The position numbers were made by a program, and so were the translations under genes. The notes beneath the pieces are model-generated. The model did not search any database, was not told the origin of the DNA, and saw only the letters and a list, made by a program, of their open reading frames with translations. Source: Rhizobium sp. L1K21 (lineage in GTDB: Bacteria; Pseudomonadota; Alphaproteobacteria; Rhizobiales; Rhizobiaceae). From it: a stretch of DNA of 64,000 nt. Positions 1 through 64,000 of this stretch are shown in pieces; the first letter of the stretch is position 1; every line of letters begins with the position of its first letter. Location: the NCBI RefSeq assembly GCF_024055895.1, contig NZ_JAMXLE010000001.1, positions 124,001 to 188,000 of the forward strand. The letters run 5' to 3'.

Positions 1-1164
1 CTCGTCCATTTCCAGAACGATATCATAAGGCACCTTGGCTTCGGCCAAAAGCACGTTCATGTGTCCTGGCAGACGGCCAGCCACCGGGTGGATCGCAAAG
101 CGAACTTCCTTGCCGGCTGCGCGCAGCTTGCGGGTGAGTTCTGATACGGCCTGCTGGGCTTGTGCAACCGCCATGCCGTAACCCGGAACGATGATGACGC
201 TGTCGGCATCATTGAGCGCTGCGGCAACGCCTTCAGCATCAATTGCCACCTGCTCGCCTTCCACTTCCATGGCAGGGCCGGTGGTGCCGCCAAAGCCGCC
301 GAGGATGACGGAGATGAAGGAGCGGTTCATGGCCTTGCACATGATGTAGGACAGGATTGCGCCGGACGAACCAACCAGAGCGCCAACGACGATCAAGAGG
401 TCGTTCGACAGCGAAAAGCCGATTGCCGCAGCAGCCCAGCCCGAATAGGAGTTGAGCATCGAAACCACAACCGGCATATCGGCGCCACCAATGCCCATGA
501 TCAGGTGATAGCCGATGAAGAGTGCGGCAATCGTCATGATGATGACTGCGGTGGTAGACCCGGTTCCCAGATAGACCAGCAGCAGAATGAGGGAGATCAA
601 CGCGGCGGCGGCATTCAGCATATGGCCGCCGGGCAGCTTCTTGGCTTTTCCGTCGACTTTGCCCGCCAATTTCCCAAAGGCGATCACCGAGCCGGTGAAC
701 GTCACCGCACCAATGAAAATGCCGAGGAAAGTTTCAATGCGAAGAATGTTGATTTCCGCACCGCTCTTGTGCGCGACGACGGCGGCAAAGCCTTCCAATG
801 TGGAGCGGGCGGCTTCGTCCATGCCGAAAATGCGGATCATTTCAATATGCGTGTTGAAACCGATCAGCACCGCGGCCAGGCCAACCAGCGAATGCATGGC
901 TGCGACCAGCTGCGGCATTTCGGTCATCTGGACGCGTTGAGCGACAATCCAGCCGATCGTGCCGCCGGCAATCACCAGCACGATGGAGAGGAGCCAAAGG
1001 CCCGCACCCGGTCCGGCGAGTGTCGCCAGAACCGCCAGCGCCATGCCTGCGATGCCATACCAGACGGCGCGCTTGGCGCTTTCCTGCCCGGAAAGCCCAC
1101 CAAGAGACAGGATGAAGAGAACTGCCGCAACAACATAGGCGGCTGTGGTGAAACCGAATTCCAT
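1..1164 (-). CDS. pntB: NAD(P) transhydrogenase subunit beta, 3' end cut off by window
   Basis: This is the membrane and NADP(H)-binding subunit of the proton-translocating transhydrogenase, which uses the proton gradient to drive hydride transfer from NADH to NADP+. The 388 codons visible start with [10 protein letters not shown] and show about eight hydrophobic helices, followed by the beginning of the NADP domain with the [12 protein letters not shown] signature and the [17 protein letters not shown] segment. Family members are about 460-470 residues, so roughly 75-80 C-terminal residues lie left of base 1. The start codon is ATG at 1164-1162, with a GGGGAG-type ribosome binding site just upstream. 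It follows pntA by 16 bases and is surely co-transcribed with it. The gene is recognised from its sequence with high confidence. Confidence 0.96.
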
Positions 1165-1180
1165 TATACGTTACTCCCCA

Positions 1181-2755
1181 TCAAGACTTCTGGAACATGG
1201 CAAGCATGCGCCGGGTGACCATGAAGCCACCAAATATGTTTATCCCGGCCATGAAGACGGAGAGCGCGGCAAGCGCAATAACCAGCCAGCTTCCCGATCC
1301 AATTTGCATCAGAGCGCCCAGGATGATGATTGAGGAGATAGCGTTTGTGACTGCCATCAGAGGGGTATGCAATGCATGAGACACATTCCAGATGACCTGG
1401 AAACCCACGAAACATGACAGAACAAAGACGATGAAATGCGACATGAAACTCGCCGGTGCAAAAAGACCGGCCAGCAGAATGAGCGCACCGCCGACAGTCA
1501 ACAAGGTCACCTGCTGCTTGGTCGCCTGCTTGAAGGCTGCAGTTTCAGCCGCGCGTTTTTCCTCTGGCGTCAGCTCCTTGGCTTTTTCCTTCGGTTTTTG
1601 GGCTGCAATGGCCTGCACCTTGGGGGGTGGTGGCGGGAAGGTTATTTCGCCTTCGAAGGCCACCGTCGCGCCACGGATGACATCGTCTTCCATATTGTGA
1701 ACCACCTTGCCGTCCTTGGCCGGCGTCAGGTCCGTCATCATATGGCGGATGTTGGTGGAATACAGCGTGGAGGCCTGTGCGGCCATGCGGCTCGGGAAGT
1801 CCGTGTAACCGATCACGGTCACACCGTTCTTCGACACGATCTTTTCGTCCGCAACCGTCAGGTCGCAGTTACCACCACGTTCAGCTGCGAGGTCGACGAT
1901 CACCGAACCCGGCTTCATCATCGCAACCATGTCTTCGAGCCACAGCTTCGGCGCATCGCGACCGGGGATCAGCGCTGTGGTGATCACGATATCAATATCA
2001 GGAGCCAGTTCACGGAATTTCTTCAGCTGCGCTTCGCGGAACTCCGGTGAAGAGGGCGATGCATAACCGCCGGTGGCGGCGCCATCCTGCTGTGCTTCCT
2101 TGAAATCGAGATAAACGAACTCTGCGCCCATGCTCTCGATCTGCTCCGCCACTTCCGGGCGGACGTCGAATGCATAGGTGATCGCGCCAAGCGATGTGGA
2201 GGTACCAATTGCGGCGAGACCTGCAACGCCCGCGCCGATGACAAGCACCTTGGCTGGCGGCACCTTGCCGGCGGCGGTCACCTGGCCAGTAAAGAAGCGA
2301 CCGAAATTGTTGCCGGCTTCAATGACGGCGCGATAGCCGGCGATATTGGCCATTGAGGACAGGGCGTCCATCTTCTGGGCGCGTGAAATACGCGGCACCA
2401 TATCCATGGCGATCACGTTTGCCCCGGTGCCTTTGGCCTGCTCCAGCAGCTCGCTGTTTTGCCCGGGATAGAAAAAGGAAATCAACGTCTTGTCTTTGGT
2501 GAGACGTTTCACCTCGGTGGGTTCCGGCGGACGCACCTTGGCGATGATGTCGGCGGCTTTCCAGAGCGCCGCGGCCGTTTTCACAACCTCGACACCGGCG
2601 GCTTCATACGCTGCATTGGAAAAACCCGCTGCGGCGCCTGCGCCTGCCTCTATGACACATTCATGCCCAAGTTTCTGAAGCTGAAGCGCGCTCTCCGGCG
2701 TCATGGCCACGCGCGCTTCGCCTGCAAATATTTCCTTCGGTGCGCCTATCTTCAA
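1181..2755 (-). CDS. pntA: NAD(P) transhydrogenase subunit alpha, single-chain form
   Basis: This subunit carries the NAD(H)-binding domain of transhydrogenase (residues about 1-380, with [15 protein letters not shown] as the dinucleotide fold) and a C-terminal membrane part of about four helices (from about residue 430). Some alphaproteobacteria split these into PntAA and PntAB; here they form one 524-residue chain, joined by a proline- and lysine-rich linker that begins [20 protein letters not shown]. The open frame extends upstream to 2839, but the family N-terminus ([12 protein letters not shown]) begins at a TTG codon, 2755-2753, which has GGGGAGG six bases upstream (2761-2767). I therefore chose TTG as the start. 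It forms an operon with pntB. The function is secure; the start is well supported but not proven. Confidence 0.93.
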
Positions 2756-3071
2756 ATTGTCCTCCCCTGACCTGTCGAAATGAATACCCAACCCGTACGC
2801 AGTCACCCGTAGAATTACGGGTAGCCGCATTTGCCCCACGGTTTATCGCTTCGCTTGCGCATGAGTCCAGCGGAAATAGCATGGTGCGTTTTGGGATTGC
2901 GAATAATTTGGCACAAGTCTGAACAATCAGCGTGGGCAACTCTCAGAAGGTGGCTTGCAGGCGAGGGGGAAATGTGTTCCCGTCCGTCGCGAAAAACAAA
3001 GCTTGCTTTGCAGGCGGCGCATGCGCTGACGCCTTGGCTGCGCCTATATGATAACTATGAGGAGACGTTCG
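2756..3071. promoter_or_regulatory. Divergent intergenic region between pntA and gabD
   Basis: These 316 bases separate the divergent pntA and gabD starts and must contain both promoters. The stretch holds the pntA ribosome binding site at 2761-2767 and the gabD site (GAGGAG) at 3059-3064. I see no convincing small gene; the short frames here are unrelated to any family I know. No clear operator or -35/-10 pair could be assigned by eye. Confidence 0.5.
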
Positions 3072-4550
3072 ATGTCTGTGGCCGAAACTCTGATTTCAAA
3101 GCTGAAAGACCCTTCGCTTGCGGTCGATAAGGCCCTTATTGCTGGCCAATGGATGGCAAAAGCCGAGAGCGGAAAGACGTTCGAAGTCACCAATCCGGCG
3201 ACGGGCGAGGTGATTGCCACGCTGCCGGATATGGGTGTTGCAGAAACGCGGGCGGCCATTGACAAGGCCTATCTTGAGCAGAAAGCCTGGGCCGCCAAGA
3301 CCGGTAAGGAGCGTGCCGCCGTTTTGCGCAAGCTCTATGATCTAATGGTCGCCAATGCCGACGATCTCGCAACGATCCTGACGATGGAAATGGGCAAGCC
3401 TTGGGCGGAAGCGCGTGGCGAGATCCTTTACGGGGCGTCCTTTGTTGAATGGTTTGGCGAAGAGGCGAAGCGCGTTTATGGTGACACGATCCCCGGCCAT
3501 CAGGCCGACAAGCGCATTATCGTCATAAAGCAGCCGATCGGCGTTGTTGGTGCGATCACGCCTTGGAATTTTCCGAATGCCATGCTGGCGCGCAAGGCAG
3601 CGCCAGCGCTTGCAGTCGGTTGCGCCATGGTATCGAAGCCTGCCGGCGAGACACCGCTTTCAGCGCTTGCCATGGCTTTGCTCGCCGAGCGCGCCGGTCT
3701 TCCCGGCGGCCTGCTTTCGGTGGTGACATCGACAAGCTCTTCCGACATCGGCAAGGAACTCTGCGCGAATTCCAAGATCCGCAAGATCACCTTTACCGGC
3801 TCCACCAATGTGGGCAAGATCCTGATGCGGCAGGCGGCTGACCAGGTGCTCAAGCTCGGTCTCGAACTGGGCGGCAATGCGCCATTTATCGTTTTTGACG
3901 ACGCGGACGTGGATGCAGCAGTCGAAGGCGCAATGATTTCGAAATATCGCAACAATGGTCAGACATGCGTCTGTGCAAACCGGCTCTATGTGCAGTCGGG
4001 CATTTACGATGCATTCGCGGAAAAGCTTGCAAAGAAAGCTGCCGAGATGAAGGTGGGCGATGGGTTCGAAGATGGTGTCGTTGCCGGGCCGCTCATCACC
4101 GATGCAGCTCTCGGCAAGGTGGAAGAGCATATTGAAGACGCTCTCTCGAAAGGCGCTTCTGTTGCGACTGGTGGCAAGCGCCACGAAAAGGGCGGCCTGT
4201 TCTTCCAACCAACCGTTTTGACGGGTGTTACCAGCGACATGAAGGTCGCTCGCGAAGAGACATTCGGGCCCGTGGCGCCGCTCTTCAAGTTCGAGAAGGA
4301 AGAAGATGTCATCGAGATGGCCAACAATACTGAGTTCGGCCTTGCTTCCTATTTCTACTCACGCGACATCAGCAAGGTGTTTCGGGTTGCCGAAGCCCTT
4401 GAATATGGCATGGTCGGCATCAATACCGGTCTCATCTCCACCGAGGTTGCCCCGTTTGGCGGTATCAAGGAGTCGGGCCAAGGCCGTGAAGGCTCGAAAT
4501 ACGGCATCGATGACTTTACCGAACTCAAGTATCTCTGCCTCAGCATCTGA
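3072..4550 (+). CDS. gabD: NAD(P)-dependent succinate-semialdehyde dehydrogenase
   Basis: This aldehyde dehydrogenase superfamily enzyme most likely oxidises succinate semialdehyde to succinate at the end of GABA degradation. The 492 residues contain the cofactor-binding TPWNFPNAMLARKAAPAL segment, the general base in LELGG (Glu265) and the nucleophile in NNGQTCVCANR (Cys299). The CVC motif around the nucleophile is typical of GabD-type enzymes rather than of betaine or glutarate aldehyde dehydrogenases. The frame opens at 3048, but ATG 3072 has GAGGAG eight bases upstream and gives the normal N-terminus. No GABA transaminase is adjacent, so a broader semialdehyde role is possible. Confidence 0.9.
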   Translation: MSVAETLISKLKDPSLAVDKALIAGQWMAKAESGKTFEVTNPATGEVIATLPDMGVAETRAAIDKAYLEQKAWAAKTGKERAAVLRKLYDLMVANADDLATILTMEMGKPWAEARGEILYGASFVEWFGEEAKRVYGDTIPGHQADKRIIVIKQPIGVVGAITPWNFPNAMLARKAAPALAVGCAMVSKPAGETPLSALAMALLAERAGLPGGLLSVVTSTSSSDIGKELCANSKIRKITFTGSTNVGKILMRQAADQVLKLGLELGGNAPFIVFDDADVDAAVEGAMISKYRNNGQTCVCANRLYVQSGIYDAFAEKLAKKAAEMKVGDGFEDGVVAGPLITDAALGKVEEHIEDALSKGASVATGGKRHEKGGLFFQPTVLTGVTSDMKVAREETFGPVAPLFKFEKEEDVIEMANNTEFGLASYFYSRDISKVFRVAEALEYGMVGINTGLISTEVAPFGGIKESGQGREGSKYGIDDFTELKYLCLSI

Positions 4551-4637
4551 TCCGTTCTCCGCCGTTCGTCAGTAGGCGGCGGGGTTTCCACAAATGTCGG
4601 TCGAAATCGGGCTATTTTTCTGGGAGAGAACAGGCTT

Positions 4638-5279
4638 ATGAGCGGGCGCGTTGTCGATATGGATAGGCTGATTGCCGAAGCGGAAATGTTGCTTGCATCC
4701 GGAGAACGCAAGTTTCTCGCGATGGCGGGCGCACCGGGGTCGGGCAAAAGCACGACGGCAGAATCGCTGTTCGAGCAACTTGCTTCCCGGCATCCCGGCA
4801 AGGTTGCGATATTGCCGATGGACGGGTTTCATTACGACGATGCTCTCTTGCATGAGATGGGGCGGCGACCGTGGAAGGGAGCGCCTGACACGTTTGATGT
4901 CGGCGGACTCCGCTCCATTCTTCATCGTTTGGCTTCAGGTGAAGAGCAAAATGTTGCAGTTCCCGTTTTCGATCGGGAACTCGAGATATCACGAGGCAGC
5001 GCTCGGCTTATTTCCGATGAAGCCAGGCTCATCATTGTCGAGGGAAATTATATCCTTCTTGACGAGGCACCCTGGGATCGTCTGGCTGACTGTTTCGATT
5101 TGACGGTGATGATTGATGTTCCTGAAGCGGAACTCCGCCGGCGGCTGCGCGTCCGGTGGGAAGGCTATGGCCTCAGCGAAGCCGAGATCGACCACAAGCT
5201 CGATGGAAACGATTTGCCCAATGGGCGCGTGGTAATTCAAAAGAGCCGACCGGCTGAGCTGGTTTATCGGTCGATCTGA
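4638..5279 (+). CDS. P-loop kinase of the uridine kinase / FrcK-like family
   Basis: This is a soluble 213-residue NTP-dependent kinase. It has a Walker A loop near residue 30 (GAPGSGKSTTAE), the phosphate-acceptor region MDGFHYDD, and the conserved VEGNYILLDEAPW segment found in the phosphoribulokinase/uridine kinase/pantothenate kinase group. Rhizobial relatives have been called FrcK or 'nucleoside/nucleotide kinase family protein'; the substrate is unknown to me. It begins 87 bases after gabD and has its own GAGAGAA-type site upstream of the ATG. It may be read through from gabD, but nothing in its sequence ties it to GABA metabolism. I am sure of the fold, not of the substrate. Confidence 0.85.
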   Translation: MSGRVVDMDRLIAEAEMLLASGERKFLAMAGAPGSGKSTTAESLFEQLASRHPGKVAILPMDGFHYDDALLHEMGRRPWKGAPDTFDVGGLRSILHRLASGEEQNVAVPVFDRELEISRGSARLISDEARLIIVEGNYILLDEAPWDRLADCFDLTVMIDVPEAELRRRLRVRWEGYGLSEAEIDHKLDGNDLPNGRVVIQKSRPAELVYRSI

Positions 5280-5397
5280 TTGTTTGTTTTGTTTGGGCGG
5301 TGCTCCCGGACATTTAGCTGAGCGTTTTGAACAAGGTGATGGTGCTCAAATTCGGTCGTGTTCGACAAGTGTCTACCAGTTGAAAAATGGCATGCAA

Positions 5398-5430
5398 AAA
5401 GGCCCGGATACCTTGAGGTCCGGGCCTTTA
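5398..5430 (-). terminator. Rho-independent terminator of the porin gene
   Basis: The stem AAAGGCCCGGA / TCCGGGCCTTT encloses a short loop and is followed on the minus strand by a run of T (A5 at 5396-5400 on the plus strand). It lies between the convergent kinase and porin genes and could stop transcription from both sides, though the T-run favours the porin side. Confidence 0.85.
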
Positions 5431-5452
5431 TCGAATGAATTACGCGCTTTTC

Positions 5453-6400
5453 TTAGAAAGAGCGACGAACACGGAGAAGACCGGTGGTCGTCTTGTTGCG
5501 CGACGTGTAAGCGACTTCAGCGAGCGTTTCGAAGCCAGGTGCCACATTCCATGTGATGTTACCCGCAAGGAAGTAGCCCGCACCTTCCATCCACTGTGCG
5601 GTGGCGTTCAGATCAATCTGCTCAGTGGCAGCAAATCTAACAGCACCGAGAACAGAAAATCCTTTGTAGCGGTTGTTGTTGTAGAGGTTCGCCTTGCTGG
5701 AATAGAAGGCGATCAATTGGGCGGTCACGGCGTCCGCCTTTACACGTGCAAACAGTTTTACGTTGGACGCAAGGCTTGCTGAATCATACGCGTAACCACC
5801 GCCAAACATCCAGTTTGAAACTCGTGTCCGGGCCGCCAGAACATAACCAGCTTTATTTGGCTGGATCCAATCAATGGCACCCAAAATGCGCGTTCCGCCA
5901 CCCAAATTGGCCGTATAGCTCACGTATTGGTTTTCGCCGTCACCATATGTGCCATCCTGCACTGTTGTGCCGCCGCCAAAGAGGAAGGTCGACCACTGCC
6001 GAGTGTAAAGGCCGAGTTCCAGGCCACCGATTCCCATATAGCCGATGGTGGTTCCCTGCAATCTGCTGTTGTTCGACGAGTCACCTCTTACACGAATGCG
6101 CGAGTAAACGGTCCCGTATTCGGATTCATTCTTTGTGTCGAGATCAATCTGAGAGCGGAAGTTGTCGACATAGTCGCGCTTCTTGAACCCGTAGGCGGAC
6201 TGATACTGAAAGTACCCGCTAATGCTCATGCACGTTTCGGTACCCGGAATGTAGAAGTAGCCGTCGCCATAGGCGTCACAAACCTTTACGTAATCCATCG
6301 GCTCCGGTTCAGCAGCAACAATGGCGTCGGCGGCTTTTGCCATCGGCGCAAACGAAAGTGCTGCAATGGCGGAAACAATAAACTTTTTCGTCATACTCAT
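5453..6400 (-). CDS. Omp2-family outer-membrane porin, short form
   Basis: This is a general diffusion porin of the Brucella Omp2a/Omp2b (rhizobial RopA) family. It has a signal peptide of about 22 residues (TKKFIVSAIAALSFAPMAKA), then ADAIVAAEPEPMDYVKVCDA and the family hallmark GYFYIPGTETCMSISGY, with alternating beta-strand composition and the terminal Phe (RVRRSF) used for outer-membrane assembly. At 315 residues it is shorter than the roughly 360-residue Brucella Omp2b, suggesting shortened loops or a smaller barrel. The frame opens at 6472, but ATG 6400 has AAGGGGAG upstream and starts the signal peptide; ATG 6394 is an alternative. The leader region is long and AT-rich, as for a strongly expressed porin. 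Confidence 0.88.
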   Translation of the reverse strand: MSMTKKFIVSAIAALSFAPMAKAADAIVAAEPEPMDYVKVCDAYGDGYFYIPGTETCMSISGYFQYQSAYGFKKRDYVDNFRSQIDLDTKNESEYGTVYSRIRVRGDSSNNSRLQGTTIGYMGIGGLELGLYTRQWSTFLFGGGTTVQDGTYGDGENQYVSYTANLGGGTRILGAIDWIQPNKAGYVLAARTRVSNWMFGGGYAYDSASLASNVKLFARVKADAVTAQLIAFYSSKANLYNNNRYKGFSVLGAVRFAATEQIDLNATAQWMEGAGYFLAGNITWNVAPGFETLAEVAYTSRNKTTTGLLRVRRSF

Positions 6401-7225
6401 TGAAGAAGGCTCCCCTTCGAGACCAAATATCTGCATTCCCCACTTTGGACTTCCGCAAAGCGAATCAGCCACAAAGCAAATTCAATCCAAGGCATTCAAG
6501 GCCAAACATACGCCTCGTCAAGGTCGGGCGCGGCGTTCAGCGCTCAAAATACAACTCTAGAACTCTTAAGCCGCAATATTCACCTATTAAGGTAAACAAA
6601 TAGTTTTCGCGGCGAAAATATTGGATTTGCGCGCTGCGTCAAAGCTCTTACCCGCTTAAAAGGCCTTGTAAGCCCTTCTAAATTTTTGAGTGTATTATAT
6701 TGATCACACCCATGATGCATTGCGCGCCATTATTTGGGCACAGTGTTGAAAAATGCCGCATCGCCGGCGTTCGTCTGGCTTCAATTCAAGTGGGTGCCTT
6801 GCCGTTCTTGCCGACCAAGGGTCGAAACTGCTCGGGGAGATCGTCGCGGGAGGGCGGCCAATGCGTGATCCTGCACCACCTGCCAGCGGAACTGGTACGA
6901 CCGTGTATTGGCTCACGATATTCTCCTTTCACGCTTTTCTTACAATCCGTCAGGGTGTTCCGAATGCCTGGTAGGCCGCTATTTCTATTCTCTTGAATTT
7001 GCTTGACAGGCTTGCGCAGTTTTTCGGAATTAACAATATTTGCATGATTTTGCAGTGCAGCATTGCCGCTTGGCGTTGCTGCGGTTAGATTGGGTTACGT
7101 CTTTTCGCGGTCCATGCATTTGCGATGCGGAAACTCGTAAAACTTAATGCTAAGCGGTGTATCTGCATTTGGGTTCATCAAAGTCATTGTCAGTTTAAGT
7201 CTAATCCTTCAGGGTCTTCCAAAGA
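6401..7225. other. Long intergenic region between porin and cysD
   Basis: The 825 bases contain the upstream regions of the porin (minus) and of cysD (plus). The part nearest the porin (about 6500-6700) is AT-rich and likely holds its promoter. A possible degraded small gene on the minus strand at 6704-6916 is listed separately. No tRNA, terminator or recognisable riboswitch was seen, and no cysteine-regulon operator could be assigned by eye. Confidence 0.5.
6704..6916 (-). pseudogene. Possible small gene or frameshifted remnant with a strong ribosome binding site
   Basis: A GTG codon at 6916-6914 has a perfect AAAGGAG (6923-6929) six bases upstream, and the first residues (SQYTVVPVPLAGG) look like a genuine protein start. 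After about 14 codons the reading becomes arginine- and serine-rich and shadow-like. In another frame the same strand reads WQVVQDHALAAL, and in the third RDDLPEQFRPLVGKNGKAPT then a stop. This suggests a short protein broken by two small indels, or chance. I do not recognise the family with certainty; the opening resembles small DUF2188-like proteins only vaguely. Confidence 0.25.
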
Positions 7226-8125
7226 ATGTCACTTTCCCATCTCGACCGTCTAGAAGCCGAAGCTATTCACATTTTCAGAGAAGTTGCCGCAAGCTTTTCC
7301 AATCCGGTGATGCTTTATTCCATCGGCAAGGACTCCTCCGTGATGCTTCATCTGGCGATGAAAGCCTTTTATCCGGCCAAGCCTCCTTTTCCCTTTCTCC
7401 ATGTGGATACCACCTGGAAATTCAAGGAAATGATCGCTTTTCGTGACCAGATGGCCAAAGAGCTTGGTTTTGAATTGCTTGTTCACATCAATCCCGATGG
7501 CGTTGCCGAGAATATCAGCCCGTTCGATCATGGCTCCAACTATCATACCCATGTCATGAAGACGCTTGGCCTTCGTCAGGCACTTGACAAGTATGGTTTT
7601 GATGCCGCTTTCGGCGGCGCGCGCCGCGATGAGGAAAAGTCCCGCGCCAAGGAACGTGTGTTTTCCTTCCGCAACGCCAACCACGCGTGGGACCCCAAAG
7701 GCCAGCGGCCTGAAATGTGGAAGACCTACAATACGCGCGTCAACAAGGGTGAATCGATCCGTGTTTTCCCGCTCTCCAATTGGACCGAACTGGATATCTG
7801 GCAGTATATATTGAAAGAGAACATCCCGATCGTGCCGCTCTACTACGCGGCCAAGCGTCCGGTCGTTGAGCGTGACGGTATGCTCATCATGGTGGACGAC
7901 GAGCGCATGAAGATTGAACCGAATGAGACGGTGGTGGAACAAATGGTGCGCTTCCGCACGCTCGGCTGCTACCCGCTGACCGGTGCAATCGAATCCGACG
8001 CAGACACGCTTGAGAAGATCGTCAGCGAAATGCTGACGGCGCGCACATCCGAACGCCAGGGCCGCATGATCGACAAGGATGAAGCCGGCTCCATGGAGAA
8101 GAAAAAACGCGAGGGGTATTTCTGA
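7226..8125 (+). CDS. cysD: Sulfate adenylyltransferase small subunit
   Basis: CysD is the catalytic subunit of ATP sulfurylase, which forms adenosine 5'-phosphosulfate from ATP and sulfate. The 299 residues show the N-type ATP pyrophosphatase loop ([13 protein letters not shown]), the [20 protein letters not shown] block and the C-terminal [23 protein letters not shown] tail, here cited only in part because it is the family signature. The length matches the usual 300 or so residues. It overlaps cysNC by one base (TGATG), implying translational coupling and a 1:1 complex. A possible upstream promoter lies in the long gap before it. Confidence 0.97.
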
Positions 8126-10017
8126 TGAACGAGCAATCACCCATTATCGCAGCCGAAAACGTTGTTGAATATCTGCGTGCGCAGGAAGCAAAATCCATGC
8201 TGCGCTTTCTCACCTGCGGCTCTGTTGACGACGGCAAGTCCACGCTGATCGGACGCCTGCTCTATGACACCAAGCTGATTTTTGAAGACCAGCTTGCATC
8301 CTTGGAAGCCGATAGCCGCAAGCACGGGACGGCAGGCGAAAACATCGATTTCGCACTTCTCGTTGACGGTCTTGAGGCCGAGCGCGAGCAGGGCATCACC
8401 ATCGACGTCGCTTATCGTTTCTTTGCGACGGACAAGCGCAAGTTCATCGTTGCCGATACGCCCGGCCATGAAGAATATACCCGCAACATGGCGACCGGTG
8501 CCTCAACAGCGGATCTCGCCATTGTGCTGATCGACAGCCGCCAGGGTGTGCTGCGCCAGACCCGGCGTCACTCGTTTATCGCTTCGCTATTGGGCATTCG
8601 CCATATCGTTCTCGCCGTCAACAAGATCGACCTCATGGATTACAGCAAGGAGGTTTTCGACAAGATCGTTGCGGACTATATGGATTTCGCAAGCGATCTT
8701 GGCTTCAAGACGATTACGCCGATCCCGATGTCGGCGCGCTTCGGCGACAATGTGACGACAAAGTCTGAGAAGACCGCATGGTTCGACGGACCGACGCTGC
8801 TGGAGCATCTGGAAACCGTTCCCATTGATGCCGGAAACGAAAAGGCGCCTTTCCGCTTTCCCGTTCAGTTGGTCAATCGGCCGAACCTCAATTTCCGTGG
8901 GTTCTCCGGCCAGATTGCTTCAGGAACAGTTTCCGTTGGCGATACTGTCGTTGTGGCAAAATCCGGTCAGTCGTCGACGGTCAAGGAGATCGTCGTTCAC
9001 GGCGGTAATCTAGAAAGAGCCGTCGAGGGGCAGGCGGTCACCATTGCGTTGAATGACGAGATCGAGGTTTCGCGCGGCAATATGCTGGTTGCGCCGTCTG
9101 ATCGCCCACACGTGGCTGATCAGATGCAGGCGCATATCATCTGGTTCGATGCCAATCCGATGATCCCGGGTCGTTCTTACATCTTGCGGACGGAGACCGA
9201 CAGCGTGAACTGCTCGATCACCGATCTCAAATATGAAATCGATGTGAACACGTTTGCGCATGAAGCGGCCAAGTCACTGGAAATGAACGGCGTTGGGGTT
9301 TGCAACATCTCGCTTCAGTCGCCGATTGCTTTCGACGCCTACAAGTCCAACCGTGTTACCGGCAACTTCGTCATTATTGACCGGTTCACCAATGCCACGC
9401 TGGGCGCGGGCATGATCGACTTTCCGCTTCGCCGTGCTGAAAACGTGCATTGGCAGGCAACAGAGGTCACCAAGGCATCGCGCGCGGAGATGAAGAACCA
9501 GAAACCGGCTGTCGTCTGGTTCACCGGGTTCTCCGGTTCGGGCAAATCAACCATTGCCAATGCGCTTGAGAAATATCTCCACGTCAACGGCAAGCACACC
9601 TATATGCTCGACGGCGACAACATCCGGCACGGTCTCAACCGCGACCTTGGCTTCAAGGATGAAGACCGCGTGGAAAACATCCGCCGCGTTGCTGAAGTTG
9701 CCAAACTCATGTCCGATGCGGGCCTGATCGTTCTGGTCTCGTTCATTTCGCCCTTCAGGTCGGAGCGCCGTATGGCGCGCGATCTGATGGATGACGGCGA
9801 GTTTATCGAAGTCTTTGTCGATACGCCGCTGGAAGAATGCGCCAAACGCGATCCGAAGGGGCTTTATGCAAAGGCGAAAGCGGGTGAAATTGCCAACTTT
9901 ACCGGTATCAGCTCGCCTTATGAGCAACCCGAAAATCCTGAACTGCATTTGCATACGGTCGGCCACGAGCCGCAAGAACTGGCAATGAAAATTGCCGACT
10001 TCCTGACAAATCGGTGA
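8125..10017 (+). CDS. cysNC: Bifunctional sulfate adenylyltransferase GTPase subunit / APS kinase
   Basis: The 630-residue protein fuses the regulatory GTPase of ATP sulfurylase to APS kinase, so that APS is made and phosphorylated to PAPS in one complex with CysD. The GTPase part (about residues 25-440) has [27 protein letters not shown] and NKIDLMD. The kinase part (from about 455) has a second P-loop [15 protein letters not shown] and the [15 protein letters not shown] motif, with [13 protein letters not shown] further on. Such fusions are usual in rhizobia (NodQ-like) and Brucella relatives. It is coupled to cysD by a one-base overlap and ends seven bases before cysQ. Confidence 0.97.
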
Positions 10018-10024
10018 TAGGACC

Positions 10025-10804
10025 ATGGATATGCTGAAAGAGTTCGAACGGATCGCGATTGCCGCCGGCGAAGTGATCATGGAAATATACCGTGGCGATA
10101 TCGATGTCATGGTCAAAGGGGATCAGTCTCCGGTTACGGAGGCTGATCAGCGGGCGGAAGCGCTTATTCTCTCCGAGCTGAAAAGCCTGTACCCCGACAT
10201 TCCAGTCGTGGCAGAAGAAGAGGCAGCGGCTGGTCGTCTTCCCGTTCTTGACGGCAAAGCCTTCATACTGGTCGATCCGCTTGATGGCACCAAGGAGTTC
10301 ATCAACAGGCGGGAAGATTTCACGGTCAATATCGCGCTGATTGAAAACAGTGTTCCGACAGCCGGTGTGGTTTATGCGCCGGCGCGCGGTGTGGCTTATA
10401 GTGGTGGCAGCGGCAAGGCTGAAAAGCTGGTGATTGAGAACGGCGCGATTGCCTCCCGTTCGGCCATAGCCACGCGCGCGCCGAATGGTCATCAGGTGGC
10501 GGTTGCCAGCCGTTCGCACAATAGCCCGGAAACGGTTGCTTTCCTTGAAGAAAAGGGCATCACGGAATACAAGTCCGTCGGCTCTTCTCTCAAATTCTGC
10601 CTCGTGGCCGAGGGTGAGGCGGATGTCTATCCGCGTTTTGGCCGCACCATGGAGTGGGACACGGCTGCAGGGGATGCAGTGTTGCGGGCGGCAGGCGGGG
10701 TGACCCTGAACACGGACGGTACGGCTTTCGCCTATGGAAAGCGCAATCAGGCGACCGATTCCGATTTTGCCAATCCGCATTTTGTAGCCTGGGGCAAGGT
10801 CTAA
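10025..10804 (+). CDS. cysQ: 3'(2'),5'-bisphosphate nucleotidase
   Basis: CysQ removes 3'-phosphoadenosine 5'-phosphate, the by-product of PAPS use, and thereby controls PAPS pools. The 259 residues carry the inositol monophosphatase-superfamily metal motifs: EEEAAAG, DPLDGTKEF and WDTAAGDAVLRAAGG. The gene starts with ATG seven bases after cysNC stops, and a terminator follows 30 bases downstream, so cysD-cysNC-cysQ form a neat three-gene operon. The function is inferred from family and context and is very likely. Confidence 0.95.
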   Translation: MDMLKEFERIAIAAGEVIMEIYRGDIDVMVKGDQSPVTEADQRAEALILSELKSLYPDIPVVAEEEAAAGRLPVLDGKAFILVDPLDGTKEFINRREDFTVNIALIENSVPTAGVVYAPARGVAYSGGSGKAEKLVIENGAIASRSAIATRAPNGHQVAVASRSHNSPETVAFLEEKGITEYKSVGSSLKFCLVAEGEADVYPRFGRTMEWDTAAGDAVLRAAGGVTLNTDGTAFAYGKRNQATDSDFANPHFVAWGKV

Positions 10805-10833
10805 TCGCGCTTTCAAAAGTTATATATGATGAG

Positions 10834-10870
10834 AACGGGCGCCTTGCGGATTGTCGCAGGCGCCCGTTTT
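10834..10870 (+). terminator. Rho-independent terminator after cysQ
   Basis: The arms AACGGGCGCCT (10834-10844) and AGGCGCCCGTT (10858-10868) form an 11-bp stem with a 13-base loop, followed by TTTT. It closes the cysD-cysNC-cysQ operon. Confidence 0.9.
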
Positions 10871-11071
10871 GCGTGACATGCCTAATTCTTGCCGGAATTG
10901 ACCGGGCATAACCGTTTCGGGCTGAGACATCGTCCGGTTATGGCGCAAAACCTTCGTTGTGTTGACGGTTTGGTAACCCGGATTAAGGTATCTTAAACGA
11001 AATAATGAGAATTGCGTTGGTTTGACGCAAGCCGTTCGCGGCTAAAGACGAACACCAACCGGTAGGAAAAC

Positions 11072-11575
11072 ATGTTGGCACGAAAGACAGCACTCGTACT
11101 ATCTTCCCTCCTGGCTTCTGCAACCGTTGCGTTGGCCCAAACACCCAGCCGAATTGAACAGTTTAACGCGTGGGGCGCTTATTCCTATGATTCCGGCAAG
11201 GGCAAGGTCTGCTATGTGCTTTCGGTCCCGGCGGACAAGTCTCCGGCAAATGTGGACCATGGAGATAATTTTTTCCTCGTGACCCAGCGGCCAGGCCAGA
11301 ACATTTCTTATGAGCCTCAGGTCATGGCGGGCTACTCGCTGAAAGGCGGATCGAAGGTCACGGCCGATATTGATGGCAAGACCTTCAGCTTTTTCACCAA
11401 GGAAAAGTCAGCCTGGCTTGAAAATGCAGCCCAGGAGCCTGCTCTTGTGGCGGCGATGAAAGCTGGCAAATCAATGAAGATCAGTGCTGTTTCTGCACGC
11501 GGCACGAATACATCCTATACCTATTCGCTTTCCGGCATTACCGCAGCGCTCAAAAAGATCGAAAGCTGCAAGTAA
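11072..11575 (+). CDS. Invasion-associated locus B (IalB)-like exported protein
   Basis: This 167-residue protein has a clear Sec signal peptide (MLARKTALVLSSLLASATVALA, quoted once as the cleavage region ending VALA-QTP) and a single beta-rich domain with the IalB-family pattern: WGAYSYDSGKGKVCYVLS near the N-terminus and a Cys at the very end (IESCK). The two cysteines probably form a disulfide in the periplasm. IalB was named for Bartonella erythrocyte invasion, but most alphaproteobacterial relatives are housekeeping envelope proteins of unknown role. It stands alone, with terminators before and after, so it is probably monocistronic. Confidence 0.8.
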   Translation: MLARKTALVLSSLLASATVALAQTPSRIEQFNAWGAYSYDSGKGKVCYVLSVPADKSPANVDHGDNFFLVTQRPGQNISYEPQVMAGYSLKGGSKVTADIDGKTFSFFTKEKSAWLENAAQEPALVAAMKAGKSMKISAVSARGTNTSYTYSLSGITAALKKIESCK

Positions 11576-11597
11576 GGCGTCCGAAAATTCAACATCG

Positions 11598-11626
11598 AAG
11601 GGCCGGTTGCAAAACCGGCCCTTTTT
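11598..11626 (+). terminator. Rho-independent terminator after the IalB-like gene
   Basis: An 11-bp stem, AAGGGCCGGTT (11598-11608) and AACCGGCCCTT (11613-11623), with a four-base loop runs into TTTTT. It separates the exported-protein gene from rlmN. Confidence 0.92.
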
Positions 11627-11671
11627 CATATGTCAAATTGATGATAAAGGGACGCAAAATCTTATCCTGAC

Positions 11672-12883
11672 ATGGTGAAAACTATGAACGCACCTGCTGC
11701 GACCATATCGGCATTGTCGACAAAGCCTTCGCTTATCGGCCTCACACGTGAGGAACTCGGTGCTGCGCTGAAGGAACGAGGTGTGCCGGAAAAACAGATC
11801 CGTATGCGTACCGGGCAAATCTGGCACTGGCTCTACATCCGCGGCATTTCCGATTTCGACGACATGCTGAACGTGTCGAAGGATCTGCGCGCGCTTCTGA
11901 AAGAGCATTTCACGATTCAGCGCCCTGAAATTGCCGAGGAGCAGATTTCTTCCGACGGTACACGCAAGTGGCTTTTAAGGTTTCCGCCGCGTGGCGCAGG
12001 GCGTCCGGTTGAAGTGGAAACGGTTTATATTCCCGAGGAGGGGCGCGGTACGCTGTGTGTGTCCAGCCAGGTCGGCTGTTCGCTCAACTGTTCCTTCTGC
12101 CATACCGGCACGCAGCGCCTTGTGCGCAACCTGACGGCTGAGGAAATTCTCTCGCAGATACTTCTTGCGCGTGACCGGCTGGGCGATTTCCCGAATAAGG
12201 AAACACCTCAAGGCGGTATCCTGCCCTCCAGCGAGCGCAAGGTCACCAATATCGTGCTGATGGGCATGGGCGAACCGCTCTATAATTACGATGCGGTGAA
12301 GAATGCCATCCTGATCGCAACGGATGGGGAGGGTCTTTCGCTCTCCAAGCGCCGCGTTACGCTTTCGACGTCTGGTGTTGTTCCGGAAATTGCCCGTATC
12401 GGCGAGGAAACCGGCGTCATGCTGGCGATTTCACTGCATGCGACCAATGACGAATTGCGCAACGTTCTGGTGCCGATCAACAAGAAATATCCGCTCAAGG
12501 AGCTGATGGAAGCCTGCCGGAATTATCCGGGCCTTTCCAATGCGCGGCGTATCACATTTGAATATGTGATGCTGAAGGGTGTGAATGACAGTCTGACAGA
12601 TGCACGCGATCTGGTGAAGCTCTTGAAGGGCATTCCCGCCAAAATCAACCTGATCCCGTTCAATCCCTGGCCAGGCACGGATTATGAATGCTCCGACTGG
12701 GAGACCATCGAAACATTCTCCGATTTCATCAACGATGCGGGCTATGCCTCGCCGATCCGCACGCCGCGCGGGCGCGACATTCTGGCGGCCTGCGGCCAGC
12801 TGAAGTCGGAATCCGAGCGCATGCGCAAGAAGGAGCGCCTGGCGCTCGAGACCCTGATGATTGCCGGTCACGGCGGCGAATAG
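11672..12883 (+). CDS. rlmN: Dual-specificity 23S rRNA A2503 / tRNA A37 methyltransferase
   Basis: RlmN is a radical-SAM enzyme that methylates C2 of A2503 in 23S rRNA and of A37 in some tRNAs. The 403 residues contain the iron-sulfur ligands in [15 protein letters not shown] (CxxxCxxC), the [10 protein letters not shown] block, and the RITFEYVML and [11 protein letters not shown] segments. Two in-frame starts are possible, 11672 and 11684; neither has a strong ribosome binding site, and the longer one is listed. The protein length fits the family (about 380-410). It is not obviously part of an operon. Confidence 0.95.
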
Positions 12884-12986
12884 CCGCTGCCTCTTCCGTT
12901 TTTTACGGTTTTTTTGTGCCTGATGTCGAATTGGTCAATGGCCATTCGTTCCAAGTTGTCATTCATGCAACAAAGGAGCGACGCAA

Positions 12987-13376
12987 ATGACTTTCGCCAT
13001 CACCTCTCTTTATGCCTCGATCTTCACTCTCATGCTGATCGTGCTTTCCAACATTGTCAGCGCGCGGCGCGGCAAAACGGGTTTATCCATCCTCCATGGC
13101 GAGGATATGCAGCTTGCCTATGCGATCAGGCGGCACGGGAATTTCGTTGAAACTGTCCCCTTTGCTCTTATCCTCATGCTTCTGGCAGAGAGCGCGGCAA
13201 TGCCAGTCTTGCCGCTGCACGCTGCCGGCATTCTTCTGGTGGTCTCGCGCATCGCACATATTTTCGGCTTGAAAGCGGATGGAAAAATGCATTTCCTGCG
13301 CATTGCAGGGGGTGTGGGAACGCAGCTGGCGATGCTTTCGCTGGTCATATACCTTTGCTGGACAATCTTGCAGTAA
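12987..13376 (+). CDS. MAPEG-family inner-membrane protein
   Basis: The 129-residue protein has four predicted membrane helices and the MAPEG (eicosanoid/glutathione metabolism) signature: a polar block with GEDMQLAYAIRRHGNFVETVP between helices 1 and 2 (partly quoted), followed by RIAHIFGLKADG. Bacterial members resemble E. coli YecN and are of unknown function; a glutathione-dependent activity is only inferred from the eukaryotic relatives. An AAAGGAGCGAC site sits just before the ATG. It lies about 100 bases before the DGPF gene and may be independent of it. Confidence 0.83.
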   Translation: MTFAITSLYASIFTLMLIVLSNIVSARRGKTGLSILHGEDMQLAYAIRRHGNFVETVPFALILMLLAESAAMPVLPLHAAGILLVVSRIAHIFGLKADGKMHFLRIAGGVGTQLAMLSLVIYLCWTILQ

Positions 13377-13480
13377 TTTTTTTCAAGTGCATGTCGAATT
13401 TTGCAGATCTCAATCGTCCATATAGTGCCGGACAACTTGAAAGAGCCGGCGACAGGACAACCGATAGAAGGAAAAGTTCA

Positions 13481-13837
13481 ATGCAATATATGGCGCTTAT
13501 TTATGTTGACCCGGCTTACCAGACACCGCCTGGCACCGCGGAATTCGGGAAGATGATGGCCGGTTACAACGAGGCCAACGAGACCTACAAGAAGGATGGC
13601 GTTTACATTGCCGGCGACGCCCTCCAGCCGACATCCACGGCCACCACGGTGCGTGTGCGCAACGGCAAGACGGAGACAATGGACGGCCCCTTTGCCGAGA
13701 CCAAGGAGTTCCTCGGCGGTTACTATCTCCTCAACTGCGACAATCTCGATGATGCAATCCGCTATGCTGCGATGATCCCGCATGCTTCGATGGGCTGCGT
13801 TGAAATTCGCCCTGTCATGGTCTTCGACAATCCATGA
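13481..13837 (+). CDS. YCII/DGPF-domain protein, partner of the ECF42 sigma factor
   Basis: This 118-residue protein begins MQYMALIYVDPAYQTPP and contains the DGPFAETKEFLGGYYLL signature that names the DGPF (YCII-related) family. A longer frame reaches back to 13355, overlapping the MAPEG gene, but ATG 13481 has an AGAAGGAAAAG site and the family N-terminus. Its stop overlaps the sigma factor start by four bases (ATGA), so the two are translationally coupled. DGPF genes accompany ECF42 sigma factors in many bacteria; their role is not settled and they do not look like classical anti-sigma factors. Confidence 0.88.
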   Translation: MQYMALIYVDPAYQTPPGTAEFGKMMAGYNEANETYKKDGVYIAGDALQPTSTATTVRVRNGKTETMDGPFAETKEFLGGYYLLNCDNLDDAIRYAAMIPHASMGCVEIRPVMVFDNP

Positions 13838-15111
13838 CAGGCTCGGGCCTTTCCGAGGCCGAAATCACCCGCGCGGTTGAAAAGATCGCGCGGGCAGATG
13901 GCGGGCGCCTGCTTTCCAATCTTATGGGCATGCTGCGCGATCTCCAGCTTGCGGAAGACAGTTTGTATGATGCTCTTGAATCCGCGCTTGTGCATTGGCA
14001 GCGCAATGGTCTGCCGGCATCACCGACCGGCTGGATCATGCAGACGGCCAAGCGCAAGGCCATTGACCGGCTGCGTCGGGTTGCCAACTTCGCTTCAAAG
14101 AGCGCTTACATTGCGCATCTGATCGAACTGGAAAATGCCTCAGACAGTCTGCAGGAACAGGAAACGATCCAGGATGACCGGCTGAAGCTGATCTTCACCT
14201 GCTGCCATCCCGCTCTTGATCGAAAGACCGCCGTCGCGTTGACCTTGCGGTCGGTTTGCGGATTGACCACAGAGGAAATCGCGCGGGCCTTTCTGGACAA
14301 GACCGAGGCGATGGCGCAGCGTCTGGTGCGCGCACGTCACAAGATCCACAAAGCCGGCATTCAGTACGAGGTGCCGGAGCCTGAACATTGGCGAATGCGG
14401 CTTGAGAGCGTTCTCGCGGTGATCTATCTCATTTTCAATGAAGGTTATGCTTCCAGCGACGCCGCCTATCTGCGCGGCGAGCTCTGCGAGGAAGCCATTC
14501 GTCTCGGCAGGCTTTTGATCCATCTCTGCCCGGAACAGCCGGAGGCCGAGGGCTTGCTGGCGTTGATGCTTCTGCACCACGCGCGGAGTGCCACGCGGCT
14601 CGGGCCGGCTGGCGATCTGCTGTCACTCGAAGAGCAGGACCGGGGGCAATGGGACAGGGCCATGATCGACGAAGGTATGGCCCTGTTGAAGACTGCTTTG
14701 CAGCGCGGTCAGGCTGGCCCCTATCAGCTTCAAGCCGCCATTGTAAGCCTTCATGCACAGGCGGCCTCGTTCGAGCAAACGGATTGGCGCGAAATCCTGA
14801 TGCTTTATGACCTTCTTGTCCTGATGACCTCAAATGACGTCGTTCACCTCAATAGGCTCGTGGCTCTTGCGCAAGTGCGTGGACCCCAGGTCGCGCTTGA
14901 AGCGTTGGAACAATTGGAGGCAGAGCTTGGGAACTATCAGCCGTTTCACGCTGCAAAAGCCGAATTTCTCCGGCGGCTGGAGCGGCTCGATACCGCGGAG
15001 GAATGTTACCACCGCGCGATCGAACTGTCGTCGAACCCGGCCGAACGCCGTTTCCTGGAACGGCGTCTTGCCGGATTGCGCCGCCATGGGGATGCGGATG
15101 CTTACCCTTAA
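13834..15111 (+). CDS. ECF42-type RNA polymerase sigma factor with C-terminal TPR-like extension
   Basis: The first 175 residues hold sigma-2 (about 17-85, including GWIMQTAKRKAIDRLRR) and sigma-4 (about 115-170, with the helix-turn-helix LTTEEIARAFLDKTEAMAQR). The remaining 250 residues form the long C-terminal extension with helical, TPR-like repeats that defines ECF42 sigma factors, containing NEGYASSD and ALNRAVA-like repeats such as HLNRLVALAQVRGP. At 425 residues it is about twice the size of a simple ECF factor. The extension is thought to control activity in place of an anti-sigma factor. The start overlaps the DGPF gene by four bases. Its targets are unknown; the DGPF gene itself is the usual one. 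Confidence 0.92.
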   Translation: MTGSGLSEAEITRAVEKIARADGGRLLSNLMGMLRDLQLAEDSLYDALESALVHWQRNGLPASPTGWIMQTAKRKAIDRLRRVANFASKSAYIAHLIELENASDSLQEQETIQDDRLKLIFTCCHPALDRKTAVALTLRSVCGLTTEEIARAFLDKTEAMAQRLVRARHKIHKAGIQYEVPEPEHWRMRLESVLAVIYLIFNEGYASSDAAYLRGELCEEAIRLGRLLIHLCPEQPEAEGLLALMLLHHARSATRLGPAGDLLSLEEQDRGQWDRAMIDEGMALLKTALQRGQAGPYQLQAAIVSLHAQAASFEQTDWREILMLYDLLVLMTSNDVVHLNRLVALAQVRGPQVALEALEQLEAELGNYQPFHAAKAEFLRRLERLDTAEECYHRAIELSSNPAERRFLERRLAGLRRHGDADAYP

Positions 15112-15124
15112 GCCCTTAAGAGTC

Positions 15125-18100
15125 TTAGGTTCTCAGCACCCGGTAGATTGCCGGGATCACCAGCACGGTCAGCATCGTGGAAGAGGCAAGACCGAACAGC
15201 AGCGAGATTGCCAGTCCTTGGAAAATCGGGTCCGTCAGAATGACGGCCGCACCAATCATCGCGGCCAGCGCCGTCAAAAGGATCGGCTTGAAGCGGATGG
15301 AGCCTGCTTCAATCAGCACATCCGTCAGGCTTCGTTCATCCGTATGCGTGTTGCGGATGAAATCGACGAGCAGGATCGAGTTGCGCACGATAATGCCTGC
15401 AAGCGCGATGAAACCGATCATCGAGGTTGCGGTAAACGGTGCGCCGAAGAGCCAGTGACCGCCGAGAATACCAATGAAGGTCAGCGGCACGGGGGTGAGG
15501 ATCACCAGCGGCAGTTTGAACGATCCAAACTGCGCCACGACAAGAATGTAAATGCCCATGATTGCGATAGCGAAAGCCGCACCCATGTCGCGGAAGGTGA
15601 CCCAGGTCACTTCCCATTCGCCGTCCCAAAGAAGCGAGGGCTTGCTCTGGTCGTCGGGCTGACCGTGCAGAATGATCTCCGGCTTTTCAAGACCCGTCCA
15701 GTCCATCTTGTCGATGGCATCCTGAACCGCGATCATTCCGTAGAGCGGTGCCTCGTAGTCGCCGGCAAGCTCCGCGGTTACCATCTCGGCTGCGCGGCCA
15801 TTGTGGCGGAAGATCGGGTAGGACGCGCGTTCTTCCGAAATCTTCACCACATCGCCAAGCTCCACGACGGCGCGGGAGCCGGGGATGACATTGGCTGGAA
15901 TTGGCGTAGACAGGAAGCGCTCGTCCAGAACACGGTCACCTTTCGGTCTGCCGATCTCAATCGGGATCGGCGGGCGGCCTTCGCCACGGTGTGAATAGCC
16001 GATGGTGGTCGTGCCATTCAGCATCTCGAGCGTATCAAAGACATCACTTTCGGCAACACCGTAGAAGTCCAGATCGTCTGTCGAGATCGTTGCGCGATAA
16101 CGCCGGGCAGGTTCCCCATAGCTGTCGTCCACATCGACGACGAAAGGAACGGATTTGAAGGCTTCTTTCACCTTCTCGGCCACAGCCCGCCGCGTTTCGG
16201 CGTTGGGCCCGTAGATTTCGGCAAGAAGTGTGGCCATCACAGGCGGGCCCGGCGGCGGCTCGACGACCTTCAAGGATGTACCTTCGGGTACGCTCAATTC
16301 CTTCAGGCGTTCGCGCAGGTCCAGCGCGACCTCGTGACTGGAACGATCACGTTCGCCCTTCGGTGTCAGCATGAGCTGCACATCGCCCATATAGGGGTTG
16401 TTGCGAAGATAGGCGTGGCGGACGAGGCCGTTGAAATTGAACGGCGAGGCGGTGCCAGCCTGCGTTTGCAGGGAAACCACTTCCGGCAGGGAAAGGGCAA
16501 CGCGGGCAACATCCTGCGCCACGGCATCCGTGGCCTCTGTTGATGAGCCTTCCGGCAAATCAATGGTCACCTGCAGTTCGGCCTTGTTGTCGAAGGGCAG
16601 GAGCTTCACCGTCACATGCTTGGTGTAAAAGAGCCCCAGCGAGCCGAGCGTAGCAATGCCGACAAGGATGAGGAAGACCCAGCTTGCCTTCTTGGAGGCG
16701 AGGATGGGTTTTGCCATTGCCGCATAGGCTTTGCCCAGCATGCCGCCCGAACTGTGGTCGTCATGGTGATTGGCCGGTGCATTGCCGGCAATCTTCAGCA
16801 TCAGCCACGGCGTTACGATGACGGCAACGAAGAAGGAGAAAATCATCGCGGCCGAGGCGTTCGCCGGAATGGGGCTCATATAGGGACCCATCATGCCCGA
16901 CACGAAGAGCATCGGCAGCAATGCGATCACAACGGTCAGCGTTGCGACAATCGTTGGGTTCCCAACTTCGGCGACGGCCAGAATAGCGGCCTCTCTCCGG
17001 TCACGGCTGCTGATACCCCAGTGGCGGGAAATGTTCTCGATCACGACAATGGCGTCGTCAACCAGGATGCCGATCGAGAAGATCAATGCAAACAGCGAGA
17101 CGCGGTTGAGCGTATAGCCCATGACATTGGCGGCAAAGAGCGTGAGCAGGATTGTGACGGGGATGACCAGGGCCACAACCAGTGCTTCCTTGCGACCGAT
17201 GGCGAGCCAAACGAGCAGGATAATGGAAACTGTGGCAAGACCCAGATGGAAGAGAAGCTCATTGGCCTTCTCGTTGGCGGTTTCGCCGTAGTCGCGGGTG
17301 ACTTCCACGCTCATGCTGTCGGGAATGAGTTTGCCTTCGAGGCTTTCCATATGTTCGATGATGCGCTCTGCGACCAGCACGGCGTTGGCACCGGCGCGCT
17401 TGGCAACTGCCACGGTGACAGCGGGTACACGACGCGTGCCGCCGGCTTCGTCGCGGCTTACGGTCGAGACAAGCGCGTCATTCGTGTCGGTTGCAAATGC
17501 AATGTCTGCCACATCGCGCACATAGACCGGCCGGCCATCACGCGTGGTCAAAACCAGGTTGCCGATCTCTTCGGGCGTATTGAGCGTTTCACCGGCGACA
17601 ACGTCGATCTCATGACCCTTGTCGCGCACCAATCCGGTCGAGAAAGAGCGGTTGGCCATGGTGACCTTGCCGACAAGAGACTGAAGGGTGACGCCGTAGA
17701 GTGCCAGTCGTTCCGGGTCCGGCGAGACGCGGATAACGCCGTTCGTTTCACCCACGATGTAGCTCAGCCCAACATCGTCGATTTGCGACAGTTCGGAGCG
17801 GAGCTGGCTTGCAACCCGCGTGAGGTCGGTTGCATCGACGTCTGCGCCCTTGTCGAGCGAGGGGGTGAGGGTGAGCGTGACGATGGCAACGTCGTCGATG
17901 GTGCGCCCCACGATCATCGGTTCGGGAATGCCGACGGGTATGCTCGAGAGGTTGGCGTTGATCTTGTCATGAATACGCAAGACCGCTGCATCGCCAGACG
18001 TTCCCACGTAAAAGCGCGCCGTGACCATGACCTGCTCATCGCCGGTTTGCGAATAGACGTGTTCGACGCCATTGATGCTTTTGACAATGGTTTCCAGCGG

Positions 18101-18319
18101 TTCCGTCACCAGCTTTTCGGCATCCGGTGCCTTCAAACCCGGTGCGCGCACGATGATATCGACCATCGGCACGGAAATCTGCGGCTCTTCTTCGCGCGGC
18201 AAGGTGATGAGGGCAACGAGGCCCAGCATGAAGGCAGCGAGCAGAAATAGTGGTGTCAGCGGTGACGTGATGAAGGCGCGGGTGAGGCCACCTGCAATGC
18301 CGATATTCGGTTCATTCAT
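15125..18319 (-). CDS. RND efflux transporter permease (AcrB superfamily)
   Basis: This 1064-residue inner-membrane proton antiporter has the RND layout: an N-terminal helix, a large periplasmic loop, six helices, then the same again. The helix-4 proton-relay motif GILVDDAIVVIENISRHW is present, as is the N-terminal LITLPREEEPQISVPMVDI element typical of this subfamily of hydrophobe exporters. It overlaps the adaptor gene by four bases, so the two form an operon with the small DUF2892 gene upstream. No outer-membrane channel gene is nearby, so a TolC-type protein elsewhere must complete the pump. The substrate cannot be told from sequence. Confidence 0.93.
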   Translation of the reverse strand: MNEPNIGIAGGLTRAFITSPLTPLFLLAAFMLGLVALITLPREEEPQISVPMVDIIVRAPGLKAPDAEKLVTEPLETIVKSINGVEHVYSQTGDEQVMVTARFYVGTSGDAAVLRIHDKINANLSSIPVGIPEPMIVGRTIDDVAIVTLTLTPSLDKGADVDATDLTRVASQLRSELSQIDDVGLSYIVGETNGVIRVSPDPERLALYGVTLQSLVGKVTMANRSFSTGLVRDKGHEIDVVAGETLNTPEEIGNLVLTTRDGRPVYVRDVADIAFATDTNDALVSTVSRDEAGGTRRVPAVTVAVAKRAGANAVLVAERIIEHMESLEGKLIPDSMSVEVTRDYGETANEKANELLFHLGLATVSIILLVWLAIGRKEALVVALVIPVTILLTLFAANVMGYTLNRVSLFALIFSIGILVDDAIVVIENISRHWGISSRDRREAAILAVAEVGNPTIVATLTVVIALLPMLFVSGMMGPYMSPIPANASAAMIFSFFVAVIVTPWLMLKIAGNAPANHHDDHSSGGMLGKAYAAMAKPILASKKASWVFLILVGIATLGSLGLFYTKHVTVKLLPFDNKAELQVTIDLPEGSSTEATDAVAQDVARVALSLPEVVSLQTQAGTASPFNFNGLVRHAYLRNNPYMGDVQLMLTPKGERDRSSHEVALDLRERLKELSVPEGTSLKVVEPPPGPPVMATLLAEIYGPNAETRRAVAEKVKEAFKSVPFVVDVDDSYGEPARRYRATISTDDLDFYGVAESDVFDTLEMLNGTTTIGYSHRGEGRPPIPIEIGRPKGDRVLDERFLSTPIPANVIPGSRAVVELGDVVKISEERASYPIFRHNGRAAEMVTAELAGDYEAPLYGMIAVQDAIDKMDWTGLEKPEIILHGQPDDQSKPSLLWDGEWEVTWVTFRDMGAAFAIAIMGIYILVVAQFGSFKLPLVILTPVPLTFIGILGGHWLFGAPFTATSMIGFIALAGIIVRNSILLVDFIRNTHTDERSLTDVLIEAGSIRFKPILLTALAAMIGAAVILTDPIFQGLAISLLFGLASSTMLTVLVIPAIYRVLRT

Positions 18320-19314
18320 GGCAGCACAACCTCATCGCCGGCTGTCAGTCCGGTCAGAATTTCTATCTTGTCGCCATCGTCCAGATGCGTTGCATCACCG
18401 GTAACAACCGAACGTTCGATAGATGTACCGTTTGTTTCGACCTCAACGTAGTCGATGCCAAAGCGAGTGGTGACGGCTGACTTGGGAACAAGCAATGCTT
18501 GCCGTTCGCCAACCGGTATGCGCACCAACACGCGGGCGTTCACGAAATCCGTATCCAGATTTTCGACCTCTACATCGGCGATGATCCGGCCATTGTCGAT
18601 CTCGGGATAGATCTTGGCGAGACGACCGGTCGTCGCCTTATTGGTATCGCCGGCGATTTCGATTTCCGCCCCCTGCTCAAGCATGGCGTCCAATCTTTCG
18701 GGAATGGCAAGACGAATGAAAAAGCCGCCGCCGCCGATTGTGGCGACAGGTTCACCGCCCATGATGACGGCGTCCTTTGTGACGGGAACGGTCAAGACCT
18801 TGCCATCAATGGGGGAGAGAACGGCGCCTTCCTTTTCCTGTTCTTCAATCACCGCACGCTGGGCTTCAGCGGCCGCAATCTGATTGGTCAGCACGTCAAC
18901 CTGGGTGCGGAGCTGATCGAGGCGCTGTACTGTGGAAACGCCGCGCTTGATCAGCTCTTCGGCGCGGACCAGTTCGGTCCGCGCATTTTCGAGGGAAACC
19001 TGAAGGCCTTTAATCTGGGCATTCGTTGCGGCGATCTGAAAGTCGATCTTATCGTCCTTGACGACGGCAATTTTTTGCCCGGCCTTGACGCTGTCGCCTT
19101 CCGTTACCGTCAATTCGATAATGGTGCCGCCGATGCGGGCGCGTGCCGGAACGCTGTCCCGGCTTTCCACGCGACCATATACGGCCTTCCACTCGGGCAC
19201 TGTGCTCGGTTCAAGTTTGAGCGTATCGGCAAAGGCTGGCAATGCCATTGTCGTTAAAAATGTGCCGAGTACGAGCGGCTTGATCGAATTGGAACGACGC
19301 ATCATTTCCCCCAT
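18316..19314 (-). CDS. RND efflux periplasmic adaptor (membrane fusion protein)
   Basis: The adaptor links the RND permease to an outer-membrane channel. The 332 residues start with a signal peptide (TTMALPAFA cleavage region), followed by the lipoyl half-motif (GTIIELTVTEGDSVKAGQ), a coiled-coil hairpin at about 85-150, the second lipoyl half (GAVLSPIDGKVL) and a beta-barrel domain. No lipobox Cys is seen, so it is probably soluble or held by the uncleaved signal. ATG 19314 is used; in-frame ATG codons at 19305 and 19302 are alternatives. It starts 11 bases after the DUF2892 gene ends. Confidence 0.9.
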   Translation of the reverse strand: MGEMMRRSNSIKPLVLGTFLTTMALPAFADTLKLEPSTVPEWKAVYGRVESRDSVPARARIGGTIIELTVTEGDSVKAGQKIAVVKDDKIDFQIAATNAQIKGLQVSLENARTELVRAEELIKRGVSTVQRLDQLRTQVDVLTNQIAAAEAQRAVIEEQEKEGAVLSPIDGKVLTVPVTKDAVIMGGEPVATIGGGGFFIRLAIPERLDAMLEQGAEIEIAGDTNKATTGRLAKIYPEIDNGRIIADVEVENLDTDFVNARVLVRIPVGERQALLVPKSAVTTRFGIDYVEVETNGTSIERSVVTGDATHLDDGDKIEILTGLTAGDEVVLP

Positions 19315-19325
19315 AGAGTGTGCAG

Positions 19326-19526
19326 TCAGAATGCACTTCCGGATTTCACACCGAGTTTTTTCAGGATCATTGCCAGCGGGCAGAAACCGGTGAAAGCGGA
19401 TTGTAGCAGATTAGCGCCAACAAAGGCCGTCAACCAGTAGAATCCGGGGTGAACATAAAGGGCGAGTGCGAGCGAGATGAGCACAACACTACCGGCAAAG
19501 GCGAGAACGATCTTGTCAATGGGCAT
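19326..19526 (-). CDS. DUF2892 small inner-membrane protein
   Basis: A 66-residue protein with two membrane helices (residues about 5-25 and 30-50) and the DUF2892/YgaP-like pattern ending [16 protein letters not shown]. Such proteins often occur as a domain beside rhodanese or ArsR genes and here head an RND efflux operon. A strong ribosome binding site (CTGGAGG) precedes the ATG. The role is unknown; co-transcription with the pump suggests a link to stress or sulfur-compound export, but that is inference. Confidence 0.82.
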
Positions 19527-19712
19527 TGGAACCTCCAGGGTTTTACATAGCGCAATTCCTATATATGGTTTTTGTTATTTATTCCAATACCCGGGTGACG
19601 TTTTTCTGAAGCGATGGGCAAAGGTCACAAAAATACAACACAGACGTCTTCGCCAGAGACGAAAAACGCCGCCGGTGAAAACGTTCAAGCTATTGTCTTT
19701 TTGTGATTTTGT

Positions 19713-20360
19713 TTAACGTGCCTGGGTGAAGAGTATCTTCACGGCGAAAAGCGAGAAAACACCGCCGAACGTATAATCGATCGTGCGCAAAACGCGCTTG
19801 TTCGCCATCAGCCAGTTCGAAAGCTTGTCTGCCGCAACGATGAAGGCAATGCCGAAGGGCAGTGCGACGACAATGAAATAGAAGCCCAGAAAGATGAGTT
19901 TGCCGGTCACGTGCGGATCGCCTGCGCTGACAAATTGCGGCAGGAAGGTCATGAAAAAGATGATGACCTTCGGATTGAGAATGTTCACCCACAGGCCGTT
20001 GAACATGGCTGATAGCGCGCCGACTTTCGTGGGCTTTTTTGCCTGCGGGCCGAGCCGGAACGTCGAGCCTTTGAAAATGGCCTGTATTGCCAGCCAGAAG
20101 AGATAGGCGGCACCCCCGGTTTTTAAGATCATGAAGGCGACAGGAGAGGCAATGATCAAGGCCGAGACGCCGAAAGCCACCAGCAGCGTGTGGACGCAAA
20201 TCCCGAAATTCGTTCCCAGCAAAACCCAGAAGGCGACTGACCTGCCATCGCGCATGGAACGGCTCATCTGAAGCGTCATGTCGGGGCCGGGGGTCAGTGT
20301 CAGAAGAAGCGACGCCAAAGTGAAGGCGGTCAGCGTTGCCAGATTGGGCAGGAAGTCCAT
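19713..20360 (-). CDS. LysE/RhtB-family amino-acid exporter
   Basis: The 215-residue protein has about six membrane helices and the LysE signature LTPGPDMTLQMSRSMRDGR in the first helix-loop, followed by GGAAYLFWLAIQAI and NPKVIIFFMTFLPQFV. Family members export amino acids or homoserine lactones. The open frame extends to 20453, but ATG 20360 (FLPNLATLTAFTLASLL) gives the normal N-terminus. The gene is divergent from argG, separated by about 190 bases, which invites the guess that it exports arginine or a relative; the sequence alone cannot show that. Confidence 0.87.
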   Translation of the reverse strand: MDFLPNLATLTAFTLASLLLTLTPGPDMTLQMSRSMRDGRSVAFWVLLGTNFGICVHTLLVAFGVSALIIASPVAFMILKTGGAAYLFWLAIQAIFKGSTFRLGPQAKKPTKVGALSAMFNGLWVNILNPKVIIFFMTFLPQFVSAGDPHVTGKLIFLGFYFIVVALPFGIAFIVAADKLSNWLMANKRVLRTIDYTFGGVFSLFAVKILFTQAR

Positions 20361-20553
20361 GGTCAAACTCGTCGGAAGCCGGAATACGGTGATCATTATC
20401 GATTTTATGGCGTCAATGCCAGAAAATAAGTTGAGTGGTGACCTAACCGTCAAAGGTGCGTCACCCCCTTGAACTTCGCCACGGGCGCGCTAAAAGAGCC
20501 GCAACAGCTTTCAATTCCGGGTTTTGCCCGGTGCAATGAGTGGACAAGACAAA

Positions 20554-21774
20554 ATGGCGCTTCCCAAAGACGTAAAGAAAGTCGTGCTCGCCTATTCCGG
20601 CGGTCTCGACACATCGATCATCCTCAAATGGCTTCAGACCGAACTTGGCGCGGAAGTCGTAACCTTCACCGCCGACCTCGGTCAGGGTGAAGAGCTTGAG
20701 CCCGCCCGCAAGAAGGCGGAGATGAACGGCGTCAAGGAAATCTATATCACCGATGTGCGCGAAGAATTCGTGCGTGACTTCGTCTTCCCGATGTTCCGCG
20801 CGAATGCCGTTTATGAAGGCGTCTATCTGCTGGGTACATCCATTGCACGCCCGCTGATTTCCAAGCACCTCATCGACATTGCCCGCGAAACCGGTGCGGA
20901 CGCAATTGCACATGGTGCGACGGGCAAGGGTAACGACCAGGTTCGTTTTGAACTCTCCGCATACGCTTTGAACCCCGATATCAAGATCATCGCACCATGG
21001 CGCGACTGGTCATTCAAGAGCCGTACGGACCTTCTCGATTTTGCCGAAAAGCACCAGATCCAGGTGACGAAGGACAAGCGTGGTGAGGCACCGTTCTCCG
21101 TTGACGCCAACCTTCTTCACTCGTCTTCTGAGGGCAAGGTTCTGGAAGATCCGGCCCAGGAAGCGCCTGAATATGTGCACATGCGCACGATTTCGCCGGA
21201 ACAGGCGCCCGACAAGGCAACGATCATCAAGGTCGGTTTCCGCAAGGGTGATGCCTGCTCGATCAACGGTGTTGAGATGTCGCCCGCCACACTTCTGGCG
21301 GAGCTGAACAATTATGGCCGCGACAACGGCATTGGCCGTCTCGATCTCGTTGAAAACCGTTTTGTCGGCATGAAGTCGCGCGGCGTATACGAAACGCCAG
21401 GCGGGACGATCCTGCTCGCTGCTCACCGGGCCATCGAGTCCATCACGCTCGACCGTGGTGCCGCGCACCTCAAGGATGAGCTGATGCCGCGTTATGCCGA
21501 GCTGATCTATTACGGCTTCTGGTTCTCGCCGGAGCGGGAAATGCTGCAGGCGGCGATCGACAAGAGCCAGGAAAATGTCGAGGGCGAAGTGACGCTGAAG
21601 CTCTACAAGGGCAATGTGATGGTTGTCGGCCGCGAGAGCGACAAGTCGCTCTATTCCGATGCGCTGGTGACATTCGAAGACGATCACGGCGCTTACGACC
21701 AGAAGGACGCAGCGGGCTTTATCAAGCTCAACGCGCTGCGCCTGAGAACGCTGGCCAAGCGCAATCAGCGCTGA
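20554..21774 (+). CDS. argG: Argininosuccinate synthase
   Basis: ArgG condenses citrulline and aspartate with ATP, the penultimate step of arginine synthesis. The 406 residues contain the ATP-binding [16 protein letters not shown], the citrulline/aspartate block [14 protein letters not shown], and [19 protein letters not shown]. The length equals that of Brucella relatives if ATG 20554 ([10 protein letters not shown]) is used; in-frame codons at 20524 and 20536 add up to ten unlikely residues and lack a ribosome binding site. The gene is single and ends in a strong terminator. Confidence 0.96.
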
Positions 21775-21796
21775 TTATTGTCACAGACCAACGAAG

Positions 21797-21830
21797 AAGG
21801 GCTCCGGATTATCCACCGGAGCCCTTTTTG
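21797..21830 (+). terminator. Rho-independent terminator after argG
   Basis: The stem AAGGGCTCCGG (21797-21807) / CCGGAGCCCTT (21816-21826) with an eight-base loop is followed by TTTTTG. It lies just past the argG stop, before a convergent gene. Confidence 0.93.
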
Positions 21831-21832
21831 TT

Positions 21833-22810
21833 TTATGCCTTGAAGACGATCTTGCCTTTGCGGCCCGGCTTGGCGCTGGCGTCTGCGGCCAGGCCGGCTT
21901 CGGTCAGTCCGAAGACTTCTTCCACCGGCAGGTTCAGCTTGCCCTGCGCAGCGAGCGTGACAAGCTCGGTAATCATGCGCACGTAATCCTTTGCATTGGT
22001 CTTGCCGCCGCGCTTGGCGCCCCAGAAACCGACAACCTTCGCCTGCTTGAAAATCAGGTCGCCAGACGAAATCTCCATGTTGCCACCACCCATTGTTCCG
22101 AAGATCATGAGCGTTCCACCTTCACCGAGAAGGCTCATGAGCTTGCCCGTTTCCTTGCCACCAACGGAATCGATGGCGTAGAGAATGGGAGCGCCGCCGG
22201 TCAGCGCCTTGGCCTTCTTCATCCAGTCTGCATCGCTGGTGCTCACAGCGTTGGTGATTCCGAGCGCTGCCAGTTCTTCGACAGCAGATTCGCGGCGCAC
22301 GACGTTGACCACGTTAATGCCGCGCGATTTGCAGATCATGGAGATGGTTTTGCCGACAGCACCGGTTGCCGCGTTCTGGATGATCCACTCGCCTTCCTTT
22401 GCGCCGAGGTCTTCGAGCGCCATCATTGCACTGATCGGCATGGCGATCAGCTGGCAACCCACTTCGTCGCTCACGCTGTCAGGCAGAGGAACTGCACGGG
22501 CAGCGGGCATCAGGAAATATTCGGCCCATGCTTCAGTTAGTGAGGCGGCCATCACCCGCTGACCAACCTTCACATTTTCCACACCTTCGCCCACGGCATC
22601 GACAATGCCGGCAGCTTCGGTGCCGCCAACGGCAGGCAGTTCAGGCTTGACGCCATATTCACCACGGATGGTCCAGAGATCATGATTGTGGATGGGCGAC
22701 ATCGTCAGTTTGACGCGGATTTGGCCGGGGCCCGGATTGGGTACGGGGCGTTCGCCCAACTGCAGAACTTCGCCTGGATTGCCGAAGGATTTATACTCGA
22801 TAACGCGCAT
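21833..22810 (-). CDS. Zinc-type alcohol dehydrogenase-like / quinone oxidoreductase (MDR family)
   Basis: This 325-residue medium-chain reductase has a GroES-like N-terminal half (RVIEYKSFGNPGEVLQLGE) and a Rossmann half with NAATGAVGKTISMICKSRG as the NADPH loop. It lacks the cysteine cluster of the structural zinc site and the usual catalytic zinc ligands, so it is a zinc-free quinone oxidoreductase or enoyl-CoA reductase type enzyme. The substrate is unknown. It runs on the minus strand directly downstream of the MFS pump, 53 bases away, and may belong to that MarR-controlled unit. Confidence 0.85.
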   Translation of the reverse strand: MRVIEYKSFGNPGEVLQLGERPVPNPGPGQIRVKLTMSPIHNHDLWTIRGEYGVKPELPAVGGTEAAGIVDAVGEGVENVKVGQRVMAASLTEAWAEYFLMPAARAVPLPDSVSDEVGCQLIAMPISAMMALEDLGAKEGEWIIQNAATGAVGKTISMICKSRGINVVNVVRRESAVEELAALGITNAVSTSDADWMKKAKALTGGAPILYAIDSVGGKETGKLMSLLGEGGTLMIFGTMGGGNMEISSGDLIFKQAKVVGFWGAKRGGKTNAKDYVRMITELVTLAAQGKLNLPVEEVFGLTEAGLAADASAKPGRKGKIVFKA

Positions 22811-22863
22811 TCTTGGAGTTTCCTGTTTTTGCGTTTTGGTTTCTTATAGTGGTGTTGGCACTT

Positions 22864-24081
22864 TTAGATTTCAATTTTTTGCGATGCACTTTTCGACAAG
22901 GAAGAGTGCAGGAAATATGTCGCGATGCTGATTGCCCCCATCGCCGGGACGATCACGATCATTGCCAGGTGCTGATCGATAAACAGGCCTGAAAGAAAGC
23001 CGCCAAGAAGGCCTGTTCCCATTTGCAGGAAGCCCATCATGGACGAGGCCGATCCCGCAATGTGGGGAAAAGGCTGGAGTGCGGCCACCATCAAATGCGG
23101 AATGATAAAAGCAATGCCGAAGGCGTAGAGTGCGACTGGTCCCATGACCGAAAGATAACTCGGTTCCAGCATCAGGCCGCATATTATTGTGGTGATACTG
23201 CCCGCGGCAATGAAGAAGAGGCCCGGTTTGATGAGCTGTTCGGCATTGGCCCACCGCATGCACAGGCGAAAAGCGAGTGAACCGAGGAGGAACATGCCTG
23301 ATTGCAAGAGCATTCCTATGCCGAACTGTGTCGGGGTCAGTCCTACTTCGTCAATGAGGACGAAGGGTAGGATGTTGGCCAGCGTGTAAAGCGTTCCCAC
23401 TGACGCTGACAGAACAACGGTGCCGGTCATGAAAATCGGATTGATCAGAATGGTGCCGTAAGCTTTGAGAAGGGGAGCCGGCTTTATTCGTTGCCTGTCG
23501 GGCAAGATTGTCTCGGTCATCGTTGTCATGACGATTGCCAGGGTGATGATCGACATCAGCAGCATTGTGAAAAAGATCGAGCGCCATCCGAAATTTGCCA
23601 GAAGGACGCCACCGATTGTCGGCGACATGGCAGGGGCAATGGCAAGTATGATGCCGGTCATATTCATAATGCGGGCCGCCTGATGGCCGCTGAACTGATC
23701 GCGGATAATGGCACGGGCAACCGTTTGGCCCACGGCAGCGCCGATGCCCTGCACCAGACGCCCGGCGATCAAGAGTGCGACCGACGTGGAAAACGCCGCA
23801 AGCAGGCTGCCAACCATATAAAGGGTCAAAAATACCAGTGTCGCCTTGCGCCGTCCAAACGCATCGGCAATTGGTCCGGTCGCAAGCTGGGCAAGTGCAA
23901 AGCCGCCGAAATAGACGGAAAGGGTTATTTTGATTGCCGATTCAGGTGAGCCGAAGGCGATGGCCAATTGCGGCATGGCGGGCGTGTACATCGCGAGGCT
24001 CAACGGACCGAGCGCGATCATCAGCGCGGCAATCATGCTCGTGCGTCGCTCGCTCATCGTGGAAACTTGAATATGCTGCAT
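22864..24081 (-). CDS. MFS drug exporter, Bcr/CflA type
   Basis: A 405-residue membrane protein with 12 predicted helices and Bcr/CflA motifs: an early LGPLSLAMYTPAMPQLA segment, GPIADAFGRRKATL in loop 2-3, and GRLVQGIGAAVGQTVARAI. These pumps export drugs, sulfonamides or amino acids by proton antiport. ATG 24081 is listed; ATG 24057 (SERRTS) is a possible shorter start. It follows the marR gene by three bases, which together with the operator upstream of marR implies a repressor-pump operon. Confidence 0.9.
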   Translation of the reverse strand: MQHIQVSTMSERRTSMIAALMIALGPLSLAMYTPAMPQLAIAFGSPESAIKITLSVYFGGFALAQLATGPIADAFGRRKATLVFLTLYMVGSLLAAFSTSVALLIAGRLVQGIGAAVGQTVARAIIRDQFSGHQAARIMNMTGIILAIAPAMSPTIGGVLLANFGWRSIFFTMLLMSIITLAIVMTTMTETILPDRQRIKPAPLLKAYGTILINPIFMTGTVVLSASVGTLYTLANILPFVLIDEVGLTPTQFGIGMLLQSGMFLLGSLAFRLCMRWANAEQLIKPGLFFIAAGSITTIICGLMLEPSYLSVMGPVALYAFGIAFIIPHLMVAALQPFPHIAGSASSMMGFLQMGTGLLGGFLSGLFIDQHLAMIVIVPAMGAISIATYFLHSSLSKSASQKIEI

Positions 24082-24084
24082 TTT

Positions 24085-24552
24085 TTATCCGTTCGCCAAA
24101 GCAGGCAGGTCGTTGAATGCGGTTAGATTTTCCCGCAAGGTCAGGAGACCAAGCTTGAGCGCCTTGCGCTGGTCGGGGTCGAGGCCGGTTTGTAAGTCCT
24201 CGAGCATCTCAGCGGTGTGTTCCCTGATACGGTCCACCATGACGCGTCCCGCATCTGTCAGGGTCACGATCTTCGCGCGGCGATCCACCGGGTCAGGTTC
24301 GCGCATTGCCAGTTCCTGAGCCTCCAGCCGATCAACATAACGGCAAACTGTCATCGGTTCGATGGACATGTTTTCCGCCAGTGTGTTCTGTCGGCAACCG
24401 GACAAGGCATCGATACGCAGAAGTGTGCGCGCTTCACCTGCCGTCATTCCCAGACCGGCACGGTTGATGCGACGCTCAAAATCAGCGCGCAGAAGGCGCG
24501 ATATGTCTGTCAGCAGGAAGCCAAGCGACTGCGGGTCTGTTCGTGACGTCAT
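24085..24552 (-). CDS. MarR-family transcriptional regulator
   Basis: A winged-helix repressor with the MarR core: NTLAENMSIEPMTVCRYVDRLEAQELAMRE (helix-turn-helix, partly quoted) and the wing DPVDRRAKIVTLTDAG. I chose ATG 24552 (TSRTDPQSLG), which gives 155 residues; an in-frame ATG at 24564 would add four. MarR proteins usually bind a dyad at their own promoter and are released by small ligands; a matching palindrome lies just upstream. The adjacent MFS pump and reductase are the likely targets. Confidence 0.9.
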   Translation of the reverse strand: MTSRTDPQSLGFLLTDISRLLRADFERRINRAGLGMTAGEARTLLRIDALSGCRQNTLAENMSIEPMTVCRYVDRLEAQELAMREPDPVDRRAKIVTLTDAGRVMVDRIREHTAEMLEDLQTGLDPDQRKALKLGLLTLRENLTAFNDLPALANG

Positions 24553-24570
24553 GATAAGTCTCACATATAA

Positions 24571-24583
24571 TAAGCATTACTTA
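24571..24583. promoter_or_regulatory. Candidate MarR operator
   Basis: The 13-base dyad TAAG-CATTA-CTTA lies 19 bases upstream of the marR start, within AT-rich sequence suited to a promoter. Position and symmetry match autoregulatory MarR sites. It is assigned from sequence shape only. Confidence 0.45.
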
Positions 24584-24704
24584 CTAAATTGAAATGCTGC
24601 TTTTCTCAAGGGGGCGGCATCAATTTTGTCACGAGTGCTTGCACTCCTGCCTTTCAACATAAACATATAGCCAAGACTGATTTGATTTGCCGCAGAGGAA
24701 CGTT

Positions 24705-26765
24705 ATGACACTCGCCCCACTCAATCCCGCTTTGACCCATTGGAACGGCAAGAACGGCCTTCCGGACTTCGTTGCCGTGAAAGACGAGGATTTTGCACCG
24801 GCCTTCGATGCGGCGATGAGGGAGCACGATGCTGAAATCGATGAAATCGCTGGAAACCCGGAAGCGCCCACCTTTGAAAACACGATTGTGGCACTGGAGA
24901 TTGCAGGCGATGCGCTGTCACGCGTTTCCGCACTCTTCTGGAACCGGGCCGGTGCTGACACCAACCCCACCATTCAGGGCCTGGAGCGGGACATTTCGCC
25001 CAAAATGTCCCGGCACTATTCCAAGATCGGCATGAATGAAAAGCTGTTCCAGCGGATCGATGCGCTTTGGGAAAAGAAAGATACGCTCGGCCTTTCGCTG
25101 GAGCAGACGCGGGTGTTGGAACGGCATTGGAAAGGTTTTGTGAAGTCCGGTGCCAAGCTTCCCAAAGCAGAGCAGGAGCGTCTTGCAGCGATCAACGAAC
25201 GGCTGGCCTCGCTTGGCGCGAATTTCGGACAGAACGTGTTGGCCGACGAATCCGGCTGGGCGCTCTTCCTGGAGGAAAGCGACCTTGAGGGTATTCCGGA
25301 GTTCCTGAGGGATGCCATGGCCGCGCAGGCCGAGAGCCGCGGCGAGGCAGGCAAATTCGCTGTCACGCTCTCGCGCTCGATCATTGAGCCGTTCCTCACC
25401 TTCTCCGAGCGTCGCGATTTGCGCGAGACGGCTTTCAAGGCATGGATTGCGCGCGGTGAAAATGGTGGTGGAACGGACAATCGCGAGATCATCCGCGAAA
25501 CACTTGCGCTGCGCGATGAAAAGGCGAAGCTTTTGGGCTACGAACATTTTGCCGCGCTGAAGCTCGACAACACGATGGCCAAGACACCGGAAGCGGTGAA
25601 CGGGTTGTTGATGGAAGTCTGGGAGAAAGCTCGTGTTCGCGCGCTCGAAGAGGAGGCTGATCTTGCCAAGCTGATTGCGGCAGATGGCAAGAACCACGAC
25701 GTCGCGCCCTGGGACTGGCGTCATTATGCCGAAAAGCTGCGGGCGGAAAAGTTCAGCTTCTCCGAAAGCGAGTTGAAGCCCTACCTGCAGCTTGAGAAGA
25801 TCATTGCGGCTTGTTTTGATGTGGCAGGTCGTCTTTTCGGGATCTCGGCGACAGAGTTGAAGGACGTCAAGGGGTATCATCCCGATGTCCGCGTCTTCGA
25901 AATTCGTGACAGCGATGGTTCGCTCAAGGCCATGTTCCTCGGCGATTATTTTGCTCGCCCCTCCAAGCGATCAGGCGCCTGGATGAGTTCGTTTCAGGGC
26001 CAGCACAAGCTGAAACTCAAGAACGGTGCGGACGGCGAAATCCCGCTGATCTACAATGTCTGCAACTTTGCCAAGCCGGCAGCTGGCAAGCCCGCACTTC
26101 TGTCGCTTGATGATGCCCGCACGCTGTTCCATGAATTCGGTCACGCGTTGCATGGCATGTTATCGGATGTCACCTATCCGTCCGTTTCGGGAACGGGTGT
26201 TTCGCGCGACTTCGTGGAATTGCCCTCGCAGCTTTACGAACATTGGCTGACGGTTCCGGAAATTTTGAAAACCTATGCCGTGCACTATCAGACCGGCGAG
26301 GCAATGCCGCAGGAATTGCTGGACAAGGTTCTGGCAGCCGATACGTTCAATTCCGGTTTTGCGACCGTGGAGTTCACCTCGTCGGCGCTTGTTGACATGG
26401 CGTTTCACACGGCAAAGGAACCGGTTTCCGATCCGATGGCGGTGGAAGCCAAGGTGCTGAAGGATATCGGCATGCCGTCTTCCATCGTGATGCGCCATCG
26501 GACACCACATTTCCAACATGTCTTTGCCGGCGACGGTTACTCGGCGGGCTATTATTCCTACATGTGGTCTGAGGTGCTTGATGCGGATGCATTCGAAGCG
26601 TTTGAGGAAACCGGCGACGTTTTCGATGCGGGTGTTGCCGAGAAGCTGAAGAGCCAAATCTATTCCAGCGGCGGCTCTGTGGACCCGGAGGATGCCTATA
26701 GGGCCTTCCGCGGCAAACTGCCAAGCCCGGAAGCGCTGTTGCGCGGGCGCGGACTTGCTGCGTAA
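24705..26765 (+). CDS. dcp: M3-family zinc metallopeptidase (peptidyl-dipeptidase / oligopeptidase A type)
   Basis: This cytoplasmic 686-residue zinc peptidase degrades short peptides released by proteasome-like proteases or taken up from outside. The zinc site HEFGHALHG is seen at about residue 475, with the third ligand expected in DFVELPSQLYEHW downstream; FQHVFAGDGYSAGYYSY near the C-terminus is also typical. The length equals Dcp and PrlC of E. coli. ATG 24705 has GAGGAACG upstream, whereas ATG 24687 adds six residues without a site. Dcp and PrlC are hard to separate by eye, so the symbol is tentative. Confidence 0.88.
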   Translation: MTLAPLNPALTHWNGKNGLPDFVAVKDEDFAPAFDAAMREHDAEIDEIAGNPEAPTFENTIVALEIAGDALSRVSALFWNRAGADTNPTIQGLERDISPKMSRHYSKIGMNEKLFQRIDALWEKKDTLGLSLEQTRVLERHWKGFVKSGAKLPKAEQERLAAINERLASLGANFGQNVLADESGWALFLEESDLEGIPEFLRDAMAAQAESRGEAGKFAVTLSRSIIEPFLTFSERRDLRETAFKAWIARGENGGGTDNREIIRETLALRDEKAKLLGYEHFAALKLDNTMAKTPEAVNGLLMEVWEKARVRALEEEADLAKLIAADGKNHDVAPWDWRHYAEKLRAEKFSFSESELKPYLQLEKIIAACFDVAGRLFGISATELKDVKGYHPDVRVFEIRDSDGSLKAMFLGDYFARPSKRSGAWMSSFQGQHKLKLKNGADGEIPLIYNVCNFAKPAAGKPALLSLDDARTLFHEFGHALHGMLSDVTYPSVSGTGVSRDFVELPSQLYEHWLTVPEILKTYAVHYQTGEAMPQELLDKVLAADTFNSGFATVEFTSSALVDMAFHTAKEPVSDPMAVEAKVLKDIGMPSSIVMRHRTPHFQHVFAGDGYSAGYYSYMWSEVLDADAFEAFEETGDVFDAGVAEKLKSQIYSSGGSVDPEDAYRAFRGKLPSPEALLRGRGLAA

Positions 26766-26845
26766 TGGCAGGTGCCGCTGGTTGTCGCGGCACCGAAGGC
26801 GGTGAATTTCAAGCGTTATCCTTTGCTCAAGCAGAAGACTGTTGA

Positions 26846-26875
26846 CCACTTCTCCCCGTTTGCGGGGAGAAGTGG
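26846..26875. repeat. Perfect 12-bp inverted repeat, probable dispersed repeat copy
   Basis: CCACTTCTCCCC (26846-26857) and GGGGAGAAGTGG (26864-26875) form a perfect hairpin with a GTTTGC loop. There is no T-run. Hairpins with this CTTCTCCCC/GGGGAGAAG core are scattered in intergenic regions of many Hyphomicrobiales. It sits between the convergent M3 peptidase and dioxygenase genes, where it could act as a bidirectional mRNA 3' end. Confidence 0.7.
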
Positions 26876-26880
26876 GGCCG

Positions 26881-27729
26881 TCAAGCCGCGCATTCCAGAA
26901 GCAGTGTGCCAGCTGCGGTATTGGAAATCGGAATGTGATAGTTGCGGGTAATCTCGGTCACATCGTCGCCAAGTGCGCCGCGCATCATCATCCACATGAG
27001 GAATTCCGTGCCTTGTGCACCGGCCTTTTCGACCAGTTCCATGCGGGAAATCTTGGTCAGTTCTTCCGGGTTATGCACGATGTTTTCGAGGCAATAACGG
27101 TCGAAATCCTTGTTGATGAAGCCTGCGCGCTGGCCATCAAGCTGGTGCGAGAGACCACCTGTGCCGAGGATCACCACCTTGGCATCTTCGGGGAAAGACC
27201 GGAGCGCCTTGCCGAGCGCCTTACCGAAGTTCAGGGCGCGGTTGAGCGTCGGGATTGGATGCTGCACGGTGTTTGCCGAAATCGGCACGGCGCGCGGCAT
27301 GTCCGGATTGTTCGGCGCGCCCGGCCAGAAGAGCTGCATCGGGACCACGAAACCATGGTCCACGGCCAGTTCCTGGCATGAGGTGATATCGAACTCGTCG
27401 GCGACGAGGCTTTCGATAATATGCCAGGAAAGCTCCGGCGCGCCGGGGAACGGATCAAGCGAGGGGAGGCCCCAGCCCTCATCTTCATTCTTGTATTCAT
27501 GGGCGGCACCGATTGCGAATGTTGGCATCTTGTCGAGGAAGAAACCGAGGCCGTGATCGTTATAGATATTGATCACATAGTCCGGCTTGTTTTCCTTGAT
27601 CCAGGCGTGAACCTTCGGATAACCGTCGAAAAACGGCTTCCAGTAAGGATCGTCATAGAGTTCCTTCTGGATTGCATTACCGACTGCAGGGATGTGGGAT
27701 GTGGTGATCCCGCCAAGTATCTTTGCCAT
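26881..27729 (-). CDS. Extradiol dioxygenase beta subunit, LigB type (first copy)
   Basis: This is the catalytic subunit of a class III extradiol dioxygenase that opens protocatechuate or a close relative such as gallate between carbons 4 and 5. The 282 residues keep the iron ligands His12 (TTSHIPAVG), His59 (IYNDHG) and Glu242 (GTEFLMW) and the catalytic base His195 (GTGGLSHQL). It is about 50 percent like LigB of Sphingobium by eye, but clearly less close than the plus-strand copy at 34594. It starts 14 bases after its alpha subunit. The substrate could differ from that of the second copy; the sequence does not decide. Confidence 0.9.
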   Translation of the reverse strand: MAKILGGITTSHIPAVGNAIQKELYDDPYWKPFFDGYPKVHAWIKENKPDYVINIYNDHGLGFFLDKMPTFAIGAAHEYKNEDEGWGLPSLDPFPGAPELSWHIIESLVADEFDITSCQELAVDHGFVVPMQLFWPGAPNNPDMPRAVPISANTVQHPIPTLNRALNFGKALGKALRSFPEDAKVVILGTGGLSHQLDGQRAGFINKDFDRYCLENIVHNPEELTKISRMELVEKAGAQGTEFLMWMMMRGALGDDVTEITRNYHIPISNTAAGTLLLECAA

Positions 27730-27743
27730 TGTAAAGTCCTCCC

Positions 27744-28100
27744 TCAGGCCTGGCTTGCAAGATATTCTTTGAATTCTTCGGTGGTCTTGCCTGTCTGAAG
27801 ACCGCCGACATCCTGAACGCTGAGGCCAAAAATGCCGGCCAGCTTTGCGAGGTAATAGATGTTGCCGCCGGCATCGATCATGGCCAGAACGTTGCGGCTG
27901 CGCACGGCATTCTTCTGCTCTTCATTCAGGCCGAATTTGGCCATGTAGCCTTCTTCGTCGGCCTTGAAGGCGTCGCGATTGTCCTTGGAATTGAACGAGT
28001 AGCACATCTTGTTCAGCGCATAGCCCTTCATGGCCTGCGTGCCATCAAAAATCGTCGTGCCTGGAATATGGATGTGGTGGTCGAACCCTGGTTGGTCCAT
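27744..28100 (-). CDS. Extradiol dioxygenase alpha subunit, LigA type (first copy)
   Basis: The small helical subunit caps the active site of the LigB-type catalytic subunit. The 118 residues show IPGTTIFDGTQAMKGYALNK, NRDAFKADEEGYMAKFGL and MIDAGGNIYYLAKLAGIFG, all LigA hallmarks. It is shorter than the plus-strand LigA (131 residues) and lacks its LMTGM-type C-terminal block, having QDVGGLQTGKTTEEFKEYL instead. A TTTCCTCCC complement upstream provides a strong ribosome binding site (GGGAGGAAA). It is the first gene after the terminator at 28308-28342, so it needs a promoter in 28101-28307. Confidence 0.9.
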   Translation of the reverse strand: MDQPGFDHHIHIPGTTIFDGTQAMKGYALNKMCYSFNSKDNRDAFKADEEGYMAKFGLNEEQKNAVRSRNVLAMIDAGGNIYYLAKLAGIFGLSVQDVGGLQTGKTTEEFKEYLASQA

Positions 28101-28307
28101 TGTCTTTCCTCCCGGAATTGGAACTTCGAAAGGGTTCTTTTTCAGCCCTTTCCTGAGAAGAAGAGGCTAGACGGGTTGAGGCGGATTTATTTGATTCAGA
28201 TCAAGCAGCGTGTGCGTGCACTGCTGAAAAGGGGCTTGGGCCCATTCAAACAAAGCCGGCCATATAAGTTATCTCTATTGTGTTTGAAAATGCTTGTTCA
28301 GGGGCGC

Positions 28308-28342
28308 AAAAAAAAGGCGCTCACCGGATTCCGGTGAGCGCC
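28308..28342 (-). terminator. Strong Rho-independent terminator after ligI
   Basis: Arms 28316-28327 and 28331-28342 (GGCGCTCACCGG / CCGGTGAGCGCC) form a perfect 12-bp stem with a three-base loop. On the minus strand they run into eight T (A8 at 28308-28315). It should end transcription of galB-ligK-galD-ligI before the ligA/ligB pair. Confidence 0.93.
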
Positions 28343-28368
28343 TCTCGTTTTTCCATTTTGAAACGCGA

Positions 28369-29238
28369 TCAACCCCAGTAGAGCCGCATCGGGTTGTCGA
28401 CCAGAAGCTTCTTTTGCAGCTCAGGCGTGGTTGCGATGCGGGGAATGAAATCCACGAGTTTGCCATCGTCGGGCATATGGGATTTCAGGTTCGGATGCGG
28501 CCAATCGGTGCCCCAGAGAACACGGTCGGGGTAAAGATCAACAATCGTCTTTGCGAAGGGAACGACATCGTCATAGGTGTCGGGGCCGGTCACGGAAAGG
28601 CGCTCCGGGCAGGTAACCTTCGACCAGAACTTCTCATCCTTCATCAGATCGACGAAAAGCTTGAACTGCGGATGGTCGACGCCAAGCGTCACATCCGGGC
28701 GGGCCATATGGTCGAAGACCACGGTGACCGGCAATTGCTTGAGGAAGGGAATGTTTTCCTCCAGCTCTGGCGCTTCCATATAGACCACGATGTGCCAGCC
28801 GAAGGGCTTTATCTTTTCGGCGATGGCCAGAAAGTCCTCTTTCGGTGTGGAATCCACAAGCCGTTTGACGAAGTTGAAACGCACGCCCTTCACACCGGCG
28901 TCGTTCATGTCGGCAATCTCGGCTTCGGTAATGTCCTTGCCGACAGTTGCAATGCCCTTGGCCATGCCATTGGAGGCGCGGCAGGCGTCCACCATGGCGC
29001 GGTTGTCCTTGCCGTGACAGGTGGCCTGGACAATCACGTTGCGGGAAAAGCCGAGGAAGTCGCGCAGTTCGAAAAGCTGCTTCTTGGAAGCGTCACAGGG
29101 CGTGTATTTGCGCTCAGGCGCAAAGGGAAATTCTGCTGCCGGACCGAAGACGTGGCAGTGCGCGTCCACTGCACCGTTCGGCAGCTTGAACGTGGGTTTG
29201 GAGGGGTTGGGATGGAAAACCAGCCAATCGGGATCCAT
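28369..29238 (-). CDS. ligI: 2-pyrone-4,6-dicarboxylate hydrolase
   Basis: LigI opens the lactone 2-pyrone-4,6-dicarboxylate to 4-oxalomesaconate. The 289 residues form an amidohydrolase barrel with AVDAHCHVFGP (HxH), FDHMARPDV and GTDWPHPNL, the last giving the catalytic Asp. These match LigI, which works without a metal. The frame opens at 29322, but ATG 29238 (DPDWLVFHPNP) has GAGGAATAG upstream. The gene lies four bases after galD and is the last of its operon, being followed by a strong terminator. Confidence 0.92.
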   Translation of the reverse strand: MDPDWLVFHPNPSKPTFKLPNGAVDAHCHVFGPAAEFPFAPERKYTPCDASKKQLFELRDFLGFSRNVIVQATCHGKDNRAMVDACRASNGMAKGIATVGKDITEAEIADMNDAGVKGVRFNFVKRLVDSTPKEDFLAIAEKIKPFGWHIVVYMEAPELEENIPFLKQLPVTVVFDHMARPDVTLGVDHPQFKLFVDLMKDEKFWSKVTCPERLSVTGPDTYDDVVPFAKTIVDLYPDRVLWGTDWPHPNLKSHMPDDGKLVDFIPRIATTPELQKKLLVDNPMRLYWG

Positions 29239-29242
29239 GTGT

Positions 29243-30313
29243 CTATTCCTCTTGTGCAAAGACCGTGCCGTCGAAAAGCTTGCGGGCGGTGCGCAGGATG
29301 GCTGCACTCGCCACATTGCCATCGCCGTCGAGATTGGCGACGACGGTCATTTCGCCGGTCGGGTGTTCAATTGAAAGATTGCGTTCCGGCCCGCTGCCAA
29401 CTTCTGCCAGTTCTGCAGCAGGAGAGCCATCCAGCAGGCAGGCTGTGGCAACACTGACAGCACCGAGCACGCCAATGGCGTCATGGCAGGAATGCGGGAT
29501 AAAGGTGCGGGTCGAAATAGCACCGCCATTCTTGGGTGCCGAGACCATCGTCATTTTCGGCACCGATTTCTGGGAAACATCGCCCAGGTTCATCAGCGGT
29601 CCACATTTGGCGCGGATGGCTTCGAGCTTTTCACGCAGTGCCTGATTGCCTTCCAGCGTCTTCGGGTCTTCGTCGCCGGTAATGCCCATGTCGGAGGCGC
29701 GCATGACAACGCAGGGCATGCCGTTGTCGATCATGGTCACTTCCACGCCTTCCACAATATCGACTGCATTGCCGGTGGGCAGAAGCGCGCCGCAGGATGA
29801 GCCAGCGGTGTCCTTGAACTCGATTGGAACCGGTGCGGCTGAACCGGGCGAACCGTCGATGCGGGCATCACCCTTGTAGGTCACCTTGCCGCCGGGCGTT
29901 TGAATGCGCGCTTCGGCAAACTGCCCGGTGTTTTCCATGTAGATCTTGACAGGGGTGACGCCATCCTGTGCCTTTACCAGGCCGCGCTCGATGGCGAATG
30001 GTCCGACGCCAGCGAGGATATTGCCGCAGTTCTGCGCATCGGTGACAACAGCTTTGTCGACGAAAACCTGTAGAAACAGATAATCGACGTCCGCGCCATC
30101 ACGTTCCGATTTCGAAATCACGCCGACTTTGGAGGTCAAAGGATGCGCGCCGCCCATGCCGTCGATCTGGCGGGTGTCGGGCGAACCCATGATTTCCAGC
30201 AGGAACTGATCGCGCTCGGCCACATCCTTGGGCAAATCTTCGGCAAGGAAATAGCCGCCCTTGGAGGTGCCCCCGCGCATCCACATGCAGGGCGCGGAGG
30301 TTTGTTTAGACAT
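29243..30313 (-). CDS. galD: 4-oxalomesaconate tautomerase
   Basis: GalD converts the keto form of 4-oxalomesaconate to its enol isomer for the hydratase. The 356 residues belong to the PrpF/GalD branch of the diaminopimelate-epimerase fold, with [13 protein letters not shown] at the N-terminus, [10 protein letters not shown]-like and [15 protein letters not shown] in the middle, and [19 protein letters not shown] toward the end. The start overlaps the end of ligK by eight bases, showing coupling. It could be a methylaconitate isomerase by fold, but context makes the aromatic role very likely. Confidence 0.92.
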
Positions 30314-30977
30314 ATTTCAGGCCCTTTTCGGCCAGACGCTCACGCATCTTGTAAATGTCGAGGCCCAGTTCGCCGGCAGCCAGGCGCTTGCGCTTATCTT
30401 CTTCAGCGGCCTCACGCGCCTCGGCCTTTTTCAGAACCTCTTCGGCTTCCGCACGCTTGACCACGCAAACGCCGTCGTCGTCGGCCACGATGATATCGCC
30501 GGGCTCGATATAGGCTCCAGCGCAGACGACGGGGATGTTGACCGAACCGAGCGTTTCCTTCACCGTTCCCTGTGCGAAGATTGCCTTGGACCAGACCGGG
30601 AATTTCATTTGTGTCAGGTCGCGCACGTCGCGAACACCACCATCAATGATCAGGCCCACGCCGCCGCGGGCCTGCATGGAGGTGGCCAGCAGATCGCCGA
30701 AATAGCCGTCCTCGCAAGGCGACGTCGGGGCGAGCACCAGAATGTCGCCCTTCTTCACCTGTTCGATGGCCACATGCACCATCCAGTTGTCGCCGGGTGG
30801 TGCCGAGATGGTGACGGCGGATGCCGCCAGCCGCGCGCCGGAATAGATGGGGCGCATGTAGGATGCGAGCAGGCCCTTGCGGCCCTGCGCTTCATGAACG
30901 GTGGCGACACCACAGGCGCCCAGCTTGGCGATCACCTCGGGGTCGGCCCGTTCGATATTTTGAACAACAACTGCCAT
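30306..30977 (-). CDS. ligK: 4-carboxy-4-hydroxy-2-oxoadipate aldolase
   Basis: This HMG/CHA-type class II aldolase cleaves 4-carboxy-4-hydroxy-2-oxoadipate to pyruvate and oxaloacetate and can also decarboxylate oxaloacetate. The 223 residues show [29 protein letters not shown] (metal Asp and catalytic Arg) and [14 protein letters not shown]. The fold is that of RraA, but these motifs and the neighbours identify the aldolase. It starts with ATG 30977 and overlaps galD by eight bases. Confidence 0.93.
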
Positions 30978-31022
30978 TTGATCTTCTCCCTTCTTGAGTT
31001 GGCCCAGTGTCTGACGGCTGGA

Positions 31023-31754
31023 TTACAGCTCGTCCACCGTGCGCGGGAAGATCGACTGGAAGCCTTCGGCATATTTGCAATCACGACCGCCGGACTGGCC
31101 TCCGGAATTGCGCTTGAAGTGGTTGGCGCGGTTCTGGGCGACGCGGGTGTAGAAGTCCCAAAGGTGCTCCTGGCCTTCCATGCATTCAATGGCCGCACGC
31201 TTCTTGTCCCAGACTTCGGTGATATCGAGGAAGGTATCCGGCTTCCAGCCCATCTGTTCGGTCTGGTGGGGTTCGAAGAGGTAAAGCTGCGGTGCGCCGA
31301 GAACCTTTTCGCCTGGATTGTGACCCCAGGCTTGCGCGATCATGCGGGTTTCCAGCACGAATTTCGTCGTGTTCATGTGGTCGGTGTTATAGGGGTCCCA
31401 CATGGAATGGCTCATCATGAAGGACGGCTGAACCTTGCGGATAACATCCACCATCCGGTCGCGGGCTTCTGCGCCGAGATCAAGCGGATAGTCGCCGAGA
31501 TCGAAGGAGACGAGGTCGTGCACGCCAAGCGCCTTGGCCGCGTTTTCAGCTTCCTTGTGGCGGGCTTCTTTCACAACATCCAGGGTCATGCCGGGCTGCT
31601 TCCAGAGCTTTGCGCTTTCGCCGCGCTCGCCATAGGAGAGGCAGACGACAGTGACATCATAGCCAAGCTTGGCGTGAAGTGCGATTGCGCCGCCGGCGCG
31701 CCAGACAAAGTCGGCTGCGTGGGCGCTGATAACGAGTGCAGTTTTATTGGCCAT
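31023..31754 (-). CDS. galB: 4-oxalomesaconate hydratase, PIG-L type
   Basis: GalB adds water to the enol form of 4-oxalomesaconate to give 4-carboxy-4-hydroxy-2-oxoadipate. It is a zinc protein of the PIG-L deacetylase fold, unrelated to the amidohydrolase LigJ that does this in Sphingobium. The 243 residues show the metal site ISAHAADFVWRAGG and the later HSMWDPYNTDH. The frame opens at 31871, but ATG 31754 (ANKTALVISAH) is the family start. It is the first gene of the minus-strand arm and faces the LysR gene across 163 bases. Confidence 0.92.
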   Translation of the reverse strand: MANKTALVISAHAADFVWRAGGAIALHAKLGYDVTVVCLSYGERGESAKLWKQPGMTLDVVKEARHKEAENAAKALGVHDLVSFDLGDYPLDLGAEARDRMVDVIRKVQPSFMMSHSMWDPYNTDHMNTTKFVLETRMIAQAWGHNPGEKVLGAPQLYLFEPHQTEQMGWKPDTFLDITEVWDKKRAAIECMEGQEHLWDFYTRVAQNRANHFKRNSGGQSGGRDCKYAEGFQSIFPRTVDEL

Positions 31755-31917
31755 TGATACCACTCCAGATGATTCACGTGTTTCCTGAGATATTGGCCGA
31801 TTGCATACGGCCTTGGGCCAACTATGCGGCAAATTGCCTGCCGTTGCCATTTGAAATGCATCGCACATCATAAGCTTTTGCTATAGTATAAATGAAAGTC
31901 CCAAGGAGAACTGCCTG
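31755..31917. promoter_or_regulatory. Divergent control region between galB and the LysR gene
   Basis: These 163 bases must carry the promoters of both arms. A dyad GCATA-N15-TATGC (31803-31807 and 31823-31827) has the shape of a LysR-type binding site, and an 11-base palindrome CATTT-G-AAATG lies at 31848-31858. A TATAGT -10-like element at about 31882 and an AAGGAG site at 31903 belong to the regulator gene. Assignment of the dyad to the LysR protein is inference. Confidence 0.5.
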
Positions 31918-33168
31918 TTGCACATACCCAATATTCGTCATCTGCGCGTATTCCGTGAAGTTGCCCACTGCGGATCAGTCAGTCTTGCGGCGGAGCGCGA
32001 GCATCTGTCACAACCCGCCGTCACGCAGGCGATTGCGGGACTGGAAGAGGATTTTGGCGTCTCCCTGTTTGAACGGCGCAGCGACGGCATGCATGTCACT
32101 GCAATCGGCGCGGTCTATCTGGGGCGTGCGGAAAAGGCGCTGCAGTTTTTAAAGAGCGGAGCGGACGAAGCACTGCGTTTTGGCCTTCGGCAAAAGGGGC
32201 GCGGTTTTCAAGGCTTTCATCGCATGTTGACGGTTGCTCAGTTGCGGGCACTCACTGCCATGTCGCAAGCCAATAACTTCACCATCGCGGCACGCAATAT
32301 CGGCATATCCCAGCCCTCGATCCACCGGGCGGCGCGCAATCTGGAAAAGCTTTGCGGCATGACGCTGTTCGTCAGCGCGCCGGAAGGCATCATGCTCACC
32401 CAATCGGCGCTTGCCCTGGCGCAGCATGCCAATCTCGCCTTTGCGGAGCTGAAGCAGGGTTTCGACGAAATCCAGGCTCATCTCGGACGTGACTCCTCGC
32501 GCATTCTGGTTGGCTCCACGCCGCTGCCGCGGACATATATTCTGCCGAAAGCCATCGACGATATGGTGAAGTCGACGCAGGCTGTGCAAATCCAGGTCAT
32601 CGATGGCCCCTATGGAGAGCTGCTCGGGCGCTTGCGCAATGGCGAAATTGATTTTCTCATCGGTGCGCTGCGCGATCCGGTCCCGATCAATGATGTCGAG
32701 CAGATTCCGCTTTTTGACGATCCGTTGGCCATTGTTGCGGGCAAGAACCATCCGTTGGCCGGCAAGAAGAAAGTCACTCTGGAAGAAACGCTTGCCTATC
32801 CCTGGGTTGCGCCACCAAAACCGACGCCCGCCGGCTCCTACCTTTTCGATGTTCTGAAAATCGGCGAGCGCGAAGAGACACCGGTTCGCGTGGTCACGAG
32901 TTCGCTGGTGCTGGTGCGCGAATTGCTGACGGCGGGCGATTATATTACCATCATTTCCCTGCACCAGATCCGCCATGAGCGGGACTACGACCTGCTGGTG
33001 CCTTTGCCCGTGGTGCTGGAACATTCCGAGCGTGCCATCGGTTTGACAGTGCGGCGTGGCTGGCGGGCGACGCCCGCACAGGCGAAATTCATAGATTTCA
33101 TAAAGAAATCCAGTGAAAACGGGCATTTATACGATATGGCACGCGGCGACTATTCGAAAAATCAATAG
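31918..33168 (+). CDS. LysR-family regulator with two tandem HTH domains
   Basis: The likely activator of this aromatic pathway is 416 residues long, about 110 more than a normal LysR protein. Residues about 1-62 form one LysR HTH (LRVFREVAHCGSVSLAAERE, SQPAVTQAIAGLEEDFGVSL). Residues about 104-165 form a second one (LTVAQLRALTAMSQANNFT, SQPSIHRAARNLEKLCGMTL). The usual effector-binding domain follows from about 190. I chose the TTG codon at 31918, with AAGGAG nine bases upstream; no ATG fits. It is divergent from galB and upstream of the second ligAB pair, so it probably controls both arms. Confidence 0.9.
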   Translation: MHIPNIRHLRVFREVAHCGSVSLAAEREHLSQPAVTQAIAGLEEDFGVSLFERRSDGMHVTAIGAVYLGRAEKALQFLKSGADEALRFGLRQKGRGFQGFHRMLTVAQLRALTAMSQANNFTIAARNIGISQPSIHRAARNLEKLCGMTLFVSAPEGIMLTQSALALAQHANLAFAELKQGFDEIQAHLGRDSSRILVGSTPLPRTYILPKAIDDMVKSTQAVQIQVIDGPYGELLGRLRNGEIDFLIGALRDPVPINDVEQIPLFDDPLAIVAGKNHPLAGKKKVTLEETLAYPWVAPPKPTPAGSYLFDVLKIGEREETPVRVVTSSLVLVRELLTAGDYITIISLHQIRHERDYDLLVPLPVVLEHSERAIGLTVRRGWRATPAQAKFIDFIKKSSENGHLYDMARGDYSKNQ

Positions 33169-33242
33169 CCTGCGCGGCTTTTGAATGAGCAAGCGTCGCT
33201 CGCCGGTGTTATAAAGCGCCCAAAAAGAAGACCGGAGGAGAC

Positions 33243-34172
33243 GTGACCAAGATCCCGCATCAAAAGCAGGCTAATCTGCCCTATCCGATTGCCTTTGTCG
33301 GCTTCGGCGAGGCTGCTCAGGCCTTTGCTGCCGGTTGGCGTCAGGTATTCAGCGATATTGAAATCGTTGCCTACGATATCAAGACCGATGTTGAAGATGC
33401 GGCTGTTCGCGCGGCAAAATTTGCCGACTATGAGAAGGCTGCGGTGCGCGGTGTCGAAGACCTTGCTGACGGGCTTGAGCGGGCCATGGCGATCTTTTCG
33501 CTGGTGACGGCAGATCAGGCGCATGAAGCAGCAAAAAGCGCCGCGAAATCGATCCGCAAGGATGCGCTGTATTTCGATTGCAATTCCTGTGCGCCCGGCA
33601 CCAAGCGACGTTCGGCAGACATTATCGAAGCCGCCGGCGGGCGCTATGTGGATATCGCGGTCATGTCGCCGGTCCATCCGAAATTGCACAAGACCCCGCT
33701 TCTGACCTCAGGCCCGCATTCGGAAGATGCCGTCGAATTCCTGTCGGAGATCGACATGAGCGTGAAAGCGGTCGACGGCGATACGGGCCGCGCATCGTCG
33801 ATGAAGATGATCCGCTCGGTCATGGTCAAGGGATTGGAAGCCCTGGTTTTGGAATGCGTTCTTTCAGGCACGCGCGCCGGCGTGGCCGACGAGGTGCTGG
33901 ATTCTCTGGAAGCCAGCTATCCCGGTTTTGGCTGGAAGAAGCGAGCGGCCTATATGATGGAGCGTGCACTCACTCATGGACCTCGCCGTGCGGCGGAAAT
34001 GCGTGAGGTTGCGCTGACTGTTCAGGAACTCGGCTTTTCGGGCGGTATGGCCACAGCCACGGCTGACTGGGAGGAGCTTGCCGGGAACCTGGGGCTCAAG
34101 GGTCGGTTTAGTGGTGATGAAGACTACGCAGAGATTGCGGATGCCGTGCTGGCGGCGCTTTCGAAGCAATGA
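33243..34172 (+). CDS. NAD(P)-binding 6-phosphogluconate dehydrogenase-like protein, DUF1932 type
   Basis: The 309 residues have an N-terminal Rossmann domain (PIAFVGFGEAAQAFAAGW) and a C-terminal helical DUF1932 domain (VKGLEALVLECVLSGTRAG). The fold is that of beta-hydroxyacid dehydrogenases. I do not know its substrate; LigC already covers the semialdehyde oxidation in this pathway. Members occur in several rhizobial aromatic-acid clusters, so a side reaction or upstream oxidation is likely. The start is a GTG at 33243 with a strong GGAGGAG site. It is followed by ligA after 26 bases. Confidence 0.82.
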   Translation: MTKIPHQKQANLPYPIAFVGFGEAAQAFAAGWRQVFSDIEIVAYDIKTDVEDAAVRAAKFADYEKAAVRGVEDLADGLERAMAIFSLVTADQAHEAAKSAAKSIRKDALYFDCNSCAPGTKRRSADIIEAAGGRYVDIAVMSPVHPKLHKTPLLTSGPHSEDAVEFLSEIDMSVKAVDGDTGRASSMKMIRSVMVKGLEALVLECVLSGTRAGVADEVLDSLEASYPGFGWKKRAAYMMERALTHGPRRAAEMREVALTVQELGFSGGMATATADWEELAGNLGLKGRFSGDEDYAEIADAVLAALSKQ

Positions 34173-34198
34173 GAGAAGAAACAATCTGGAGAGAACAG

Positions 34199-35448
<1,250 letters not shown>

Positions 35449-35454
35449 CAGCCT

Positions 35455-35484
35455 TTGCCTCCGGACACTCCTATCCGGGGGCAA
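35455..35484 (+). other. Intercistronic hairpin between ligB and ligC
   Basis: TTGCCTCCGG (35455-35464) pairs with CCGGGGGCAA (35475-35484) over ten base pairs, including one T-G wobble, with a ten-base loop. There is no T-run, so it is not a standard terminator. It could protect or trim the mRNA between the dioxygenase and dehydrogenase cistrons. Confidence 0.55.
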
Positions 35485-35505
35485 TGAAACAAAGAGGAAA
35501 TTCTC

Positions 35506-36450
35506 ATGCGAGTTTGCGTAGCCGGTGCCTATGGCGCCTTCGGTATCAAGCATCTGGATGCCATCGCCAATATCGACGATGTTCAGGTGACCTCGGTTAT
35601 GGGGCCGACCAAGGAAAAGATCGAGAAACTGGCGGCAGAGCGTGGCATCGGCCATGCTGGAACCACTTTGGAAGAGTGCATTGCACGCGACGACGTGGAT
35701 GCGGTGATCCTTTCAACGCCGACCCAACTGCATGCAAAGCAGGCGATTGCCTGCATGGATGCGGGCAAGCATGTTCTCGTTGAAATCCCGATGGCAGACA
35801 GTCTGGCCGACAGCCAGGCCGTGGTTGCCAAGCAGAAGGAAACGGGTTTGGTTGCGATGGCCGGACAGGTGCGCCGGTTCAATCCGTCTCATCAGTGGAT
35901 CCATAACAAGATCAAGGCGGGCGAACTGAAGGTTCAGCAGATGGACGTTCAGACCTATTTCTTCCGCCGCACCAATACCAATGCCAAGGGCGAGGCGCGT
36001 TCGTGGACCGACCATCTGCTTTGGCATCATGCCTGCCACACGGTTGACCTTTTCCAATATCAGACCGGTGAGACTGTTTCCGAAGCCTACGGTCTCCAGG
36101 GACCAATGCATCCCGATCTCGGGATTGCGATGGACATGTCCATCGGCTTGAAGACGCCGAGCGGTTCAATCTGCACGCTGTCTCTGTCCTTCAACAATGA
36201 TGGCCCGCTTGGTACGTTCTTCCGGTATATCTGCGACAACGGCACCTATATCGCCCGTTATGACGATCTGTTCGATGGTAAGGAAAACCCGATCGACCTT
36301 TCCGGTGTTGCGGTTTCCAACAATGGCATCGAGCTGATCGACCGCGAGTTCTTCTCGGCAATCCGTGAAGGCCGTGAGCCGAACGGTGCCGTCGCGCAAG
36401 TCTTGCCAGCGATGGAGACGCTCGACAAGATCGAGAAGTCTTTCGGCTGA
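35506..36450 (+). CDS. ligC: 4-carboxy-2-hydroxymuconate-6-semialdehyde dehydrogenase
   Basis: LigC oxidises the cyclic hemiacetal of the ring-cleavage product to 2-pyrone-4,6-dicarboxylate with NADP+. It is a Gfo/Idh/MocA protein of 314 residues, with AGAYGAFGIKHLDAIANI for cofactor binding, AGKHVLVEIPMADS, and TDHLLWHHACHTVDLFQYQ, all near-identical in pattern to Sphingobium LigC. AGAGGAAA precedes the ATG. It is the last gene of the plus arm, being followed by a terminator. Confidence 0.94.
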   Translation: MRVCVAGAYGAFGIKHLDAIANIDDVQVTSVMGPTKEKIEKLAAERGIGHAGTTLEECIARDDVDAVILSTPTQLHAKQAIACMDAGKHVLVEIPMADSLADSQAVVAKQKETGLVAMAGQVRRFNPSHQWIHNKIKAGELKVQQMDVQTYFFRRTNTNAKGEARSWTDHLLWHHACHTVDLFQYQTGETVSEAYGLQGPMHPDLGIAMDMSIGLKTPSGSICTLSLSFNNDGPLGTFFRYICDNGTYIARYDDLFDGKENPIDLSGVAVSNNGIELIDREFFSAIREGREPNGAVAQVLPAMETLDKIEKSFG

Positions 36451-36476
36451 GCCTCGCATTCCATTGACTCCGTTCG

Positions 36477-36511
36477 TCTCCCGCTCCAAAACCGGAGCGG
36501 GAGATTTTTTG
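36477..36511 (+). terminator. Rho-independent terminator after ligC
   Basis: TCTCCCGCTCC (36477-36487) and GGAGCGGGAGA (36494-36504) form an 11-bp stem with a six-base loop, followed by T6. It ends the plus-strand lig arm only a few bases before the annotated dctB start. Confidence 0.92.
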
Positions 36512-36516
36512 TTAGA

Positions 36517-38256
36517 ATGGTCGTACCAACCAAGGGTTCCAGAGCACATTATCGTCAGGTGCGGCTGATCGCGCTCGTCGTGTTGCTGTGTCTGGCGGCG
36601 GCATTCATCTTCGGAACCTCCATCTATTGGCGGCGGCAGGCGGCTGAACAGGTTTGGCAGGAGGCTGCCGAAACACTTGCGGTGCAAACCGAAATTCTCA
36701 GCGGCGTTCTCGACAAATATCGCATGGTTCCCCCGCTGCTTTCACGGCAAAGCGATATCATCGCGCTTTTCCCGGACCCAGGGGAGAACCCCATTTCTCC
36801 GAGGCGCGCCAGGGAAAAGGCAGAGGAAATTGCCGGCCTTTCCGGGGCGAAAGAAGTCATTTTTCTATTGCCGGATATGACCCTGCTTGCGGCTGCGCGT
36901 AACATCTATAATGGGCGCGCACCCGGCGCGGAGCCTCTCACGGAGGCGGCCAGCCATGGCATTCTGGGCCGTCAGGCTGTCTCACTGGATAGTCCCGATC
37001 GCGCTTACGCGTTTGCATCGGATGTCCGTCGCAATGGGAAGTTTGTCGGCGTGGTCATCGCCTATATCGGGTTTGAAGGTATTGAGGCGACATGGTCGCT
37101 TACAACTGCGCCGGTTTTCATCACCGACGAAGACAATGTCATTATTCTCACCAACCAGCAGCAATGGCGTCATCGCAGTATGACCGAGGTTTTGACCAAT
37201 GCGCTGGTGCAGAAGAAATATGTCAATCTCGAACGCAACCTGCCCCTGCTCGGTTGGCAGTTGCATGTTCTTGCCGATCAGGCGCCGGCGCGGCGGACCG
37301 GCATAACCGCTGGTGGCGTTGCCGCCCTCTTGAGCGTTCTGGCTGGTGCAGCGGTGTTGCTCTATCTCAGCCGGCGCGAGCGGCTTGAGCGGCAGACACG
37401 CCGCGACAAGGCGCAGGCGCTGCGTTTGGAACGTATTGTGCGCGATCGCACCCGGGCACTCAGTCTGACAAACGATGAGCTGTCTCACGAAGTGGAGGAG
37501 CGCAAACAGGCGGAAGAAAAACTGACGCAAGCGCAGGCCGAACTGATCCAGACCGCAAAGCTTGCTGTTCTTGGACAAATGGCGGCAACGTTGAGCCATG
37601 AGATGAACCAGCCATTGGCCGCCATGCGGACCTATGCCGACAATGCCACCCGCTTTCTGGACCTTTCGCGTGTTGGGGACGCGCGCGCAGCGCTTGGCCG
37701 GATTTCGGCGATGGTTGACCGGATGGCGGAGCTTTCAGGTGCGCTTTTGTCCTTCTCCCGCCGGCCCGGAACGGAGAAGCGGCCCGTTTCTCTCGGTTCC
37801 GTGCTGGAGGAGGCATTGATCCTCGTGCGGCCGCGGGCCAAAAAAGCGGGCGTTTCTCTCAAGGTTGCCGAAGGCGTCGGCAATCTTGCCTTGCTTGGCG
37901 GTCGGGTTCGGCTTTCGCAAATCGTCGTCAATCTGGTCAACAATGCAGTGGATGCACTGCGTGACACCAGCAATCCGGAGGTCGTCATCGGTGCCCACCG
38001 TGAAGAGGACCAGATCGTGCTGACCATTTCAGACAATGGCCCCGGAATACCGAATGAATTGCATGAGCGGATTTTCGAGCCGTTTTTCACCACCAAGCCG
38101 CATGGCGAAGGGGTGGGGGTCGGCCTTTCTATCGTCTATAATATTGTGCAGGATTTCGGCGGCAGTATAAGATTGGTGGATCGCGAGGGGCCGGGCTGCA
38201 CATTTGAAATTCGGCTTCAGGCTGCCGAGCAGGCAGCGGTGGCTGCTGCAAATTGA
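36517..38256 (+). CDS. dctB: C4-dicarboxylate transport sensor histidine kinase
   Basis: DctB senses dicarboxylates outside the cell and phosphorylates DctD. The 579 residues show a first membrane helix (about 14-34), a periplasmic sensor of two PAS-like (dCache) folds, a second helix at about 265-285, a coiled coil, and the kinase core with the phospho-acceptor His361 in [19 protein letters not shown]. The N, G1 and G2 boxes are [19 protein letters not shown] and [13 protein letters not shown]. The ATG at 36517 lies six bases after the ligC terminator and has no clear ribosome site, so the true start may be a nearby GTG. Confidence 0.9.
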
Positions 38257-38266
38257 AAGGCCGGTC

Positions 38267-39655
38267 ATGAGAGATGCGTTAAAACCGGTTGTCCATCTGG
38301 CGGATGACGACGACGACTTGCGCGATGCTTTGGCACAGGGTCTTGCGCTTGAAGGCTTGCCGGTGGTTGTTCATGAAAGCGCAGAGGCGCTGATGTCGCG
38401 TATTTCGCGCGAAGAATATGCCGTCATTGTCAGCGATATCCGCATGCCGGGCATGGACGGTTTTGAGCTTCTCAGAGCGGCGCTGACTGTTGATCCCACC
38501 TTTCCCGTCATCCTCATTACCGGGCATGGCGATGTCCAAATGGCAGTCGATGCCATGCGCAACGGGGCTTACGACTTCATCGAAAAACCGTTTCAGGTTT
38601 CGCGGCTCTACACGGTTATTGAGCGCGCGCTGGAAAAGCGACGGCTGGTTCTGGAAGTGCGCACGCTGCGCACCGAACTGGAAGGCGACGACGCGCTTGC
38701 CCGCCGTCTTGTTGGACGCACACCGCAGATCGTGAACCTTCGCGAGCAGATTTCCATGCTCGCCGATACCAATGCCGATGTGCTTATTCTTGGCGAAACC
38801 GGAACCGGCAAGGAAGTGGTGGCGCGTGCGCTGCATGATTTTGGCGAGCATGCGCGCGGCAATTTTGTAGCCATCAATTGCGCGGCCTTGCCAGCCGATA
38901 TGATTGAGGCTGAACTCTTCGGGCATGAACCTGGGGCCTTTACCGGCGCGCAGAAGCAGCGGATCGGCAAGCTCGAACATGCCAATGGCGGCACGATCTT
39001 TCTCGATGAAATCGAGTCCATGCCGCTTGATCTGCAGGCCAAGCTTCTGCGTGCCATCGAAACCCGCTCCATTGAGCGGTTGGGGTCCAACAAGACGGTG
39101 GCGCTGGATGTGCGCTTCATTGCAGCGACCAAAAGCGACCTTGCCGACGACGGCAAGCGCGGGACATTCCGGCCCGACCTCTATTACCGGCTCAATGTCA
39201 TCACGCTGGAATTACCACCCTTGCGGGACAGGCTGGAGGATGTGCCGCTGCTCTTCTTCCATCTCGCCCGGGAGGCGCGGGCACGCTACCGTCGTGAAAT
39301 ACCTGATATGCCAGCATGGCTCGAGGCGCAGCTTATGCAATATGACTGGCCCGGCAACGTGCGCGAATTGCGCAATTATGCCGACCGCTTCGTGCTTGGG
39401 ATGTGGAAGGGCTTTTCCAAGCCTGCCGGTGCTGAAATCGCGGAATCCGATCTTTCCGGCAGTCTCTCCGATCGGTTGGCGGTCTATGAGCGCGCCATTA
39501 TCGAGGCTGAGCTTGCCCGTCACAATGGTGTTCTCAAGCCCGTGTACGAAGCTCTGCAAATCTCGCGCAAGGGTCTTTATGACAAAATGAAGCGGCTGGG
39601 CATCGATGGTGCCGATGTGCTGGAAAAAACTGAAGGCGATGTTACGTCAGCTTAA
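38267..39655 (+). CDS. dctD: Sigma-54-dependent response regulator
   Basis: DctD activates dicarboxylate transport genes with sigma-54 RNA polymerase. The 462 residues have a receiver domain (phospho-Asp57 in SDIRMPGMDG), an AAA+ core (GETGTGKEVVARA, the sigma-54 contact loop GAFTGAQ, and GGTIFLDEIESMP), and a C-terminal Fis-type HTH (KPVYEALQISRKGLYDKMK). ATG 38267 lies ten bases after dctB with GAAAGG upstream; the longer frame to 38204 lies inside dctB. A matching sigma-54 promoter precedes dctP. Confidence 0.93.
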   Translation: MRDALKPVVHLADDDDDLRDALAQGLALEGLPVVVHESAEALMSRISREEYAVIVSDIRMPGMDGFELLRAALTVDPTFPVILITGHGDVQMAVDAMRNGAYDFIEKPFQVSRLYTVIERALEKRRLVLEVRTLRTELEGDDALARRLVGRTPQIVNLREQISMLADTNADVLILGETGTGKEVVARALHDFGEHARGNFVAINCAALPADMIEAELFGHEPGAFTGAQKQRIGKLEHANGGTIFLDEIESMPLDLQAKLLRAIETRSIERLGSNKTVALDVRFIAATKSDLADDGKRGTFRPDLYYRLNVITLELPPLRDRLEDVPLLFFHLAREARARYRREIPDMPAWLEAQLMQYDWPGNVRELRNYADRFVLGMWKGFSKPAGAEIAESDLSGSLSDRLAVYERAIIEAELARHNGVLKPVYEALQISRKGLYDKMKRLGIDGADVLEKTEGDVTSA

Positions 39656-39971
39656 CATCTCGATTTTCGCGATGGGTAGTTTTTTACACATGACGCCGAT
39701 TTTCGGATATGCCGGTTTTTTTCCTTTATCCGTATCTTTTTGATTCTCCTTGTAAAGTTTGAATCTCCGAAACTTGTCCACAAAGTGGCACGGGGCTTGC
39801 TGATCTTCGCTTGCCGCGAATTGAGGGAGGTTTGCGGGAGGGGGAGGCACGAGCGCTCAGTTCGGGCCATTATTCCTGACATGAAGCCTCCTGAAAGCGC
39901 GGCGGTTCGATCTCCGCAGGAGACGACGTGACTTTTCAATGAACGGGCGTTGTGCCCGACAGGAGGACATT
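39656..39971 (+). promoter_or_regulatory. Control region of the dctPQM transporter
   Basis: These 316 bases contain no gene. They hold a sigma-54 promoter (39786-39800, listed separately), a CGGATA...TATCCG dyad (39704-39709 and 39727-39732) placed where an activator site is expected, and a long untranslated leader of about 160 bases before dctP. The dctP ribosome site AGGAGGA is at 39961. Confidence 0.7.
39786..39800 (+). promoter_or_regulatory. Sigma-54 (-24/-12) promoter of dctPQM
   Basis: TGGCAC, five bases, then TTGC exactly fits the sigma-54 consensus, including the invariant GG and GC dinucleotides ten bases apart. It lies downstream of dctD, a sigma-54 activator, and upstream of dctP on the same strand. 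The transcript would begin near 39812. Confidence 0.88.
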
Positions 39972-40973
39972 ATGAAAAAGATTCTACTCGCAGCTGCGTC
40001 CATGCTGACGTTGAGCTTCGGAGCCGGTGCAGCGCTTGCTAACGAGTGCGATCCGGGCGAAATCGTTATCAAGTTTGCGCATGACGTTGCGGAAACGCAC
40101 CCGAAGGGCGTTGCAGCGCTTGATCTGGAGAAGCGCGTCAATGAGCAGATGAACGGCAAGGCCTGCATGCAGGTGTTCCCGAACTCCACGCTTTTCGATG
40201 ATGACAAGGTCAAGGAAGCCATGTTGCTGGGCGATGTTCAGCTGGCTGCACCTTCGCTCTCCAAGTTCGAAGCCTATACCAAGAAGTACCGCCTTTTTGA
40301 CCTGCCGTTCCTGTTTAACGATTTGGCTGCTGTGAACCGCTTCTACAAGACGGATGCAGCAAAATCGCTTCTCACGACGCTGGAAGATGTCGGCTTTGAA
40401 GGCCTGGATTTCTGGGCGTCGGGCATCAAGCAGTTTTCCGCCAAGAAGCCGCTTCTGGTGCCTGCCGATGCAAACGGCCTGAAATTCCGTATTCAGCCTT
40501 CTGACGTTGCGCTTGCCATGGTCGAAGCCATGGGTGCATCCGGTCAGAAGCTTGCGTTCAAGGAAGTCTATGGCGCGCTGCAGACGGGCGTTGTGGATGG
40601 TCAGGAAAACTCCTGGTGCAATATCTACACCCAGAAGTTCTACGAAGTGCAGGACGGTATCACGGAAACCAACCACAGCCTGCTCGGCTATCTGGTGATC
40701 ACCTCCAAGGAGTGGCTCGACAGCCTTGATGAGGATGTCCGCACGCAGTTCCTGCAGCTCGTGGATGACACGACCAATGCCTTCAACGATTCCATTGCCG
40801 GCGAGGAAGCCGCCTGCCGTCAGCAGATCATTGACGCGGGTTCCCCGGTTCGTGAGCTGACGCCGGAACAGCGCCAGGAATGGGTTGAGGTCATGAAGCC
40901 GGTTTGGGCCAAGTTCGAAGCCGATGTCGGCAAGGACATGATCGACGCCGCTGTCGCTTCCAACAACGAATAA
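39972..40973 (+). CDS. dctP: TRAP transporter substrate-binding protein, C4-dicarboxylate type
   Basis: DctP captures a carboxylate substrate in the periplasm and hands it to DctQM. The 333 residues include a signal peptide (KKILLAAASMLTLSFGAGAA region ending ALA-NEC), HDVAETHPKGVAALDLEK, and the substrate-site Arg in LKFRIQPSD, followed by KEVYGALQTGVVDGQEN, the family signature. ATG 39972 has AGGAGGA upstream; the longer frame starting at 39939 is unlikely. The closest characterised relatives bind succinate, malate or fumarate, but the neighbouring aromatic cluster leaves other acids possible. Confidence 0.93.
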   Translation: MKKILLAAASMLTLSFGAGAALANECDPGEIVIKFAHDVAETHPKGVAALDLEKRVNEQMNGKACMQVFPNSTLFDDDKVKEAMLLGDVQLAAPSLSKFEAYTKKYRLFDLPFLFNDLAAVNRFYKTDAAKSLLTTLEDVGFEGLDFWASGIKQFSAKKPLLVPADANGLKFRIQPSDVALAMVEAMGASGQKLAFKEVYGALQTGVVDGQENSWCNIYTQKFYEVQDGITETNHSLLGYLVITSKEWLDSLDEDVRTQFLQLVDDTTNAFNDSIAGEEAACRQQIIDAGSPVRELTPEQRQEWVEVMKPVWAKFEADVGKDMIDAAVASNNE

Positions 40974-41045
40974 CACTGCGTTTTGACCAATCTGGTCCGG
41001 CCCTTCCGGGGGCCGGGCTCTTTCAATGCAGGTCGGAGGGGAACC

Positions 41046-41732
41046 ATGTCATTCCTGCCCTATGGACCGTGGCTGCTGCTCGCGCTTCTGGTTCTCGTTT
41101 ATTACATCATCGACAAGCTGAAACCTGAAGCGCTCGCCCGCTTTGAGGAAAACACGCTGGCCATTCTGCTGGCCGTGATCACGCTCGTTGCATTCACGCA
41201 GGTGATTGCGCGTTACGGCTTTAATTCGGGCTGGAGCGGCGCGCTCGAATTTCAGCGCATTCTCTTCGCCTGGCTCATTCTCTTCGGCATGAGCTATGGC
41301 GTGCGCACCAGCACGCATCTGGGCGTGGATGCGTTTGTGCGCATGCTGCCGCCGTCGGCGATGAAGATGGTCGCAATTTTCGGGGCGCTCGCCTGCATCG
41401 TCTATGCGGCCATTTTCCTGGCTGCCGACTGGCTACAGATTTTCGGTGCCGACACAAAGGGCGGCTCTGTCTTCTACTGGTCGAAAATCTACAAGATCAA
41501 TGCCGGGCTCGATGAAATGAAGTGGCCGGAATTCATGGTCAACGCGCTCGGTCTGAAGGAACGCCTGCCACGGTGGCTTGCCTACCTTATCTTGCCCGCT
41601 GGTCTTGCGCTTTTCATCCTGCGCTCGGCTCAAGCGCTGGTGCAGATCGCCAAAGGTGAACGTGACTTGATCATTGCCGGACACGAGGCTGAAGACCTCG
41701 TTGCCGAGCACAAAGATGCGCTGAAGGACTGA
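41046..41732 (+). CDS. dctQ: TRAP transporter small permease
   Basis: DctQ is the small membrane subunit, with four helices in 228 residues. The family motif is the ARYGFNSGWSGALEFQRILFAW block (only partly quoted) and GMSYGVRTSTHLGVDAFVR, with the conserved HLGVD. Between helices 3 and 4 an extra segment of about 50 residues (FGADTKGGSVFYWSK...) makes it longer than many DctQ proteins. ATG 41046 has GGAGGGGAA upstream. It ends five bases before dctM. Confidence 0.91.
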   Translation: MSFLPYGPWLLLALLVLVYYIIDKLKPEALARFEENTLAILLAVITLVAFTQVIARYGFNSGWSGALEFQRILFAWLILFGMSYGVRTSTHLGVDAFVRMLPPSAMKMVAIFGALACIVYAAIFLAADWLQIFGADTKGGSVFYWSKIYKINAGLDEMKWPEFMVNALGLKERLPRWLAYLILPAGLALFILRSAQALVQIAKGERDLIIAGHEAEDLVAEHKDALKD

Positions 41733-41737
41733 GGCCG

Positions 41738-43357
41738 ATGGAATCGCTTATTCTCTTTATCCTCGTTCTTTCGTTCCTGTTTCTGGGCGTGCCGGTGGCC
41801 ATTTCGCTCGGCCTGTCTGCTCTTCTCATCACCGCCTTCTTCTCGACGGATTCCATGTCGTCGGTTGCCGTGCAGATGATGGATGCGTCGCAAAACTATA
41901 CGCTGCTTGCCATTCCCTTCTTCATTCTGGCCTCGGCCTTCATGTCGACCGGGGGTGTCGCCAAGCGGCTTATCCGCTTTGCAATTGCAAGTGTCGGACA
42001 TTTCCGCGGCGGACTTGCCATGGCTTCCGTCTTGGCTTGCATGATGTTTGCAGCCCTTTCGGGGTCTTCGCCGGCAACCGTGGTTGCGATCGGCACGATT
42101 GCGATTGCGGGCATGCGGCAGGTTGGCTATTCCAAGCCTTTCGCAGCGGGCGTTATCGCTAATGCCGGCACGCTCGGTATTCTCATTCCCCCGTCTATCG
42201 TGATGGTGGTCTATGCGGCTGCAACCAACGTCTCGGTCGGACGCATGTTTCTCGGTGGCGTTATACCGGGCATCGTCGCCGGCCTGATGCTGATGGGCGC
42301 GATTTACATCATCGCCCGGATCAAGAACCTTCCGGCCGAAGACTGGAAGGGATTTCATGAGATCGTCGAAGGCGGCAAGGAAGCCGGTTTCGGCCTGTTT
42401 CTCATCGTCATCATTATCGGCGGCATTTACGGTGGAGTTTTCACGCCAACGGAAGCGGCAGCCGTGGCTGCCATTTACTCCTATTTCGTCGCAGTGTTCA
42501 TCTATCGTGATATGGGACCGTTAAAAGACGTGCCGTGGGTTCGTGCAACGGACTCTCAAAGTGCGCTTTTGGGTTTCAAGGCACTTGTCTATGCCCTTTC
42601 CTTCCTCTTCGTGTGGATGGTGTTGAGCTATTTCGCGATGGCCGACTGGGAGAGTGTAACCGGAACCGGGCGTCTTGTTGTGGGGCTGGTTTTTGCGGCG
42701 GCCATTCTGATTGCCTACGCAACCTGGCGTGACCCAAACCACAATCCGGCTGCCATCGGTGCCCATCTTGGCAGAAGCCTGCCGATCTGGGGCAGAAATC
42801 TTGGGGCCATTGGTCGTTCGTTTTTCCCGGCAGCGGTCAATGAGGAAACGCGCAAGGTTCTTGTCGATGCCGCGCGCACCACGATCATGCTGATGTTCAT
42901 CATCGTGAATGCCATGCTCTTCGCGCATGTGCTGACGGCTGAACGTATACCCGACACGATCACGGAACTGATGCTCGGCTACGGCTTCAACTGGTTCACC
43001 TTCCTGATTGCCGTAAACTTGCTCCTGTTGTTGGGCGGTCAGTTCATGGAGCCGTCGGGTCTGTTGCTGATCGTTGCGCCGGTCGTGTTCCCGATTGCGG
43101 TTCAGTTGGGTGTGGATCCGATCCATCTCGGCATCATCATGGTCGTCAACATGGAAATCGGCATGATCACGCCGCCGATCGGCCTTAACCTCTTCGTGAC
43201 CTCAGGGATCACGGGCATGAGCCTTGTGCAGGTGGTAAAGGCGGCCTTGCCGTTTGTGGGCGTGCTGCTGCTCTTCCTGGTGTTGGTCACCTACATACCG
43301 GCCATGTCGACATGGTTGCCAACCCTGCTCATGGGGCCTGAAACGGTCATCAGGTGA
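41738..43357 (+). CDS. dctM: TRAP transporter large permease, with an internal insertion
   Basis: DctM is the sodium-coupled large permease. The 539 residues are about 100 longer than standard DctM (about 425-440). The usual parts are seen: FFILASAFMSTGGVAKRLI, SGSSPATVVAIGTI, NAGTLGILIPPSIVMVVY, and the mirror-image ITPPIGLNLFVTSGI. Between residues about 260 and 365 there is an insert with two extra predicted helices (VYALSFLFVWMVLSYF and LVVGLVFAAAILIAY) and a polar tail. The gene follows dctQ closely and ends the operon, being followed by a terminator. Confidence 0.92.
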   Translation: MESLILFILVLSFLFLGVPVAISLGLSALLITAFFSTDSMSSVAVQMMDASQNYTLLAIPFFILASAFMSTGGVAKRLIRFAIASVGHFRGGLAMASVLACMMFAALSGSSPATVVAIGTIAIAGMRQVGYSKPFAAGVIANAGTLGILIPPSIVMVVYAAATNVSVGRMFLGGVIPGIVAGLMLMGAIYIIARIKNLPAEDWKGFHEIVEGGKEAGFGLFLIVIIIGGIYGGVFTPTEAAAVAAIYSYFVAVFIYRDMGPLKDVPWVRATDSQSALLGFKALVYALSFLFVWMVLSYFAMADWESVTGTGRLVVGLVFAAAILIAYATWRDPNHNPAAIGAHLGRSLPIWGRNLGAIGRSFFPAAVNEETRKVLVDAARTTIMLMFIIVNAMLFAHVLTAERIPDTITELMLGYGFNWFTFLIAVNLLLLLGGQFMEPSGLLLIVAPVVFPIAVQLGVDPIHLGIIMVVNMEIGMITPPIGLNLFVTSGITGMSLVQVVKAALPFVGVLLLFLVLVTYIPAMSTWLPTLLMGPETVIR

Positions 43358-43386
43358 AGGGCGTCGGTGTAATGAAAAAACGAAGC

Positions 43387-43419
43387 GCGGCACTTTCGAA
43401 CGGTGCCGCACTTTTTCTT
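43387..43419 (+). terminator. Rho-independent terminator after dctM
   Basis: GCGGCAC (43387-43393) and GTGCCGC (43403-43409) form a seven-bp stem, followed by CACTTTTTCTT. It closes the dctPQM operon. Confidence 0.8.
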
Positions 43420-43421
43420 GA

Positions 43422-43521
43422 GCATTTCCAGCCGAAGCATATTCGCTTTGGCGTCGGACAATGCGGCAAAAACAAAGAGATAGAGCGTTTCAGGTGATCC
43501 GTTTTTCATCTGAAACGCTCT
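43422..43521. repeat. Dispersed intergenic mosaic repeat (RIME-like), two palindromes
   Basis: The first, imperfect palindrome runs from GCATT at 43422 to AATGC at 43464. The second has 16-base arms with one mismatch, AGAGCGTTTCAGGTGA (43482-43497) and TCATCTGAAACGCTCT (43506-43521). Between them lies AAAACAAAGAGATAGAGCG, a string that recurs between genes of many Rhizobiales. Two linked palindromes of about 100 bases match the RIME architecture. It lies between two convergent genes. Confidence 0.7.
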
Positions 43522-43535
43522 ATTGAAGCAAATCT

Positions 43536-43907
43536 CTACTGACGCTCTTCGAGCGCCTGTCTGGCCAGATCATAATGTTCAGGGCGCATCTGCGACCTCA
43601 CGGCGCTGATCGCCGCAGCCAGAACGGCAAGGTCATCCGAAAAGCCAACCAGCGCGATAAAATCCGGTACGGCATCAAACGGCATGACGAAATAGGCGAG
43701 TGCAGCGAGCAAAATGCCTTTGGTCCTGATCGGTGTTTGGGGATCGAAGGCACAGAAATAGGCTGCCACGACGTCCTCGCCAAAGGGCAGACGCCGCACG
43801 GCTTTCTTGAATGTTGTCCAGAAACCTTTCTTTACGGTCTCTGCGCGTTCACGCTGGGTATCCTCTGTGCCGGGTTCCAGAATGTCACCATATTTGACGT
43901 CATCCAT
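43536..43907 (-). CDS. DUF1232 (YkvA-like) membrane protein
   Basis: A 123-residue protein with the DUF1232 signature YFVMPFDAVPDFIALVGFSDD in its middle (partly quoted), flanked by one or two short helices. The family is widespread and of unknown function; the motif DxxPDx often lies at the membrane. It ends about 15 bases from the RIME-like repeat. An upstream GGAGGGAAG site gives a firm ATG at 43907. It may be transcribed with phhB, 54 bases upstream. Confidence 0.85.
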   Translation of the reverse strand: MDDVKYGDILEPGTEDTQRERAETVKKGFWTTFKKAVRRLPFGEDVVAAYFCAFDPQTPIRTKGILLAALAYFVMPFDAVPDFIALVGFSDDLAVLAAAISAVRSQMRPEHYDLARQALEERQ

Positions 43908-43961
43908 CCGCTTCCCTCCAAATCTGGAATTTATGTGGGAATTCTCTCATCTCTTTTCAAT

Positions 43962-44261
43962 TCAGATGGCTCTTGCCGCCTTGTCCATGGCTTTGGCGAG
44001 CTTGAAGTCCAGTTTGGTCAGCCCGTTAGCGGAATGGGTGGTCAGGCGCACGCTCACGCTGGAATAAACATTGGACCATTCCGGATGATGATCCATCTTC
44101 TCGGCCATCAATGCACTTTCTGTCATGAAGGCAAAAGCTTCCCGGAAATTTGCAAATTTGAAGTCCCGTGAAATTGCCTTTCCGCCGTCTTCGACCTGCC
44201 AGCCATTGAGCTTTTCAAGCATTTCTTCTACTTCGGATGTTTCGAGAGGTTGCTGTTCCAT
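43962..44261 (-). CDS. phhB: Pterin-4a-carbinolamine dehydratase
   Basis: This small enzyme dehydrates 4a-hydroxytetrahydrobiopterin after aromatic amino-acid hydroxylation. The 99 residues contain the active-site pattern MDHHPEWSNVYSSVSVRLTT (His-His-Pro-Glu-Trp), TTHSANGLTKLD and GWQVEDGGKAISRDF. The frame opens at 44285, but ATG 44261 has a GGGACGGAG site and yields the family start. No phenylalanine hydroxylase is next to it. It is divergent from the phosphatase gene, with start regions only about 60 bases apart. Confidence 0.92.
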   Translation of the reverse strand: MEQQPLETSEVEEMLEKLNGWQVEDGGKAISRDFKFANFREAFAFMTESALMAEKMDHHPEWSNVYSSVSVRLTTHSANGLTKLDFKLAKAMDKAARAI

Positions 44262-44320
44262 GGTGATTGCTCCGTCCCTTTTCATGCGTTTGTCTTCGTC
44301 TTAAACAGGATAACACAGAC

Positions 44321-44776
44321 TTGCCATCCGTCCTCTTTGTCTGTCTCGGCAATATTTGCCGCTCGCCCTTGGCCGAGGGTCTATTTCGCCATCATGTGGA
44401 AAAGGCCCGAAGGACGGAAGAGTTCCATATCGATTCAGCGGGAACCGGTGGGTGGCACGCAGGTGATCCGCCAGACCCGCGCTCCATAGAGATTGCACGT
44501 CGCTATGGCATCGACATCACCGGGCAACGCGCACGGCAGCTTCTGACACGTGACTTTGAGGACTACGATCTTATCCTCGGCATGGACCGCAGCAATGTTC
44601 AGACCATTCTGCAGCGTTCGCCGGTTGGTGCGCGCGCAAAGGTTCATCTCTTCCTAAAATTTGCTGACGGAACCGAGACCGATGTTCCCGATCCCTATTA
44701 TGGCGGGCCGGACGGGTTCGAAAATGTCTACCACACGCTTTCGGCAGGATGTATGTCGGCGCTCGGAAAATTGTAG
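44321..44776 (+). CDS. Low-molecular-weight protein tyrosine phosphatase
   Basis: This acid phosphatase of 151 residues has the CX5R loop in FVCLGNICRSPLAEG (Cys8, Arg14) and the general acid Asp in VPDPYYGG. The open frame starts further upstream at 44267 with an odd leader (RPFSCVCLRLKQDNTDL). The TTG at 44321, preceded by CAGGATAAC, gives a normal N-terminus and is preferred. The last 49 bases overlap the convergent thpR gene. Its target is unknown. Confidence 0.85.
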   Translation: MPSVLFVCLGNICRSPLAEGLFRHHVEKARRTEEFHIDSAGTGGWHAGDPPDPRSIEIARRYGIDITGQRARQLLTRDFEDYDLILGMDRSNVQTILQRSPVGARAKVHLFLKFADGTETDVPDPYYGGPDGFENVYHTLSAGCMSALGKL

Positions 44777-45321
44777 TCTTCCGAATAGTCGGAGAGTGGA
44801 AAGATCTCTTCGGTCCGATAGGGGCCGCCGCCCACGGAATCGCGCGACGACAAGAGAACGAAACGGCCGACGGTGAAGGGCTGCGTGTGGAAATTGCCGC
44901 GGCCCGACAGGTAATGAACAACATCGTCCAGACGGGAAGAGCGCAGACGCGCCAAGGTCACATGCGGCATGAACTTGCGCTGGTCGGCGGGAAGTCCGAT
45001 GCGTTGGCAGATGCGTTCGATCTCGCCTTGAAGTTCGTAAAGCTCCGGCGGCTGGGTGACGCCCGCCCACACCGAGTGCGGTTTCTTGGAGCCGAAAGAG
45101 CCGGTTCCCGTCAGCGAAAGCTCAAACTGGCTTCGGTCTATCCGGTCCAGCCGGTCGACGATTTCGTCTGCCGTGCGGTTATCGACATCGCCTATAAAGC
45201 GTAATGTGATGTGGTAGTTTTCGACGTCTATCCAGCGGGCTCCCGGCAAGCCGCCGCGTAACAGAGATAAGCTCATCGCCGCATTTCGCGGGATCTCGAG
45301 GGCGGTAAAAAGTCTCGGCAT
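44728..45321 (-). CDS. thpR: RNA 2',3'-cyclic phosphodiesterase
   Basis: ThpR (LigT) opens 2',3'-cyclic phosphate ends on RNA or ligates tRNA halves in vitro. It belongs to the 2H phosphoesterase family, with both HxT motifs: HITLRF at about residue 38 and HVTLARL at about 120. The 197 residues start at ATG 45321 (PRLFTALEIP); the longer frame to 45342 adds seven residues. Its last 49 bases overlap the convergent LMW phosphatase gene. Confidence 0.9.
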   Translation of the reverse strand: MPRLFTALEIPRNAAMSLSLLRGGLPGARWIDVENYHITLRFIGDVDNRTADEIVDRLDRIDRSQFELSLTGTGSFGSKKPHSVWAGVTQPPELYELQGEIERICQRIGLPADQRKFMPHVTLARLRSSRLDDVVHYLSGRGNFHTQPFTVGRFVLLSSRDSVGGGPYRTEEIFPLSDYSEDYNFPSADIHPAESVW

Positions 45322-45416
45322 GGCGAGCTCCCCGAATCTCAATGTTACTGACTACACGGAATCACGCAATTGCGAGATGCGCAAGCGAAATGCCGTGTCA
45401 TCCACTCTCACTTTTT

Positions 45417-46055
45417 CTAACTGCCTGATATATTGGATAAAAACTTTTCCATAACGGGCAGGAATGATTTCGCCATTGCAGCAACGCCTTGCGCATTCGG
45501 GTGCAGGCCATCGGAAATCTTGAGTTTCGGATCGAGCACGTAAGCCTCGATCATCAGCGGGTAGAAAGCGAGATCGTACTTTTCTTCGAGGTCTGGAAAG
45601 ATGGCGTCGAATTCGGCTGCATAGGCATCGCCCAGGTTGGGCGGCGCACGCATTCCAGCGAGCAGAACCGGTATGCCGCGTTCTTTCAGCCGCTCGATGA
45701 TGGCTGTCAGGTTCTTGCGGGTTTCATCCGGTGAGAGGCCACGCAGCGCGTCATTGGCGCCGAGTTCGAGAATGACGCCGTCGGTGCCGTCAGGAATGGA
45801 CCAGTCGAGCCTGGATAGGCCGTTTGCCGTGGTGTCGCCTGAGACGGATGCGTTGGTGATCTTCACGTCGTAGCCATTTTCGTTCACCAGTTTTTCCAGC
45901 TGTGCAGGAAAAGCGTCTTCGGGAGCGAGTTCGTAGCCGGCCATGAGGCTGTCTCCAAAGGCGACGATATTCAGCGGACGGGCTTGTGCCACAGAGTCAA
46001 GGCCAACCAGAAGCAGGAGTGCCATCAATATTGGGTGAAATGCTTTAAATCGCAT
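45417..46055 (-). CDS. tesA: SGNH-family arylesterase / acyl-CoA thioesterase I
   Basis: This periplasmic GDSL hydrolase has a signal peptide (LLLLVGLDSVAQA), the nucleophile loop AFGDSLMAGYEL, the oxyanion blocks SVSGDTT and ELGANDALRG, and the catalytic DGLHPNAQG at the C-terminus. At 212 residues it equals E. coli TesA. It is divergent from ybbA-ybbP, the same arrangement as in E. coli, which supports the assignment. The substrate range (esters, lysophospholipids, acyl-CoA) is probably broad. Confidence 0.92.
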   Translation of the reverse strand: MRFKAFHPILMALLLLVGLDSVAQARPLNIVAFGDSLMAGYELAPEDAFPAQLEKLVNENGYDVKITNASVSGDTTANGLSRLDWSIPDGTDGVILELGANDALRGLSPDETRKNLTAIIERLKERGIPVLLAGMRAPPNLGDAYAAEFDAIFPDLEEKYDLAFYPLMIEAYVLDPKLKISDGLHPNAQGVAAMAKSFLPVMEKFLSNISGS

Positions 46056-46137
46056 GATCCGATTCCTAAATTGGCATGTACTTACATGCTAAATGCCTTT
46101 GGCGACGTCGTTTCATTTAAAAATAGGGTCAAATTTT

Positions 46138-46839
46138 GTGACGGAAACCCCCACCACCGCGAAAGAATCCATCATCCGGTTAAAACAGGCAGATTTGACC
46201 CTCGGCATAGACGCCGCCTCCGTGCATGTTCTCAAATCGATCGATCTGGACATTGCTGCGGGTGAATCGGCGGGTATCGTCGGTCCTTCCGGCTCGGGAA
46301 AATCAACCCTCCTGATGGTGATGGCCGGGCTGGAGCGGCTCGATAGTGGCGAAATCCATATTGCCGGTCAGCCCCTTCACGCGATGAGTGAGGACCAGGC
46401 CGCGGATTTCAGGGGACGCAATATCGGCATTGTCTTTCAGTCGTTCCATCTGATCCCCAATATGACCGCGCTTGAAAATGTTGCCGTGCCGCTGGAGCTT
46501 GCCAATGTGAAAGATGCATTTGGCATCGCGCGTCGGGAGTTGCAGGCTGTCGGGCTTGGCGAACGGCTGAGCCATTATCCAGGCCAGCTTTCCGGCGGTG
46601 AACAGCAGCGGGTGGCGATTGCCCGCGCGCTTGCGCCATCGCCGTCTCTCCTCATTGCTGATGAACCGACCGGCAATCTTGACGGCGAGACCGGGCGGCA
46701 GATTGCCGATCTTCTGTTTTCAAAACAGGCCGAGCGCGGCATGACCCTGTTGCTTGTCACGCACGATCCTGCGCTCGCTTCACGTTGTACCCGTCAGATC
46801 AAGATGCGATCGGGCAGAATTGACGACGGGGCAGCCTGA
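46138..46839 (+). CDS. ybbA: ABC transporter ATP-binding protein, YbbA type
   Basis: The ATPase of a MacB/LolD-type system has Walker A GPSGSGKSTLL, signature LSGGEQQRVAIARAL and Walker B LLIADEPTGNLDGE. The Q-loop reads IGIVFQSFHLIPNM. The open frame reaches ATG 46093, but a GTG at 46138 with AGGGTC upstream gives 233 residues, matching E. coli YbbA (228). It precedes ybbP by one base. The complex is thought to act on lipoproteins or envelope lipids, but its substrate is not firmly known. Confidence 0.9.
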   Translation: MTETPTTAKESIIRLKQADLTLGIDAASVHVLKSIDLDIAAGESAGIVGPSGSGKSTLLMVMAGLERLDSGEIHIAGQPLHAMSEDQAADFRGRNIGIVFQSFHLIPNMTALENVAVPLELANVKDAFGIARRELQAVGLGERLSHYPGQLSGGEQQRVAIARALAPSPSLLIADEPTGNLDGETGRQIADLLFSKQAERGMTLLLVTHDPALASRCTRQIKMRSGRIDDGAA

Positions 46840-46840
46840 T

Positions 46841-49384
46841 ATGAAGCAGTCCCGCCTTGCTCTTTCCTTTCGCCTTGCCCTTCGCGAAATGCGTGGCGGT
46901 TTGCGGGGTTTTTACATTTTTCTCGCCTGCATCGCACTCGGCACCGCAGCCATTGCCGCGGTGAATTCCGTTTCGCAGTCGGTAACGTCCTCGATATCAG
47001 AGCGTGGGCAATCGGTTCTGGGGGGCGATATTCGTTTCGCGCTCAACAATCGTCCGGCCAAGGATGAGGAGCTTGCTTATGTCGACAGTCTTGGCGATCT
47101 GGCCGTTTCCAGCAATCTCCGCTCCATGTCGCGCAGTGTTGATGGTTCAGAGCAAAGCCTGAGCGAAATCAAGGCCGTCGATCCAGCGCAGTATCCGCTC
47201 TATGGAACGCTGGAGACGACGCCAGCGGCTGATTTGCCGGATCTGCTTGGCGAAAAGGACGGTCGCTTCGGCGCTATCGCTGCTCCCGCGCTTCTTGAGA
47301 GATTGAAGCTGAACGTGGGCGATCCGTTGCGTCTAGGCAATCTGACATTCGACATTCGCGCCGTTATCGACAACGAGCCGGATGCGCTTTCAGAAACCAT
47401 CGGTTTTGCGCCGCGCCTGATGATCAGCGGTGATGCGCTGAACGCCTCGGGTCTCGTGCAGACCGGCTCGCTCATCCGCTACGATTACAAGGTCCGCTTC
47501 ACAGGGGCAAAACCCAGCCTGAAAGCCATTGAGAGCGAGGCGAAGGCGAAGTTTCCGGACGCCGGCTGGTCCATTCGCTCCAGCGCCAATGCAGCGCCTG
47601 CACTGTCGGAAAATATCGAGCGGTTTTCGCAGTTTCTGACCCTTGTCGGGCTTACCGCGTTGATTGCGGGCGGTGTCGGGGTTGCCAATGCGGTGCGTGC
47701 CTATCTCGATTCCAAACGTTCGGTGATTGCCACCTTCAAATGCCTCGGCGCGCCGGCCTCCACGATCACGGAAATCTATCTGATCCAGATCGCGCTTATT
47801 GCGCTTGTCGGCATCATCATTGGGCTGATACTGGGTGCGGTCGCGCCGCTGATTGCCAATAGCTATCTCGCAGCCTTCCTGCCTGTGCAAACGGGTTTCA
47901 GGCTCTATCCGGGCGCGCTCGGACTGGCCGCACTTTTTGGCGTCCTGACCGCGCTCGCCTTTGCCATTTTGCCGCTCGGCCAGGCGCGCAAAGTGCCGGC
48001 CACGGCGCTCTTCCGCGAGCAAAGCTTCGACAAGAGTGGATGGCCAGAGTTTGCCTATCTAGTTGCCGCCGCAGTCCTTTTTCTGGCGATTGGTGCGCTT
48101 GCCATCGCGGCGGCGGAGGATCGCATGATTGCGGCTTACTTCCTGGGCGCCATCGCGGCCATTTTCGTGGTCCTGCGCCTTGTTGCTGTTGGTATCGCCT
48201 GGATCGCGCGAAAGGCTCCGCGCTCGTCTTCGCCAACACTGCGCTTGGCGGTCGATAATATTCATAGGCCGGGGGCGCTGACGACGCCCGTCATCCTTTC
48301 GCTCGGCCTTGGCCTCACATTGCTGGTGACACTGTCTCTTGTCGATGGCAACTTACGGCAGGCCTTGACGGCAAGTCTGCCGCAGCGCGCGCCGGACTAT
48401 TTCTTCGTCGATATCCAGTCGGGTGACATTGATGGTTTCCGTGAAATCATCAAGAAGGATGCGCCGGGCGGCGATCTGGTTGAGGTGCCCATGCTGCGCG
48501 GGCGCATTCTGGAGCTGAATGGAGAGCGGCCCAATCCCGATAACGTGCCGCCGGGCGGACGCTGGGTTCTGCGGGGTGACCGCGGCATCACCTATGACGC
48601 CAACATTCCGGAAAATTCCACGCTGCAAGCGGGCGAATGGTGGCCGGCCAAGTATGATGGCGAGCCGCTCGTTTCCTTTTCCGAGGAAGAAGCCCGCGAG
48701 CTTGGGCTGAACATCGGTGACACGGTTACCGTCAACGTACTGGGACGCAATATCACCGCTCGGATTGCCAATCTGCGCACTGTCGAGTGGCAAAGCCTGT
48801 CCATCAATTTCGTGATGGTTTTCTCTCCCAACACATTCAGGGGCGCGCCGCATGCCTGGCTGGCTACGCTTGATGTGGGCGAACAGGGGCTTGCACCGGG
48901 CGCCAATATCGTGCGCGATGTAACGAACGCCTATCCGGGCATCACAACGATCGAAGTGAAGGATGCGCTGCAAACAGTCGGTCAGCTGGTCGGGCAATTG
49001 GCAATCGCCATCCGGGCTGCCGGCTCCATTGCACTCGTCACATCCATTCTCGTGCTCGCCGGGGCGCTTGCGGCCGGCAACAGGGCGCGGGTGCATGACG
49101 CTGTTGTGCTGAAGACGCTGGGCGCGACGCGTCGTACGCTGATGAAGGCTTTCATACTGGAATACATGTTGCTTGGTCTATCAGTGGCGCTATTTGCGCT
49201 CGTTGCCGGCGGGCTTGCCGCCTATGCGGTGACGGCGCTGATCATGCAGCTTCCGTCGGCCTTCCTGCCGACCGTGGCCGTCACCACCAGTCTGGTTGCT
49301 CTTATCTTAACGGTCGGCACCGGTTTGCTGGGCACATGGCGTATTCTGGGACAGAAGGCCGCACCGGTGCTGCGGGAGCTTTAG
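46841..49384 (+). CDS. ybbP: ABC transporter permease, YbbP (FtsX/MacB superfamily)
   Basis: The 847-residue permease has an N-terminal helix (RGFYIFLACIALGTAAIAAV), a large periplasmic domain, three helices, a central part with four more, a second periplasmic domain, and three C-terminal FtsX-type helices (ILVLAGALAAGNRARVHDA). This ten-helix layout is specific to YbbP and larger than MacB. The ATG lies one base after ybbA stops. Together with ybbA and tesA it may form a lipid or esterase-related module, an inference from conserved order. Confidence 0.92.
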   Translation: MKQSRLALSFRLALREMRGGLRGFYIFLACIALGTAAIAAVNSVSQSVTSSISERGQSVLGGDIRFALNNRPAKDEELAYVDSLGDLAVSSNLRSMSRSVDGSEQSLSEIKAVDPAQYPLYGTLETTPAADLPDLLGEKDGRFGAIAAPALLERLKLNVGDPLRLGNLTFDIRAVIDNEPDALSETIGFAPRLMISGDALNASGLVQTGSLIRYDYKVRFTGAKPSLKAIESEAKAKFPDAGWSIRSSANAAPALSENIERFSQFLTLVGLTALIAGGVGVANAVRAYLDSKRSVIATFKCLGAPASTITEIYLIQIALIALVGIIIGLILGAVAPLIANSYLAAFLPVQTGFRLYPGALGLAALFGVLTALAFAILPLGQARKVPATALFREQSFDKSGWPEFAYLVAAAVLFLAIGALAIAAAEDRMIAAYFLGAIAAIFVVLRLVAVGIAWIARKAPRSSSPTLRLAVDNIHRPGALTTPVILSLGLGLTLLVTLSLVDGNLRQALTASLPQRAPDYFFVDIQSGDIDGFREIIKKDAPGGDLVEVPMLRGRILELNGERPNPDNVPPGGRWVLRGDRGITYDANIPENSTLQAGEWWPAKYDGEPLVSFSEEEARELGLNIGDTVTVNVLGRNITARIANLRTVEWQSLSINFVMVFSPNTFRGAPHAWLATLDVGEQGLAPGANIVRDVTNAYPGITTIEVKDALQTVGQLVGQLAIAIRAAGSIALVTSILVLAGALAAGNRARVHDAVVLKTLGATRRTLMKAFILEYMLLGLSVALFALVAGGLAAYAVTALIMQLPSAFLPTVAVTTSLVALILTVGTGLLGTWRILGQKAAPVLREL

Positions 49385-49535
49385 CCTCACTGTTTTGTTA
49401 CGATAAATTTAGATGTGCGGCCCTTGCAACGGGGCTGCTATGCCCTCATATTCTACCTGAATACGTAAGCTCCCTTTGGCTGAATGCCGGTTTAAGCGGC
49501 CTTCAGGCATAAACGGAGTTAAACGAGAGGATAAA

Positions 49536-50282
49536 ATGGCTGAACTTCGCAATTTTGAAACCCGGTCGCAAACCGGTGCTATGATTGACGAAGGCCTTCG
49601 CGCTTATATGCTGAAGGTCTACAATCTCATGGCAATTGGTATCGCGATCACCGGTGTTGCTGCTTATGGACTCTTTTCCATGGCAACAGTCACCGATGCG
49701 TCGGGCAATCTTGGGCTGACCAGCCTTGGTGCGACGCTCTACACAAGTCCGCTGCGCTGGGTCGTGATCTTCGCACCCTTGGCGCTGGTCTTTTACCTGA
49801 GCTTCCGCGTTCACAAGATGTCCGTGTCGGCCGCGCAGACCACATTCTGGGTCTATGCCGCGCTGATGGGTGCATCCCTGTCGTCGCTGATGCTCATCTA
49901 TACGGGCGAAAGCATCGTGCAAACCTTCTTCGTGACGGCGGCTTCTTTTGGTGCCCTGTCGCTTTACGGTTACACGACCAAGCGTGACCTTTCCGCCATG
50001 GGCTCTTTCATGGTCATGGGTCTGTTCGGACTGATCATTGCGTCGCTCGTCAACATCTTCCTGCAGTCTTCCGGCCTGCAGTGGGCGATCTCGGTTCTCG
50101 GCGTGGTCATCTTCGCCGGCCTGACCGCTTGGGATACGCAGAAGATCAAGGAAATGTACTACGAAGGTGACGGTGCCGAGGTTGCTGGCCGCAAGGCTAT
50201 CATGGGTGCGCTGACGCTCTACCTCGATTTCGTCAACCTGTTCGTTTTCCTTCTGCGCTTCATGGGCAACTCGCGCAACTAA
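49536..50282 (+). CDS. Bax inhibitor-1/YccA-family membrane protein
   Basis: A 248-residue protein with seven predicted helices and BI-1 motifs, including FETRSQTGAMIDEGLRAYM at the N-terminus, YGYTTKRDLSAMGSFMVMGL and the C-terminal AWDTQKIKEMYYEGDG and LYLDFVNLFVFLLRFMG. Relatives form proton-dependent calcium channels or bind FtsH; the exact role here is unknown. ATG 49536 has GAGAGGA upstream, and the longer frame to 49476 is not needed. It stands alone, with a terminator behind it. Confidence 0.92.
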   Translation: MAELRNFETRSQTGAMIDEGLRAYMLKVYNLMAIGIAITGVAAYGLFSMATVTDASGNLGLTSLGATLYTSPLRWVVIFAPLALVFYLSFRVHKMSVSAAQTTFWVYAALMGASLSSLMLIYTGESIVQTFFVTAASFGALSLYGYTTKRDLSAMGSFMVMGLFGLIIASLVNIFLQSSGLQWAISVLGVVIFAGLTAWDTQKIKEMYYEGDGAEVAGRKAIMGALTLYLDFVNLFVFLLRFMGNSRN

Positions 50283-50313
50283 TTGCGGAAGACCCAAGGT
50301 TTTCAAGAATGCG

Positions 50314-50342
50314 AAAGGCGGCCCCGGAGGCCGCCTTTTTTG
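50314..50342 (+). terminator. Rho-independent terminator after the Bax inhibitor-like gene
   Basis: AAAGGCGGCC (50314-50323) and GGCCGCCTTT (50329-50338) form a ten-bp stem with a CCGGA-type loop, followed by TTTTTT. It is likely to serve also the convergent chemoreceptor gene, since the A-run on the other side is shorter. Confidence 0.88.
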
Positions 50343-50363
50343 TTGCTTTTAGACCTGGCTTGA

Positions 50364-52703
50364 TCAAGCGCTCAGGCGGGCGTTTTCCGGTGCCGTGGTC
50401 CTTGCCATTCTGTTCGCCTGCTCCAGCTGAAATTGGCTGATCAGCTGGCGCAACATGGTGGATTCCTTGGCCAACGCCGCGCTGGCTGCGTTGGTTTCTT
50501 CCACCATGGCAGCGTTCTGCTGCGTCACCTGGTCCATCTGGTTGACGGCCGTGTTGACTTCGGAGAGACCCACGGACTGCTCACGTGCAGACGTTGCGAT
50601 TGCTTCCATGTGCTGATTGATGTCGGCGACATGATCCACAATCGTCTTCAGGGCATTGCCGGTATCGGTCACCAGCTTCACGCCATTTTCCACCTCATGG
50701 GTTGAATGCTCGATCAGGTCCTTGATCTCCTTGGCGGCCTTGGCGGAACGTTGTGCCAGTTCGCGGACCTCCTGGGCGACGACTGCAAAACCCTTGCCGG
50801 CCTCACCAGCGCGGGCAGCCTCGACGCCGGCATTCAAGGCCAGCAGGTTGGTCTGGAAGGCGATTTCGTCAATCACGCTAATGATATTGGCGATCTGGCC
50901 GGATGCGGTCTCGATGCGATGCATCGCGTTGACCGCGTTGGCGACCACCTCTGACGACTGTGTGGCGTTCTGGTTTGCCTTGACAGCCACGCTGCGGGCT
51001 TCTTCGGCCCGTTGTGTCGAGCTTGTGACATTCGACGTAATTTCATCGAGCGCAGCTGCGGTTTCTTCCAATGATGCGGCCTGTTGCTCGGTGCGCTTGG
51101 ACAGATCGTCGGCACCGATGCTGATTTCGCGCGAGCCGCTGTCGATCGTCAGCGCCGCCTGTGCTACTGTTGAGAGCGTTCCGGCAAGCTGGCCGACAGC
51201 GCGGTTGAAGTCTGACCGCAAGGTTTCGAACTCACTCGCCAGCGGTGCGTCAATGCGATAGCCCAGATTACCGTCGGCAAGGTGTTTCAGGCCTTCTGCC
51301 AGGGCATTTGTTGCCTGCAGGGTGCGGGCTGCTGTCTGGCGATCGGTCTCGGCAGCGCGTTCGCGGCTCGCTTCCGCCTCCTGCCGCTGCGTCTCGGTTT
51401 GCGCCTCCAGGCTGCGGTTGGCAATCGCGTTGGCGCGGAAGACCTCCACGGCGCTTGCCATGCCTCCAATCTCGTCGATGCGGTCCTTGCCAGGGACGTC
51501 TGTTTCCAGATCTCCGTTTGCCAGACTTTTCATCGCGTTGGTCATTCTTGCGATCGGTGTGGCAATGGAGCGTGCCACGAACCACATGGCGATCGTGCCG
51601 CCCAATGCGATGAGGATGCCGACAACCAGCTGCTTGACGAAATCAGCACTGTTGCGGTCGCTCAGTGCGGAGTTCAGTGCATTCGCCTGGGCAAGCGCCA
51701 CCGTCTTTGGCACGGTCACGATCACCGACCATGGCTTGTCCGTTCGACCAAGTGGAATAGGCGCGAAGGCGGCAAAATTATCCGTGTCGGAAAGAACTTC
51801 ATCAGTCGCACGCTTTGCGGCTTCAATGGCCTGGTCTGCCATGCTTGTTGCGCCCTTGAAGCTCTTGCCGATCAGTTCTGGATGCTCGCTGGATGCAATC
51901 ACAAGGCCGTCGGACGTGATGATGTCGACGGAGGCCTTGCCGTCGTAGACAGAGCCTTTCACGCGTTCCGCCAGCGCCTGGACGAAGCCGAGTTCGAAAT
52001 CCGCGCCCGCAACACCCATGAACTTTCCGTCCACCATGACCGGAACAGACATTGTGGCCAGAAACACGTTCTTGCCTTGTACGATGTAGGGGAGCGGTGC
52101 CAATATGCTCTCCTTGCCGGTCTTGGACGGGCCGATATACCAGCCGCCCTTCATGATCCCATTGGCGTGCAAATCGCTGCTGTCATATTCAACAAGCGGC
52201 TGCAGGGCGATCTTCCCGCCTGCATCGCGCGTCCAATAGGGCAGGAAGCGGCCTGTCGCGTCCGAACCCATGCCTTTATTATTGCGATACGCGCTGTCCG
52301 CGCCATCCAGTGCATTGGGCTCCCAGGCGCTATAGGTGCCGTTGAAACCGGGATTGTCTTTCAGAACATTGAGAAGAATGGCGTTCAACTGAACGCGCCG
52401 GTGTTCCGGCGGTGTATTCTCGGAAGCAGCCGTCGAGACGGCGACCTCAAAGCTGCGCGCCATATTGCGCGCCGCATCGAACGCACCATCCAGCGTCGAG
52501 CGAATGGTTCCTGCCTGCACGCCGGCCAGTCGTCTGAGACTGTCCTTGGTCATGTCGACGGTGAGCTCATTCAGGTTCTCGGAGACATAGGATTGGCTGT
52601 TTTTTGATGAAAACAAACCGAAGCCAACAAGCGCGCTCGTTGCGGACACGACGCAGAGTCCAGACAACAAAGCAATTTTGACATTGATAGATTTAAACTG
52701 CAT
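50364..52703 (-). CDS. Methyl-accepting chemotaxis protein with dCache sensor
   Basis: The 779 residues run: first helix (about 9-30), a double-Cache periplasmic domain (about 40-345, with [19 protein letters not shown] and [19 protein letters not shown]), a second helix (about 365-390, [16 protein letters not shown]), two HAMP-like regions, and the signalling tip (about 600-720) with [20 protein letters not shown] and [13 protein letters not shown]. dCache receptors usually bind amino or organic acids. No CheA/CheW-binding pentapeptide was seen at the end. The upstream 300 bases are AT-rich and likely contain its promoter. Confidence 0.93.
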
Positions 52704-53017
52704 TTTCCCACCACCACGTTTAAAGATGGCAAGATGAGGCTTTAATATTCTTAATTATAAATTAAAATGGAAATATAGCCTATTTAATTCTATTGGCTTT
52801 GACTGACAAAAATCAATTTATCTAGTTTTATACGATTTTTGACGCAATTATGAGACAGTTTTTATTCCAAATTGTTGTTATATGATGTATATCTTCGGTG
52901 GTTGTATTTTGCAATAGCACCAAATGGGTGTGGAAATCAGACTTATCGCGTCTGGACTGTCCAACCGCCGGGGATTAAAATAGGGGAGCGAATCCTGCCT
53001 TTTCATTCCGGTGTAAA
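52704..53017. other. AT-rich divergent intergenic region
   Basis: The 314 bases between the chemoreceptor and the acetyltransferase genes are strongly AT-rich, especially 52740-52910, and unlike the rest of the window. They must contain both promoters. I found no gene, terminator or repeat. Confidence 0.5.
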
Positions 53018-53569
53018 ATGTTCAAAATCCGTGAAGCGCTTGCCGCTGATCTTCCTGCCATTACCTCGATTTATGCAGAATGTGTTCTCAACGATACTGC
53101 GACCTATGAGATTGATGCTCCGGATTTGGGAGAGATGACCAAGCGCTTCGAGACGATCAAGGCTAACGGCTATCCTTATCTGGTTGCCGAGGATGAACAG
53201 GGTGTGGTGCTTGGATATGCCTATGCTTCGGCATTCCGCGGTCGTCCAGCTTATAACTGGCTGGTTGAGGATTCCATTTATCTTGCGCCGGCTGCGCGCG
53301 GCAAGGGCCTTGGCAAAGTGCTGTTGAAGACGCTTCTGGAGCGGTGCAGCGCGCTGGGCTTCCGACAGATGACGGCGGTGATCGGCGGTGCAAGCGCCGG
53401 TTCAATCGCCGTTCATGCCTCGCTCGGTTTCGAACATTGCGGTCGCTTGAAAGCCTCGGGCTTCAAGCATGGAAAGTGGTTGGATACCGTCTTTATGCAG
53501 ATTGCCATGGGGGAGGGGGACAAGACATTGCCCGATCCGAATGTCTATCCGGGCAAGCTTTATCAATAA
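53018..53569 (+). CDS. GNAT N-acetyltransferase, phosphinothricin/methionine sulfone type
   Basis: A 183-residue acetyl-CoA-dependent acetyltransferase with the pattern of the Pat/MddA group: KIREALAADLPAITSIYAEC, then YPYLVAEDEQGVVLGYAYAS, and the acetyl-CoA loop LAPAARGKGLGKVLL. Such enzymes acetylate phosphinothricin, methionine sulfone or sulfoximine, and are common chromosomal detoxification genes. The ATG lies at 53018. It is convergent with the DUF2794 gene, 20 bases away. Confidence 0.88.
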   Translation: MFKIREALAADLPAITSIYAECVLNDTATYEIDAPDLGEMTKRFETIKANGYPYLVAEDEQGVVLGYAYASAFRGRPAYNWLVEDSIYLAPAARGKGLGKVLLKTLLERCSALGFRQMTAVIGGASAGSIAVHASLGFEHCGRLKASGFKHGKWLDTVFMQIAMGEGDKTLPDPNVYPGKLYQ

Positions 53570-53589
53570 TATCCGGTCTCGTCAGGGGC

Positions 53590-53991
53590 TCAGGTGTCTA
53601 CTAGTTTCAAGGCCTTGTCGAATACCTTGAGCACCTGCTTGAGGTCGCCCCCACGTTTGAGCGTTGTTCCGTGCGTGTTGACCACGCTGAAAGCGCCCTG
53701 CTTGTTGGCAAGCTTCGGGTTCTTGATGATCTGGAAAAGCGGCATTTCGCCGGATCTCTTGAAGACGGAAAAGACGGCGACGTCCTTGTTGTGGTCAATG
53801 GCATAGTCACGCCATTCGCCGTCACCCACCATGCGGCCATAGATCCAGAGAATTGCATCAAGCTCGCGGCGGTGAAAGGTCACCGGAAGCGGGTCTTTCG
53901 ACTTCTTGTATTCTCTGAGGTCAATGACATCTGCGTTTTCCCGGCCGGACCTGCCGGACCTCGAGTGGTGCAAATCGGTTTGATCAACCAC
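53590..53991 (-). CDS. DUF2794-domain protein
   Basis: A 133-residue soluble protein typical of Hyphomicrobiales, with PVTFHRRELDAILWIYGRMV, GEWRDYAIDHNKDVAVFS and RSGEMPLFQIIKNPKL. The family has no known function to me. The first 30 residues are poorly conserved, so a later start is possible, but ATG 53991 is the furthest upstream plausible one. It is divergent from the long gap before the flavoprotein operon. Confidence 0.83.
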   Translation of the reverse strand: MVDQTDLHHSRSGRSGRENADVIDLREYKKSKDPLPVTFHRRELDAILWIYGRMVGDGEWRDYAIDHNKDVAVFSVFKRSGEMPLFQIIKNPKLANKQGAFSVVNTHGTTLKRGGDLKQVLKVFDKALKLVDT

Positions 53992-54373
53992 GCAGTGCTC
54001 CTTCTGCGGTTATGTCATTTGGATGACAGTGTGCCTGATTGATATAGAAATGCAAGCCATGCATCCCGGTTTTTACCGCCTTCATCCAACCCGTGTATCG
54101 CCCTATTTCAAACAAAACCTTGCCTCAATCGGCTGGCAATTTTCGATGGCGTATCGGGGAGACCAGACACGGCGTTGCCGAGTCGATTGCTTAAAGCGGG
54201 GGTTTCTCAGACATCGCCCGGTCCGGTCTCGCCGCCCCTAACCCCAGCCCCTTGCGAGTGCCGGACCGGCTCTCCTTCCTTATCCCTCCTCACGCTTCTG
54301 GTAGAGTTGAACAACATATTGTTATTGCCTTATGTGTTTACGGGATCGTTGAGGCCGCATAGATTGCGCGGCC
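53992..54373. other. Intergenic region with inverted repeat and candidate operator
   Basis: These 382 bases hold no gene I can support. A widely spaced inverted repeat CCGGTCCGG (54218-54226) / CCGGACCGG (54261-54269) encloses a C-rich tract with runs of four C at 54235-54251. Closer to the flavoprotein gene, AACAA-CATA-TTGTT (54310-54323) is a 14-base dyad within AT-rich sequence suited to a promoter-operator. Confidence 0.5.
54218..54269. repeat. Inverted repeat with C-rich centre
   Basis: Nine-base arms CCGGTCCGG and CCGGACCGG flank 34 bases containing three C4 runs. On the minus strand this is G-rich and might fold as a quadruplex with an adjacent GG. Similar C-rich intergenic pieces are common in related genomes, so it may be another dispersed repeat. 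Confidence 0.45.
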
Positions 54374-55483
54374 ATGAAGAGGATCATTCTGGCCGGCGGC
54401 GGTCATGCGCATCTCATCGTGCTCGAACACCTTGCCCGTGAAGCTCTCGGAGCGGTTGAGGTTGTTCTCGTGTCACCGTCGCGATGGCAGTATTATTCGG
54501 GCATGCTGCCCGGCTGGATTGCAGGACATTACCTGAAAGAAGACTGTCGGATCGATCTTCTTCCGCTTGCCGCGCGCGCAGGCGTTCAATTTGTCGAACA
54601 ACGCCTCATTGCCATCGCTGCGGATGCAAGTCAGATCACCTTGGCCGATGGCAGCACGCTGGACTATGACTTTCTCTCCCTCGACATCGGTGCAGAGGCG
54701 CACACGCCCTGGGCGCAGGGCCTTGAAGACAGGCTTACCCCGGCAAAGCCACTCGATCAATTTCAGGTCGCCTGGGAGGCAATGCTTGAAAGCGCAAGGC
54801 AGACAGGCGCTCTCAACCTTGTGACGGTTGGCGGCGGGGCTGCCGGTGTCGAACTTTCCCTCGTTTGCAAGACGGCTCTTGATACTGCGGGTGTTGAAAC
54901 CGGGATGAGCCTCGTCATGGGGCAAAACGGTCTTCTTCATGAGCATGCGCCGGCGGTTCGAAGACGCGCCAGACGGGCGCTCGAAAATATGTGTATCAGG
55001 CTTATCGAAGGGCGTGCGCATGCAGACGGCGGTCAGCTTTGCCTCGCGTCCGGCGCGCGACTTTCGCCGGACAGGATCATTGCCGCCACGGGTGCGACCG
55101 CGCCCGCCTGGCTCGCACAGTCCGGTCTGGCGCTGGATGAAAACGGCTTCGTCATGACGGATGCGCATCTTCGCAGCATATCGCACGCCAATGTGTTTGC
55201 AGCTGGTGATATATCGTCGCGCACTGATGTCAGTTTGCCGCGTTCGGGCGTTCACGCTGTCAAGGCCGGTCCGGTTTTGGCGGGCAATCTGGCGGCGGTC
55301 TGCCGTGCGGGTTCATTGAAGCGATATAAGCCGCGAAAAAGTTCGCTCTACATCATGGCCAGTGGCAAGGAGAGAGCGATTGCCTCCTGGGGCATCTGGT
55401 CCGCCGAGGGACGGCTGATCTGGTGGTGGAAGGATTTTATCGATCGGCGTTTCATGCGCCGGTTTCAGAATGTCGGCGACTGA
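54374..55483 (+). CDS. NADH dehydrogenase-like flavoprotein, 'N-terminal to SelD' type
   Basis: The 369-residue FAD enzyme has the FAD loop ILAGGGHAHLIVLEHLAR, the middle NAD loop LVTVGGGAAGVELSLVCK and the C-terminal FAD motif ANVFAAGDISSR. The GGGHAHL start and the SRWQYYSGMLPGWIAGHY segment are characteristic of the flavoprotein domain found fused to selenophosphate synthase SelD in some organisms. Here it is free-standing and no selD is seen. It has no redox-active CxxxxC pair, so it is NDH-2/SQR-like, probably passing electrons to quinone. The gene precedes the VTT-reductase operon by 140 bases on the same strand. Confidence 0.85.
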   Translation: MKRIILAGGGHAHLIVLEHLAREALGAVEVVLVSPSRWQYYSGMLPGWIAGHYLKEDCRIDLLPLAARAGVQFVEQRLIAIAADASQITLADGSTLDYDFLSLDIGAEAHTPWAQGLEDRLTPAKPLDQFQVAWEAMLESARQTGALNLVTVGGGAAGVELSLVCKTALDTAGVETGMSLVMGQNGLLHEHAPAVRRRARRALENMCIRLIEGRAHADGGQLCLASGARLSPDRIIAATGATAPAWLAQSGLALDENGFVMTDAHLRSISHANVFAAGDISSRTDVSLPRSGVHAVKAGPVLAGNLAAVCRAGSLKRYKPRKSSLYIMASGKERAIASWGIWSAEGRLIWWWKDFIDRRFMRRFQNVGD

Positions 55484-55623
55484 GAGGCGATGGGTTTCAC
55501 GCTTTTTTGAAGTTGCTTGATGAGGCTTTTGGGATCAATTGTGCCAGTGTAGGCTGAAAGAAGAGTGAGGCGCCGGTGTGTCAGGAAAAGTGACATCATC
55601 GTCGGCTTCCGCGGAGGCAAGCA

Positions 55624-57780
55624 GTGAAGCGCGCAGTTCTGTTTTTTGTGTTGATAGCGCTCGTTGCCACGGCTTATCTGCTCTATGCCGACCGCATGCC
55701 GGGTCTCGTCGATCTGAAGAAAAATGCCGAAAGCCTCAGCAGATGGATCAATGAGAGCCCGCTTGTCGCTGCATCGGTCTATTTGATCTTATATGTAGTT
55801 GCAGTGGCATTTTCTCTTCCCATTGCAGCTTTGCTCACTTTGGCAGGCGGTGCACTTTTCGGCTTTTTGCCCGGGCTCATCATGGCTCTGTTGGCTGCCG
55901 CTGTTGGCGCATTGGTCTCGTTCCTGGTGGCGCGAACGCTGCTTCGAGAAACGGTCCAGCAGAATTTCGCGCGGCAGCTTGCCCCGATCAATGCAGGGTT
56001 GAAGCGAAATGGTGCGTTTTATCTCTTCACATTGCGGCTCATTCCCGCCTTTCCGTTTTTTGTCGTCAATCTCGTCATGGGTTTGACGCCAGTGCGCGCC
56101 TGGACGTTTTTCTGGGTCAGTCTCGTCGGCATGTTGCCCGGCACGGCGGTGTTTGCGCTTGCCGGCACGCAGCTTGCGAATATCGACAGCCTCAGCGGTA
56201 TTCTCTCGCCCGGTATTCTGTTCACCTTCGCGCTGATTGGCCTTCTGCCCTGGATTGCAAAGCTGGTGATTGCGCTTTTGAGGAGGCGCAAGGTCTATCG
56301 GGGATGGACGAAACCGAGACGCTTCGATCGGAACCTTGTCGTGATTGGTGCGGGATCAGCAGGCCTTGTCAGCACCTATCTCGCCACCGCGGTGAAGGCG
56401 AAGGTCACGCTTGTCGAAGCGGGTGAGATGGGTGGCGACTGCCTGAATTACGGTTGCGTGCCGTCAAAAGCCCTTTTGAAAAGCGCCAGGCTTGCCCATC
56501 AGATACGTCATGCTGACCACTATGGTCTCGTGCCGAGCGAACCGGCCTTTTCCTTCCGTTCGGTCATGGCGCGGATCCATGCGGTGATTGCGGAAATTGC
56601 GCCGCATGACAGTGTGGAGCGCTACGAGCAGCTGGGCGCTGAGGTGCTGAAAGGCTATGCGCGCATCAAGGACCCGTGGACGGTCGAGGTTTCGCTGAAC
56701 GGTGGCGGCGTTCGCACGTTGACAACGCGGGCTATCGTGGTTGCGACTGGTGCCTCACCTTTCGTTCCGCCATTGCCGGGCATTGAAGAAACCGGTTATC
56801 TCACCTCCGATACGCTCTGGGAAAAGCTCGCAGACCGGGATCGTCCGCCAGCGCGGCTTGTCTTATTGGGTGGCGGGCCTGTCGGCTGTGAATTGGCGCA
56901 GAGCTTTGCCCGGCTCGGTTCAAGCGTGACACAGGTTGAGAAAGGGCCGCGCCTGATCAGCCGTGAGGATGAGGATGTGTCCGAATTCGTGCGGCAGACG
57001 CTTGCGACCGATGGCGTGCGCATTCTCACGGGACACAAGGCAACCGCTTGCAAGGTCGTGGACGGCGAAAAGTATATCATTGTCGAATGCGATGGAGTTC
57101 AGGAGGAGATTGCCTTCGATGAGCTGATCTGTGCAGTGGGGCGCGTGCCGCGGCTGAAAGGCTTCGGCCTTGAAGCGATCGGCGTGAAGACCGGGCGCAC
57201 CATCGAGACGAATGAATATCTGGAAACGCTGTTTCCCAATATCCTGGCCGCCGGCGATGTGGCCGGACCTTATCAATTCACGCACACGGCCTCGCATCAG
57301 GCCTGGTATGCTTCGGTCAATGCACTGTTTGGTGATCTCAAGCGCTTCAAGGCTGATTATCGCGTGATCCCCTGGACGACCTTTGTCGATCCGGAAGTCG
57401 CGCGTGTCGGTCTCAACGAGCAGGAGGCGCGCGAACAAGGGCTGGAGGTCGAGGTCACACGCTACGGGCTGGACGATCTGGATCGGGCAATCGCGGACGG
57501 GAATGCACGCGGCTTCGTGAAGGTTCTCACCCTGCCGGGCAAGGACCGCATTCTTGGTGTCACCATTGTGGGCGAACATGCGGGCGATCTTCTGGCCGAG
57601 TTTGTTCTGGCCATGAAACACGGTCTTGGCCTGAACAAGATTCTCTCCACCATCCACACCTATCCCACCATGGCGGAGGCCAATAAATATGCTGCAGGTG
57701 CCTGGCGGCGCGCGCATGTCTCGCCAAGGATCACGGCGTTTCTGGAACGCTATCATCGCTTTTGGCGTGGAGCTGCGTGA
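55624..57780 (+). CDS. Fusion of VTT/TVP38 membrane domain to a dithiol flavin reductase
   Basis: The 718 residues join two proteins. Residues 1-225 form a VTT (TVP38/TMEM64, DedA-like) domain with about six helices, including LTLAGGALFGFLPGLIMALL and FTLRLIPAFPFFVVNLVMG. Residues 235-715 form a group-I pyridine nucleotide-disulfide oxidoreductase with FAD loop VVIGAGSAGLVS, redox-active GGDCLNYGCVPSK (Cys273, Cys278), NAD loop LLGGGPVGCELAQSF, and the partner-subunit base pair in STIHTYPTMAE (His678, Glu685). It resembles lipoamide dehydrogenase or mercuric reductase but lacks any HMA domain. It overlaps the next gene by one base. The substrate disulfide is unknown; the GTG start has GAGGCAAG upstream. 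Confidence 0.93.
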   Translation: MKRAVLFFVLIALVATAYLLYADRMPGLVDLKKNAESLSRWINESPLVAASVYLILYVVAVAFSLPIAALLTLAGGALFGFLPGLIMALLAAAVGALVSFLVARTLLRETVQQNFARQLAPINAGLKRNGAFYLFTLRLIPAFPFFVVNLVMGLTPVRAWTFFWVSLVGMLPGTAVFALAGTQLANIDSLSGILSPGILFTFALIGLLPWIAKLVIALLRRRKVYRGWTKPRRFDRNLVVIGAGSAGLVSTYLATAVKAKVTLVEAGEMGGDCLNYGCVPSKALLKSARLAHQIRHADHYGLVPSEPAFSFRSVMARIHAVIAEIAPHDSVERYEQLGAEVLKGYARIKDPWTVEVSLNGGGVRTLTTRAIVVATGASPFVPPLPGIEETGYLTSDTLWEKLADRDRPPARLVLLGGGPVGCELAQSFARLGSSVTQVEKGPRLISREDEDVSEFVRQTLATDGVRILTGHKATACKVVDGEKYIIVECDGVQEEIAFDELICAVGRVPRLKGFGLEAIGVKTGRTIETNEYLETLFPNILAAGDVAGPYQFTHTASHQAWYASVNALFGDLKRFKADYRVIPWTTFVDPEVARVGLNEQEAREQGLEVEVTRYGLDDLDRAIADGNARGFVKVLTLPGKDRILGVTIVGEHAGDLLAEFVLAMKHGLGLNKILSTIHTYPTMAEANKYAAGAWRRAHVSPRITAFLERYHRFWRGAA

Positions 57781-58436
57781 TGATTGATCGCTATATTCTG
57801 CCGATCCAGAAGCGCTTATTGCAGCCTTTGGCCAACCGGCTGGTCGAACACGGCGTTTCGGCCAACATGATCACGATCACCGGCTTTGTTATCGGCATGA
57901 CAGCACTGCCGCTTCTGGCGCTTCAGCAATATGTGCTGGCGCTGGTGGTGATCCTGGTCAACCGTTTTCATGATGGGTTGGACGGGGCGGTGGCGCGTTC
58001 CACGTCGCCGACGGATCGCGGTGCGTTCATGGATATTGCGCTCGATTTCTTCTTTTATGCCACCGTACCGCTCGGCTTTGCCATTGCTGATCCGCAGGCC
58101 AATGCGTTAGCCGCGGCCACCCTGATCACTGCTTTTGTGGGAACCGGTTCGAGTTTTCTCGCCTTTTCCGTCATGGCGGGCAAGCGCGGTCTTGCAGCGC
58201 AAGACTATCCGCAAAAGGGAATTTACTACCTCGGCGGCCTCACGGAAGGTGCGGAAACCATTGCCTTCTTTGCCGTCATGTGCCTGCTGCCCGGCCGCTT
58301 TGCCGAACTTGCGTATGTGTTCGCAGCCCTATGCCTGCTCACCACCGTGACCCGTTGGGTTCAGGGATGGCAGACCTTCAAGACCAGTGATGATCCGTCT
58401 GCGATGGCCGATCACACTGCCAATGAAAAACCATGA
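57780..58436 (+). CDS. CDP-alcohol phosphatidyltransferase, YnjF-like
   Basis: This membrane enzyme transfers a phosphatidyl group from a CDP-linked donor to an alcohol. The full catalytic motif is visible, DGLDGAVARSTSPTDRGAFMD then IALD, i.e. D-x2-DG-x2-AR-x8-G-x3-D-x3-D. The 218 residues hold about five to six helices. The acceptor alcohol is unknown. The frame opens at 57762 within the previous gene, but ATG 57780 overlaps its stop (TGATG) and is the start. Resemblance to YnjF and the YnjBCD neighbours is the main reason for the name. Confidence 0.9.
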   Translation: MIDRYILPIQKRLLQPLANRLVEHGVSANMITITGFVIGMTALPLLALQQYVLALVVILVNRFHDGLDGAVARSTSPTDRGAFMDIALDFFFYATVPLGFAIADPQANALAAATLITAFVGTGSSFLAFSVMAGKRGLAAQDYPQKGIYYLGGLTEGAETIAFFAVMCLLPGRFAELAYVFAALCLLTTVTRWVQGWQTFKTSDDPSAMADHTANEKP

Positions 58437-59644
58437 AAGTCAGGATGCCGATGAAATACTGCCTCACGCTCTCCGCCGCTTTTCTTGCGGCCAGTTCCTC
58501 GCTTGCCGCTGCGGAAGATTGGAATGCTGTGCTCGAAAAGGCCAAAGGTCAGACGGTCTACTGGAATGCCTGGGGTGGCGACGAGCGCACCAATGCCTTT
58601 ATCAGTTGGGTGGGCGAGCAAACGGAAGCGCTTTATGGCGTGAAGGTCAGTCAGGTGAAGCTCTCGTCAACATCTGACGCGGTCAATCGGGTGATTGCCG
58701 AAAAGGAAGCGGGCAAGACAGAGGGTGGCTCGGTTGATCTCATCTGGATCAACGGTCCCAATTTTCTTTCCATGAAGGAAAAGGGTTTGCTCTTTGGTCC
58801 CTTCGCCCAATCGCTTCCCAACGCCAAATTTCTGGATCTGACGCCGGCCTCGGCCAACTCGGTCGATTTTACTGTGCCGGTGGAGGGCTATGAATCGGCT
58901 TGGCGGCTGGCAAAGTTTGTTTTCAACTATGACAGTGCGCGGGTGGAGGAGCCGCCGAAGTCCATGCCGGCGCTTCTCGATTGGGCAAGAGCACATCCGG
59001 GGCGTTTCACCCATCCGAGTGTGTCCGACTTCATGGGGGCTACATTCCTCAAACAGGCGTTGATCGAACTCGCGCCGGACCCATCTGTTTTGCAGTCGCC
59101 CGTCAGCGATGCCGATTTTGAAAAGACCGTTGCGCCGCTCTGGACCTGGTATGATGCACTGAAACCCAATCTCTGGCACGGCGGCAATGATTTCCCCGAA
59201 AATGAAGCAGCGCTCAGGCAGCTTCTCAACGATGGTGAAGTCGATATCGCCCTGTCTTTCGATCCGGCCAGTGCGGCTGCTGCGGTGGAGCAGGGCAGTT
59301 TGCCGGAAAGCGTGCGCACCTATGCGCTTGATGGCGGAACCATCGGCAATTTCAGCTTTGTTGCCATCCCATTCAACGCAGCCAACAAGGAAGGCGCCCA
59401 AGTGGTCGCCAATTTCCTTATCGACCCTGCCACGCAGGCGCATATGCAGGATATCCGTGTTCTCGGCTCCTTCTCGGTGCTCGACTGGGCGAAGCTCGAT
59501 GCTGAAAGCCGACAGGCATTTGAGGGCTTGCCAAAGTCACCGTCATTGCCCGAAATCAAGGATCTGGGCAAAACGCTTCTTGAGCCGCACCCCTCTTGGA
59601 TGACGCGGTTGAGCGAGGAATGGGCAAAACGCTATACCAAATGA
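58433..59644 (+). CDS. ynjB: ABC transporter substrate-binding protein, YnjB-like
   Basis: A 403-residue periplasmic binding protein with a signal peptide (FLAASSSLAAA-EDW) and the YnjB features KGQTVYWNAWGGDERTN, VDLIWINGPNFLSMKEKG and DIALSFDPASAAAAVEQG. It belongs to the thiamine/iron/spermidine (type 2) binding-protein group, but YnjB-type proteins bind an unknown ligand. The ATG at 58433 overlaps the previous gene by four bases; ATG 58445 and 58451 are alternatives. It leads directly into ynjC. Confidence 0.9.
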   Translation: MKVRMPMKYCLTLSAAFLAASSSLAAAEDWNAVLEKAKGQTVYWNAWGGDERTNAFISWVGEQTEALYGVKVSQVKLSSTSDAVNRVIAEKEAGKTEGGSVDLIWINGPNFLSMKEKGLLFGPFAQSLPNAKFLDLTPASANSVDFTVPVEGYESAWRLAKFVFNYDSARVEEPPKSMPALLDWARAHPGRFTHPSVSDFMGATFLKQALIELAPDPSVLQSPVSDADFEKTVAPLWTWYDALKPNLWHGGNDFPENEAALRQLLNDGEVDIALSFDPASAAAAVEQGSLPESVRTYALDGGTIGNFSFVAIPFNAANKEGAQVVANFLIDPATQAHMQDIRVLGSFSVLDWAKLDAESRQAFEGLPKSPSLPEIKDLGKTLLEPHPSWMTRLSEEWAKRYTK

Positions 59645-61350
59645 GGCTGAGAGGAAGCCATGTGCTGACCGCACTCGTTGCGGTCATTGTCGGCGGCGGT
59701 CTGGTGCTGCCCATATTCGTTGGGCTCGCGCAGACGTTTTTGCCGGCCTTCGGCATTCTGGATGCGGTGGGGGGCGAGCGGTTCAGCCTCGAGCCCTGGC
59801 GAAAGCTCTTTGCACTTCCGGGCTTTGGTACAAGCCTGCGGCTGTCGATCACCAGCGGCCTTGTTGCGACGTTCCTGTCGCTTGCGCTTGCAGCCTGTTT
59901 CTTCGCCGTATTTGGTGGGCGTGCGCGGCAGGGTCTCCTGCGAAAGTTCATGACGCCCCTGCTGGCTTCACCACATGCCGCCGTTGCCATCGCTATGGCC
60001 TTTCTCATCGCGCCTTCGGGGTGGATATTCCGCTTGCTGAGCCCCTGGGCCACAGGTCAAACCTATCCGCCGAATATCATCATCGTTCATGATCCGCTGG
60101 GGCTTTCTCTCATCCTTGGGCTGGTGGTGAAGGAAACGCCATTTCTGCTTTTCATGATGGCGGCAGCCCTCAAGCAGGTTCGGGTGGCTGATCATCTGAA
60201 AATGGGCCGCTCGCTCGGCTATGGTCGCGCCAGCACATGGTTTCGCATCATCTTTCCGCAGGTCTATCCGCAAATCCGGCTGGCGGTTTATGCCGTTCTC
60301 GCCTTTTCGTTGTCGGTGATTGATGCAGCCCTCATTCTCGGTCCCAACAATCCGCCACCGCTTGCGGTGCAGACGCTGCGCTGGTTTTCCGACCCGAATT
60401 CGGCAATGATCCTGCCGGCGGCGGCCTCGGCTGTGCTGCAGCTTCTTGTGATTCTTGGCGCTATTGCCCTTTGGTGGGTTGCAGAGCGCCTTATCGTGCT
60501 GGTGGGAAGGCTAAGGATTGACGGTGGTGTTCGCTCCGCGTGGCTCGAGCCTACCGCACGCCTCATCGGTCGTTTTACGGTCATCCTCGTGGGGCTTGGA
60601 ATTGCGGGCCTAGTCGGCCTCGTGATCTGGTCGCTGACGTGGCGGTGGCGCTTTCCTGATGCATTGCCGGAGGCCTGGAGTCTCAAGATCTGGGGCGCGG
60701 TTGCCGGTGAATGGCTGCCTGCACTCACCACCACCGCGCTGATTGGTGCCGTTTCGACGCTGCTTTCGCTTTGCCTGGCCATTGCCTGGCTGGAGGCGGA
60801 AGACCGTGCAAACAGGCCAAGGCGGGGACTTGCGGCTTTTGTCATTTATTGGCCGCTCATTCTGCCGCAGACGGCCTTTTTGTTCAGCCTTCACATCGCA
60901 TTTCTCCGCACTGGATTTGGCGGTGGCCTTGTTTCTGTTATCTGGGTGCACATGTTCTTCGTTTTTCCCTATGTCATGCTGGCTCTGGCCGATCCGTGGC
61001 GGGCGCTTGACCGGCGTTATGCGCGGGCGGCGGCCTCGCTCGGCCATTCGAAGGGGGATATTCTCTTGCGCATCAAATTGCCGCTTCTGCTGGGTCCGTT
61101 GATGGCTGCTGCTGCCGTGGGATTTGCGGTGAGTGTGGCGCAATATCTTGCAACGCTCACGATCGGCGAGGGGCGCATCGTGACGTTGACAACTGAGGCT
61201 GTTGCGCGTTCGTCTGGCGCGGATCGGCGTATCATCGCCGTCTTCGCAAGTCTGCAGGCGCTCCTGCCGATGCTTGTTTATGTCCTTGCGCTTTTGCTGC
61301 CGGCCATCCTCTATGCGCGCCGTAGAGGGCTGTTGGGAGATCAGGCATGA
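59641..61350 (+). CDS. ynjC: ABC transporter permease, YnjC-like double unit
   Basis: The 569-residue permease is a tandem fusion of two MetI-type units, with about 12 helices. Two EAA-type loops are seen, DHLKMGRSLGYGRASTWFRI in the first half and RYARAAASLGHSKGDILLRI in the second (before KLPLLLGPL). This layout resembles FbpB/ThiP-type permeases and E. coli YnjC. The ATG at 59641 overlaps the ynjB stop by four bases. The substrate is unknown. Confidence 0.91.
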   Translation: MRLRGSHVLTALVAVIVGGGLVLPIFVGLAQTFLPAFGILDAVGGERFSLEPWRKLFALPGFGTSLRLSITSGLVATFLSLALAACFFAVFGGRARQGLLRKFMTPLLASPHAAVAIAMAFLIAPSGWIFRLLSPWATGQTYPPNIIIVHDPLGLSLILGLVVKETPFLLFMMAAALKQVRVADHLKMGRSLGYGRASTWFRIIFPQVYPQIRLAVYAVLAFSLSVIDAALILGPNNPPPLAVQTLRWFSDPNSAMILPAAASAVLQLLVILGAIALWWVAERLIVLVGRLRIDGGVRSAWLEPTARLIGRFTVILVGLGIAGLVGLVIWSLTWRWRFPDALPEAWSLKIWGAVAGEWLPALTTTALIGAVSTLLSLCLAIAWLEAEDRANRPRRGLAAFVIYWPLILPQTAFLFSLHIAFLRTGFGGGLVSVIWVHMFFVFPYVMLALADPWRALDRRYARAAASLGHSKGDILLRIKLPLLLGPLMAAAAVGFAVSVAQYLATLTIGEGRIVTLTTEAVARSSGADRRIIAVFASLQALLPMLVYVLALLLPAILYARRRGLLGDQA

Positions 61351-61991
61351 AGGCGCTCGTGCTGAACCAGGTGACAATCATGCTGAGGGCGAGCCACCAG
61401 GCGCTTATTCACGACCTGAGCCTTTCTGTCGCGCCCGGTGAGGTTACCACGATCATGGGGGCCAGCGGGTCGGGAAAATCCACCCTCTTGAATTTCATCG
61501 GAGGGCATCTCGATCCTGCTTTTGTTGCGCAGGGGCAAGTCTCAATCGGTGACAGGGTTTTGAATGCTCTTCCTGCAGAGGCGCGGCAGATCGGCTTTCT
61601 TTTTCAGGACGATATGCTTTTTCCGCACCTTTCTGTTGGTTCCAATCTCGCTTTCGGGCTCGCTGCATCCGTCAGGGGCAGACGGCTCAGACGCGAGCGG
61701 GTGGAGGCAGCCCTGTCTATCGCAGGTCTCTCCGGTTTCTATGATCGCGATCCCGCCACGCTGTCGGGTGGCCAGCGGGCGCGGGCAGCGTTGATGCGGA
61801 CGCTTCTTGCCGAGCCGAAGGCGCTTTTGCTGGACGAACCGTTTTCCAAACTCGATCAGGAAATGCGTGATGACATGCGCCGCTTTGTCTTTGAACATGC
61901 GCGAGAACAAGATCTGCCGGTTCTCCTGGTGACGCATGATGAAGCCGACGCCAGAGCGGCAAGCGGACCGATTGTTCGACTGCAGGGTTGA
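61347..61991 (+). CDS. ynjD: ABC transporter ATPase, YnjD-like
   Basis: The 214-residue ATPase has Walker A GASGSGKSTLL, Q-loop IGFLFQDDMLFPHL, signature LSGGQRARAALMRTLL and Walker B ALLLDEPFSKLD, then the switch His in LLVTHDEADA. It is short for the family and lacks a C-terminal regulatory domain, as does E. coli YnjD. Its ATG overlaps the ynjC stop by four bases. It completes an importer with YnjB and YnjC. Confidence 0.92.
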   Translation: MKALVLNQVTIMLRASHQALIHDLSLSVAPGEVTTIMGASGSGKSTLLNFIGGHLDPAFVAQGQVSIGDRVLNALPAEARQIGFLFQDDMLFPHLSVGSNLAFGLAASVRGRRLRRERVEAALSIAGLSGFYDRDPATLSGGQRARAALMRTLLAEPKALLLDEPFSKLDQEMRDDMRRFVFEHAREQDLPVLLVTHDEADARAASGPIVRLQG

Positions 61992-62062
61992 AGGCGCTTG
62001 ATTCTCTGCACGAAAAGGGAAAAATTGTTTGTATACGAGCTAATCAGGGCGGTCGAACAGAC

Positions 62063-63475
62063 ATGATAAAGCGCTTTTTCATTGCCGGTCTTTTGCTTTT
62101 CCTGTCTGGCGGTCTGGCATTTGCGCATGTGGGCACCAGCGGCTTTGTGCTCCTTCTCCCCTCGCGGTTTTATATGCTGGGGGCGGCACTCGCCGTGGCT
62201 GCGTCATTCCTCCTGCTGGCCTTTCTCCCCCAGCGGGCGGCGAAACGGATGCTGACAGAGCCAAAGCCACTCGTCAGGCTGCCGACCTTGCCTTTTCCAC
62301 TCTTCAGTCTTGTCTCTTTCCTGTTGCTGTTGTCTTTCGTGGTTTACGGTTTTACGGGCCCCGGCGATCCCTTTGAAAACCCGATCACGCTTTTCATTTG
62401 GATTGTCTGGTGGATTGTCTTCACGCTTGTCCAGGTGGTGACGGGTGAATTGTGGAGCACCTTCAATCCGTGGAGCGGTGTTGCCTGGATTGTGCGTTTT
62501 GGACGGGACCAAGGTAAAGCCATCCTGATGCTTCCGGCAGGCCGGGGCTATTGGATCGCTATCGTGCAGTTTCTTGCCTTCGCCTGGCTGGAGCTTGTCA
62601 GCACCTCCGCCTACGATCCGGAAACGCTGGCCACGGCAACAGTACTCTTCTGGTGCTTCAACTTCGCCGGTATTCTGATTTTCGGCGAGCGGCGCTGGCT
62701 GGCTGAGGCAGAACCGTTCAGCGTCTTTTTCGGGCTGGTCGGGGCGCTCTCACCGTTTGAGCGAAAAAGAGAGGCGGAAAGCGGACGGACAGGCATTTCT
62801 CTCGTGTGGCCGGGCAAGAGCCTTATCAAGCGCGAGGCGCTTCCGCTTGGTGGTTCTCTCTTCGTTTTGCTTACCCTGTCTACCGTTTCTTTCGACGGGT
62901 TTTCCAACACGTTCCTCTGGGTCAGTTCACTTGGTCTCAACCCGCTGGAATTTGAAGGGCGCAGTGCGGTTACCATGCCGATGTCGGTCGGTCTTATCGT
63001 CGCCTTTGCACTACTGGCAGGTTTGTTTTATCTCTGTGTATATGGCGGCAAGATGCTTGCTGGCGCCGAGGAGGCTCTGATCCCTCTGGCGGGGCGGCTG
63101 GTCTACAGCATCCTGCCAATTTCCATCGTCTTTCAATTCGCACATTACCTGACCTATCTTCTGGTTCAGGGGCAGTATGCGCTGAAGCTTGCTTCCGACC
63201 CGTTCGGTCGAGGATGGGACCTTTTCGGAACGACGGATTGGCAGGTCACCACCTCGTTCTTCTACGGCTATGGCAGCGTACTTGCGATCTGGAACGCCCA
63301 GACCGCGGCCATCGTATTGGGCCATCTTATCGGCATCACGATGGCGCATCTGATTGCGCTGGACATATTTCGTGACAACCGCAAAGCTGTCCGCAGCCAG
63401 ATTTTTCTGGCCGGGCTGATGGTGGCCTATACAGCCTTCGGGCTTTGGCTCTTGAGCAGCCCGAAAGTGGGCTGA
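62063..63475 (+). CDS. Polytopic membrane protein of unknown function
   Basis: The 470-residue protein begins with a signal-like helix (MIKRFFIAGLLLFLSGGLAFA region) and has about 11-12 helices in total. Notable conserved-looking stretches are GPGDPFENPITLFIWIVWWI, GELWSTFNPWSGVAWIVRF and YGYGSVLAIWNAQTAAIV. They recall a family sometimes labelled 'fenitrothion hydrolase' in actinobacteria, a name I do not trust. ATG 62063 is used; a TTG at 61988 overlapping ynjD would add 25 residues. It is 71 bases after ynjD on the same strand, so it likely belongs to the operon. Confidence 0.75.
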   Translation: MIKRFFIAGLLLFLSGGLAFAHVGTSGFVLLLPSRFYMLGAALAVAASFLLLAFLPQRAAKRMLTEPKPLVRLPTLPFPLFSLVSFLLLLSFVVYGFTGPGDPFENPITLFIWIVWWIVFTLVQVVTGELWSTFNPWSGVAWIVRFGRDQGKAILMLPAGRGYWIAIVQFLAFAWLELVSTSAYDPETLATATVLFWCFNFAGILIFGERRWLAEAEPFSVFFGLVGALSPFERKREAESGRTGISLVWPGKSLIKREALPLGGSLFVLLTLSTVSFDGFSNTFLWVSSLGLNPLEFEGRSAVTMPMSVGLIVAFALLAGLFYLCVYGGKMLAGAEEALIPLAGRLVYSILPISIVFQFAHYLTYLLVQGQYALKLASDPFGRGWDLFGTTDWQVTTSFFYGYGSVLAIWNAQTAAIVLGHLIGITMAHLIALDIFRDNRKAVRSQIFLAGLMVAYTAFGLWLLSSPKVG

Positions 63476-63492
63476 TTGGACGTCCCGCCGGA

Positions 63493-64000
63493 TCAGGACG
63501 CCAGCTTCTGTTTGAAGGGAATAAGGTTGGCCGCGACCGGTGGTTCTGCCACCTCCTGTGCCTTGCCGCCACCTGCGGGCCCGGTCGATGCCTTCTCGTT
63601 TTGCGCCAGCCATTCGCGTGAATAGGCAAAGCCGATCATGATCGCGATACCGCCGAAGATGATCAGCGTGTCCTCGAAGAAATTCGTCTCATGCGCGGTT
63701 TTGATGGCCTGACCGACAAAGGCGAGGATCGTGCCCAGAGCGAAGATGGGCAAGCTATGTTTTCCGGCAATGCGGATCGGGTCTGCATAGCGAGAGGCAG
63801 CGACTTTGGGAACAATCCACGGGAGCGACAGGATATAGACGAGCGCCATGATGTGCAGAAGGCGCGGGCCGGTGGCATAGGGCTTCATGAAGTCAATCGC
63901 GAATGCCGGAATGCCCGCCTCCTTCAGCTTTACAATCGTGCTGCCGAGAATTTCCATCGACGTCTGTGATTGGAGGTCGAACGCTGCAAAGGCCAGATAG
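63493..64000 (-). CDS. opgC: OpgC-family glucan succinyltransferase-like protein, C-terminal part
   Basis: The visible 168 codons are the C-terminal part of an acyltransferase-3/OpgC membrane protein, with TGPRLLHIMALVYILSLPW, GKHSLPIFALGTILAFVGQA and the final helix (FGGIAIMIGFAYSREWLA), ending in a proline- and alanine-rich tail. OpgC proteins add succinate to periplasmic glucans; in Brucella the Cgm protein does so for cyclic beta-glucan. The frame stays open through base 64000, so the gene begins to the right of the window. It is convergent with the membrane-protein gene. Confidence 0.8.
   Translation of the reverse strand, partial: YLAFAAFDLQSQTSMEILGSTIVKLKEAGIPAFAIDFMKPYATGPRLLHIMALVYILSLPWIVPKVAASRYADPIRIAGKHSLPIFALGTILAFVGQAIKTAHETNFFEDTLIIFGGIAIMIGFAYSREWLAQNEKASTGPAGGGKAQEVAEPPVAANLIPFKQKLAS

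Follow-up and report, generated by a model that had tools for sequence, protein, structure and literature searches.

Which reaction could join a solute importer, a phospholipid headgroup enzyme and a membrane-bound oxidoreductase that follow one another in Rhizobium sp. L1K21? The locus occupies 54374-63475 of the window, by which we mean the entire 64,000-nucleotide stretch analyzed, and its seven open reading frames all lie on the same strand in the window's reading-frame list. We consider it somewhat probable that the importer YnjBCD and the phosphatidyltransferase YnjF are two steps of one pathway, in which a polyhydroxylated headgroup is imported and joined to CDP-diacylglycerol, with an oxidoreductase fusion acting as dithiol reductase. 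Import coupled to a lipid-headgroup reaction was put forward in the initial annotation of this DNA, and it is also the best reading here, as a proposal.

Gene content and layout

54374-55483, + strand: stand-alone TIGR03169 flavoprotein, accessory (NCBIfam, 345.3 bits against a cut-off of 310)
55624-57780, + strand: VTT/DedA membrane domain fused to a pyridine-nucleotide-disulfide oxidoreductase (PNDR); GTG start; PF09335, PF07992, PF02852
57780-58436, + strand: YnjF-type CDP-alcohol phosphatidyltransferase; PF01066; 52% identity to E. coli YnjF
58433-59644, + strand: YnjB, periplasmic solute-binding protein; NF008633, 486.5 against 203 bits; alternative start at 58445
59620-61350, + strand: YnjC, fused double permease; two BPD_transp_1 stretches; ATG start, reading frame open from TTG 59596
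61347-61991, + strand: YnjD, ABC ATPase; PF00005, 110.3 bits
62063-63475, + strand: polytopic membrane protein, judged to be outside the conserved set; no Pfam or NCBIfam match

The one-direction set first described, running from the TIGR03169 flavoprotein through the VTT-dithiol-reductase fusion and the YnjF-like enzyme to YnjB, YnjC and YnjD, is upheld. Three of its four reported overlaps of one or four bases are present, between the fusion and YnjF (one base, 57780), YnjF and YnjB (four bases, 58433-58436) and YnjC and YnjD (four bases, 61347-61350). The fourth, between YnjD and the last gene, requires a start at TTG 61988 and falls away: ATG 62063 precedes an evident signal peptide, agrees with the start of homologue matches and leaves a 71-base gap after YnjD. 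With YnjC starting at ATG 59620, YnjB and YnjC overlap by 25 bases (the reference YnjC used for the viral search, the E. coli comparison and other alignments starts one codon earlier), and a 140-base gap separates the flavoprotein gene from the fusion.

The last membrane protein, initially counted as a member of the set, has a homologue in 22 of 249 genomes of the order. In the five other genomes that carry it together with YnjB over cut-off, the two genes lie on different contigs or megabases apart; because of this lack of linkage we reject it as an operon member and regard it as a probable bystander.

Comparison with the E. coli ydjXYZ-ynjABCDEF locus

The homology first claimed holds. YnjF is 52% identical over 202 aa, YnjB 41%, YnjC 42% over the C-terminal 139 aa, and the VTT domain 31% to YdjZ over 153 aa, the window domain being fused to PNDR; YnjD is likened to its counterpart by gene order and family. 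In the E. coli locus the two VTT proteins are unfused and stand with ferredoxin-like YdjY, AhpD-like YnjA and the sulfurtransferase YnjE, and ynjF is on the opposite strand, whereas the window has the VTT-PNDR fusion and the TIGR03169 flavoprotein, with everything on one strand. None of YdjY, YnjA and YnjE appears among the genes of 53.0-64.0 kb in the reading-frame list and Pfam matches.

The locus had been called a candidate undescribed system, a description that does not extend to its parts or its E. coli relative, which are already known. According to the accessible portions of the papers concerned, VTT-PNDR is the commonest fusion of COG0398 DedA proteins (PMC10127716), YnjBCD is a COG-named uncharacterised transport system (PMC9207381), E. 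coli ydjXYZ-ynjABCD is listed as FNR-activated (PMC3688515), ynjA and ynjB appear in a BaeR list (PMC2731931), and a ynjC mutation is tied to fitness under colistin by a mechanism given as unknown (PMC9184624). The accessible portion of PMC10127716 treats COG0398 DedA fused to PF07992/PF02852 and does not mention a YnjBCD-YnjF context. Neither the tight YnjB-YnjF pairing nor the arsenosugar link described below was found in the literature searched, and the accessible portions of that literature yielded no established function for the E. coli importer and headgroup enzyme.

YnjB and YnjF share genomes, mostly at separate loci

Across 249 genomes of the order, YnjB and YnjF occur together in 66 (69 and 75 carriers), against 20.8 expected (Fisher 2.9e-46); the YnjB carriers are those over the curated cut-off, with 23 of 92 genomes having YnjB only below it left out. 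YnjF stands without YnjB over cut-off in 9 of its 75 genomes and YnjB without YnjF in 3 of its 69. Among 279 Pseudomonadota the two are together in 27 genomes (28 and 33 carriers; 3.3 expected; Fisher 1.1e-30). Kinship is corrected to genus level only, where the pair is shared by 29 genera of the order (32 carriers of each; 112 genera) and 19 of the phylum (20 and 24 carriers; 145 genera). The co-occurrence test set out in the initial annotation thus favors its statement that these gene types travel together, YnjB-YnjF sharing being far above expectation.

This sharing persists without adjacency. Of 68 order loci, only 8 have YnjF within 10 kb of YnjB (the 68 are drawn from 70 places over cut-off, without the second place in G222 and the window's own), and the label "YnjF nearby" takes 10 changes on the best YnjB tree (153 rows). 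The operon genes adjoin one another again, above chance, in loci with differing flanks; gene calls in the relatives' loci used a codon score, and visual comparison was made with the L007 annotation. The fusion is near YnjB in 18 of 80 loci (those of the 80 best matches among at least 595 relatives, titled mostly as Rhodobacterales, with many contigs ending within 10 kb), 0 of 68 order loci and 8 of 25 phylum loci (25 of 28 YnjB genomes, the window's own, G041 and G473 being left out). Because it is absent near most YnjB loci, its coupling to YnjB appears looser.

Proposed functions of the components

We infer the direction of transport, the substrate class, the lipid product and the role of the fusion as follows. 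In the periplasm, YnjB would capture a solute that is polyhydroxylated and probably glycoside-like; YnjC and YnjD would import it, and YnjF would link the solute or something derived from it to CDP-diacylglycerol, so that an unusual phospholipid and CMP result. The YnjB model (pLDDT 93.9) is closest to solved folds that are mostly glycoside-binding proteins (Z 26-28) and resembles proteins that bind glycosides, glycerophosphocholine and sulfoquinovosyl glycerol; a sequence comparison of YnjB with the PDB gave no match at E<=0.01, and eight of its tryptophans are invariant across 54 rows. Such binding-protein folds do not fix the ligand.

CDP-alcohol phosphatidyltransferases share the motif DxxDGxxAR...GxxxDxxxD. 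YnjF keeps it, with D65, D68, G69, A72, G81, D85 and D89 invariant in 47 rows and R73 in at least 90%, and its family has invariant residues of its own in the same rows (E156, G157, E159 and T160). The YnjF model (pLDDT 89.5) is nearest to solved inositol-phosphate transferases (Z 18-20). Phosphatidylinositol-phosphate synthase (5d92, 6wm5) and archaeal DIPPS (4mnd) align over 183-189 residues with rmsd 2.1-2.7 and share the motif, but they are 21-22% identical to YnjF, and the E156, G157, E159 and T160 set is proper to the YnjF family. Two points tell against the proposed reaction: identity across the closest folds is only 17-23%, and their acceptors are phosphorylated.

The fusion scores 82.6 bits on the VTT family PF09335, and C273, C278, H678 and E685 are invariant across 10 fusions. 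That it is a fusion is confirmed, although its original label of flavin reductase is better replaced by pyridine-nucleotide-disulfide (dithiol) oxidoreductase. NCBI's "Bifunctional TVP38/TMEM64 family protein/FAD-dependent oxidoreductase", annotated on plasmids, has the same architecture. We propose a membrane-anchored NAD(P)H-dependent dithiol reductase that would act in the same chemistry as YnjBCD and YnjF, possibly holding a thiol- or arsenic-bearing headgroup reduced, while the VTT part perhaps shifts the lipid between leaflets. MerA carries a C-terminal vicinal cysteine pair. The C-terminal tail of the window fusion has no cysteine, and its TIGR02053 score of 377.6 bits is below the cut-off of 454.45; MerA-type mercury reduction was rejected on both counts.

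The TIGR03169 flavoprotein stands alone (369 aa, no SelD fusion), whereas the domain, for which the window protein is over cut-off, is elsewhere N-terminal to SelD, as the model name states. It is close to YnjB in few loci (3 of the best 80 of at least 595 relatives, 2 of 68 in the order, 4 of 25 in the phylum) and may be an optional helper.

Alternative explanations

The genes could instead form a metal and thiol stress island, co-induced by copper, mercury, oxidants or arsenic and giving separate envelope protection with no common metabolite, a possibility that we rate as low. Several plasmid loci are indeed flanked by bufferin-type DUF692/DUF2063/DoxX, sigma-70, AhpD-like, thioredoxin and CcdA genes, L012 encodes an NF050167 bufferin maturase over cut-off, and the BaeR and FNR lists, in their accessible portions, point the same way (PMC2731931, PMC3688515). 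Such an island, however, does not predict importer-phosphatidyltransferase sharing in 66 of 69 genomes, mostly unlinked, and only some loci are so flanked, with DUF692 at 2 of the best 80 of at least 595 relatives, 2 of 68 and 2 of 25 loci. The colistin effect of ynjC fits an envelope role without singling out the import-headgroup reading, as far as the accessible text goes (PMC9184624).

We doubt that YnjBCD is an ordinary importer of thiamine, polyamine, phosphonate or sugar beside an ordinary phospholipid enzyme, with co-occurrence due to lineage only. Carriers are concentrated in some families, YnjD matches thiamine ThiQ best (162.6 bits against a cut-off of 245.05), and YnjC is nearest to the ModB, PotC and PhnV models, all below cut-off. 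The accessible text of PMC9184624 gives ynjC an annotation for thiamine, sulfate or thiosulfate and reports that a ynjC deletion strain took up less of one of two cationic dyes; together, these would suit a different cargo. Against lineage, sharing extends to 29 of 32 genera in the order and to 19 of 20 and 24 in the phylum, and the patchy glycosyltransferase TIGR04283 shows no excess with YnjB in the same 279 genomes (4 together against 13.1 expected; 131 genomes counted at E<=1e-30, 120 over the curated cut-off).

Finally, a selenium system, in which flavoprotein and importer process a selenium compound, is very improbable and was rejected as a trait: TIGR03169 is by model name a domain joined to SelD elsewhere and in E. 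coli about 6 kb separate selD from ynjF, but nothing in the window genome reaches the SelD cut-off (best match 37.2 bits against 125) and, of the 64 genomes having YnjB, YnjF or the fusion, only 20 contain TIGR03169 at E<=1e-50.

Under the preferred pathway of headgroup import and transfer, the near-obligate pair poses a direct question, namely the YnjB ligand and then whether YnjF places that ligand on lipid. The pairing might also explain the effect of ynjC mutation on colistin fitness.

A link to arsenosugar loci

The fusion connects this locus to arsenosugar loci, a link absent from the initial annotation. Such loci (ArsS, TIGR04283, TIGR04282, MtnP, DUF547) are exemplified by Acinetobacter portensis L234 and, in part, by Burkholderia glumae L232, both of which carry a VTT-PNDR fusion of the window type (56% and 50% identity, respectively). 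The window fusion is a full-length match to the fusion profile, and flavoprotein, AhpD-like and bufferin neighbors are partly common to arsenosugar and YnjBCD-YnjF loci. The L232 and L234 stretches differ in having neither YnjBCD nor YnjF, and L232 also lacks ArsS. Each of the 46 genomes with a match to the fusion profile has YnjB, YnjF or TIGR04283, a count in which the G264 match spans the reductase part only and those of G262, G354, G359 and G446 contain one stop. ArsS occurs in 24 of 30 fusion genomes without YnjB or YnjF and in 0 of 34 genomes with either, an absence that may be partly taxonomic. The window genome itself has no ArsS (TIGR04167; best 30.4 bits against a cut-off of 300, none at E<=1e-60) and no TIGR04283 at E<=1e-30. 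A NupC-type nucleoside carrier adjoins YnjF and the fusion in two loci whose YnjBCD is elsewhere.

We tentatively suggest, while judging it unlikely, that YnjBCD-YnjF scavenges arsenosugars or nucleosides that contain arsenic and builds them into arsenosugar phospholipids. Candidate arsenosugars are dimethylarsinoyl ribosides, among them the glycerol arsenosugar found in seaweeds. ArsS synthesis, YnjBCD import and the NupC-type carrier would then be three interchangeable sources of one riboside, and the fusion, present in all three settings, would maintain arsenic, or the thiols carrying it, in the reduced state at the membrane. In this scheme YnjF would act as an arsenosugar-phospholipid synthase, of which E. 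coli would own a version.

E. coli K-12 has the same importer and headgroup enzyme. The near-constant presence of these two in the same genomes, together with the fusion shared with arsenosugar loci, suggests a testable job for its long-uncharacterised locus. Should an arsenosugar prove to be the ligand, its conversion to arsenosugar phospholipid in marine food webs would become testable, as would a gut-bacterial route for seafood arsenic.

Other observations

A radical SAM/SPASM protein (c1), found close to YnjB at 13 of the 80 loci from the best matches among at least 595 relatives, was considered as ArsS and rejected, the likeness being at superfamily level in one comparison. Composition was likewise set aside as proof of transfer, being not decisive (58.3% GC in the operon, 56.3% upstream). 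Promoter and terminator scans were uninformative, with one site against 3.1 in shuffles and 12 against 13.8, respectively. A viral home was rejected: with the window YnjC alone as query, a search that covers close relatives, 11 IMG/VR stretches matched peptide patterns and none encodes a relative. In L262, an 8-oxoguanine deaminase over its own cut-off adjoins YnjF.

A rearranged variant of the ynj locus

The ORF list and domain scans bear out the one-direction gene set of the initial annotation, with seven genes encoded on the same strand:

54374-55483, + strand, TIGR03169 flavoprotein
55624-57780, + strand, VTT fusion (VTT domain and pyridine-nucleotide-disulfide oxidoreductase)
57780-58436, + strand, YnjF-type CDP-alcohol phosphatidyltransferase
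58433-59644, + strand, YnjB
59620-61350, + strand, YnjC, a fused double permease (ATG start)
61347-61991, + strand, YnjD
62063-63475, + strand, polytopic membrane protein without known family

Three of four short overlaps claimed earlier stand (57780; 58433-58436; 61347-61350); the fourth requires a TTG start for the 62063 gene, 75 bases ahead of an ATG that opens a plain signal peptide. The operon is real, a rearranged variant of the known but uncharacterised ydjXYZ-ynjABCDEF locus. The E. coli K-12 order is ydjX, ydjY, ydjZ, ynjA, ynjB, ynjC, ynjD and ynjE, with ynjF on the opposite strand. Identity to the E. coli proteins is 52% for YnjF, 41% for YnjB, 42% for YnjC (C-terminal 139 aa only) and, against YdjZ, 31% for the VTT part of the fusion.

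In E. coli, ydjXYZ-ynjABCD is in a list of FNR-activated units (PMC3688515), and ynjA and ynjB are mildly up in a BaeR list (PMC2731931). One paper reports that a ynjC mutation raised fitness under colistin, by a mechanism it calls unknown, and that cells deleted for ynjC took up less of one of two cationic dyes; it gives the ynjC annotation as thiamine, sulfate or thiosulfate (PMC9184624). Elsewhere, a listed ynjB deletion has mildly lower ciprofloxacin tolerance (PMC13131330), and a uropathogenic E. coli infection screen lists ynjC (PMC11495030). The colistin, ciprofloxacin and infection-screen reports are compatible with a role in the envelope but settle nothing. The excerpts found that mention genes of the locus give no substrate for its proteins, and a whole-word literature search for "YnjF" found no paper.

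Importer and transferase co-occur across genomes

Among 249 genomes of the order, YnjB (over curated cut-off) occurs in 69 and the YnjF subfamily (profile A3, E<=1e-25) in 75, with both in 66 against 20.8 expected (Fisher 2.9e-46); YnjB is alone in three and YnjF in nine. Counted by genus, which is as far as the correction for kinship goes, 32 of 112 genera have YnjB, 32 YnjF and 29 both. Across 279 Pseudomonadota, with YnjB counted at E<=1e-60, the numbers are 28, 33 and 27 (3.3 expected), the exceptions being YnjB alone in one genome (G323) and YnjF alone in six; the two genes lie within 5 kb in 20 of the 27. The pair is shared by 66 genomes of the order and 27 of the phylum, yet just 8 of 68 YnjB loci in the order sample have YnjF less than 10 kb away, so importer and transferase stay together by genome, beyond linkage. 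This near-obligate YnjBCD-YnjF pairing is the new content, along with a redox fusion that also occurs in arsenosugar loci; no work linking the two was among the literature matches listed, mostly judged by title or abstract start.

That the same gene types travel together was also confirmed around YnjB itself. In a YnjB-alignment scan of species genomes, the best 80 of at least 595 relatives, many on short contigs, have within 10 kb YnjC (75), YnjD (69), a YnjF-type transferase (46), the VTT fusion (18) and the TIGR03169 flavoprotein (3). Flavoprotein, fusion, YnjF and YnjBCD are together in Pseudooceanicola algae, Falsirhodobacter algicola and Citrobacter amalonaticus plasmids. Flanking genes vary from locus to locus. 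On the best YnjB tree (FastTree, 153 rows; many branches unsupported), adjacency requires 10 changes for YnjF, 15 for VTT and 8 for TIGR04283.

An APH-type kinase with TIGR04283/TIGR04282 flanks YnjBCD, without YnjF nearby, in five loci (L242, L243, L051, L067, L089), and this arrangement is a second form of importer locus. A radical SAM/SPASM protein that fits no named family is near YnjB in 13 of the 80 loci (L046, L049, L054-L056, L059, L062, L063, L072, L081, L087, L088, L094), where no YnjF was called nearby, and in 2 of 68 order loci (also L154, L200). Loci L217 and L218 have a divergent order of CDP-alcohol transferase, ATPase, binding protein and two separate permease-size ORFs. Bufferin-type genes (DUF692, DUF2063, DoxX) border L012, L232, L239, L240, L244 and L252, a hint of exposure to copper or metal.

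The VTT fusion also occurs in arsenosugar loci

In the phylum sample of 279, 46 genomes match the profile of the fusion (E<=1e-160), all of which have TIGR04283, YnjB or YnjF: YnjB is in 14 (4.6 expected) and TIGR04283, the glycosyltransferase of arsenosugar loci, in 34 (21.6 expected). For TIGR04283 and TIGR04282, "arsenosugar" follows the NCBI family names, taken as given. ArsS (TIGR04167) is in 24 of 30 fusion genomes without YnjB/YnjF and in none of 34 phylum genomes with either, an avoidance that may come partly from taxonomy. In arsenosugar synthesis, arsenic is adenosylated by a radical SAM enzyme, which the title of the cited paper names as ArsS (PMC12159101). Of the 24 genomes that have fusion and ArsS, 9 carry the two within 10 kb; fusion and YnjB are that close in 9 of the 14 genomes they share. 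YnjB and TIGR04283 share a genome more rarely than expected (4 vs 13.1; Fisher 0.0002), and in those four (G262, G292, G323, G467) the genes are 2.4-22.8 kb apart and ArsS is absent.

On an Acinetobacter portensis plasmid the fusion adjoins arsS, DUF547, TIGR04283 and TIGR04282, with mtnP near; TIGR04282, TIGR04283 and mtnP are near it on a Burkholderia glumae plasmid. A NupC-type nucleoside carrier adjoins fusion and YnjF in Sphingopyxis sp. FD7 and G324, the latter having no YnjB at E<=1e-60. In genome G082, where no YnjB passes the cut-off, the gene after the VTT fusion and YnjF encodes an 8-oxoguanine deaminase that does score over its cut-off (L262, 10318-11676).

Building on these gene identities, motifs, co-occurrence and sharing of the fusion, we propose that YnjBCD would act as an importer, YnjF would catalyse transfer to CDP-diacylglycerol and the VTT fusion would perform dithiol reduction. 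Because ArsS, YnjBCD and the NupC-type carrier are three alternative neighbours of one fusion, and arsenosugar phospholipids are known to exist (PMC7345539), the system could conceivably handle arsenosugars, which we consider unlikely. A search of the window genome found no ArsS, TIGR04283 or SelD; the absence of the arsenosugar markers searched counts against this reading, and the avoidance of ArsS may instead mean that the systems are different. We also know of no arsenosugar phospholipids made by E. coli.

The folds of YnjB and YnjF, as modelled, point to a polyhydroxylated substrate and to no single compound. The 50 solved chains listed nearest the YnjB model (pLDDT 93.9), at Z 26-28 and an identity of 9-16%, are mostly sugar/glycoside binders, including those for trehalose/maltose, xylo-oligosaccharide and chitin oligosaccharide; proteins that bind glycerophosphocholine, sulfoquinovosyl-glycerol or a dinucleotide are also on the list. 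Across 54 rows of the YnjB alignment, eight Trp do not vary. The YnjF model (pLDDT 89.5) is nearest to inositol-phosphate transferases and AF2299 (Z 18-20) and, besides the catalytic motif, has its own invariant residues E156, G157, E159 and T160. In all 10 rows the fusion retains the redox cysteine pair and the His/Glu pair; it is without the C-terminal cysteines that are a feature of MerA.

Inheritance and plasmids

Inheritance of the operon is likely patchy and perhaps mobile. YnjB is over cut-off in none of the nine other same-family genomes of the order sample (G187 reaches 92 of 203 bits), and the 13 same-family phylum-sample genomes, those nine and four more, have no YnjB (E<=1e-60) or YnjF (E<=1e-25). 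The 62063 gene is in six of the nine. The set or parts of it are on Ciceribacter and Rhizobium plasmids; base composition does not settle the question of transfer.

Relatives of the 62063 gene are beside a five-gene set in 10 of 12 fetched loci (L219, L220, L222-L229). Judged by the sizes of its genes, this set would fit an ABC importer of the branched-chain-amino-acid type; Pfam confirmed three of the five, in L222 alone. Importer and VTT fusion are also on plasmids of Klebsiella, Salmonella, E. coli, Citrobacter and Providencia (records H31-H51, H118-H139), and YnjF is beside them in the two plasmid stretches examined (L012, L240), both typed conjugative.
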